Source of the DNA: Methylococcaceae bacterium
GTDB lineage: Bacteria; Pseudomonadota; Gammaproteobacteria; Methylococcales; Methylomonadaceae
DNA: 34,871 bases
Direction of reading: 5' to 3'
NCBI GenBank assembly: GCA_021736705.1
Contig: JAIPFI010000010.1
Location: forward strand, 1-34,871
Below are positions 1 to 34,871 of this stretch, piece after piece. How positions within the stretch are numbered: the first letter of the stretch is position 1; every line of letters begins with the position of its first letter. Below the pieces are notes generated by a model. The model ran no database searches. It worked only from the letters and a program-made list of their open reading frames with translations, and was not told the origin of the DNA. Position numbers and translations under genes: made by a program.

Positions 1-29
1 CTCCTACGCAAAACGTTGTTATTGAAAAA

Positions 30-605
30 ATGAAGCATTACCTCATTCTGCTAATCAGCACCATACTGGTCAATAACTTTGTATTGGTTAAATTCTTAGG
101 CTTATGTCCATTTTTAGGCGTCTCGCGCAAGTTGGAATCTGCACTCAGCATGGGACTGGCAACTACCTTTGTCCTCACCTTGGCATCAGTCAGCAGCTAT
201 TTACTCTATCAATACTTGCTCATTCCTTTAGAGCTAGAATACTTGCGCACGATTAGCTTTATCGTCGTCATTGCCTGTGTCGTACAATTGACCGAAATTG
301 TCTTGCATAAAATCAGCCCGACGCTACATCGCTTACTGGGTCTTTATTTACCTTTAATCACCACTAATTGCGCGGTTTTAGGGGTTGCGCTATTGAATAT
401 TCAGGCACAACATAGCTTTTTAGAGTCTGTTATTTTTGGCATAGGCACAGCATTAGGTTTTACCTTAGTGTTAATTCTTTTTGCCGCGCTACGCGAACGT
501 ATTGATGTTGGCGATGTGCCGAAGCCATTTCAAGGTGCCGCCATAGGCCTAATAACTGCCGGACTGATGTCCATGGCCTTTATGGGTTTTACTGGACTCG
601 CTTAA
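30..605 (+). CDS. rsxA: Electron transport complex subunit RsxA (RnfA)
   Basis: Integral membrane subunit of the Rnf/Rsx complex, which couples electron transfer between ferredoxin or flavodoxin and NAD(H) to ion movement; in E. coli it also keeps SoxR reduced. The 191-residue product is nearly the size of E. coli RsxA (193) and has about six hydrophobic segments. The signature Cys-containing stretch [10 protein letters not shown] lies near residues 23-32, with the partner segment [11 protein letters not shown] near 110-120; in this family these conserved Cys residues hold a membrane [2Fe-2S] centre shared with RsxE. First gene of a tightly packed operon: its TAA shares one base with the ATG of rsxB. 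No good Shine-Dalgarno is visible before this ATG; the start is chosen by family length. The promoter lies outside the window. Assignment is firm from homology and gene order. Confidence 0.96.
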
Positions 606-1126
606 TGTTATTACTGTGTCTACTTTTTATTTTGCTTGGCTTAATCTTAGGCTACGCCGCACAATATTTAAAAGTACAAGGCGATCCCATCGTTGAAAAA
701 ATAGAGGCTTTATTACCACAAACACAATGCGGGCAATGTCAATATCCCGGCTGCAAACCTTACGCTCAGGCTATCGCCCAAGGCCAGGCAGATATTAATC
801 AATGCCCGCCGGGCGGCGCACAAACCATTAACGCACTCGCTAATTTACTCGGCATTGAAGCCAAACCGCTCAACGCTGAATTTGGTGCAGTCAAAGCCCC
901 CGCCGTTGCTTTTATTATCGAACAAGACTGTATCGGCTGCGTAAAATGCATTCCGCCTTGTCCAGTCGATGCTATTTTAGGCGCCTCTAAACAAATGCAT
1001 ACCGTCATTGCTTCAGAATGTACGGGCTGTGAACTCTGCATCGCACCTTGCCCTGTCGATTGCATTATTATGATTCCCACAGGAAAAAAACCTAGCGAAT
1101 GGCAATGGTCAACCGCACATGACTAA
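605..1126 (+). CDS. rsxB: Electron transport complex iron-sulfur subunit RsxB (RnfB)
   Basis: Ferredoxin-like entry subunit of the Rnf complex that passes electrons through a chain of iron-sulfur clusters. An N-terminal hydrophobic anchor (residues 2-20) is followed by a C-x2-C-x4-C-x16-C cluster motif at Cys42, 45, 50 and 67. Two 4Fe-4S ferredoxin motifs follow: Cys109-112-115-119 and Cys139-142-145-149, each ending in CPVD. The length of 173 aa is typical for gammaproteobacterial RsxB. Translation is coupled to rsxA through TAATG, and the 3' end overlaps rsxC by 8 bases. All expected cluster ligands are present, so the protein should be functional. Confidence 0.96.
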
Positions 1127-2579
1127 GCTCGCGCATTTTCATGGCGGCTTAAAATTAGCAGCACACACGCTGTCAGCGCCAATCATAGACAGCAGCTTGC
1201 CTGAAGAATTAATTTATCCCTTATTGCAACGTGCCCATCATTATGCGACGCCGATAGTTAAAATAAATGACCGCGTACTGAAAGGACAAATGATCGCCTC
1301 AGCAAATACGCCATTCACTGCGCCGATTCATGCCGCCAGCTCAGGCATTGTTAAAGCCATAGAGCCACGCATTATTGCCCATCCGTCTAATCTTACCGAC
1401 GATTGTCTTGTTATTGAAACCGATGGTTTAGATACAGCATTAACCTTTAGCCCTTGCCTGAACTATCAAAATGAAACGCCCGAAAATCTACGCGCCAAAA
1501 TTCATCAGGCGGGGATCGTAGGTTTAGGCGGCGCAGCCTTTCCTACCGCGACAAAATTAGCTATCGAACAAGACATACACACGCTGATTATTAATGGCGC
1601 GGAATGCGAGCCGTATATTAGTTGCGATGCCAGTTTAATCACGCAAAAAGCGACCGAAATAGTGCAAGGCGCATTGATTCTGCAATATATCCTGCAAGCA
1701 AAACACTGCATTATTGCCGTAGAAGAAAATATGTCGCAGGCAGAAAAAGCCTTACAGCAAGCTATCAGCACTGACTCAATACAACTGATTAGCGTTCCTG
1801 CCATTTACCCTACTGGCGGTGAGAAGCAACTCATTCAGGTATTAACTGGCACTAACATACCTGCAAAATCGCTACCCACTGCATACGGATTTATTTGCCA
1901 AAACATCGGTACGGCTTACGCGATTTATCAGGCCATAACCCACGGCATTCCATTAATAGAGCGCATCATAACCATCACAGGACAAGGCATAAACCAACCA
2001 CATAACATACGAACGCGCATTGGTACCCCGATTAAACACTTAATTGCCCAATGCGGCGGTTACAACAAAGATGTGCAACGCCTTATTATGGGCGGCTCCA
2101 TGATGGGCATCGCCTTAAGCTCAGATGCAATAGCAGTCACTAAAGCCAGTAATTGCATTTTAGCTATGACGGGCGATGAACTCACTAGCAAGCCCGCTGA
2201 AATGCCCTGCATCCGTTGCGGAGATTGCGCCACTGTTTGCCCTGCGGAATTACTACCCCAACAACTCTATTGGTATGGCCGCTCAGGGCAATTAGAGCAA
2301 TGCCAAGATTATCAATTATTTTCCTGCATCGAATGCGGTTGCTGTGATCTCGTCTGCCCTAGTCACATTCCTTTAGTACAACAATTTCGTGCGACAAAAG
2401 GTGCCATCAGCATCAAAGCAAAACAATCCGAACAAGCTAACTTAGCCAAAACACGTTTTCAGAATCAACAACAACGCCGTGCCCGAGAAGAACAAGAACA
2501 ATTAGCCAAAGCCGAAAAACGCCAAGCCACCATTGAAAAAATGAAAGCCGCGAGTTTAGCCAAGAAGAAAACACTCTAA
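1119..2579 (+). CDS. rsxC: Electron transport complex subunit RsxC (RnfC)
   Basis: Peripheral subunit that binds FMN and NADH and exchanges electrons with RsxB. It has the NuoF-like core, with a glycine-rich stretch [16 protein letters not shown] near residue 135, and two ferredoxin motifs at Cys364-367-370-374 and Cys403-406-409-413. The last 60 residues are Lys/Ala/Gln/Glu-rich and look like a charged helix or short coiled coil. At 486 aa it lacks the long Ala/Lys/Glu repeat tail that brings E. coli RsxC to about 740 residues; short forms are common outside enterics. It overlaps rsxB by 8 bases and is separated from rsxD by 2 bases. Confidence 0.95.
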
Positions 2580-2581
2580 CT

Positions 2582-3529
2582 ATGCAATTTCCTACTAGCA
2601 GCTCACCTTTTACCCCTGTAAACAATACGGTTAATCGTATCATGCTGCAAGTGTTGCTTGCCTTAATACCGGCTATTAGCCTTATGTTTTGGCTGTTTGG
2701 CCGCGCATTTTTAATGCAACTCTTACTTGCTTGCAGTACCGCGCTATTAGCTGAAGCCTGTATGCTCTGGCTAAGAAAAAAACCCATAAAAATGCACTTA
2801 TTGGATTTAAGCGCGCTAGTGAGTGCGGTGTTATTAGCGCTCGCAATACCGACCATTGCCCCTTGGTGGATCAGCGTTAGCGGCACTTTGTTTGCCATTA
2901 TTATCGCCAAGCATCTCTATGGCGGCTTAGGCTATAACCCTTTTAATCCGGCAATGGCTGGCTATGTGTTTTTATTAATCTCCTTTCCCCAGCAAATGAC
3001 TGCGTGGCAACTGCCTTTTGATGTCATCAGTTCAGCCACTGTTTTAGATCATACAAAGACACAATTGGGTTTAGGTTTTTCAATCGGCGAAATAAGCACT
3101 TCACCGCTGTTTGGTTATGTGGCAGGCAAAGACCTAGAATACCTGTCCTTAGCTTATTTATTTGGAGGTCTCTGGTTATTGCAGCGCAAAGTCATCAGCT
3201 GGCATATTCCGGTGGCCGTGCTGTTAGGCTTAACTTTTCCAGCATTCATTGCCTATCTAATAGATAGCACGCGATTTACTTCGCCCTTATTTCATCTGTT
3301 TTCAGGCGCCACCTTGTGCTGTGCTTTTTTTATCGCTACCGACCCCGTCACAGCAGCAACAAGTAACAAAGGCCGTCTAATTTTTGGTCTATTGATCGGG
3401 AGTTTAATTTATCTTATCCGCACGTGGGGCGGCTATCCCGACGCTATCGCTTTTGCCGTGTTATTAGCTAATCTTGCCGCACCCAGTATTGATTATTACA
3501 CACGCCCCAAGCGAGTGAAACAGCCATGA
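2582..3529 (+). CDS. rsxD: Electron transport complex subunit RsxD (RnfD)
   Basis: Membrane subunit of Rnf that carries covalently bound FMN. The 315-aa product is very hydrophobic and keeps family landmarks: YGGLGYNPFNPAMAGY near residue 115, SSATVLD with Thr153 (this aligns with the flavinylated Thr of Vibrio and E. coli RnfD), and FSGATLCCAFFIATDPVT near 240-255, followed by GGYPDAIAFAVLLANL. It is somewhat shorter than E. coli RsxD (352 aa), mostly in the loop before Thr153. The gene sits between rsxC (2-base gap) and rsxG (ATGA overlap), which implies translational coupling. Confidence 0.95.
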   Translation: MQFPTSSSPFTPVNNTVNRIMLQVLLALIPAISLMFWLFGRAFLMQLLLACSTALLAEACMLWLRKKPIKMHLLDLSALVSAVLLALAIPTIAPWWISVSGTLFAIIIAKHLYGGLGYNPFNPAMAGYVFLLISFPQQMTAWQLPFDVISSATVLDHTKTQLGLGFSIGEISTSPLFGYVAGKDLEYLSLAYLFGGLWLLQRKVISWHIPVAVLLGLTFPAFIAYLIDSTRFTSPLFHLFSGATLCCAFFIATDPVTAATSNKGRLIFGLLIGSLIYLIRTWGGYPDAIAFAVLLANLAAPSIDYYTRPKRVKQP

Positions 3530-4116
3530 GCTTCACTCCACCGACACTTGCCGCACTGCGCATAGGTCTATTTTCTTTTATTATCGTGGGCTTGGTTTCT
3601 GTGGTTTATCATGGCACCAAAGATAAAATCGCAGACAATGAACGACGCGCTTTATTGCACAGCTTACAAAGTGTTATTGATAAACGCCTCTATGATAATG
3701 ACCTAGCCAATGACAAAATCCAACTAAACGCCAACGGGCAAACCCATACGATATATCGTGCCCGCCAAGCAGGTAAGCCAATAGCCGCGATTATCACCAG
3801 CACGACAACACAAGGTTATAATGGCGATATTGATTTGCTGATTGCTATCAATGTTAGCGGCACAATAAACGCTGTGCGCGTCCTTAATCACAGAGAAACA
3901 CCCAGTCTGGGTGATGCCATAGAACTGAAAAAATCCGACTGGATTTTAAGTTTTAGTAAACTCGCATTACAGAACCTAGATCAGTGGGCGGTTAAACGTG
4001 ACGGCGGCAATTTTGATCAATTTACTGGCGCAACCATTACCCCGCGCGCCATTGTTAATGAAGTCAAAAACACGGCGTTATTTTTTCAACAACACCAACA
4101 CGAGATTTTTCAATAA
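3526..4116 (+). CDS. rsxG: Electron transport complex subunit RsxG (RnfG)
   Basis: Periplasm-facing flavoprotein subunit of Rnf. One N-terminal transmembrane helix (about residues 10-30) is followed by an FMN-binding domain. The flavinylation motif TGAT occurs in FDQFTGATITPRAIV with the acceptor Thr at 170. The block LNHRETPSLGDAIE near 122-135 is also typical of the RnfG/NqrC FMN domain. Length 196 aa, normal for the family. The ATG overlaps the rsxD stop (ATGA), and rsxE begins at the very next base after the stop. Confidence 0.95.
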   Translation: MSFTPPTLAALRIGLFSFIIVGLVSVVYHGTKDKIADNERRALLHSLQSVIDKRLYDNDLANDKIQLNANGQTHTIYRARQAGKPIAAIITSTTTQGYNGDIDLLIAINVSGTINAVRVLNHRETPSLGDAIELKKSDWILSFSKLALQNLDQWAVKRDGGNFDQFTGATITPRAIVNEVKNTALFFQQHQHEIFQ

Positions 4117-4758
4117 ATGCGCTCAGACTATTCGAAAATCCTGAGTAATGGCTTATGGCATAACAATCAAGCCCTTGTTGCTTTATTAGGCTTATGCCCT
4201 TTGCTGGCTGTTAGCAATACCGTCATCAATAGCTTGGGTCTAGGACTGGCCACAACCTTAACGCTGATATTATCCAATGTACTGGTTTCTTCATTACGCC
4301 AATTTATTCTGCCGGAAATCAGGCTGCCGCTGTTTGTGCTAATTATTGCGGGTGTCGTCACTATCATCGAATTAATCATGCATGCGTGGTTTTATGAACT
4401 CTACAAAATTCTGGGGATTTTCATTCCACTGATTGTCACCAACTGCGCCATTATTGGTCGCGCGGAAGTCTTTGCCTCTAAAAATCGGATTCTACCTTCC
4501 ATATTAGATGGTTTAGCCATGGGTTTAGGCTTTAGTTTTGCTTTAATTTTATTGGGTGGCTTTAGGGAGCTATTAGGTTCAGGTACTTTATTAACGCAAG
4601 CCGATTTACTGTTTGGCGATACGGCCAAAAACTGGCAAATCTCTGTTTTTGATGACAGTTCAGGCATTTTATTAGCCATACTACCTCCCGGCGCTTTTAT
4701 AGGCTTAGGCTTATTGATTGCCTTAAAAAATGCCTTTGAACAAAGCAACAGACTGTAG
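4117..4758 (+). CDS. rsxE: Electron transport complex subunit RsxE (RnfE)
   Basis: Polytopic membrane subunit, paralogous to RsxA, which it pairs with in an antiparallel fashion. The Cys motifs [11 protein letters not shown] (near residue 25) and [15 protein letters not shown] (near 108) are those proposed to hold the shared membrane iron-sulfur centre. The [28 protein letters not shown] region is highly characteristic. 213 aa, close to the E. coli length (231). The stop codon TAG is formed by the GTAG head of a REP-like palindrome that begins at 4755, so the last few residues may differ from those of relatives. Last rsx gene; nth follows after 73 bases. Confidence 0.95.
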
Positions 4759-4813
4759 GGCAAGGCTGTATAGCCCGCTTTATTGCAAAATAGCGGCCTG
4801 AAGTCCGCGCTAC
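4755..4813. repeat. GTAG-type REP palindrome overlapping the rsxE stop
   Basis: Imperfect inverted repeat that begins GTAGGGCAAGGC and ends in CTAC. Its right half, read on the minus strand, begins GTAGCGCGGAC, so the two halves resemble two sub-variants of the same REP family. It spans the rsxE stop codon and ends about 18 bases before the nth start. It belongs to the same family as 8575-8641, 24070-24137 and 32021-32076. Confidence 0.75.
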
Positions 4814-4831
4814 CCTCACACACGAAAGTTT

Positions 4832-5470
4832 ATGAATAAAGACAAACGCTTAGAAATATTTAAACGCCTAGCCGAAGCCATTCCAGAGCCCGTTACCGAA
4901 CTAAACTACAGCAGCACTTTTGAATTGTTAATCGCAGTCGTTTTATCCGCACAAGCTACCGATAAAAGCGTGAATAAAGCCACTGCAAAACTATTTCCTG
5001 TGGCCAATACCCCACAAGCTATTGTTGATTTAGGTGAAGAGGGCTTAAAAGACTATATAAAAACCATCGGTTTATTTAACAGTAAAGGTGCCAATATTAT
5101 TAAACTGTGCCGCAAATTACTGGATGATTTTCAGGGGGAAGTACCGCAAACCCGCGAAGAATTAGAATCACTTGCCGGAGTCGGGCGTAAAACTGCGAAT
5201 GTGATCTTAAACACCGCTTTTGGTCAGCCGGTCATGGCGGTGGACACGCATATCTTCCGGGTCTCCAATCGTACCGGTATTGCACCGGGAAAAAACGTTT
5301 TAGACGTTGAAGCTAAATTAGATAAAAACGTGCCTAAAGAATACAAAGTTGACGCACATCATTTATTGATTTTACACGGCCGTTATACCTGCATTGCAAG
5401 AAAACCGCGTTGTGGCAGTTGTGTGATTGAAGATTTATGCGAATTTAAGGAGAAGGTATATGGCGCATAA
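4832..5470 (+). CDS. nth: Endonuclease III
   Basis: DNA glycosylase/AP lyase that removes oxidised pyrimidines in base excision repair. The helix-hairpin-helix block LAGVGRKTANVI carries the catalytic Lys120, and VDTHIFRVSNR carries Asp138; both have the same numbering as E. coli Nth. The C-terminal 4Fe-4S cluster ligands are C-x6-C-x2-C-x5-C at Cys187, 194, 197 and 203, again as in E. coli. 212 aa. The rsxE-nth order is conserved in many gammaproteobacteria. Here a REP palindrome lies between the two genes, and GAAAG precedes the ATG as a weak ribosome-binding site. Confidence 0.97.
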   Translation: MNKDKRLEIFKRLAEAIPEPVTELNYSSTFELLIAVVLSAQATDKSVNKATAKLFPVANTPQAIVDLGEEGLKDYIKTIGLFNSKGANIIKLCRKLLDDFQGEVPQTREELESLAGVGRKTANVILNTAFGQPVMAVDTHIFRVSNRTGIAPGKNVLDVEAKLDKNVPKEYKVDAHHLLILHGRYTCIARKPRCGSCVIEDLCEFKEKVYGA

Positions 5471-5490
5471 AGAGACGAGAGGAAGAAGCT

Positions 5491-5523
5491 TTTAGCCACG
5501 ACTTATATGAAATCGTGGCTAAA
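5491..5523. terminator. Hairpin between convergent nth and MCP genes
   Basis: Perfect 11-bp inverted repeat: TTTAGCCACGA at 5491-5501 and TCGTGGCTAAA at 5513-5523, with an 11-base loop. It lies 20 bases after the nth stop and 11 bases beyond the end of the convergent chemotaxis gene, so it could stop transcription from both sides. No strong T-run follows on either strand. The arm TAGCCACGA recurs in the degenerate element at 20400, so it may also be a REP relic. Confidence 0.55.
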
Positions 5524-5534
5524 TACGGCACAAT

Positions 5535-7553
5535 CTATACCTTAAACCTTGATATCAAAGCCTGTAAATCACTAGCCAACTGCGCCAGAATTTGACTGTT
5601 TTCAGTGACTTGTTGAGAACCTTGTGCCGCATCCATAGTCACACCATTAATATGTTCAATGCTACGACTAATGCTATCGACTACAACAGATTGCGCTTCA
5701 GAAGCGCTAGCAATTTGCGTACACATATCATCAATTTTGGTCACCGCGCTGGTGATATTCTCTAAAAACTCACTTTCCTTCTTGGCTTCTTGAATCGTTG
5801 TTTGGGTGCGCTCCTGACTTTCATTCATCGCACTCACTGCCTTCCGAGTTCCTTGTTGCAAGCGTTCAATCATGCTTTGTATCTCGGTGGTTGACGCCTG
5901 AGTACGACTTGCCAATGTTCTCACTTCATCCGCTACAACCGCAAAACCTCGTCCTTGCTCACCCGCTCTCGCTGCTTCAATCGCAGCATTTAAAGCTAAT
6001 AAATTAGTCTGTTCTGCAATACTTTTAATAACATCCAGCACCGTTCCAATACGCTCTCCGTCAGTTTCTAATTGTCTAATTACCTCAGTAGCCACAGTAA
6101 TTTCTTCTGAAAGCGCTGTAATCGCAGAGACAGAATTACTGACAATGGCACGACCATTACTTGCTTGTTGGTGAGCATTTTTAGTCGCCATTGCTGTGGA
6201 AGATGCACTTCTTGCTACTTCTTGTACTGTTGCTACCATTTCCGTCATAGCCGTTGCCACCTGCTCAACTTCTTCTTGTTGTCGTTTAACCCCTTGATTA
6301 GTCTGTGTACTGGTCATTGACAGCTCTTCAGCTCCTGAAGCAAGCTGTTCAATAGAGCGCTCTAATTCACGCACCACCTCGGCAAACTGGCCTGCCATGC
6401 GGTTAAATGAATGCGCAACATCAGCAAACTCATCTTCATTATCTAACTGCAAACGAGAAGTTAAGTCTCCTTTTGCCAGTTTTGCAGAAGTTTCTTTAAT
6501 TTTTAATATGGCCGTATTAAATGAATAATAAAAACCCCCAAATAAATACAAAGCTAAGAAGGTAAAGACCGCAACAATAAGGCCTAAAGTGGTCATTTTT
6601 GTCGTTAACTGTGCTTCTCGCTGCGCTAGCAATAAAGCCAATTCAGGAATTAATTGATCCAATAATTTAAAATTCGCCGTAATAGCTTCAGTTCCCTTCG
6701 CAAAAACCACCGTCGGCTCAATTATTATTGGCATTGCCTGTAAAATTTCTCGATCAAGAAACTGCAAATAATTTTCTGCAACACGCTTCGCGGTATCAAC
6801 ATCGGGCTTAATTTTGGCGCTAACCTCAGGATTGCTTTGCCCAATCACCTTGGCTCCTCTATTTAAGGTCTTAATACTTTTTTGTACTGTTGCTAATAAA
6901 CTGGATAACTTAATACTTTCTTTGTTAGTAATCACGGTTTTGACTGCCAAACCTGAAGCCATGCCTCTAGCCTGACCTAAATTTTCTACAATTTGCGGTA
7001 AAGCATTCACAATAGAAGAGGCAACATAAAAACTTTCCAACTCCGAATCCATAGTTAATCCAGAACTATCACTCACAGAAGAAATCAACTCCAATACACT
7101 GGCAATCAACTGCGTATGTCGGGTAAAAATATCTTTTGCTTGACCATCAAAAGCGTCAGTTTCTAATCGTTGCCAGACTAATTTAATTTCTTGCCATTTT
7201 GCGGTTGCATTGAGTTTTGCACCTAATTGCTTATCAAGCTCATTAATTATCTGAATATCCTGGGCAATTTGTTGGCGCTTATCTAATAATTTACTTTTAA
7301 ATGCAATATCGCCCGATAAATAAGTATTTGTCATCCCTCGATGTTCGGGAAGATGCTGAATTAATTGACGTAAAGGCACAATATACTGCAAGCCCATTTG
7401 TTCTTTTTTTGCAACATCAAGAGCAACCAGCTGCCCCGCTATTAATAAACAAAAGGTAATAATCAGCGGTGTTAAAAATGCGATAGAAATCAAAAGCATT
7501 TTTTTAGAACAACTCATCTGGTTCATCAGCGCCGTAGCGGGTGCGATTAGCAT
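5535..7553 (-). CDS. Methyl-accepting chemotaxis protein
   Basis: Transmembrane chemoreceptor that controls CheA through its cytoplasmic signalling tip. Order in the 672-aa protein: TM1 about residues 18-42; an all-helical periplasmic sensor (about 43-325) with [16 protein letters not shown] near 70, resembling the start of NIT-type nitrate/nitrite sensor domains, though the ligand is unknown; TM2 about 325-347; HAMP (about 348-400) with [10 protein letters not shown]; then the MCP signalling domain, with the tip [20 protein letters not shown] and [15 protein letters not shown] near 510-550. There is no CheR-binding pentapeptide at the C terminus. AGAGG six bases upstream supports the start. 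No che genes are nearby, so it is an orphan receptor, convergent with nth. Confidence 0.93.
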
Positions 7554-7610
7554 AGGAAGCCTCTTTATAATTATGGTTTATTCCGAATATATCGGCCTAG
7601 CTTAAACAAA

Positions 7611-8534
7611 CTAAAATATATTAATCTGTTGTTCATCAACCGTATAGTTATGGGAATCCTCCAATAGAATATCGGCGGCATGACTCTCTACGCCCTCGAC
7701 CCCATCTAATTGAATGTCATGGGCAACCCCATGCAGTGAAATAATTAAAATAACGCCCGCTAAAATTAAAGCAATTTGCTGTAGTGACGTTTTAATATCA
7801 GTTTTCTTGTGCAAGGTTGGAATCAAATCGGCGACGGCAATATAAATAAAACTGGATGATGCTATCGCCAAAAAATAAGGCAAACTATCATGAAGACCCG
7901 CCAAACTATAATAAGCCAGCACCCCGCCCAGCACGGTTGTTAAGCTGGCGAGCACATTGTAAATCAGCGCTTTCTTTTTAGAAAAACCACTGTGCAATAG
8001 AATCGCAAAATCCCCTACCTCTTGCGGAATTTCATGCGCAGCAACAGCCAAGCTAGTAACAATGCCTAATTGAACATCAGTTAAAAATGCCGCGGCAATC
8101 AACACGCCATCAACAAAGTTATGCAGGCCATCACCAATGAGAATCATTGTTCCAGCGGATTGATGTGAGCCATGCGCATGACTATGACCATGGCCATGGC
8201 CGTGATCATGTTCATCGGTATCAATATGAGCTTCACAACGACTCGAATGGCAATGTCGCCAAATCAATAACTTCTCTAAAGTAAAGAATAACAATAAACC
8301 CAGCATAATCGAGCCAGATAACGTCTGTATTTCTGATGATCCGACCTCTTCAAAGGCATGCGGAATCAGCCCCCAAAAAGCCACCGCCAATAGAGCGCCG
8401 GTGGCAAAGCTAATTCCGTGCGGCAAAACTTTAGTGCGCATATTGTCAGATAACAGCAAAAAAACAGAAGCGGCTAAAACACTTAATACGCCGCCGATAG
8501 CCGTAAAAATAATAATTAAAAAAAGTAAATTCAT
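7611..8534 (-). CDS. ZIP family metal transporter
   Basis: Probable zinc or other divalent-metal transporter of the cytoplasmic membrane. The 307-aa protein has about eight hydrophobic segments and both core ZIP motifs: GDGLHNFVDGVLIAAAF in TM4 and AVAAHEIPQEVGDFAILL in TM5, whose His/Asn/Asp/Glu residues form the binuclear metal site. Between TM3 and TM4 (about residues 105-125) is a histidine-rich loop with alternating HGHGHSHAHG, typical of metal-sensing loops. The product is closer to the general ZIP/SLC39 group than to short ZupT, so no symbol is given. The gene stands alone with a REP palindrome just upstream; no clear Zur box was recognised. Confidence 0.92.
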   Translation of the reverse strand: MNLLFLIIIFTAIGGVLSVLAASVFLLLSDNMRTKVLPHGISFATGALLAVAFWGLIPHAFEEVGSSEIQTLSGSIMLGLLLFFTLEKLLIWRHCHSSRCEAHIDTDEHDHGHGHGHSHAHGSHQSAGTMILIGDGLHNFVDGVLIAAAFLTDVQLGIVTSLAVAAHEIPQEVGDFAILLHSGFSKKKALIYNVLASLTTVLGGVLAYYSLAGLHDSLPYFLAIASSSFIYIAVADLIPTLHKKTDIKTSLQQIALILAGVILIISLHGVAHDIQLDGVEGVESHAADILLEDSHNYTVDEQQINIF

Positions 8535-8574
8535 CGCAAGAAATAATAAAGTGAGATTATCTGTGAAACCGAGT

Positions 8575-8641
8575 GTAGGGCGTGGCTTTAGCCCGCCTTT
8601 ACATGGCTGCTGGGTGTTGGCGGGCTGAAGCCACGCCCTAC
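8575..8641. repeat. GTAG-type REP palindrome
   Basis: Strong inverted repeat of about 24-bp arms. The left arm begins GTAGGGCGTGGCTTTAGCCC; the right arm, read on the minus strand, is the same with one change. The central loop is about 19 bases. It lies between the divergent-side ends of the ZIP gene (start at 8534) and pgeF (stop at 8663). Each arm also holds an internal GGCTTTAGCC hairpin, the usual REP architecture. Confidence 0.85.
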
Positions 8642-8662
8642 GAAAATAACAGAGTTCGCAAG

Positions 8663-9388
8663 CTACTCCATCCAGATTAAAGTTGCCATGCGCCCCGTTT
8701 GGCCATCGCGTCGATAGGAAAAAAAACGTTCTATTTCAGATACGGTGCAAAACTGCCCGCCATAAATCTTTTGCACACCCGCATTATTTAATAGAATCCG
8801 AGCAATTTGGTAAATATCGGCCAAATACTTATCGCCACTTTGCGGGGTGAATGCACCAGCAAATTGCCCCGATTTATTAACAAAAGCAGCATAGACATCT
8901 TGCCCAACTTCAAAACATTGTGGACCTATAGCAGGGCCTAGCCATACCAATAGTTCGGTATCAGGCATCTTTGCCACAGCATTTTCAACAATGCCATTCA
9001 GTAATCCACGCCAACCACCATGAATTGCCGCGACTGTAGTTCCCCGTGCATCACAAAGTAACAACGGCAAACAATCTGCGGTTAACACCGTACAAACGAT
9101 ATTTTTTTTATGCGTATAACTGGCATCAGCAACCAATACCTGATTGTATTGGTCAGCACACATCACATCGACACTATGCGTTTGCTGTAACCAGACAGGT
9201 TCACTGGGTAAGGCCAACATCTGCTTAATCTGTTGCCTATTTTTAAGTACGTCTTCCAGATTATCCTGTACATGATCGGCAGGATTCAAACTATTAAATT
9301 TAGCCCGACTAAATCCGCCCGTCCTTAATGTTGTCGCTGCCCTAATATGTCGGGGTGCAGGCCAATCAGGAATGATCCAATGTGTCAT
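8663..9388 (-). CDS. pgeF: Laccase-domain purine nucleoside phosphorylase / PgeF (YfiH family)
   Basis: Cytoplasmic protein of the YfiH/multicopper polyphenol oxidase (laccase) family; members cleave purine nucleosides, and in E. coli the protein is linked to editing of peptidoglycan precursors. The 241-aa product carries the metal-ligand motifs LQQTHSVDV (near 65), ADCLPLLLCD (near 105), AAIHGGWRGLLNG (near 120) and IGPQCFEVG (near 155), and ends with RRDGQTGRMATLIWM. GAGGG four bases before the ATG marks the start. Its 5' end overlaps the 3' end of rluD by 23 bases. The rluD-pgeF pair is conserved next to bamD in many gammaproteobacteria. Confidence 0.94.
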   Translation of the reverse strand: MTHWIIPDWPAPRHIRAATTLRTGGFSRAKFNSLNPADHVQDNLEDVLKNRQQIKQMLALPSEPVWLQQTHSVDVMCADQYNQVLVADASYTHKKNIVCTVLTADCLPLLLCDARGTTVAAIHGGWRGLLNGIVENAVAKMPDTELLVWLGPAIGPQCFEVGQDVYAAFVNKSGQFAGAFTPQSGDKYLADIYQIARILLNNAGVQKIYGGQFCTVSEIERFFSYRRDGQTGRMATLIWME

Positions 9389-10319
9389 TTTCCCTCAAGG
9401 CAAGCAACAAGGCTTGCATATCATCTGGCATGGGCAGTTCCCATTCCATATATTCGCCGGTACGAGGGTGTATTAAGCCCAATTTTTCAGCATGCAAGGC
9501 TTGTCGCTTAAAGCCACGTAAAACCATTTCCAGTTCTGACCCACAATCTTTAGGCATTTGGAACCGGCCACTGTACATAGGATCACCCACTAGCGGCATT
9601 TTTATATGCGCCATATGCACGCGAATTTGATGCGTACGCCCCGTTTCTAATTTAACTTGTATCAAGGTATTACGTAAAAATCGCTCAAGCACACGATAAT
9701 GCGTAATGGCGCGCTTGCCATTATAATTTACGGCAAATTTCTTACGCTCAGTAGGATGTCGGCCAATAGGCTCATCTAAAGTACCGCCGCCAGTCATTCG
9801 CCCTATAGTCATCGCTAAATATTCACGATGAATCTCGCGCGCCTGTAATTGCTCAACCAAACTATGATGCGCAGCCAGTGTTTTAGCAACCATTAATAAG
9901 CCACTGGTATCTTTATCAATCCGATGCACAATCCCCGAGCGCGGAATCGTAACCGCATCAGGAAAATGGAATAACAAGGCATTTTGCAATGTCCCCGTCC
10001 AATTTCCTGCGCCTGGATGCACGACCAGCCCGGCAGGCTTATTGACAATTAAAATATCATCATCTTCATAGATAATATCCAATGGAATATCTTCAGCCAA
10101 ATATTCGGTCACTTCCTCCGCTTCCGCATCGAGAACAACCGTCTCGCCACCGTCTAATCGGTCATTTGCTTTAATTTGCACACCATTCACGGTGACACGT
10201 AGCGCTTTTATCCAGGTTTGTAGCTTATTTCTGGAATAATCCGGAAAAATCTCTACCAGAACTTGATCTAAACGCTTTCCCGCTAATTCTAAGGGTACTT
10301 CGGCCGTTAATATCGCCAT
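9366..10319 (-). CDS. rluD: 23S rRNA pseudouridine synthase RluD
   Basis: Makes pseudouridines 1911, 1915 and 1917 in helix 69 of 23S rRNA. An S4 RNA-binding domain (residues 1-75, with GKRLDQVLVEIFPDYSRNKL) precedes the RluA-type catalytic domain, with HRIDKDTSGLLMVAK carrying the catalytic Asp near 145, and GRTHQIRVHMAH near 210. The frame is open 78 bases further, to an ATG at 10397. The ATG at 10319 was chosen because AGGAAAG lies ten bases before it and the product then begins where RluD homologues do (MAILTAEV, 317 aa). Divergent from bamD, as in E. coli. Confidence 0.94.
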   Translation of the reverse strand: MAILTAEVPLELAGKRLDQVLVEIFPDYSRNKLQTWIKALRVTVNGVQIKANDRLDGGETVVLDAEAEEVTEYLAEDIPLDIIYEDDDILIVNKPAGLVVHPGAGNWTGTLQNALLFHFPDAVTIPRSGIVHRIDKDTSGLLMVAKTLAAHHSLVEQLQAREIHREYLAMTIGRMTGGGTLDEPIGRHPTERKKFAVNYNGKRAITHYRVLERFLRNTLIQVKLETGRTHQIRVHMAHIKMPLVGDPMYSGRFQMPKDCGSELEMVLRGFKRQALHAEKLGLIHPRTGEYMEWELPMPDDMQALLLALRENDTLDHS

Positions 10320-10420
10320 ATAAAATTTCTTTCCTAACAAACTGTATTTATCTACAACAAATTCTTTTACAATAAAGAATAAAGCAAAAGTTATCAATCT
10401 TACATCGTGTCGCTACCTCT
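10320..10420. promoter_or_regulatory. Divergent promoter region of rluD and bamD
   Basis: 101 bases of AT-rich DNA between the two divergent starts must hold both promoters unless transcription enters from elsewhere. A TTTACA-like box near 10367 and AT-rich stretches are visible, but no pair of boxes with ideal spacing could be fixed, so positions are not assigned. Confidence 0.4.
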
Positions 10421-11248
10421 ATGCCATCATTTTTCAGAAAATTAACATTTATTCTTTGTTTATCTTTTTTACTACAAGCCTGTAGTTATTTTTCCAATGA
10501 AAAAGAAGAGGAGTACGCTGGCTGGACAGTAGAGCAGTTTATTACTCAGGGTAAAGAAGATTTAGCCGATGAAAAATATAAAAAAGCCATCAAAGTACTT
10601 GAGCAGCTGGATTCACGCTACCCTTTTGGCTCGCATTCAGCACAAACGCAATTAGATCTAACTTACGCTTATTACAAAAACGGCGATTCAGAAGCCGCGC
10701 TGGGATCAGCCGACCGCTTTATAAAAACCAACCCTCGTCATCCAAATGTCGATTATGCCTACTACTTAAAGGCGTTAATTAATTTCAAGCGCGACATGGG
10801 CTTTTTAGATCGCTATATTCCTTCCGACAGCACACAACGTGATTCTGTGTTCACACAAAATGCTTATCTTAGTTTTGAGGAGCTAATACGTCGTTTCCCA
10901 AATAGCCAGTACGTAGCCGACGCCAAGCAACGCATGATCTTTTTAAAAAATTCACTCGCACGCCACGAATTACATATTGCACGTTTTTATATGGATCGCG
11001 AAGCCTATTTAGCCGCCGCTAATCGGGCGAACTATATTTTACAGAACTACCAAAATACACCAGCCGTGCCTTACGCATTAGAACTACAAATAGAAGCATA
11101 TCAAACATTGGGCTTACAAGAACTGGCCGATAATAGCGCCAAAATTTATGCCTTCAACTACCCGAATGGCCCCTATTTTCCTGAAGCCGACACCAGCGAT
11201 GTTACTGTTATTCCCTTTATTTGGGACATACTCGGTTTTGATGACTAA
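10421..11248 (+). CDS. bamD: Outer membrane protein assembly factor BamD
   Basis: Essential lipoprotein of the BAM complex that inserts beta-barrel proteins into the outer membrane. The signal peptide (residues 1-20) ends in the lipobox LLQAC with Cys21 as the lipidated residue. TPR-like helical repeats follow: YKKAIKVLEQLDSRYPFG near 50, YAYYKNGDSEAALGSADRFI near 80, then a block with LSFEELIRRFPNSQY near 145. 275 aa, slightly longer than E. coli BamD (245). Divergent from rluD, the standard gammaproteobacterial context. No strong Shine-Dalgarno is seen. Confidence 0.96.
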   Translation: MPSFFRKLTFILCLSFLLQACSYFSNEKEEEYAGWTVEQFITQGKEDLADEKYKKAIKVLEQLDSRYPFGSHSAQTQLDLTYAYYKNGDSEAALGSADRFIKTNPRHPNVDYAYYLKALINFKRDMGFLDRYIPSDSTQRDSVFTQNAYLSFEELIRRFPNSQYVADAKQRMIFLKNSLARHELHIARFYMDREAYLAAANRANYILQNYQNTPAVPYALELQIEAYQTLGLQELADNSAKIYAFNYPNGPYFPEADTSDVTVIPFIWDILGFDD

Positions 11249-11264
11249 AACGCATTTACCCACG

Positions 11265-11331
11265 GCGTAGCCAGTATAAAGGCAGTGCAATACAGCGACC
11301 AGCGCACATAAAACCTTATACCACACTACGC
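11265..11331. repeat. Imperfect inverted repeat between bamD and cbtA
   Basis: Arms at 11265-11282 (begins GCGTAGCCAGTATAA) and 11314-11331 (ends CCACACTACGC) pair with a few mismatches, with GCGTAG and CTACGC at the outer ends. The 31-base centre has further short pairing. It may end bamD transcription, act as leader structure for cbtA, or be a diverged mobile palindrome. No T-run follows. Confidence 0.45.
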
Positions 11332-11392
11332 TCTAAGGGTTGTGAGCTACATACAGATTACATTACCCCCTTTATTTTCCAATATCCAATCC

Positions 11393-12097
11393 ATGTACTT
11401 TCGTCAGATATTTCTTTGCGCTTGCTTAACAGCTCTAGTGGCTAGTGTCACCTTTAGTCTGTATCAATTTTATTTTATTAGTCCGCTGATTTTTGCTGCC
11501 GAAGCTTATGAAATAGCCGACTCTATAGCCTCTGAACCAACTCAGGTTTGGGCTCCTGAAGATGGCATAGAGCGTTTCTTCTTTACTTGGTTGGCTAATT
11601 TTCTAATGAGTTTAGCTTACAGTTTATTATTAGCTTGTGCCATTACCTATCGAGGCTCTAGCTCGGCAGTAAAAGGTTTAGCTTGGGGCATAGGCGCTTA
11701 TTTAGCCATCTTTGTTGCCCCTAGCTTAGGCCTGCCTCCTGAAATACCAGGGATGGATGCCGCAGATTTGCATGCACGACAAAACTGGTGGTTACTCACT
11801 GTCGTTCTTAGCGCTACAGGCTTAGCTGTCTTAGCTTTTAGTCCACGCTATTACAAAGGCGCGGGGCTTATTCTTATGCTACTACCGCATTTAATCGGCG
11901 CGCCAACACCTGAACTGCACGGATTCAGTCATCCCGATCCTAACGCCGTGCTGGCGTTAACTGACTTATGGCATCACTTTGTCCTGCAAACCAGTATCGC
12001 AAATGGCTTATTGTGGCTTATAATCGGAACAACTATTGGCTATTTATGCCAGCGATTTATAGATAAAATTCCTCCCTTACAACTCAAAAATCAATAA
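11393..12097 (+). CDS. cbtA: CbtA family putative cobalt transporter
   Basis: Predicted cobalt transporter membrane subunit; CbtA was named from its link to B12 regulons and conserved pairing with CbtB. The 234-aa product starts MYFRQIFLCACLTALVA, the usual CbtA N terminus, and has about five to six hydrophobic segments with the motifs PLIFAAEAYE near residue 35, WGIGAYLAIFVAPSLGLPPE near 110, and HPDPNAVLALTDLWHHFVLQTSIANG near 180. The frame extends to a GTG at 11342, but the family start and the poor spacing of AAGGG to that GTG favour 11393. cbtB follows after 10 bases. No B12 riboswitch was recognised upstream, so cobalt specificity rests on homology only. Confidence 0.86.
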   Translation: MYFRQIFLCACLTALVASVTFSLYQFYFISPLIFAAEAYEIADSIASEPTQVWAPEDGIERFFFTWLANFLMSLAYSLLLACAITYRGSSSAVKGLAWGIGAYLAIFVAPSLGLPPEIPGMDAADLHARQNWWLLTVVLSATGLAVLAFSPRYYKGAGLILMLLPHLIGAPTPELHGFSHPDPNAVLALTDLWHHFVLQTSIANGLLWLIIGTTIGYLCQRFIDKIPPLQLKNQ

Positions 12098-12107
12098 AGG
12101 CCTATCA

Positions 12108-12293
12108 ATGAACATCAATAATTCACTCGCTCAAGAACAAAGCATCGCTATCGCGCCAACTAAAAACTTACAGTTATTTGCCGCAGCAGCTTTAGGTATT
12201 ATTATTTTATACGGCGTCGGTTTCGCACCTACAGATATGGCACACAACGCCGCACATGATACACGTCATAGCGTCGCTTTTCCTTGCCATTAA
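12108..12293 (+). CDS. cbtB: CbtB small membrane protein
   Basis: Partner of CbtA: a 61-aa protein with one transmembrane helix (about residues 22-40) and a His-rich C terminus, AHNAAHDTRHSVAFPCH, thought to bind the metal and present it to CbtA. AAAGG nine bases before the ATG gives a clear ribosome-binding site. The order cbtA-cbtB is the reverse of the more usual cbtB-cbtA. Assignment is supported by both the tail motif and the neighbour. Confidence 0.88.
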   Translation: MNINNSLAQEQSIAIAPTKNLQLFAAAALGIIILYGVGFAPTDMAHNAAHDTRHSVAFPCH

Positions 12294-12324
12294 TTTCCTG
12301 GAAGGGGCTTTTGCGATTTCATAC

Positions 12325-12345
12325 GTAGAGCGGACTTTAGTCCGC
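12325..12345. repeat. Half REP element (GTAG type)
   Basis: A single arm beginning GTAGAGCGGACTTTAGTCC, containing the internal palindrome GCGGACTTTAGTCCGC (12330-12345). It matches the left arm of the complete element at 32021-32076 at all but one base. No second arm is found, so this is a solo REP in the 103-base gap before rfbB. Confidence 0.65.
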
Positions 12346-12396
12346 AAGTCACACTCAAGACCTCATTAATAACAACACAACAAACACGGGCGCATA

Positions 12397-13461
12397 ATGA
12401 TATTTATTACAGGTGGAGCAGGATTTATAGGAACCAACTTTGTCCTAGATTGGCTACAAGAACATGATGAACCCATCGTTAATATTGATAAGCTCACCTA
12501 TGCAGGCAACCTAGAAAATTTGGCAACACTAAAAGACGATAGCCGACACATCTTTGTTCATGCAGATATTGGCGACACCAAAGTCATACCTGAATTACTG
12601 GCAAAATATCAACCGCGCGCAGTCATTAATTTTGCCGCAGAATCACACGTGGATCGCTCTATCCATAGCCCCGAAGATTTCATACAAACCAATGTCGTAG
12701 GTACTTTTCATTTACTAGAGTCCGTGCGCGCTTATTGGAATCAACTAGACCAGCAAAATAAAACAGACTTTAGACTTCTCCACGTCTCCACCGATGAAGT
12801 ATATGGCTCCTTAGCCAAAGATGATCCTGCTTTTACTGAATCACATCAGTACGAACCCAATAGCCCTTATTCAGCCAGTAAAGCCGCCAGCGACCATTTA
12901 GTGCGCTCTTATCATCACACTTATGGCTTACCGGTACTCACCACTAATTGCTCAAATAACTACGGTCCATACCATTTTCCGGAAAAGCTAATTCCATTAA
13001 TGATCGTTAATGCACTAGCAGGCAAATCCTTACCCATCTATGGTGATGGCCAACAAATTCGCGATTGGCTGTATGTTAAAGACCACTGCAGCGCCATTCG
13101 CCGCGTAGTAGACGCGGGCATAACGGGCGAAACCTATAATATCGGCGGCTGGAACGAAAAACCTAATATTGAAATCGTACAAACAGTGTGTGCCTTACTT
13201 GATGAATTACGTCCGCGCGAAGACAAAAAAAGCTACACGGAACAAATTACTTTCGTCACCGATCGCTTAGGCCATGATCGCCGTTACGCGATTGATGCAC
13301 GCAAAATTGAGCGCGAATTAGGCTGGAAGCCTGCAGAAACTTTCGATACAGGCATACGCAAAACCGTGCAATGGTATTTAGACAACCAAGAATGGGTTGC
13401 TAATGTACAGTCCGGAGCTTATCGAGACTGGGTGGAAACTAACTACGCCTCTCGCACATAA
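12397..13461 (+). CDS. rfbB: dTDP-glucose 4,6-dehydratase
   Basis: Second step of dTDP-L-rhamnose synthesis: converts dTDP-glucose to dTDP-4-keto-6-deoxyglucose using bound NAD. Extended SDR fold with GGAGFIG at residues 6-12, the dehydratase triad Thr132-Asp133-Glu134 in VSTDEVYGS, and Tyr158-x3-Lys162 in [26 protein letters not shown] (near 190) is also diagnostic. 354 aa, normal length. First of four rhamnose genes in the order rfbB-rfbD-rfbA-rfbC; TAATG couples it to rfbD. No clear Shine-Dalgarno; upstream is a solo REP arm. Confidence 0.96.
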
Positions 13462-14357
13462 TGAAAATCTTATTATTTGGAAAAAATGGCCAAGTCGGCT
13501 GGGAACTACAACGTAGCCTTGCCCCTTTAGGCGAGCTTATCGCTCTCAACTCTGACAATCAGGACTATTGCGGAAATTTCACTCATCTATCAGATTTGGC
13601 GGCAACGGTTCGCCAAATAAAACCAGATATTATCGTTAATGCCGCAGCGCATACAGCCGTAGATAAAGCCGAAAGCGAACCTGAATTAGCGCAAACGATT
13701 AATGCCGATGCGCCTGGCATATTAGCGCATGAAGCCAAAACACTGAATGCCTGGCTAATCCATTATTCAACTGACTATGTCTTTGATGGCGGCGGAACTA
13801 AGCCATGGATTGAAACAGATCCTACGGCACCGTTAGGTGTTTATGGTGCGACTAAACTAGCCGGTGAACTAGCCATTCAAAACTCAGGCTGCAAGCATCT
13901 TATTTTTCGTACCAGCTGGGTTTATGGCGCACGCGGCAATAATTTCGCTAAAACCATGCTACGCCTTGCACAAGAACGCGACAGCTTAACGGTCATTAAT
14001 GACCAAATTGGCGCACCGACAGGAGCCGATTTACTAGCCGATGTCACCGCACATGCCATACGCAAAGTACAAACTCAACCCGAACTGAGCGGACTCTATC
14101 ACCTTGTTGCTTCAGGTGAAACCTCATGGCACGGTTATGCCAGCTATGTAATAGACTATGCACAACAATTGGGACTTGAACTCAAAACAACAACCGAAGC
14201 AATTACTCCCGTACCAACAAGTGCTTTCCCTACCGCAGCGCAAAGACCCAAAAATTCACGCCTAAATACCCATAAATTACAAACGGGCTTTGATCTAACA
14301 TTGCCGCCTTGGCAATCTGGCGTAGAACGCATGTTAACTGAATTCATAGAGAAATAA
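13461..14357 (+). CDS. rfbD: dTDP-4-dehydrorhamnose reductase
   Basis: Last step of dTDP-L-rhamnose synthesis: NAD(P)H-dependent reduction of the 4-keto group. The N-terminal [13 protein letters not shown] is the RmlD form of the nucleotide motif; the STDYVFDGG block near 105 and Tyr128-x3-Lys132 in YGATKLAGE give the catalytic site; [13 protein letters not shown] near 155 is typical. 298 aa. It overlaps rfbB by one base and is followed by rfbA two bases after its stop. Confidence 0.95.
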
Positions 14358-14359
14358 TC

Positions 14360-15253
14360 ATGACTCAAAGAAAAGGCATTATCCTCGCTGGTGGCTCAGG
14401 CACGCGCTTATACCCAGTTACAAAAGTAACCTCCAAACAACTATTGCCCATTTACGATAAACCGATGATCTATTACCCGCTGAGCACTTTAATGCTAGCT
14501 GGAATAACAGATATTCTTATTATCAGCACCCCGCAAGATACACCGCGCTTTCAGCAATTACTCGGCGATGGCAGTGATTGGGGACTTAATCTACAATATG
14601 CCGTACAGCCTAGCCCTGACGGCTTAGCGCAAGCGTTCACCATAGGCAAAGGTTTCATTGGCAACTCACCTTCTGCACTGGTTTTAGGCGATAATATTTT
14701 TTATGGTCACGACTTGCAGTTATCACTCAACAAGGCATCGAAACAAGCTGAGGGAGCTACCGTCTTTGCTTATCATGTAAATGACCCAGAGCGTTATGGT
14801 GTAGTTGGTTTTGATAAACAAGGCAATGCAACCTCATTAGAAGAAAAACCAGTCGCGCCTAAAAGTAACTACGCTATTACCGGCCTGTATTTTTATGATA
14901 ATCAAGTGGTGGATATGGCTAAATCCCTTAAGCCTTCAGCGCGCGGTGAATTAGAAATTACCGACATTAACAAAATCTACCTAGAGAAAAACCAACTCAG
15001 CGTGGAAAAAATGGGGCGCGGTTATGCATGGCTAGACACGGGAACCCACGAAAGCCTTAATGAAGCCAGCGCCTTCATTGAAACCATTGAACACCGCCAA
15101 GGCTTAAAGGTTGCCTGCCCCGAAGAAATTGCCTTCCGCAGCGGACTGATTAATGCGGAAAAATTAGCTGAATTAGCGCAACCTTTAGCAAAAAATGGCT
15201 ACGGTCAATATTTACTTAAATTACTAAAAGAAGAAGAGGAAGCTGCTTTATGA
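14360..15253 (+). CDS. rfbA: Glucose-1-phosphate thymidylyltransferase
   Basis: First committed step of dTDP-rhamnose synthesis: joins dTTP and glucose-1-phosphate. The start [19 protein letters not shown] holds the nucleotidyltransferase loop. [19 protein letters not shown] (near 30-48), [12 protein letters not shown] (near 110, metal-binding Asp) and [10 protein letters not shown] near 175 are all RmlA signatures. 297 aa. It shares ATGA with rfbC, implying coupled translation. Confidence 0.96.
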
Positions 15254-15795
15254 AAGTAACCCCGACAAATATTCCCGATGTTTTGATTATTGAACCTAAA
15301 GTCTTCGGCGATCACCGAGGCTTTTTCTTTGAAAGCTTCAATCAACAGACGTTTAATAAAGCGACAGGGCAAAATTTACAATTTGTGCAGGATAATCACA
15401 GCCGCTCAGCAAAAGGCGTATTGCGTGGTTTGCATTATCAAATTCAACAACCCCAAGGTAAATTAGTCCGCGTAACCAGCGGTGCGGTATTTGATGTTGC
15501 TGTTGACTTGCGTAAATCGTCACCTACCTTCGGGCAATGGGCTGGGGTTGAACTAAATGCAGAAAATCACCGCCAACTTTGGGTGCCAGCCGGTTTTGCG
15601 CATGGCTTTGTGGTATTAAGTGACACGGCAGATTTTCTGTATAAAACCACCGATTATTATGCGCCAGAATTTGAGCGCTGTGTTGCCTGGAATGATCCCG
15701 CTATTGGTATAGTTTGGCCAATTAATAAAAAGCCACAACTTTCTGAAAAAGACCAGCAAGGTGTTTTATTAAATAATGCGGAAGTATTTGCTTGA
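15250..15795 (+). CDS. rfbC: dTDP-4-dehydrorhamnose 3,5-epimerase
   Basis: Third step of the rhamnose pathway: epimerises C3 and C5 of dTDP-4-keto-6-deoxyglucose. Cupin fold with family blocks [10 protein letters not shown] (near 18), [18 protein letters not shown] (near 47-64, catalytic His at the end), [18 protein letters not shown] and [10 protein letters not shown] (near 117). 181 aa, usual length. It overlaps rfbA by four bases. Completes the pathway in four consecutive genes. Confidence 0.96.
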
Positions 15796-15880
15796 ACCTT
15801 CACGCAGTAAATCCATCAGCACCAGTACCTTTAGAAAAAAAACAATGGCTTGGATCAATGGCAGAACAAGAAATCATTTG

Positions 15881-16789
15881 ATGCCGTCAGAATCCTACCT
15901 TGGTTGTGACGTCGTCATTGTTAATTACAATGCGGGAAAACTATTAGCTGACTGCGTTCTTTCCGCGTTGACGGCCAATGTGACACATATCATTATTGTT
16001 GATAATGATTCAACAGATGATAGCCTTAGCTATCTGCGCGCAATAAAATCTGAGCAGATCTCCCTACTCGCTAATGATAAAAATCTCGGCTTCGCAGCTG
16101 GCTGTAATATCGGTTATGCTCGCGCAAAAAGTGATTTCATCTTATTTTTAAACCCCGACTGTCACTTAGATGAAAATGCTGTTGCTACACTCATCAAGGT
16201 ATTGCAATCAAGCCCGACAATCGGTATGGTCGGCGGCCTACTAACTAACCCTGACGGTTCAGAACAGCAAGGGGGTCGACGCGCGATTCCAACACCGTGG
16301 CGCTCTTTTGTTCGGGCTTTTGGCTTACATCATTTAGCTCAATACTATCCGAATTTGTTTTTTGATTTCCATTTACACAAACAGGCGTTGCCTAGCCACC
16401 CCATAGAAGTAGAGGCTATTTCTGGAGCGTGTATGCTGGTTAAACGCGAAGCCATTGACAAAGTAGGTTTATGGGATGAGGGGTATTTTTTACATTGCGA
16501 AGATTTAGATTGGTGCATGCGCTTTCGGCAGAACGGCTGGAAAATCCTATTTGTCCCTGACGCAAAAATCACCCATGCCTTGGGTGCTTGCAGTCAATCA
16601 CGCAAAATTTTTGTCGAATGGCATAAGCATAAAGGTATGATTCGTTTTTATCATAAATTTTTCAAGCAACAATACCCCGGGCCATTAATGACTCTAGTTA
16701 TTATCGGTGTCAGCTTGCGCTTTTTGTTAGTTGCGGGTTATGTCTCTGGACAACACTTACTCAACACGTTAAAAAATTCATTAAAATAA
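15881..16789 (+). CDS. GT2 glycosyltransferase, WbbL-like (probable rhamnosyltransferase)
   Basis: Family 2 glycosyltransferase of the COG1216/WbbL group, many of which add rhamnose from dTDP-rhamnose to a lipid-linked amino sugar. The product shows CDVVIVNYNAGKLLADCV near the N terminus, the DxD-region motif FLNPDCHLDENA (near 95), ISGACMLVKREAIDKVGLWD (near 185) and the catalytic ED in HCEDLDWCMRFRQNGW (near 205), plus a C-terminal hydrophobic stretch that may touch the membrane. The frame stays open to ATGs at 15845 and at 15776 (inside rfbC). 15881 was chosen because the domain starts a few residues later, but none of the three has a good ribosome-binding site. Placement after rfbC supports rhamnose as donor; this is inference. 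Confidence 0.85.
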   Translation: MPSESYLGCDVVIVNYNAGKLLADCVLSALTANVTHIIIVDNDSTDDSLSYLRAIKSEQISLLANDKNLGFAAGCNIGYARAKSDFILFLNPDCHLDENAVATLIKVLQSSPTIGMVGGLLTNPDGSEQQGGRRAIPTPWRSFVRAFGLHHLAQYYPNLFFDFHLHKQALPSHPIEVEAISGACMLVKREAIDKVGLWDEGYFLHCEDLDWCMRFRQNGWKILFVPDAKITHALGACSQSRKIFVEWHKHKGMIRFYHKFFKQQYPGPLMTLVIIGVSLRFLLVAGYVSGQHLLNTLKNSLK

Positions 16790-17655
16790 TGACAAACATT
16801 GGTATTTTAGGTGCAAGTAGTTTGGTTGGCCGCTGCCTATTAGCTCAGCTAGCACAATCTAATAACCAAATTTATGCTTTTTCTCGCTCCACAGAAGAAT
16901 CCATTAATGAAAATATTGAATGGATAAAAATAAAATCGGAACGAAAACAAACCAAACAGCTATCAATTACTCACTGGATTTGTGTCGCACCTATTTGGGT
17001 TTTAGAAACTCATTTTCCAATGCTTGAAGCCTACGATGCCAAACGTGTACTGGCCTTATCCTCAACGAGCGCGATCAGCAAACAAGACTCTTCTGAACCT
17101 TTGGAAATTACAACGGCCAAACGTTTGCAACTAGGCGAGCAACAATTACAACAGTGGGCAGAAAAACAAGATATTGAGTGGTTGCTATTACGTCCGACTT
17201 TAATTTATGGTTTTGGAGAAGATAAGAACATTGCTGAAATAGCTCGATTTATCAAACGCTTTAGTTTTTTTCCTTTACTCGGCGCGGCAACAGGTTTGCG
17301 CATGCCGGTACATGCCGAAGATGTTGCTAATGCGTGTATTGAAGCAATTAACAAAACAAATATAGCGGCTCGTATCTATAATATTTCGGGGGCTGAAACT
17401 CTCACTTACAGAACGATGATCGAGCGCATCTTTATTGCTCTCGGCAAGCGTGCCCATTTTATTCCTATCCCACTTACTGCCTTTAAATTAGCTGTGTTTT
17501 GCCTGCGTGTACTCCCCCGTTACCAGCACTGGTCATCCGCTATGGCGGAACGTATGAACAAAGATTTGGTTTTTGATCATAGCGAAGCATCGCGCAACTT
17601 TGGATATACACCCAGACCCTTTAAATTATCTAGCCAAGATATTACACTTAAATAA
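16789..17655 (+). CDS. Atypical NAD-dependent epimerase/dehydratase-family protein
   Basis: Extended or atypical SDR of 288 aa. The N terminus, IGILGASSLVGR, gives the Rossmann glycine motif, and LLLRPTLIYGFGEDKN near 138-152 and HAEDVANACIEAI near 182 are typical of sugar-nucleotide epimerase/reductases. The expected Tyr-x3-Lys is not present: the aligned stretch reads ITTAKRLQLGEQQ (near 105), with Lys kept and Ile in the Tyr position. It lies between a rhamnosyltransferase-like gene and a UDP-sugar 4,6-dehydratase and overlaps the former by one base. By context it may be a 4-keto reductase that makes UDP-QuiNAc or UDP-FucNAc (WreQ/WbpV role); this is inference, and a non-catalytic role is possible. 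Confidence 0.75.
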   Translation: MTNIGILGASSLVGRCLLAQLAQSNNQIYAFSRSTEESINENIEWIKIKSERKQTKQLSITHWICVAPIWVLETHFPMLEAYDAKRVLALSSTSAISKQDSSEPLEITTAKRLQLGEQQLQQWAEKQDIEWLLLRPTLIYGFGEDKNIAEIARFIKRFSFFPLLGAATGLRMPVHAEDVANACIEAINKTNIAARIYNISGAETLTYRTMIERIFIALGKRAHFIPIPLTAFKLAVFCLRVLPRYQHWSSAMAERMNKDLVFDHSEASRNFGYTPRPFKLSSQDITLK

Positions 17656-17924
17656 TTATCTTTATACTTTGCTTAGAACGCTTATGCGTTAAATTAATCT
17701 ACAGCTTTTACTTTAGCACTTATAATAAAAACATCAGCTACGATTACACTCGAAAATGAGCTTAGCAAAGATCACAGCATAATTATCACTGTTCGCCCCT
17801 TAAAAACCAGCACCGCTCGCTCATACACGATGCGTTCGTACGGTATGCTACAACAGTGGTCAACACGAGTGATAAACACCCTAAACTTATTTTTGTGTAC
17901 CTTAATAATAACGAAAAACAATTC
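17656..17924. other. Non-coding gap before the dehydratase gene
   Basis: About 270 bases without a convincing gene. It includes a small hairpin, AACGC-TTAT-GCGTT, at 17687-17700, 32 bases after the upstream stop, which could be a weak terminator. The rest is AT-rich and could contain a promoter for the dehydratase gene. The break suggests the dehydratase and phosphoglycosyl transferase form a separate transcription unit. Confidence 0.4.
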
Positions 17925-19769
17925 ATGCTCATAAATAATTTTGTCTTTAAATCACGCTTAACCATCATGATCCATGACACTCTAATGGTGGCGTGTGCTT
18001 GGCTGTTTGCCTTATGGTTTCGCTTTGATTTGGATAATATTCCTAATGATTACATGTCTACTGCATTAATCTATCTACCCTATGCAATCATTAGTCAGTC
18101 CATTATTTTCTGGTATTTTGGTTTGTATAAAGGCGTTTGGCGCTTTTCCTCTCTACCTGATTTAATACGCATTTTCAAAGCTGTTTTTTTTGGTGTGTTT
18201 TTTATTGCCGGCAGTTTATTCATCTACAACCGTTTAGCTTTTATTCCTCGTTCTGTTATCCCTCTCTATGGCTGCTTATTATTACTGCTTTTAAGTCTGC
18301 CTCGTTTACTTTATCGCTACTATAAAGATGGCGTGAAACGTGAAAAAAATGCCCAGCGGGCGCTAATCATAGGGGCAGGATCTGCCGGTGACATGCTGGC
18401 GCGTGATTTATTGCATGATGGCAGCTCATTATTACTCGTTGCTTTTGTCGATGATGATAAACGTAAAAAATCTCGGTCTATACGTGGGCTTCCTGTGTTG
18501 TTCGATACCACGCTGATTGCTGAATATGTGATCAAGCTTAATATTGATATTGTGTTTATTGCTATCCCCTCTGCATCAGCGACAGAAATGCGTCATATTG
18601 TTGAAGCCTGCGAAAAAGCACAAGTCCCCTTTAAAACCTTACCCTCAGTTAAAGAACTACTGTCTAACACCATCTCTAAAGGCAATCTAAGAGATGTTGC
18701 CATTGCCGATATTTTGGGTCGCGAACCGGTCAATTTAAACTGGGGAAAAATACAGGCAAGTCTATCAGGAAAGCGCATTTTAATTACTGGCGGTGGCGGT
18801 TCGATTGGCTCAGAACTCTGTCGACAGTTAGCTCGAGTAGATCCAGAAGCATTAATTATTTATGATCAATCTGAGTTTAATTTATATCAGATAAATTCAA
18901 TACTACAGCATGACTTTCCTGATTTGCAGCATACCGCTATTTTAGGAAGTGTCGTCGATAGAGTGGCGCTGGAAGAAGTCATCCGCCGAGAAAAACCTAA
19001 TGTCATTTTTCATGCCGCCGCCTATAAACATGTTCCACTATTAGAGCATCAAACTTTAGCGGCCATCACCAATAATTTAATTGGCACTAAAAACATTGCC
19101 GAACTGGCACTTGCTGAAAAAGTCGAACGCTTTGTTTTAATTTCCTCAGATAAAGCTGTCAACCCAACGAATATCATGGGGGCGACTAAGCGCGCAGCAG
19201 AAATTTTATGCCAGAATTTAAATGCACAAACAGCAGACACCTCTTATATTACTGTCCGTTTTGGCAATGTCTTAGACTCCGCAGGCAGCGTAGTGCCTTT
19301 ATTCAGAGCACAAATTAAAGCGGGTGGCCCTGTTACGGTTACTCACCCCGATGTCACACGCTATTTTATGACCATCCCCGAAGCTTGCCGTCTCATAATG
19401 AAAGCTGAAGCTGTTGGCTCAGGCGGTGAAATTTACGTTTTAGATATGGGCAGTCCAGTTAGAATCAGTTATTTAGCTGAGCAAATGATTCAATTAAGTG
19501 GCTTGAATGTAGGTACTGATATTAAAATTGAATACATAGGCTTACGTGCAGGCGAAAAACTGCATGAAGAACTCTTCCACGAGCAAGAAAACTTACTGGG
19601 TACGGGATTTGAAAAACTATTTCTGGCTCAAGCAAGACGTTATGAAAAATCCATCTGGGAACACGATTTAGATAACTTATTAAACGCCTGTGCAAGCCGA
19701 AATGCTGAAGATATTTTGCAAAAATTACATACATTAGTGCCTGAATTTGCCTCACCCACTGTCAGGTAG
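17925..19769 (+). CDS. Membrane UDP-N-acetylhexosamine 4,6-dehydratase (WbpM/PglF/CapD type)
   Basis: Inner-membrane nucleotide-sugar dehydratase, probably turning UDP-GlcNAc into UDP-4-keto-6-deoxy-GlcNAc. Four N-terminal TM helices (about residues 10-115) precede a first Rossmann domain (ALIIGAGSAGDMLARDLL near 145) and the catalytic SDR domain (ILITGGGGSIGSELCRQL near 285). The active-site segment SSDKAVNPTNIMGATKRAAE (near 405-425) has Met where classical SDRs have Tyr, as in WbpM and FlaA1 relatives, so this is not a defect. The frame extends to a GTG at 17856; the ATG at 17925 fits homologue N termini (MLINNFVFKSR; 614 aa). Twelve bases separate it from the phosphoglycosyl transferase. 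Confidence 0.9.
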   Translation: MLINNFVFKSRLTIMIHDTLMVACAWLFALWFRFDLDNIPNDYMSTALIYLPYAIISQSIIFWYFGLYKGVWRFSSLPDLIRIFKAVFFGVFFIAGSLFIYNRLAFIPRSVIPLYGCLLLLLLSLPRLLYRYYKDGVKREKNAQRALIIGAGSAGDMLARDLLHDGSSLLLVAFVDDDKRKKSRSIRGLPVLFDTTLIAEYVIKLNIDIVFIAIPSASATEMRHIVEACEKAQVPFKTLPSVKELLSNTISKGNLRDVAIADILGREPVNLNWGKIQASLSGKRILITGGGGSIGSELCRQLARVDPEALIIYDQSEFNLYQINSILQHDFPDLQHTAILGSVVDRVALEEVIRREKPNVIFHAAAYKHVPLLEHQTLAAITNNLIGTKNIAELALAEKVERFVLISSDKAVNPTNIMGATKRAAEILCQNLNAQTADTSYITVRFGNVLDSAGSVVPLFRAQIKAGGPVTVTHPDVTRYFMTIPEACRLIMKAEAVGSGGEIYVLDMGSPVRISYLAEQMIQLSGLNVGTDIKIEYIGLRAGEKLHEELFHEQENLLGTGFEKLFLAQARRYEKSIWEHDLDNLLNACASRNAEDILQKLHTLVPEFASPTVR

Positions 19770-19781
19770 GAGTTTTGCATA

Positions 19782-20342
19782 ATGAAACGTGCCTTTGACC
19801 TTATACTAGCAAGCCTTATATTTCCGCTACTTATTCTGCCTATTTTAATGACGGCTTTAATGGTAAAACTAACATCATCCGGCTCCATCTTATACTGGTC
19901 ATATCGTGTAGGTAAAAACAATCATTTATTTAGTATGCCTAAATTTAGAAGCATGAAAATAGACACGCCTGAAGTAGCAACCCATTTATTAGCAAACCCA
20001 AATAGCATGTTGACGCCTATTGGAGGTTTCTTACGTAAAAGTAGTTTAGATGAATTGCCTCAATTATGGAGCATCCTAAAAGGCGATATGAGTTTTGTCG
20101 GCCCTCGCCCTGCACTCTTTAATCAAGAGGATTTAATTAGCTTGCGCACCCAATACGGAGTAGATAAGTTATTACCCGGTTTAACCGGTTGGGCGCAGGT
20201 TAATGGACGCGATGAATTACCCATTCCCCATAAAGTTAGCTTGGATGTAGAATACCTCCAGCGACAATCCTTTAAATTTGATGTTTATATTTTATGGCTT
20301 ACCTTGGTTAAAGTATTAAACCGTGATGGCGTCTCACACTAA
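19782..20342 (+). CDS. Small monotopic phosphoglycosyl transferase (bacterial sugar transferase family)
   Basis: Starts surface-glycan synthesis by moving a sugar-1-phosphate from a UDP-sugar to undecaprenyl phosphate. The 186-aa protein is the minimal PglC-like form: a re-entrant N-terminal hydrophobic helix (about 5-30), FSMPKFRSM near 47-55, the catalytic Asp-Glu pair in SLDELPQLWSILKGDMSFVG (near 88-107), GPRPALF and PGLTGWAQVNGRDELP (near 130-146). Its pairing with a 4,6-dehydratase suggests a 6-deoxy-HexNAc-1-phosphate donor. The start is at ATG 12 bases after the preceding stop, with AGGAG 10 bases upstream. Last gene of the polysaccharide block. Confidence 0.92.
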   Translation: MKRAFDLILASLIFPLLILPILMTALMVKLTSSGSILYWSYRVGKNNHLFSMPKFRSMKIDTPEVATHLLANPNSMLTPIGGFLRKSSLDELPQLWSILKGDMSFVGPRPALFNQEDLISLRTQYGVDKLLPGLTGWAQVNGRDELPIPHKVSLDVEYLQRQSFKFDVYILWLTLVKVLNRDGVSH

Positions 20343-20399
20343 AGACTGAACATTAACACTAAGGAATGAGAGATAAGTAATAAACGAATCTTGCCTTCT

Positions 20400-20447
20400 G
20401 TAGGAGAGGCGTCTAGCCACGACCATCGAATATCACGACTAAAAACA
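20400..20447. repeat. Degenerate REP-like element
   Basis: Begins GTAGGAGAGGCGTCTAGCCA and ends near CACGACTAAAAAC. The internal palindromes are weak, but the GTAGGAG head and the TAGCCACGA arm (also in the 5491 hairpin) fit a worn third variant of the scattered REPs. It lies in the 180-base gap between the polysaccharide and bat genes; nothing else is evident there. Confidence 0.4.
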
Positions 20448-20522
20448 AGCTATTTAATGTCCATTCCTTATTTCAAACACGCATAGAAACACAACACCCT
20501 CATTTCATTTATAATTTAAGTC

Positions 20523-20996
20523 ATGCAAGCTACTGAACTCCCTTTACGCGACATACACCTACCCGAAGCGATTAGCTGGTGGCCGCCAGCTATTGGCTGG
20601 TGGATCTTAGCGGTGCTGATTCCACTTTGCCTTTATCTATTATTTAGACTATATAAACGCCTGACACGTAAAACTGCACTAAAATTCGCCAAAAAGCAGC
20701 TAAAATCACTAAGACTAGACGAACAGTTAAGTAAACAGGAAAAATTAATCGCATTATCCAGTTTAATGCGCCGTACTGCGGTTAGTCTTTATCCACGTAG
20801 CGAGGTCGCCAGTTTAACGGGTGAAGCTTGGCTAAATTTTCTGGATCAAAGCCTTCCTATTAAAAGTTTTAATAGCGACATCGGCTGGCTGTTAACCAAT
20901 GCACTTTACAGTCAATCAAATAACAGCCATTATCTCGCGCCGTTATTTAACTTATGCGCAACGTGGTTAAACGCACAAAAAGAGCCTAAAACATGA
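20523..20996 (+). CDS. DUF4381 domain protein of the Bat operon
   Basis: 157-aa protein of the DUF4381 family, almost always found beside BatA/BatB-type VWA proteins; its biochemical role is unknown. The N terminus LPLRDIHLPEAISWWPPAIGWW is the family signature. One TM helix (about 25-45) is followed by a basic cytoplasmic region with ALSSLMRRTAVSLYPRSEVASLTGEAWLNFLD near 75-108. The ATG lies 180 bases after the previous gene, and the 3' end shares ATGA with the next gene. Function can only be read from context: membrane VWA complexes with AAA ATPases (MoxR), linked to stress or aerotolerance in other bacteria. Confidence 0.85.
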   Translation: MQATELPLRDIHLPEAISWWPPAIGWWILAVLIPLCLYLLFRLYKRLTRKTALKFAKKQLKSLRLDEQLSKQEKLIALSSLMRRTAVSLYPRSEVASLTGEAWLNFLDQSLPIKSFNSDIGWLLTNALYSQSNNSHYLAPLFNLCATWLNAQKEPKT

Positions 20997-21976
20997 TTCA
21001 TTTTGCTTGGCCATGGCTATTCCTTGCCCTGCCCCTTCCTTGGTTTATTCGCCGCTTTACGCCTGCTATCAATAGCGCAGAACAAGCCGCGCTCAAAGTG
21101 CCTTTTTTAGATGACTTTAACATTGCTCAAAGCCAGCAAGTCACACAATCAAACAAGCCTTGGGCATTATGGCTCGCGGTATTGGCCTGGTGTTTATTAG
21201 TGCTTGCCTGTACGCGCCCACAATGGTTAGGTGAGCCAATAGAGCAAGGCGTTAGTGGCCGTGATTTAATGTTGGCGGTGGATTTATCGGGCAGTATGGA
21301 AGAGCGCGATTTTATTGTTAATGATCAAGCCGTTGATCGTTTAAGTGCCACCAAAGTGGTCGCCAATGACTTTCTCGAGCGGCGCGTGGGCGATCGTTTG
21401 GGGCTGATTTTATTTGGCACTAACGCCTATTTACAAGCGCCCTTAACGTTTGACCGGAAAACAGTGACAACCTTATTAAATGAGTCCTTTATTACCTTAG
21501 CCGGTGAAAGCACAGCCATTGGCGATGCCATCGGCTTAGCGGTAAAACGCTTACAGTCACAAAAAGCAGACAGCCGCGTGTTAATCTTACTAACTGACGG
21601 AGCCAATACCGCAGGTAAAGTCTCGCCGCTCAAAGCCGCTGAATTAGCCGCTCAATATCATTTAAAAATTTACACCATCGGCATAGGAGCCGATGAAATG
21701 ATCGTCTCCAGCTTTTTTGGTTCAAGAAAAGTCAATCCATCGCGTGATTTAGATGAGAAAACCTTAACCACAATTGCCGAAAAAACCGGCGGCCGCTATT
21801 TTCGCGCGAGAAATACCCAAGAGCTAGAGCAAATTTACCAATTATTAGATGAATTAGAACCTGTCGAAAAAGATAAACAGTTCTTTCGACCGCGCACTGA
21901 ATTATTCTTCTGGCCTTTGGCCTGTGCTTTATTTTTAGCCTCCCTTATCAGCCTTATGCGCTTACGATTCTCATGA
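20993..21976 (+). CDS. BatA-like VWA domain membrane protein
   Basis: Membrane-anchored von Willebrand factor A protein of 327 aa. Two N-terminal hydrophobic segments (about 5-20 and 58-78) precede the VWA domain, whose MIDAS metal site DLSGS is at Asp97, Ser99 and Ser101; the later MIDAS parts are visible in PLTF and LLTDGANTAG (near 205). A C-terminal TM helix follows (about 305-323). It overlaps genes on both sides by four bases. In Bacteroides the Bat proteins aid aerotolerance; in proteobacteria the role is less clear. Confidence 0.88.
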   Translation: MIHFAWPWLFLALPLPWFIRRFTPAINSAEQAALKVPFLDDFNIAQSQQVTQSNKPWALWLAVLAWCLLVLACTRPQWLGEPIEQGVSGRDLMLAVDLSGSMEERDFIVNDQAVDRLSATKVVANDFLERRVGDRLGLILFGTNAYLQAPLTFDRKTVTTLLNESFITLAGESTAIGDAIGLAVKRLQSQKADSRVLILLTDGANTAGKVSPLKAAELAAQYHLKIYTIGIGADEMIVSSFFGSRKVNPSRDLDEKTLTTIAEKTGGRYFRARNTQELEQIYQLLDELEPVEKDKQFFRPRTELFFWPLACALFLASLISLMRLRFS

Positions 21977-23781
21977 ACTTTAGCGAATTCCACTTTATTA
22001 GACCTTACTGGCTTTTAGCTTTCTTAGCTTTAATTGTGTTCGTTTTTTTTACCGTTAAACATAAATTACGCAGCGGCAACTGGCAATCAGTTTGCGATGC
22101 AGAGTTATTGCCTTTTGTATTGCAAGAAAAAGAGCTTAAGCACAGCCGTGTCCCTCTGATTACATCCAGTTTAGCGGCAATTCTCGCGATTACAGCCTTA
22201 GCTGGTCCTACCTGGCAACGCATCCCTACGCCTGTTTTTAGAAATGCAGCCGCGCTAGTCATTGCTTTAGATTTATCTCGCTCCATGGATGCAGCAGATA
22301 TTAAGCCCTCACGCTTAGAACGAGCACGTTATAAAATTGCCGACTTATTAAACAAACGTAAAGACGGACAAACCGCCTTATTAGTTTATGCTGGTTCTGC
22401 TTTTACCGTAACGCCACTAACAAATGACACTGAAACCATTAATAATCAATTAAGTGCATTAACCACCGACATTATGCCTGCACAAGGCAGCCAAAGTAAT
22501 GTAGCCATTAATAAAGCAGTGGAATTATTCAAAAATGCCGGCTTGCAACAAGGACAAATCTTATTAATCACTGATGATGAGCAAATAGAATCTGCCTTTG
22601 CTCAAACAGAATTGCCTGACAACTACCAATTATCCATATTGGGTGTTGGCACAACAGAAGGCGCGCCAATTACTTTAACCCAAGGCGGATTTTTAACCGA
22701 TGCCAATGGCAGTATTGTTTTGCCCAAACTCAATACTCAGGCTTTACAGAAAGTCGCACAAGCAGGTCGCGGCATTTATCAACAAATCACTGACAATAGC
22801 ACTGATATAGAAACGCTTAGCCGTCATTTTGAACAAGCAGCCAAACGCGGTGAAGCGCTAGAAAATGATTTATTACTGGAAAATTGGGTGGAGGCTGGCG
22901 TGTGGTTATTATTGCCCTTGTTATTATTTGCCTCACTGTCATTCAGACGAGGAATATTAAGCCTGTTGTTTATTTTGTTATTACCTTTCCCTGAAGAAAG
23001 TTACGCACTTGAGTGGCAGGACTTATGGCAAACCAAAGAACAACAAGCACAACAAAATTATTTACAAGGCGATTATCAAAAAGCTGCAGAAACATTTACC
23101 GACCCCGCTTGGCAAGCCGCCGCCCAATATAAAGCGAATAAAACATTAACAGAAAAAGAAAAGCTGACTCCAGCAACAACGGATACGGGTCTTTACAATC
23201 AAGGCAATGTTTTAGCCAAATCAGGACAATTAGAAAAAGCCATTAGCGCCTATGAACAAGCCTTAAAACTTAATCCCGATAATGCTGATGCTCAATATAA
23301 CAAAGAGGTCGTTGAAAAAGCGTTAGAAGAACAAAAACAGCAACAGCAAAATCAAGAGAAAAACCAAGACCAAGATAAAAAACAGGAGCAAGAAAATAAA
23401 GATCAATCGAAGTCTGGAGATGGCGAGCAAAAAGACCAGCAAAGTGAAAAACCTGATAAAGACACTGAGCAACAAGACGCTCAAGACTCTGACAAACAGG
23501 ATAATAAAGACCCCAAGCAACAACCGCCTCAAGACAGTCAAGATGCTGATAAGTCCGATTCCCCAGCTGACAAAGAACAACAAAAACCTAACGAGACACC
23601 AGAACCAGCAGCCGAATCTAAACAAGAAAGTGCCTCAGAAGCACAAGACAGCGAACAGCAACAAGCCAATGAACAATGGCTGAAGCGTATTCCTGATGAT
23701 CCATCGGGTCTATTAAAACGCAAATTCTTATATCAATACGGTCAGCAGAAGCAACGCAATAATACAAAGCAGCAATGGTAA
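21973..23781 (+). CDS. BatB/BatC-like fusion: VWA plus TPR protein
   Basis: 602-aa fusion of a BatB-like VWA membrane domain and a BatC-like TPR segment. TM helices lie at about 10-27, 60-77 and 308-345; the MIDAS DLSRS is at Asp100, Ser102 and Ser104; a TPR (YNQGNVLAKSGQLEKAISAYEQ near 410) follows. Residues 450-580 are a low-complexity Gln/Lys/Asp/Glu-rich tail, probably disordered. The end, NEQWLKRIPDDPSGLLKRKF, is a conserved C-terminal motif in this group, so the tail is part of the gene and not a frameshift. ATGA overlap with the upstream gene. Confidence 0.88.
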   Translation: MNFSEFHFIRPYWLLAFLALIVFVFFTVKHKLRSGNWQSVCDAELLPFVLQEKELKHSRVPLITSSLAAILAITALAGPTWQRIPTPVFRNAAALVIALDLSRSMDAADIKPSRLERARYKIADLLNKRKDGQTALLVYAGSAFTVTPLTNDTETINNQLSALTTDIMPAQGSQSNVAINKAVELFKNAGLQQGQILLITDDEQIESAFAQTELPDNYQLSILGVGTTEGAPITLTQGGFLTDANGSIVLPKLNTQALQKVAQAGRGIYQQITDNSTDIETLSRHFEQAAKRGEALENDLLLENWVEAGVWLLLPLLLFASLSFRRGILSLLFILLLPFPEESYALEWQDLWQTKEQQAQQNYLQGDYQKAAETFTDPAWQAAAQYKANKTLTEKEKLTPATTDTGLYNQGNVLAKSGQLEKAISAYEQALKLNPDNADAQYNKEVVEKALEEQKQQQQNQEKNQDQDKKQEQENKDQSKSGDGEQKDQQSEKPDKDTEQQDAQDSDKQDNKDPKQQPPQDSQDADKSDSPADKEQQKPNETPEPAAESKQESASEAQDSEQQQANEQWLKRIPDDPSGLLKRKFLYQYGQQKQRNNTKQQW

Positions 23782-23824
23782 AGGAGATTTGCTTAGGAAT
23801 GCATGAAATAATGTCTTCATCTTA

Positions 23825-23873
23825 GGAGCGCAGGCAGCTTGCCTGCAAAAGGCAGACGAGCCGTCTGCGCTCC
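23825..23873. repeat. GGAG-headed GC-rich double-hairpin palindrome
   Basis: Begins GGAGCGCAGGCAGCTTGCCT and ends GTCTGCGCTCC. The outer arms GGAGCGCA/TGCGCTCC enclose two inner hairpins, GCAGGCA-GCT-TGCCTGC and GCAGACG-AGC-CGTCTGC. Each inner hairpin with its GGAG-type head looks like one REP, so the whole is a paired (BIME-like) unit. 40 bases after the bat operon; it may also terminate transcription. Confidence 0.65.
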
Positions 23874-23938
23874 CACAAAAAAATTAGTTGTCGAAGTTAT
23901 TTTGTGCTGACTACGCATTTAAAGCGGGACAAATCACT

Positions 23939-23974
23939 GGAGTGAAATAGCAATAGCTAAAGCTATTGCACTCC
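23939..23974 (-). repeat. Solo copy of the RAYT-associated REP
   Basis: On the minus strand it reads GGAGT, arm GCAATA, core GCTTTAGC, arm TATTGC (23974 down to 23950), identical over 25 bases to the plus-strand REP of the array at 34356. It then continues TATTT and closes with CACTCC, so a longer outer stem GGAGTG/CACTCC also forms. It lies about 10 kb from the RAYT gene. Confidence 0.8.
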
Positions 23975-23996
23975 TGACTTCTGTTTTCAAAATTTC

Positions 23997-24059
23997 TGTC
24001 CCACCTTAAGTTGGTAGCTGCCACGTGCTACAAATTTGGCTATGAACTTAAGGCGGACA
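23997..24059. repeat. Nested inverted repeat with TTAA-GGGACA ends
   Basis: Arms TGTCCCACCTTAAGTT (23997-24012) and AACTTAAGGCGGACA (24045-24059) pair with a one-base gap. Inside is a smaller hairpin, GTAGC at 24014-24018 with GCTAC at 24027-24031. Related half-sites lie outside it at 23916-23931 and 24149-24165. Confidence 0.6.
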
Positions 24060-24069
24060 TTATATATTG

Positions 24070-24137
24070 GTAGGGCGCGGCTTCAGCCCGCCAATGCCCA
24101 TCATCTATTCTAAAGGCGGGCTGAAGCCACGCCCTAC
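24070..24137. repeat. GTAG-type REP palindrome
   Basis: The left arm begins GTAGGGCGCGGCTTCAGCCC; the right arm read on the minus strand begins GTAGGGCGTGGCTTCAGCCC, one mismatch over 24 bases. The loop is about 20 bases. Nearly the same as the copy at 8575-8641. Confidence 0.85.
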
Positions 24138-24216
24138 GGTTTTCAATATGTCCCGTGTTAAAATGATAGCTACAAATTTTAATCAGTTTCGCTTTAGACA
24201 GTAAGCCAAAGTTCCA

Positions 24217-26037
24217 TTACATTGCAATTTGAATCAAAGCCTCACCCGGTGTTACCCGATCACCTTTTTTGATATGGACATTGGCCACAAGCCCCGCTAC
24301 CTGCGCCTTGATTTCAGTTTCCATCTTCATCGCTTCAATAATAAACAAGGTCGTACCCATAGTGACCTGATCACCGTCCTTAACCATCACCTCAACCACA
24401 TTACCCGGCATCGAAGTACTAATATCGCCCGGCCCTCTGCTTGCAGGACGGCCTGATTGATTTTGCCCCGCATATTCATTCAAAGACTGTAACAAAACCT
24501 CTTCAGGCATGCCATCAACCGTCAAATACAAATGCCGTTGATTCTGCTCATGCGGACCTGCGCCCGTCAGTTGAATATTATAAGTTTCGCCATGCAGACT
24601 GATATTAAATTCAGTGGCCAAGGGGGCTGAACCGCTGACTGACACCTGACCGACAGCCTGTAACACTTCAGGCTTTAATGTCCCTGCCTCACGCTGCTCT
24701 AAATAGCTTTGACCTATATCGGGGAACATCGCATAAATCAGCACATCTTCTTCGTTTTTAGCAAACCCTGCGGCCTCTTTGCGCAAACTGTCCATTTCAT
24801 CTTTGATCAAGTCCGCAGGGCGTACGTCCATCACAAATTCATTACCTATCGCCTGCTTACGTAAATCTGCATCAACTGTGCCGGGCGCGCGACCATAGCC
24901 CCCTTGAAGATAACGTTTCACTTCATTAGTAATGGTTTTATACCGCTCCCCTGTGACCACATTCAGTACCGCTTGAGTACCGACAATTTGCGAGGTCGGC
25001 GTGACTAAAGGCGGATAACCCAAGTCTTTACGTACTTTAGGGATTTCTGCAAATACCTCATTAATACGCTCTAAAGCACCCTGCTCTTTTAACTGATTCG
25101 CCAAATTAGACATCATGCCGCCCGGCACCTGACTTAATAACACGTCAGTATCGACACCTGAATAAGCACTTTCGTACTGGTGGTATTTTTTACGCACCTC
25201 TTTAAAGTAGTCGGCAATGTCTTTTAATAAAGCCATATCCAAGCCGACTTCATAACCCGCTTCGCGCAATGCGACCGCCATCGTTTCAGTTGGTGGATGG
25301 CTAGTGCCGCCCGCAAAACTGGAAATCGCGGTATCAATATGCTGGCAGCCCGCTTCAACGGCTTTTAGCTGACACATTGCCGACATGCCCGAAGTTGAAT
25401 GCGAGTGCAAAAATAACGGCAAATCTACCCGCTCTTTAAGACGGCTGACTAATTGTTCAGCCGCAAATGGCGTTAATAATCCGGCCATATCTTTGATCGC
25501 AAGACTGTCACAGCCCATATCTTCTAGCTTTACCGCTAATTCGACAAAACTATCTAAAGTATGTACGGGACTGACCGTATAACACAATGTCCCTTGCGCA
25601 TGTTTCTGATTACGTTTCACCGCATTCACGGCGGTGATTAAATTGCGCTCATCATTCAGCGCATCAAACAAGCGAAACACATCAATGCCATTGGCCGCAC
25701 TTTTGTCGATAAACGCGTCAACCACATCATCTGCATAATGCCGGTAGCCTAATAAATTCTGACCGCGCAATAACATTTGTAAGCGCGTATTAGGTAAAGC
25801 TAAACGTAATTGACGTAAACGCTCCCAAGGATCTTCTTTTAAAAAACGTAAACAGGCATCAAACGTTGCGCCACCCCAAACTTCGAGTGACCAATAGCCC
25901 GCACGATCAAGCTTTTCGCAAATCGGTAACATATCTTCAGTACGTAAGCGCGTGGCAATTAACGATTGATGACCATCACGCAAAACGACGTCAGTAAAAT
26001 AAACAGGGCCTTTTGTGGGTGTATTTTGTGTGTGCAT
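24217..26037 (-). CDS. pycB: Pyruvate carboxylase subunit B (biotin-carrying carboxyltransferase; OadA-like)
   Basis: Carboxyltransferase plus biotin carrier subunit of two-subunit pyruvate carboxylase, making oxaloacetate from pyruvate and carboxybiotin. FTDVVLRDGHQSLIATR (near 13-29) starts the HMGL-like TIM barrel; DSLAIKDMAGLLTPF (near 178) holds the Lys that is carbamylated in relatives; LPLFLHSHSTSGM (near 205) gives metal-binding His. The C-terminal lipoyl/biotinyl domain has EAMKME with the biotinylated Lys571, 35 residues from the end. The same architecture serves the alpha subunit of oxaloacetate decarboxylase, but the partner gene here is a biotin carboxylase and no beta or gamma subunit is present, so pyruvate carboxylase is preferred. 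AGGAAAA precedes the ATG; 9 bases after pycA. Confidence 0.9.
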   Translation of the reverse strand: MHTQNTPTKGPVYFTDVVLRDGHQSLIATRLRTEDMLPICEKLDRAGYWSLEVWGGATFDACLRFLKEDPWERLRQLRLALPNTRLQMLLRGQNLLGYRHYADDVVDAFIDKSAANGIDVFRLFDALNDERNLITAVNAVKRNQKHAQGTLCYTVSPVHTLDSFVELAVKLEDMGCDSLAIKDMAGLLTPFAAEQLVSRLKERVDLPLFLHSHSTSGMSAMCQLKAVEAGCQHIDTAISSFAGGTSHPPTETMAVALREAGYEVGLDMALLKDIADYFKEVRKKYHQYESAYSGVDTDVLLSQVPGGMMSNLANQLKEQGALERINEVFAEIPKVRKDLGYPPLVTPTSQIVGTQAVLNVVTGERYKTITNEVKRYLQGGYGRAPGTVDADLRKQAIGNEFVMDVRPADLIKDEMDSLRKEAAGFAKNEEDVLIYAMFPDIGQSYLEQREAGTLKPEVLQAVGQVSVSGSAPLATEFNISLHGETYNIQLTGAGPHEQNQRHLYLTVDGMPEEVLLQSLNEYAGQNQSGRPASRGPGDISTSMPGNVVEVMVKDGDQVTMGTTLFIIEAMKMETEIKAQVAGLVANVHIKKGDRVTPGEALIQIAM

Positions 26038-26046
26038 AATATTTTC

Positions 26047-27465
26047 CTAAAAACCTGAATGAACTGCGATAGCAGCGGCGATAGCGGTGGCCAATTCTTC
26101 TGGGTCACGCTTCAAGGAGTAATGGGTTAATTCGGGATGCGAATCCACAAACGAAGTATTAAAGTCAGCACTCTTAAAATCTTCCGAGTTTAAAATCTGA
26201 TGATAATAAGGAATGGTGGTTTTAATGCCAAATAAACGCATATCATCTAAAGCTCGTTGCCCACGCGCGACAACGCGCGGCCAATCCTGCGCCCAAACGA
26301 CCAGCTTGGCACATAAGGAATCATAGTGCGGCGGCAAGGTGTAACCCGTATAAATCGAAGTATCGGTACGTACGCCCGGACCACCCGGCGCATAATAACG
26401 ACTAATACGCCCAAAACTCGGCAAGAAATTATTTTGTGGATCTTCGGCATTAATCCGAAATTGCATAGCAAAGCCATTGATATGCACGTCTTCTTGCTTG
26501 ATACTCAAAGGCAGACCCGAAGCAATACGTAATTGCTCCTGCACAATATCCACACCGGTAATTTCTTCGGTGATAGTGTGCTCAACCTGAACCCGGGTAT
26601 TCATTTCCATAAAATAAAAACTGTCATCGCTATCTAGCAAAAATTCTACCGTGCCCGCATTTTGATAGCCTACTGCTTTGGCTGCTTTAACTGCCAGTTC
26701 GCCAATATATTCACGCTGCTCTTGCGATAGTTGCGGTGAGGGTGCAATTTCAATCAGTTTTTGGTTACGGCGCTGAATAGAACAATCACGCTCATAAAGA
26801 TGAATTGCATCACCAAAACTATCGCCTAATATTTGCACTTCAATATGCCGCGGATTGACTACGCATTTTTCCATAAACACATCAGCACGACCAAAAGCTT
26901 TAGTCGCTTCAGAAATCACGCGCTCATAATTTTGACGTAATTCAGCGTCACTATCACAACGCCGAATACCTCGACCGCCACCGCCTGAAGTCGCTTTAAG
27001 CATAATCGGATAGCCAATTTCAGCGGCTTTAATGAGCGCATCATCCAATCCAGACAAATTGCCATCCGTCCCCGGTGTGACCGGAACGCCGGCTGCAATC
27101 ATGCTTTTTCGTGCCTCGGTTTTATCGCCCATTTTGCTAATCACTTCAGCATCAGGACCAACAAAGGCAATCCCTTGCTGTGCGCAAATTTCCGCAAGCA
27201 AAGGATTTTCTGATAAGAAACCGTAACCCGGATGTAAGCCATCACAACCCACCGATTTAGCAATATTGACTAATTGCTGAGGATTGAGATAGCCCGCAAG
27301 CGGATCAGCACCGATGCAATACGCTTCATCTGCTTTTTTAACATGCAGCGCATAACGATCAGCCTCCGAATAAACCGCCACGGAGCGCATTCCCAGCTCT
27401 CGGCAAGCCCTGATAATACGCACCGCAATTTCACCGCGATTCGCTATAAGTATCTTGGTTAACAT
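26047..27465 (-). CDS. pycA: Pyruvate carboxylase subunit A (biotin carboxylase)
   Basis: ATP-dependent biotin carboxylase subunit that charges biotin on PycB with bicarbonate. The N-terminal ILIANRGEIAVRIIRACREL, HPGYGFLSENPLLAE (near 80), ATP-grasp loop SGGGGRGIRRC (near 163) and MEMNTRVQVEHTITEEITG (near 285, catalytic Glu/Arg region) are all family signatures. 472 aa, equal to Pseudomonas PycA type rather than AccC (about 450). First gene of the pycAB operon, divergent from a LysR gene as in Pseudomonas aeruginosa pycR-pycA-pycB. AccC is the main alternative, but acc neighbours are absent. Confidence 0.9.
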   Translation of the reverse strand: MLTKILIANRGEIAVRIIRACRELGMRSVAVYSEADRYALHVKKADEAYCIGADPLAGYLNPQQLVNIAKSVGCDGLHPGYGFLSENPLLAEICAQQGIAFVGPDAEVISKMGDKTEARKSMIAAGVPVTPGTDGNLSGLDDALIKAAEIGYPIMLKATSGGGGRGIRRCDSDAELRQNYERVISEATKAFGRADVFMEKCVVNPRHIEVQILGDSFGDAIHLYERDCSIQRRNQKLIEIAPSPQLSQEQREYIGELAVKAAKAVGYQNAGTVEFLLDSDDSFYFMEMNTRVQVEHTITEEITGVDIVQEQLRIASGLPLSIKQEDVHINGFAMQFRINAEDPQNNFLPSFGRISRYYAPGGPGVRTDTSIYTGYTLPPHYDSLCAKLVVWAQDWPRVVARGQRALDDMRLFGIKTTIPYYHQILNSEDFKSADFNTSFVDSHPELTHYSLKRDPEELATAIAAAIAVHSGF

Positions 27466-27572
27466 AATTATTGACCCTCGGTACTAAATAAAAAGGCGCT
27501 ATCGCCCTCCTTGTTTTTGGCGCAGCAACTGCACCTTTACTTAAAGGCATAATAGCGGATCACTTGCATTAA

Positions 27573-27589
27573 AGATAATTAACTTATCT
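27573..27589. promoter_or_regulatory. Candidate LysR operator between pycA and the regulator
   Basis: Inverted repeat AGATAA-N5-TTATCT, 38 bases upstream of the regulator ATG and about 108 bases upstream of pycA. LysR proteins bind such interrupted dyads in divergent intergenic regions. It is one of few dyads in the 161-base gap. Position and symmetry are seen; binding is inferred. Confidence 0.4.
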
Positions 27590-27626
27590 AATGTATAGCA
27601 TAAGTTTTTATTTATGGATAGACGAT

Positions 27627-28565
27627 ATGCGCGCCACATTGCACCAATTAAAAATATTTCAGCAAGTTGCGGCTTTAATGAGTTATTCAGCCGCAGCCAA
27701 TAAATTAAATTTAACGCAACCCGCAGTCAGCATTCAAATTAAACAATTAGAAGACAATCTGGGTTTACCGCTTTTTGAAAAAATAGGTAAACAGATTTTT
27801 CTTACCTCAGCAGGTAAAGAATTTAACACATTCTGCATGGATATTTTCATCCAAATTGACAATATGGATATGAAATTAAGCGCCATGAAAGGTCAATTGG
27901 AAGGCGATTTTCACCTTGCAGCCGTGACCAGTGCGAAATATTTCACACCACACTTATTAGGTGCATTTCATAAACGCTACCCCAAAGTTAATTTGTATCT
28001 GGATGTCGTAAATCGTAGCCAAATCATTCAACGCTTAAAAAATAATGCTGATGATTTAGTGATTATGGGATTGGTGCCTGACGACCTGCCATTAACTTGT
28101 TACCCCATTATTGATAACCCCATCGTTATCACGGCAAATTCATCTCATCCCTTAGCAAGACAAAAAAACATTCCCTTGAGTGAGCTGCTTAAATATGACT
28201 TTATTTTTCGCGAACAAGGCTCTGGCACACGCAAGGCTTTAAAAGATTTTTTACTCTCTCATCAAATAAAACTATCGCCAAGTATGGTGCTCGGTAGTAG
28301 TGAAACCATTAAACAAGCGGTAATGGCAGATTTGGGCATTTCAGCGCTGTCACGACACAGTATCACGCTGGAATTGGCAACAAAGAACCTGATAGAGTTG
28401 GATGTGCAGGGCTTCCCCCTCATGCGTAGCTGGTATGTCGTTCATCATGAAAGCAAACGCTTGTCACCAGCCGGACAAGCGTTTGTTGATTTGATTTTGC
28501 ATGAACAAGAAACGGTGGCCAGTTTGTGTAACCGCTTCCTAGAAACGCAGTTTATTTCAAAGTAA
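27627..28565 (+). CDS. LysR family transcriptional regulator (PycR/CbbR-like)
   Basis: DNA-binding activator or repressor. The N-terminal winged HTH (residues 5-65) has LTQPAVSIQIKQLEDNLGLPLFEK, and an effector-binding periplasmic-protein-like domain fills residues 90-300, with GSGTRKALKDFL near 205, a stretch also seen in CbbR/CysB-like members. The frame opens at 27591, but MRATLHQLKIFQQVA from 27627 matches where LysR proteins begin, giving 312 aa. Divergent from pycAB with a shared upstream region, so control of pyruvate carboxylase is likely, as for Pseudomonas PycR. Confidence 0.88.
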   Translation: MRATLHQLKIFQQVAALMSYSAAANKLNLTQPAVSIQIKQLEDNLGLPLFEKIGKQIFLTSAGKEFNTFCMDIFIQIDNMDMKLSAMKGQLEGDFHLAAVTSAKYFTPHLLGAFHKRYPKVNLYLDVVNRSQIIQRLKNNADDLVIMGLVPDDLPLTCYPIIDNPIVITANSSHPLARQKNIPLSELLKYDFIFREQGSGTRKALKDFLLSHQIKLSPSMVLGSSETIKQAVMADLGISALSRHSITLELATKNLIELDVQGFPLMRSWYVVHHESKRLSPAGQAFVDLILHEQETVASLCNRFLETQFISK

Positions 28566-28681
28566 AAATATCCGGCATAATTTTAAAGAATGAGCGCCGC
28601 CAATAGCGCAATAAAAATCTTTATATCATCTGCATATTGAAGCATTTTGTTGGGCACTCATAATGATCAATGTCAAGTCTG

Positions 28682-28722
28682 CTAGGGCGTGCGGCCATGG
28701 CGGGCTAAAAGCCGTGCCCTAC
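28682..28722. repeat. Short worn GTAG-type REP
   Basis: On the minus strand it starts GTAGGGCACGGCTTTTAGCC, close to the family arm; the other end (CTAGGGCGTGCGG) is decayed and the loop is lost. It lies in the 226-base gap between the LysR gene and the convergent cytochrome gene, where nothing else was recognised. Confidence 0.6.
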
Positions 28723-28791
28723 AGAAAAATAAACCCTTATCGTTCCTAAACTGGGCTTGGGATCACATGAAAAATAAGCCCTACTTACCAA

Positions 28792-29739
28792 CTAATTTTT
28801 ATAAAGACTACGCAAATATTGATGGATTAAACGCACTTCATTCGCTTGCAATTCGCCAGAGAAATGCACCATGGTTGTTTTGGTGTTTTTTAGCATATGC
28901 TGCACTTTAGGCGCTAACTGTTGATCGGTATGCGCAGCCAAATAGGCTTTATCAAAAACCGGAATGACTCCTTGCTCAAATTCAACCTTATGCGCCTCAC
29001 CAATCTGCACAAGAAACTCCACCGGCATGCCATCTGAACTATGACAAGCAGCGCAAAACCTATCGTAACTTTCATAGCCCGGGGAAAATAATCGCATAAA
29101 GGCAGTGACCGCTTTGATCTCCTGAGTACTAAGCACATCTCCCATACCCGGCATAGCGTCCTTACCCTGAGTAATAATTGCCACCAGTTCCGCATCGCTG
29201 TGCTGATTTTGATAACTGGCCGTACTCAAATCAGTTAATGATACTGGCATCTGCACTGAAAAATCACCATCGCCACGCCCATATAAACCATGACAATTCG
29301 CACATAATTGATCGTAAACCTCCTGACCTGCACCGACTTCACTCCAATCTATCGTGTTTAGACGTCTAATATAAGCAATCAAAAAAGCCACTTCTGCATC
29401 AGTTTGCGGCCCCGCCTTATCTGCAATTTGTACTTTTTCAACAGAACCCGACAACACCCAAGCAATGAATTGACTTTCTGAAGACTCACTAAGCAATTTA
29501 CTCTGCTGCAATTCCGGTATAGGAGCATCCATATACTCAGCCGCCGGACCATTACCATGCCCTGCCCATCCATGACAATCAGCACAATTGCGTAGATATA
29601 GAGCTTCACCCTTGGTTAACTTATGCGGTTTAATAACTAATTCAGGCAAAGCTTCTTGCATCGACTCCAGAGCATCAGTCGCTGGCTTACCCGAGCAACC
29701 GACCAGCACCAAAAATGTCACCATCATTAATATTTTCAT
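28792..29739 (-). CDS. Three-haem c-type cytochrome lipoprotein
   Basis: Periplasmic electron carrier with three covalent haems, predicted to be lipid-anchored. A short signal peptide ends in LVLVGC with Cys15 as lipidation site. Three CxxCH motifs occur, CADCH at about residue 52, CANCH near 146 and CAACH near 228, each in a cytochrome c domain of the COG2010 type with GxGDG/GHGNG glycine turns. An in-frame ATG lies eight codons earlier (29763), but GGAGAAGGG stands directly before the ATG at 29739, which decides the start (315 aa). It is the last gene of a run of four on this strand, 49 bases after the antiporter gene. The electron donor and acceptor are unknown. Confidence 0.85.
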   Translation of the reverse strand: MKILMMVTFLVLVGCSGKPATDALESMQEALPELVIKPHKLTKGEALYLRNCADCHGWAGHGNGPAAEYMDAPIPELQQSKLLSESSESQFIAWVLSGSVEKVQIADKAGPQTDAEVAFLIAYIRRLNTIDWSEVGAGQEVYDQLCANCHGLYGRGDGDFSVQMPVSLTDLSTASYQNQHSDAELVAIITQGKDAMPGMGDVLSTQEIKAVTAFMRLFSPGYESYDRFCAACHSSDGMPVEFLVQIGEAHKVEFEQGVIPVFDKAYLAAHTDQQLAPKVQHMLKNTKTTMVHFSGELQANEVRLIHQYLRSLYKN

Positions 29740-29788
29740 TGCCCTTCTCCAATTATTATTCATTATTATTGCCCTGCTATATTGGCGA

Positions 29789-30874
29789 CTATTTTGTTAT
29801 CAAAGGATGAGTAAACTGACGTAGCGTTACAATAGCCAACATGAATACCGTCAAAGGAATAACAAATTGCAGCATCACATCACTGAATAAAGCCAAATGC
29901 TCGTGCTGTGCTGAATTCAATAACAACCATGCAGTATAAGCAACATAATAGCTTAGAAACAGCACACTTTCCCAACGCGAAATCAAATAGCCCGTAAAAA
30001 ACACCGGCAAACAAAATAACGCCACCGCGATCATGACCGGAATATCAAAAGCGATAGCTGCCGCCGCAACCTGAACGCCATCAGGAGCCACAATAGCACT
30101 TAAACCTAATACACATAGAATATTAAAAATATTGCTCCCGACTACATTACCTACCGCAATATCAGTTTCTCCACGAAAACTAGCCACCATCGATGTTGCT
30201 ATTTCCGGCAATGAAGTACCTATCGCGACCACCGTAAGTCCAATCACCAAATCACTAACACCTAAAGTATGGGCAATAACGACGGCGCCATCAACCAACC
30301 ACTGAGAACCTAAAACCAATAAAACCAAGCCCAACACAATCAACATAAGATCTTTCAGTATATTGTTTTTCGGCTGTCCAAATTCTGCCGTATATTCTGC
30401 CTGAATGGCAGCACTCTCTTGCCTGCTAGTGCGTATAGCATAGCTTGTATAGGCCAGTACCATAGCAAATAGCACGGAACCTTCCAGCCGACTTAGATTG
30501 CCATCTAAGCCGAAAACATAAAGCAATATGGATACCCCAATCATAATAGGCACATCACGCCGAATTAATTGTTGCGACACCGTTAAAGGCGCGACCAAAG
30601 CCGCAAGACCTAAAATTAATAACACATTAGCAATATTACTGCCGACAACATTACCTATAGCTATATTTGCTCCTGTTGCCCCAGCCAAAGCAGAACGCAC
30701 ACTCACTGCCAATTCAGGCGCACTGGTGCCAAAAGCGACTACCGTTAAACCAATGACTAACGGCGAAACACCAAAAGTACTGGCTAATTTCGCTGCACCT
30801 CTAACTAAAGCCTCAGCGCCAGCGACCAAAAACACCAAGCCAAGAATAAATAAAATGAGCGTTAAAGTATCCAT
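29789..30874 (-). CDS. Calcium/sodium antiporter (CaCA family, YrbG-like)
   Basis: Inner-membrane cation exchanger of the Ca2+:cation antiporter family. The 361-aa protein is made of two inverted halves, each with the alpha-repeat: VVAFGTSAPELAVSV with GNVVGSNIANVLLILGL (first half), and VVAIGTSLPEIATSM with GNVVGSNIFNILCVLGL (second half). These Glu and Asn/Ser residues form the ion sites. About ten TM helices. The frame extends to a GTG at 30880; the ATG at 30874 with AAGG nine bases before it is preferred. 18 bases separate it from the upstream DUF486 gene. Confidence 0.93.
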   Translation of the reverse strand: MDTLTLILFILGLVFLVAGAEALVRGAAKLASTFGVSPLVIGLTVVAFGTSAPELAVSVRSALAGATGANIAIGNVVGSNIANVLLILGLAALVAPLTVSQQLIRRDVPIMIGVSILLYVFGLDGNLSRLEGSVLFAMVLAYTSYAIRTSRQESAAIQAEYTAEFGQPKNNILKDLMLIVLGLVLLVLGSQWLVDGAVVIAHTLGVSDLVIGLTVVAIGTSLPEIATSMVASFRGETDIAVGNVVGSNIFNILCVLGLSAIVAPDGVQVAAAAIAFDIPVMIAVALFCLPVFFTGYLISRWESVLFLSYYVAYTAWLLLNSAQHEHLALFSDVMLQFVIPLTVFMLAIVTLRQFTHPLITK

Positions 30875-30892
30875 ATCCACCTACCTTAAAAT

Positions 30893-31246
30893 TCAGGAAA
30901 AAAGTTTTTCCCGAAACATAAAAAATACCGCACCGAACATACACAATCCCGCCCACAAATAATCGAGTTTTAACGGCTCTTTCATATAGAAAAAAGCAAA
31001 CGGCACAAAGATAGACAGGGTAATCACCTCCTGAAGAATTTTTAGCTGCCCGATATTAAGCACCTGATAGCCTATTCTATTAGCGGGAACCTGTAATAAA
31101 TATTCAAACAAGGCCACACCCCAACTGATTAAAGCCGCTATTATCCAAGGCTTGCTGCTCAACTCCTTTAAATGAGCATACCAGGCAAAAGTCATAAAAA
31201 CATTACTGCAAATTAATAAAGCAACGGCCGTTAAAATAGGACTCAT
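30893..31246 (-). CDS. DUF486 family membrane protein (DMT-like)
   Basis: 117-aa protein with four predicted TM helices, of the DUF486 family, which resembles half of a drug/metabolite transporter. TFAWYAHLKEL (near 20), LFEYLLQVPANRIGYQ (near 45) and LKILQEVITLSIFVPFAFFYM (near 67) are the family signatures. The substrate is unknown. The chosen ATG shares ATGA with the stop of the upstream thioredoxin-fold gene, which fixes the start; a GTG three codons earlier (31255) is also in frame. Confidence 0.82.
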   Translation of the reverse strand: MSPILTAVALLICSNVFMTFAWYAHLKELSSKPWIIAALISWGVALFEYLLQVPANRIGYQVLNIGQLKILQEVITLSIFVPFAFFYMKEPLKLDYLWAGLCMFGAVFFMFREKLFS

Positions 31247-31803
31247 ACTTTCCACTTAATATTACAGCCAATACTCGGAATTTGCTCCCGCTTATTCACC
31301 TTGCCCGCCAATAACAAGTCTAAAGCATTGCGCAAATCTTCACCTGTTAATGGTTCATTATTCTTAGGCGTTGCGCCATCTAATCGGCCCCGATAGACAC
31401 AGGCCATATGCGCATCAAACAAATAAATATCCGGCGTACACGCGGCTAAATACGCTTTAGCAACCGCTTGCGTCTCATCATATAAATATCCCGCAAAAGG
31501 ATTACCCCACTCAAGCATCATCGCCTGCATTTTATCCGGCGCATCCTGAGGGTAATTTTCTATATCATTCGCACTGATCGCAATGGTGCTAATGCCTTGC
31601 TCAGCATATTGATGAGCAATAGCAATCAATTGCTCCTTAATATGGATGACATAAGGACAATGATTACAAATAAACAGCACTAGCGTGCCATTCTCTCCTT
31701 TTAAACTAGCAAGACTTTTATGTTCTCCCGAAATGGTATCCAACAAAGTAAAAGCAGGCGCGATTGTGCCCAAAGGCATCATATTAGAAGGTGTTGCTGA
31801 CAT
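31243..31803 (-). CDS. Thioredoxin-fold AhpC/TSA-like protein
   Basis: Cytoplasmic thioredoxin-superfamily protein of the group with the CNHCPYV active site, here LFICNHCPYVIHI near residue 47, a CxxC pair suited to disulfide exchange. APAFTLLD (near 15) is the peroxiredoxin-type start, ISANDIENYPQDAPDKM (near 75) and the tail IPSIGCNIKWK are typical of this family. The frame extends upstream to 31866, but AAGGA eight bases before the ATG at 31803 and the family N terminus (MSATPSN) fix the start (186 aa). First gene of the four-gene run. The exact substrate is not known. Confidence 0.86.
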   Translation of the reverse strand: MSATPSNMMPLGTIAPAFTLLDTISGEHKSLASLKGENGTLVLFICNHCPYVIHIKEQLIAIAHQYAEQGISTIAISANDIENYPQDAPDKMQAMMLEWGNPFAGYLYDETQAVAKAYLAACTPDIYLFDAHMACVYRGRLDGATPKNNEPLTGEDLRNALDLLLAGKVNKREQIPSIGCNIKWKV

Positions 31804-31872
31804 AGTATTATCCTTACAAAAGATTTGTATTAATGTTAAAAATAAATAACCTAGTAAAAAACTCAACTTTAT

Positions 31873-31885
31873 GTGACATTGTCAC
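31873..31885. promoter_or_regulatory. Palindrome GTGAC-ATT-GTCAC upstream of the thioredoxin-fold gene
   Basis: Perfect 13-base dyad about 70 bases upstream of the minus-strand start at 31803, in a stretch reading TATGTGACATTGTCACTGAT. It resembles a Crp-type half-site pair (TGTGA/TCAC) but with a 5-base rather than 6-base centre. A Crp/Fnr gene lies 1 kb away. Candidate operator only. Confidence 0.35.
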
Positions 31886-31971
31886 TGATAACAATTTCAT
31901 AATACTCTAATATACATTCCAAGCCATTCACAAAGTCCCTCCCAAAACTTCAAAATGGTGTAAATAATAGC

Positions 31972-32007
31972 CTCGCTCTTTCTATATTCTTTTATAGACA
32001 AAGCGAG
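31972..32007. terminator. Near-perfect inverted repeat
   Basis: Arms of 15 bases, CTCGCTCTTTCTATA and TATAGACAAAGCGAG, with two mismatches and a 6-base loop; followed by ACTGTTTTAAA. It could be a terminator, an RNA leader structure for the small gene at 32098, or a palindromic insertion. No gene ends on the plus strand just before it, which makes simple termination less likely. Confidence 0.4.
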
Positions 32008-32020
32008 ACTGTTTTAAATG

Positions 32021-32076
32021 GTAGGGCGGACTTTAGTCCGCCACTGCTAAAAAGCGCACTAAAAAGTCCGCTCTAC
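32021..32076. repeat. GTAG-type REP palindrome
   Basis: The left arm begins GTAGGGCGGACTTTAGTCCG; the right arm read on the minus strand begins GTAGAGCGGACTTTTTAGTG. The left arm matches the solo half at 12325-12345. It ends 21 bases before the small membrane-protein gene, so it lies in that gene's leader. Confidence 0.75.
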
Positions 32077-32097
32077 TATAATTACTAAAGGTGATTT

Positions 32098-32286
32098 ATG
32101 ATTGATTTTTTTCTAGGTATTTTTTCTGAAATGTTTCAAATGAATATGCGTGACCACCACGATATGCCCTTTGCCATGCCATTAATGATGGCCTGCTTAG
32201 TGGGTGGTTTAGTTGGCTTTATTATCGTTAAATTTGTCGTTAAAGAACAGCAAGCAGAACAAGAACAAACCAAATCTATGCATTAA
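32098..32286 (+). CDS. Small Met/His-rich single-TM protein of unknown function
   Basis: 62-aa protein not recognised from any family. Residues 4-13 are hydrophobic, then a Met/His cluster at 12-31 includes Met12, 15, 17, 23, 27, 30, 31 and His20, 21; one TM helix follows (about 29-48), and the tail is charged and Gln/Glu-rich. Nine Met in 62 residues is unusual. AAAGGTG before the ATG is a good ribosome-binding site, which supports real expression. The last four bases overlap the end of the convergent Crp/Fnr gene. Metal (copper) binding or a membrane accessory role can be imagined but is not shown. Confidence 0.6.
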   Translation: MIDFFLGIFSEMFQMNMRDHHDMPFAMPLMMACLVGGLVGFIIVKFVVKEQQAEQEQTKSMH

Positions 32287-32954
32287 TGCTTCTCCGCTAC
32301 TTTTCGTAGCGCAGCCGAGTTTAATAAGGTCACAGCCCCCCGATTTAAACTAACCCAACCATACACTTCAAAACGCTTTAAATGTCTGGAAATAACTTCA
32401 CGAGCTGAGCCTAATTTTGTGGCCAGCTCTTGATGCGTTAAAGTAAGTACATCATTACCATCTGCTAATAATGCTCGACTTAAACGTGCGTCAATCGCGC
32501 TAAAAGTCACGTCTTCCAAAAGCCCAATCACATCCGATAAGCGTGCTGAAAACTTTTTAAACACAAATGCACGAAAAAAAGCCGATTGCTCAATACAACG
32601 GTAAAAAGCAGGGGCAGAAACAGCAAATGCCAACACTTTACTCTCAGCAATGCCTTCGGCCGGATAATGATCACCACTTAATAAACAAGAAGTCGTCAAT
32701 ACACAAGAATCGCCCGAACAAACACGATACAACATCATTTCCCGTCCACTTTCGGAAATAATTTGTGCTTTCACACTACCTTGCAAAACCAATAAATATT
32801 GATCACAAACATCACCGGCATAAAAAACTTGTTGCCCAGCAAGCAACTCCACTAATTTTGCCGAAAGCATCAGACTTTTCATACTTGCCTCACCCGAGGC
32901 AGCAAATTCAGGAAAATAGGTATTCCATAAGTTCTGCAAACCTATTGCATCCAT
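32283..32954 (-). CDS. Crp/Fnr family transcriptional regulator
   Basis: Cyclic-nucleotide-binding-fold sensor (residues 15-125, with LAGQQVFYAGDVCDQYLLVLQG near 40 and GDSCVLTTSCLLSGDHYPAEG near 80) joined to a winged HTH (about 150-215) whose recognition region is TLTHQELATKLGSAREVISR. The N-terminal Cys cluster of oxygen-sensing Fnr is missing, so a 4Fe-4S sensor is unlikely; the effector is unknown. The frame opens with TTG at 32960, but the ATG at 32954 with GGGG seven bases upstream is preferred (223 aa). It overlaps the dnaQ end by 13 bases, so both are probably co-transcribed, and it converges with the small gene at 32098. Confidence 0.88.
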   Translation of the reverse strand: MDAIGLQNLWNTYFPEFAASGEASMKSLMLSAKLVELLAGQQVFYAGDVCDQYLLVLQGSVKAQIISESGREMMLYRVCSGDSCVLTTSCLLSGDHYPAEGIAESKVLAFAVSAPAFYRCIEQSAFFRAFVFKKFSARLSDVIGLLEDVTFSAIDARLSRALLADGNDVLTLTHQELATKLGSAREVISRHLKRFEVYGWVSLNRGAVTLLNSAALRKVAEKH

Positions 32955-33652
32955 AAACAAGCCCCACTTGATTTTTCCAGCATATCTAAGTTTTTTTGAT
33001 GCTCCAGCAATTCCTCAGCCGTACATTCAATAATTCTCAACGCTGGCCGATCACTGCTAATACGCTGAATCACCTGCTCTTTACCGCCCTCACTCAAATC
33101 ATCATCATCCAGCATCGACAATTGCCCGCCAGTCATTAACAAATAAACGTCCGACAAAATCTCCGCATCAAGCAAAGCGCCATGCAAATCACGATGACTA
33201 TTATCAATGCCATAACGCTTACATAAAGCATCTAAACTATTGCGCTGTCCGGGATGCTTTTTACGTGCATAGACCAAGCTATCAAAGACCGTGCAAAACT
33301 CCTCGGTTTTACCTATACCCTGCTTTAATAACGCAAACTCATGATCCATAAAGCCAATATCGAACGGCGCATTATGAATAATCAGCTCCGCGCCACGGAT
33401 AAAATCTAAAAAATCATCCGCGACGTCTTTAAATAAAGGCTTATCCTGCAAGGATTCATTAGTAATCCCATGCACCTCAATCGCGCCTTGATCTATCTTG
33501 CGCTCAGGATTGATATACATATGGAATTTCCGATCAGTTAAACGCCGATTAACCAATTCCACACAACCAATCTCAATAATCCGATGCCCTTCTTTAGGAT
33601 TTAAACCCGTAGTTTCCGTATCTAAAACAACCTGCCGACCTTTTTTTCTCAT
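32942..33652 (-). CDS. dnaQ: DNA polymerase III epsilon subunit (DnaQ, 3'-5' proofreading exonuclease)
   Basis: Proofreading exonuclease of the replicative polymerase. The DEDDh site is complete: Asp/Glu in VLDTETTGL (residues 9-17), Asp in HNAPFDIGFMDHEF (near 98), and His and Asp in HRDLHGALLDAEILSDVYL (near 153-171). The C-terminal part beyond about 185, the segment that binds the polymerase alpha subunit in E. coli, is present, so this is full-length DnaQ (236 aa) rather than a short exonuclease. AGGA six bases before the ATG marks the start. rnhA, a common divergent neighbour of dnaQ, is not here; a REP module and the RAYT gene lie upstream instead. Confidence 0.93.
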   Translation of the reverse strand: MRKKGRQVVLDTETTGLNPKEGHRIIEIGCVELVNRRLTDRKFHMYINPERKIDQGAIEVHGITNESLQDKPLFKDVADDFLDFIRGAELIIHNAPFDIGFMDHEFALLKQGIGKTEEFCTVFDSLVYARKKHPGQRNSLDALCKRYGIDNSHRDLHGALLDAEILSDVYLLMTGGQLSMLDDDDLSEGGKEQVIQRISSDRPALRIIECTAEELLEHQKNLDMLEKSSGACLWMQ

Positions 33653-33685
33653 AATTATTCCTGTTTTTTTACACTAATCACCACA

Positions 33686-33747
33686 AAAAAAGCTAAAGCT
33701 TTTTTACTCCAAAAAACAAAATGGAGTGCAATAGCTTTAGCTATTGC
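33686..33747. repeat. Paired REP module (BIME) downstream of the RAYT gene
   Basis: Two REPs in opposite orientation joined by a 12-base linker. The minus-strand REP (33710 down to 33686) reads GGAGT, arm AAAAAA, core GCTTTAGC, arm TTTTTT. The plus-strand REP (33723-33747) reads GGAGT, arm GCAATA, core GCTTTAGC, arm TATTGC. It is the same module as in the array at 34356 onwards, differing only in the linker. It lies 39 bases beyond the RAYT stop and 34 bases upstream of dnaQ. Confidence 0.88.
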
Positions 33748-33786
33748 AGATGCAAACTAACGAGCATTTGAATTAAACATAATTTT

Positions 33787-34326
33787 TTAAAAATCATCTT
33801 CACCATGATACAAATCTTTATACCCAGAATATTCTTTAAATTGTTTAACCACTGTTTCACGCCCCTGAGACTCTACATACGAATGAAAACTTGAAAAGGA
33901 ATAATCATTCAAATTATCAACATAACGATGCTTAATAGGATTATTAAATAAATAATTTAGGTGCATCAAATAATCTTCCTCATTGCGGGGACAATAATCC
34001 CAGTAATTCCACCAAACCAATTGTTGTACTTGTGTCGTTTTTTTAATATGAAAACCACTAACACTGTGAACTTCTCGAATAATTTTTGTAAGATCTTGCC
34101 CGTTTCTACTTTTCCCTAATAAATGATAATGATTATCTAAAATCACCCAGTGATGCAACTCCCATTCATAGCGCTCAAAAGCAGACCTAATACAAGTAAG
34201 CAGTAGCGTCTTTAGCTGTGAATCTTTCAGTAAAGGGAGCTTGTTATAGATTGCCGCTGTAATAAAGTACGGAGTGTCATCCATAAAAATATGTGTTGGG
34301 TTATGCAAATAATCTTTTCTTTCCAT
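33787..34326 (-). CDS. REP-associated tyrosine transposase (RAYT, Y1/HUH family)
   Basis: Single-copy-type transposase related to IS200/IS605 TnpA that processes single-stranded REP palindromes. The 179-aa product has the HUH metal site His66-Tyr67-His68 in HWVILDNHYHLLGK, the family N terminus (HNPTHIFMDDTPYFITAAIY), and the helix DYLMHLNYLFNNPIKHRYV (118-136) with Tyr119 and Tyr125, one of which should be the nucleophile (the family block is YIHxNPVKH). WWNYWDYCPRNEEDYL near 105-120 is also typical. It is complete, without frameshift, and is flanked on both sides by matching REPs, forming a REPtron. The ATG follows a weak leader with no strong Shine-Dalgarno. The adjoining tandem array lies in its promoter region. 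Confidence 0.92.
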   Translation of the reverse strand: MERKDYLHNPTHIFMDDTPYFITAAIYNKLPLLKDSQLKTLLLTCIRSAFERYEWELHHWVILDNHYHLLGKSRNGQDLTKIIREVHSVSGFHIKKTTQVQQLVWWNYWDYCPRNEEDYLMHLNYLFNNPIKHRYVDNLNDYSFSSFHSYVESQGRETVVKQFKEYSGYKDLYHGEDDF

Positions 34327-34355
34327 TTGCTTAATAAGGGATTAAGTTCCACACA

Positions 34356-34871
34356 GGAGTGCAATAGCTTTAGCTATTGCTTTTTTTAATCTTCTAAATA
34401 TCATCGCGGATACTCTTTGCTTTTCATTCGTTTATCAAAAAAAGCTAAAGCTTTTTTACTCCAAAAAACTAACTGGAGTGCAATAGCTTTAGCTATTGCT
34501 TTTATTAATCTTCTAAATATCATCGCGGATACTTTTTGCTTTTCATTCGTTTATCAAAAAAGCTAAAGCTTTTTTACTCCAAAAGACTAACTGGAGTGCA
34601 ATAGCTTTAGCTATTGCTTTTATTGATCTTCTAAATATCATCGCGGATACTTTTTGCTTTTCATTCGTTTATCAAAAAAAGCTAAAGCTTTTTTACTCCA
34701 AAAAACTAACTGGAGTGCAATAGCTTTAGCTATTGCTTTTATTAATCTTCTGAATATCATCGCGGATACTTTTTGCTTTTCATTCGTTTATCAAAAAAAG
34801 CTAAAGCTTTTTTACTCCAAAAAACTAACTGGAGTGCAATAGCTTTAGCTATTGCTTTTATTAATCTTCTG
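34356..34871. repeat. Tandem array of RAYT-associated paired REP modules (119-bp period)
   Basis: Units start at 34356, 34475, 34593, 34712 and 34831 (periods 119, 118, 119, 119), and the last is cut by the window end. Each unit is: plus-strand REP (25 bases), AT-rich spacer (about 56 bases, with ATCATCGCGGATAC in every complete copy), minus-strand REP (25 bases, ending ACTCC) and a 12-base linker. Units differ by only a few single bases and one A-run length, so amplification looks recent. The first unit begins 29 bases upstream of the RAYT start. An apparent 62-codon frame through units 3-5 is not a gene. Confidence 0.93.

Follow-up and report, generated by a model that had tools for sequence, protein, structure and literature searches.

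Introduction

The closest described systems to the locus reported here are the REPtrons of E. coli and Marinomonas and the REPIN clusters of Pseudomonas fluorescens SBW25, in which REP sequences accompany genes of REP-associated tyrosine transposases (RAYTs). In E. coli, BIME-2 elements lie on both sides of the RAYT gene, and one third of the RAYTs detected were directly associated with a BIME (Nunvar 2010, PMC2817692). Near-identical REPINs together with their flanks were found in tandem clusters, and REPIN clusters were found near RAYTs (Bertels and Rainey 2011, PMC3116915). Here and below, statements attributed to PMC2817692, PMC3116915, PMC6006769 and PMC8266576 refer to parts of these papers.

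Residues within 94-104 of E. coli TnpA_REP contact the guide, and W94, Q95, E100, H101 and R104 are discussed for its recognition, the role of W94 being unclear (PMC6006769). The same source gives D in place of E100 in subclasses 2.5 and 2.7, and it describes a GT[AG]G REP head in subclasses 2.2, 2.4, 2.5, 2.7 and 2.8 that is absent from subclass 2.6 and class 3, so that this head is not universal in the superfamily. In the cross-pairing model of PMC8266576, A3G4 selects CT and T2G4 selects CA; the role of GTAG in site selection is stated there to be without experimental support for the E. coli enzyme.

We analysed a window of 34,871 nucleotides, which is the whole contig C32 of a Methylococcaceae bacterium genome (GCA_021736705.1; 196 contigs, 86% complete). 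Overall, the locus at its end is a REPtron of the ordinary sort, accompanied by a BIME-2-like array, and its RAYT comes from a branch whose guide has apparently not been described before.

The RAYT gene

The gene lies on the minus strand (33787-34326), starts with ATG, encodes 179 amino acids and was identified from the open reading frame list and a profile match. A preliminary description of this DNA, made from its letters alone, had called it a complete HUH/Y1 RAYT gene, and this holds: the frame is intact, and the family profile NF047646 (REP_Tyr_transpos) gives the protein 101.9 bits, above its cut-off of 80. The Pfam Y1_Tnp profile matches at 31.7 bits. The protein matches PDB entry 4er8 by sequence (E 1.4e-12), and 4er8 is also the best PDB match of the predicted model (pLDDT 91), with a VIA Z of 17.7 and an rmsd of 2.6 Å over 160 residues.

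When we aligned 27 sequences, H66, Y67, H68, Y125, N129 and P130 were invariant. The HUH motif H66-Y67-H68 (34123-34131, minus strand) is preceded by a nearly invariant N65, giving the NHYH form, and the class 2 signature Y---NP is present as Y125-LFN-NP130. The catalytic Y125 (33952-33954, minus strand) aligns with Y115 of the E. coli enzyme; the tyrosine is found in 67 of 68 rows of the clade defined below, the remaining row having a gap, and in all 25 outgroup rows. The guide-reading loop, WWNYWDYCPR, was placed at residues 105-114 (33985-34014, minus strand) from the alignment and PMC6006769.

An IS200/IS605 insertion sequence was considered and rejected: NF033573 gives 20 bits against a cut-off of 55, and the element is not multicopy, the genome holding a single match to the RAYT protein at E ≤ 1e-10. 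Based on the family score, the fold, the catalytic motifs and the inverted flanking REPs, further copies of which are dispersed in the genome, the protein is a RAYT. Downstream of it and in the same direction lies a gene for an exonuclease (32942-33652, minus strand; RNase_T E 3.7e-44), which we read as dnaQ-like and call dnaQ.

Anatomy of the repeat array

Upstream of the RAYT gene, a tandem REP array of 4.3 units of 118-119 bp occupies positions 34356-34871. TRF reported it as the single array at the RAYT locus (34356-34870, period 119, 4.3 copies, 97% match), and the gap between array and ATG is 29 bases (34327-34355), as the preliminary description had it. Units start at 34356, 34475, 34593, 34712 and 34831, with lengths of 119, 118, 119 and 119 followed by a stub. 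The window ends inside the array, so the unit count is a minimum.

Each unit contains two kinds of REP. REP1 consists of a GGAGT head and the hairpin GCAATAGC/TTTA/GCTATTGC (34356-34380, plus strand, and again in the units starting at 34475, 34593, 34712 and 34831), and REP2 of a GGAGT head and the hairpin AAAAAAGC/TTTA/GCTTTTTT (34438-34462, minus strand, in unit 1, repeated in units 2-4). They alternate in opposite orientation, separated by linkers of 12 bp and 56-57 bp; the long spacer of unit 1 (34381-34437) has 57 bases and those of the other units 56-57. This composition, two oppositely oriented REP types in tandem alternation over 4.3 units with one short and one long linker, is that of a BIME-2. 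If the unit is read so that the heads face outward (REP1 > 56-57 bp < REP2), it consists of a REPIN with a long loop, together with the 12-bp linker. When both sets of hairpins were folded as DNA, they were more stable than their shuffled versions (z -4.15 to -4.50; none of 200 shuffles was as good).

Downstream of the gene, 39 bases past its stop, there is a junction of REP2 (33686-33710, minus strand) and REP1 (33723-33747, plus strand), whose heads face each other across a 12-bp linker (33686-33747); it is retained in a sister species. The preliminary description had placed the same module here. The two REPs are indeed those of the array unit and lie at the distance claimed; the 56-57-bp spacer is missing and the 12-bp linker differs, so that by appearance this is an array junction and not a whole unit. 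In the sister species (locus L050), GGAGT-REP2 and REP1-ACTCC, both facing outward, enclose the gene, and further upstream the array continues. The REP2 nearest to the gene in the sister is absent from the window, where the 29-base leader links REP1 to the ATG; the downstream pair thus resembles the next array junction.

The spacer occurs in a single array of the genome. A 25-base core of it, searched with ≤3 mismatches, gave four matches, all within the RAYT array (reversed-pattern control 0), and a separate spacer search, in which 40 of 96 candidate places were scored, agreed. A genome search for the unit, which had been proposed beforehand as a check, therefore leaves the spacer tied to the RAYT locus.

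REP1 itself is dispersed. With ≤2 mismatches it has 63 sites in the window's genome, six of them at the RAYT locus (reversed-pattern control 0), and the claim that the RAYT is accompanied by cognate REPs is supported by this dispersal and by the folding of the flanking hairpins. Among congeners, REP1 has 15 sites in G013, 22 in G011 and 11 in G007; we found no RAYT of the GGAG branch in G011 and G007, yet REP1 is present there. In the window's genome, 44 of the 57 dispersed sites overlap sequence that matches an element of 131-132 bp bounded by terminal inverted repeats, so that GGAG REPs have spread largely as passengers of another transposon, and the high number of REP1 sites is no evidence of RAYT activity.

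Two small inverted-repeat elements of about 131-135 bp, with ends like GGCTAnnnnnTTAAnnCGGGACA, were observed in the window (23909-24171) and in contigs C159, C158, C129 and others. One carries a GGAG-type REP pair and the other a GTAG-type pair. Their ends have 137 genome sites at ≤1 mismatch (control 0), the GGAG-bearing element has at least 23 near-full copies (95-100%), and 8-bp target duplications were seen in 6 of the 14 copies listed. Their full-length parent is likely an element at C33:28723-30426 that encodes a 482-residue DUF6399 protein.

Arrays beside related RAYTs and their turnover

We fetched 79 relatives with six peptide patterns, including WWNYWDYC; the REP head played no part in the fetching. 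A REP-bearing tandem array (period 40-300, score ≥100, ≥1.9 copies, GGAG or CTCC in the unit) lies within 500 bp of the gene in 20 of the 79. Counted by flank, such arrays were present in 8 of 71 upstream and 11 of 77 downstream flanks, compared with 2 of 58 and 1 of 70 at the control distance of 1.5-2.5 kb, that is, in 19 of 148 near flanks vs 3 of 128 (Fisher p 0.0013). Together with the BIME-2 flanks of the E. coli gene (PMC2817692), these counts do not sustain the earlier view that a long, near-clonal array beside a RAYT is unusual. The complete chromosome of Desulfonema magnum contains three RAYTs of the GGAG branch (L075, L091 and L068) and long REP arrays, one of its RAYT genes having 12.6 units of 42 bp upstream and 4.8 downstream.

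The sister species (L050, genome G013) has a RAYT with 92% amino acid identity, and dnaQ adjoins it there too. When we compared it with the window, identical nucleotides amounted to 497/540 in the RAYT gene, 626/711 in dnaQ and 119/133 in the gap between them (genes 88-92%). Between the sister's two complete units and the window's three, only 85-90 of the 117-119 aligned bases were identical, and the alignments had 17-22 gap columns (72-76%); the window unit that runs into the leader of the gene was excluded. Within the window, the three complete units differ pairwise by 1-3 bases and at most one gap, whereas the sister's own two units match at 119/134 with six gap columns, indicating that the sister array is less uniform. 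An array that has diverged to 72-76% beside genes at 88-92%, and that is uniform within the window, points to shared ancestry followed by separate homogenisation or re-expansion. The recent amplification proposed earlier is thus supported as recent turnover.

Further pairs of relatives show differing arrays. L058 and L059, with RAYT genes identical at 513/540 positions, have 10.5 and 8.5 units, respectively, and L057 has 6.6 units vs a single REP in L055 (RAYT 493/540 identical). Orthologous arrays homogenised in each species provide a setting in which RAYT-driven and slippage-driven amplification of REPs could be separated.

Origin and role of the array

With a probability of roughly three in four, we read the locus as a REPtron of a GGAG-head branch, in which a RAYT is surrounded by its own REPs in a BIME-2-like array, RAYT action and slippage together remodel that array, and the array is not regulatory. 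Judged from the sequence, the catalytic residues are intact, cognate hairpins lie on both sides, REP copies are dispersed and the array is locally homogenised. The RAYT would bind single-stranded GGAG-headed hairpins through its remodelled guide loop, cleave beside them via Y125 and then rejoin the strands; by analogy with E. coli and Marinomonas (PMC8266576), the cut would fall at a dinucleotide chosen by the guide before rejoining. Repeated cutting and rejoining between neighbouring REPs, combined with replication slippage at the hairpins, would let the array expand, contract and homogenise, so that it would be a by-product of RAYT activity with no regulatory role of its own.

Alternatively, slippage during replication or unequal recombination, both at the hairpins, may alone account for changes in the array, the RAYT being uninvolved and its neighbourhood merely retaining REPs, and we put this at a little short of even odds. 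Head-to-tail units that include the unique spacer, scattered single-base variants and one 1-base deletion look like the products of slippage. The higher density of REP-bearing arrays beside GGAG-branch RAYTs than at 1.5-2.5 kb argues against slippage alone; since the REPs themselves are densest beside the RAYT, array density does not tell RAYT action and slippage apart. A far less probable view, already proposed in the preliminary description, is that the array is a regulatory device whose copy number sets RAYT expression. It does occupy the region upstream of the RAYT, and every unit has, antisense to the RAYT, a hairpin resembling a terminator. When 33600-34871 was scanned for consensus matches only, six terminator-like hairpins were found vs 0.9 expected, the array accounting for five; no promoter-like site was found in the array, and the single one in the scanned region, vs 5.2 expected there by chance, lies inside the RAYT gene (33969-33940). 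The missing promoter-like site leaves feedback through array length without support, and the antisense strand of the terminator-like sites speaks against it as well. Moreover, the related L055 has one REP and no array at the equivalent position, and arrays occur without clear bias on the upstream and the downstream side of RAYT genes. That the array is an assembly artefact, which had been named as a refutation, is the least credible view and we judge it very unlikely. The array does sit at a contig end, but its units bear different single-base variants, and the separately assembled sister has a homologous array on two contigs, C185 and C178; the end of C185 and the start of C178 (L050) share 20 identical bases, which lie within the repeat and are compatible with adjacency without proving it. 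In addition, the chromosome of Desulfonema magnum, which is complete, has long arrays in its interior (L075 and L091).

GGAG heads in relatives of the RAYT

Both REPs of the window carry GGAG and not the GT[AG]G head described above, a feature that the preliminary description does not mention. At 74 of the 79 fetched loci, a hairpin with a GGAG head lies no more than 400 bp from the RAYT, and 58 loci have one on each side, compared with 8 of 79 at 1.2-1.6 kb and, when the bases of the flanks were shuffled, 2.95 of 79 on average. Five loci were missed by this looser scan (L068, L109, L118, L122 and L127); L068 is GGAGT-headed by eye, and the head of L122, the most distant relative (38%), seems different by eye. 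For the clade tables we kept loci with at least 45% identity, which left 71 of the 79 whether at least 100 or at least 150 aligned residues were demanded. When no head was assumed, the commonest 4-mer at hairpin feet was GGAG (near 53/71 loci, far 4/71), and the most enriched 5-mer near clade RAYTs was GGAGT (near 67/70, far 16/54).

A strict scan with set heads gave near and far counts among the 71 loci of 62 and 6 for GGAG, 22 and 3 for GAAG, 17 and 2 for GT[AG]G, and 12 and 3 for GCAG, the other heads being raised near the gene because that is where hairpins are most frequent. Of the nine loci missed by the strict scan, most have GGAGT next to a hairpin when inspected by eye. Near the more distant (outgroup) RAYTs, the top 5-mer was CGTAG (19/22 near, 4/21 far), followed by GTAGG (21/22 and 8/21). 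We used the 5-mer count there since hairpin scans perform badly in these GTAG outgroups, probably because their stems are bulged: one scan found GT[AG]G in 8 and GGAG in 3 of 25, and another found no common head in 23.

No relatives were found in plasmids by a search with an E limit of 1e-8 or in viral contigs by a scan. In the article texts searched, we found no description of GGAG-headed REPs with a RAYT, and an earlier description is possible. In the main texts of PMC2817692, PMC3733652, PMC6006769 and PMC8266576, as far as these were covered, GGAG occurs 0 times at the start of a word, a count that leaves aside longer letter strings.

The guide loop and its branch

Proteins of the clade share W-x-N-Y-W-D-Y where GTAG-type RAYTs have a W-Q...E/D-H guide loop. 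In E. coli numbering, Q95 and H101 are present in 25 of 25 outgroup RAYTs; clade rows have W95 in 66 of 68 (the exceptions being one Y and one S), D100 in 67, Y101 in all 68 and a one-residue deletion at 96, again in all 68. These counts cover 68 of 71 rows, L063, L095 and L114 being left out with fewer than 100 residues before their first stop. Since WWNYWDYC was one of the fetch patterns, the near-uniform loop is partly due to selection and the counts are inflated. A plain protein search, free of patterns, also found WWNYWDY in L132 and L133, WWNYWGY in L131 (L051/L131), and NYWDY preceded by WR and WC (L208 and L211) or WY (fragment L141), and by eye GGAG stands next to hairpins in the flanks of these members.

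When we built a tree without the loop columns, NYW[DG]Y rows (72) and WQ...H rows (26) fell on opposite sides of one branch with an SH-aLRT of 99. This tree comprised 98 rows with 120-260 residues before the first stop and was made by a quick method with no bootstrap; according to a program warning, L122 meets the outgroup by a long branch, which makes its placement unsure. Matches over at least 100 query residues were either 44-100% or ≤34% identical with nothing between, among 61 relatives (E ≤1e-10) and 369 class genomes (E ≤1e-16), two partly overlapping sets, so the branch is discrete; short fragments matched at 47% over 55 and 41% over 64 residues. Its members come from methanotrophs, Thiotrichales, Desulfobacterota, Chloroflexi and others. 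RAYT groups are reportedly treated by Bertels, Gallie and Rainey (2017).

It is about an even bet that this wide, discrete branch switched its guide code, GGAG heads being matched by the one-residue deletion and the change from Q95/H101 to x95/Y101. Under the cross-pairing model, GGAG retains A3G4 and loses T2, and hence T2G4, so that cleavage at CT without CA would be predicted. Differing loops and differing REP heads within one genus form a natural pair of guide readers, in which swaps of loops or head bases would directly probe how the guide tetranucleotide is read and the cleavage site chosen.

Neighbourhood of the locus

Among 17 dnaQ loci of the genus (L160-L176, with the window), a GGAG-type RAYT lies upstream of dnaQ in two and a GTAG-type RAYT, intact or broken and 27% identical, in four (G009, G007, G001 and G016). 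The tag gene adjoins dnaQ with no RAYT in G011, G005, G010 and G014; G006 has a contig end there, and the remaining six loci have other sequence. The site upstream of dnaQ has therefore hosted two kinds of RAYT, in different species of the genus.

On contig C185 of the sister genome G013, the order is tag, REP pair, Type ISP restriction-modification gene (an open frame of 1071 codons; PF18135 E 6.6e-90) and then array units of the sister kind. A Type ISP gene that is 87% identical lies on the tag contig of the window's genome (C109) and runs to the contig end. The REP pair between tag and Type ISP gene is of the GGAG type in G013 (L205) and of the GTAG type in the window's genome, G000 (L204). 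In L168 (G001), an apparent remnant of a Type ISP gene seems, by eye, to adjoin the GTAG-type RAYT. The idea that rnhA bounds the array on its far side was considered and rejected, rnhA being located where another contig begins; in G013 that neighbour is the Type ISP gene.

In a methanotroph symbiont of Bathymodiolus brooksi (L206, G015:C148) there are two RAYT copies of the GGAG branch, one with two stops. Each is flanked by REP pairs, and the intact copy follows a 936-codon restriction-modification frame resembling Eco57I/TaqI.

Comparison with known systems

The RAYT shares NHYH and the class 2 Y---NP signature with TnpA_Y1 subclass 2.8, which we compared by its description in PMC6006769. 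That subclass combines W[YH] and YIHYNP with an N-terminus rich in proline and with GT[AG]G REPs, and all its members in the sample of that paper were from Cyanobacteria, whereas the window has WW (94-95) or WD (99-100), since the text leaves open which tryptophan its table means, together with YLFNNP, an N-terminus, MERKDYLHNPTHIF, that is not proline-rich, and GGAG. In Table 1 of PMC6006769, as far as covered, no listed subclass combines NHYH with WW or WD and YLxNNP, 2.8 being the nearest; fragment L141 has WY, so kinship with subclass 2.8 is possible.

In Pseudomonas fluorescens SBW25, REPIN clusters likewise lie near RAYT genes, although the REPs there are of another class and the clusters are spread genome-wide (PMC3116915). 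REPs are also concentrated by tnpA_REP in the Marinomonas REPtrons Ma and Mb, where this was read as recent local multiplication, and their heads are GTAG in contrast to GGAG in the window (PMC8266576).

The E. coli REPtron (tnpA_REP, yafM/rayT; PMC2817692 and PMC6006769) shares several features with the locus: REPs of two types, inverted and alternating, enclose a Y1 HUH gene, tandem BIMEs lie alongside, REPs are dispersed in the genome, and the fold is that of 4er8. The two differ in the head (GTAG vs GGAG) and in the loop (WQPRFWEHAIR vs WWNYWDYCPR), and the window has perfect 8-bp stems with no bulge and a unique 56-57-bp spacer. The arrangement of the locus was thus already known, and its unexpected part is the GGAG guide together with the changed loop that would read it.
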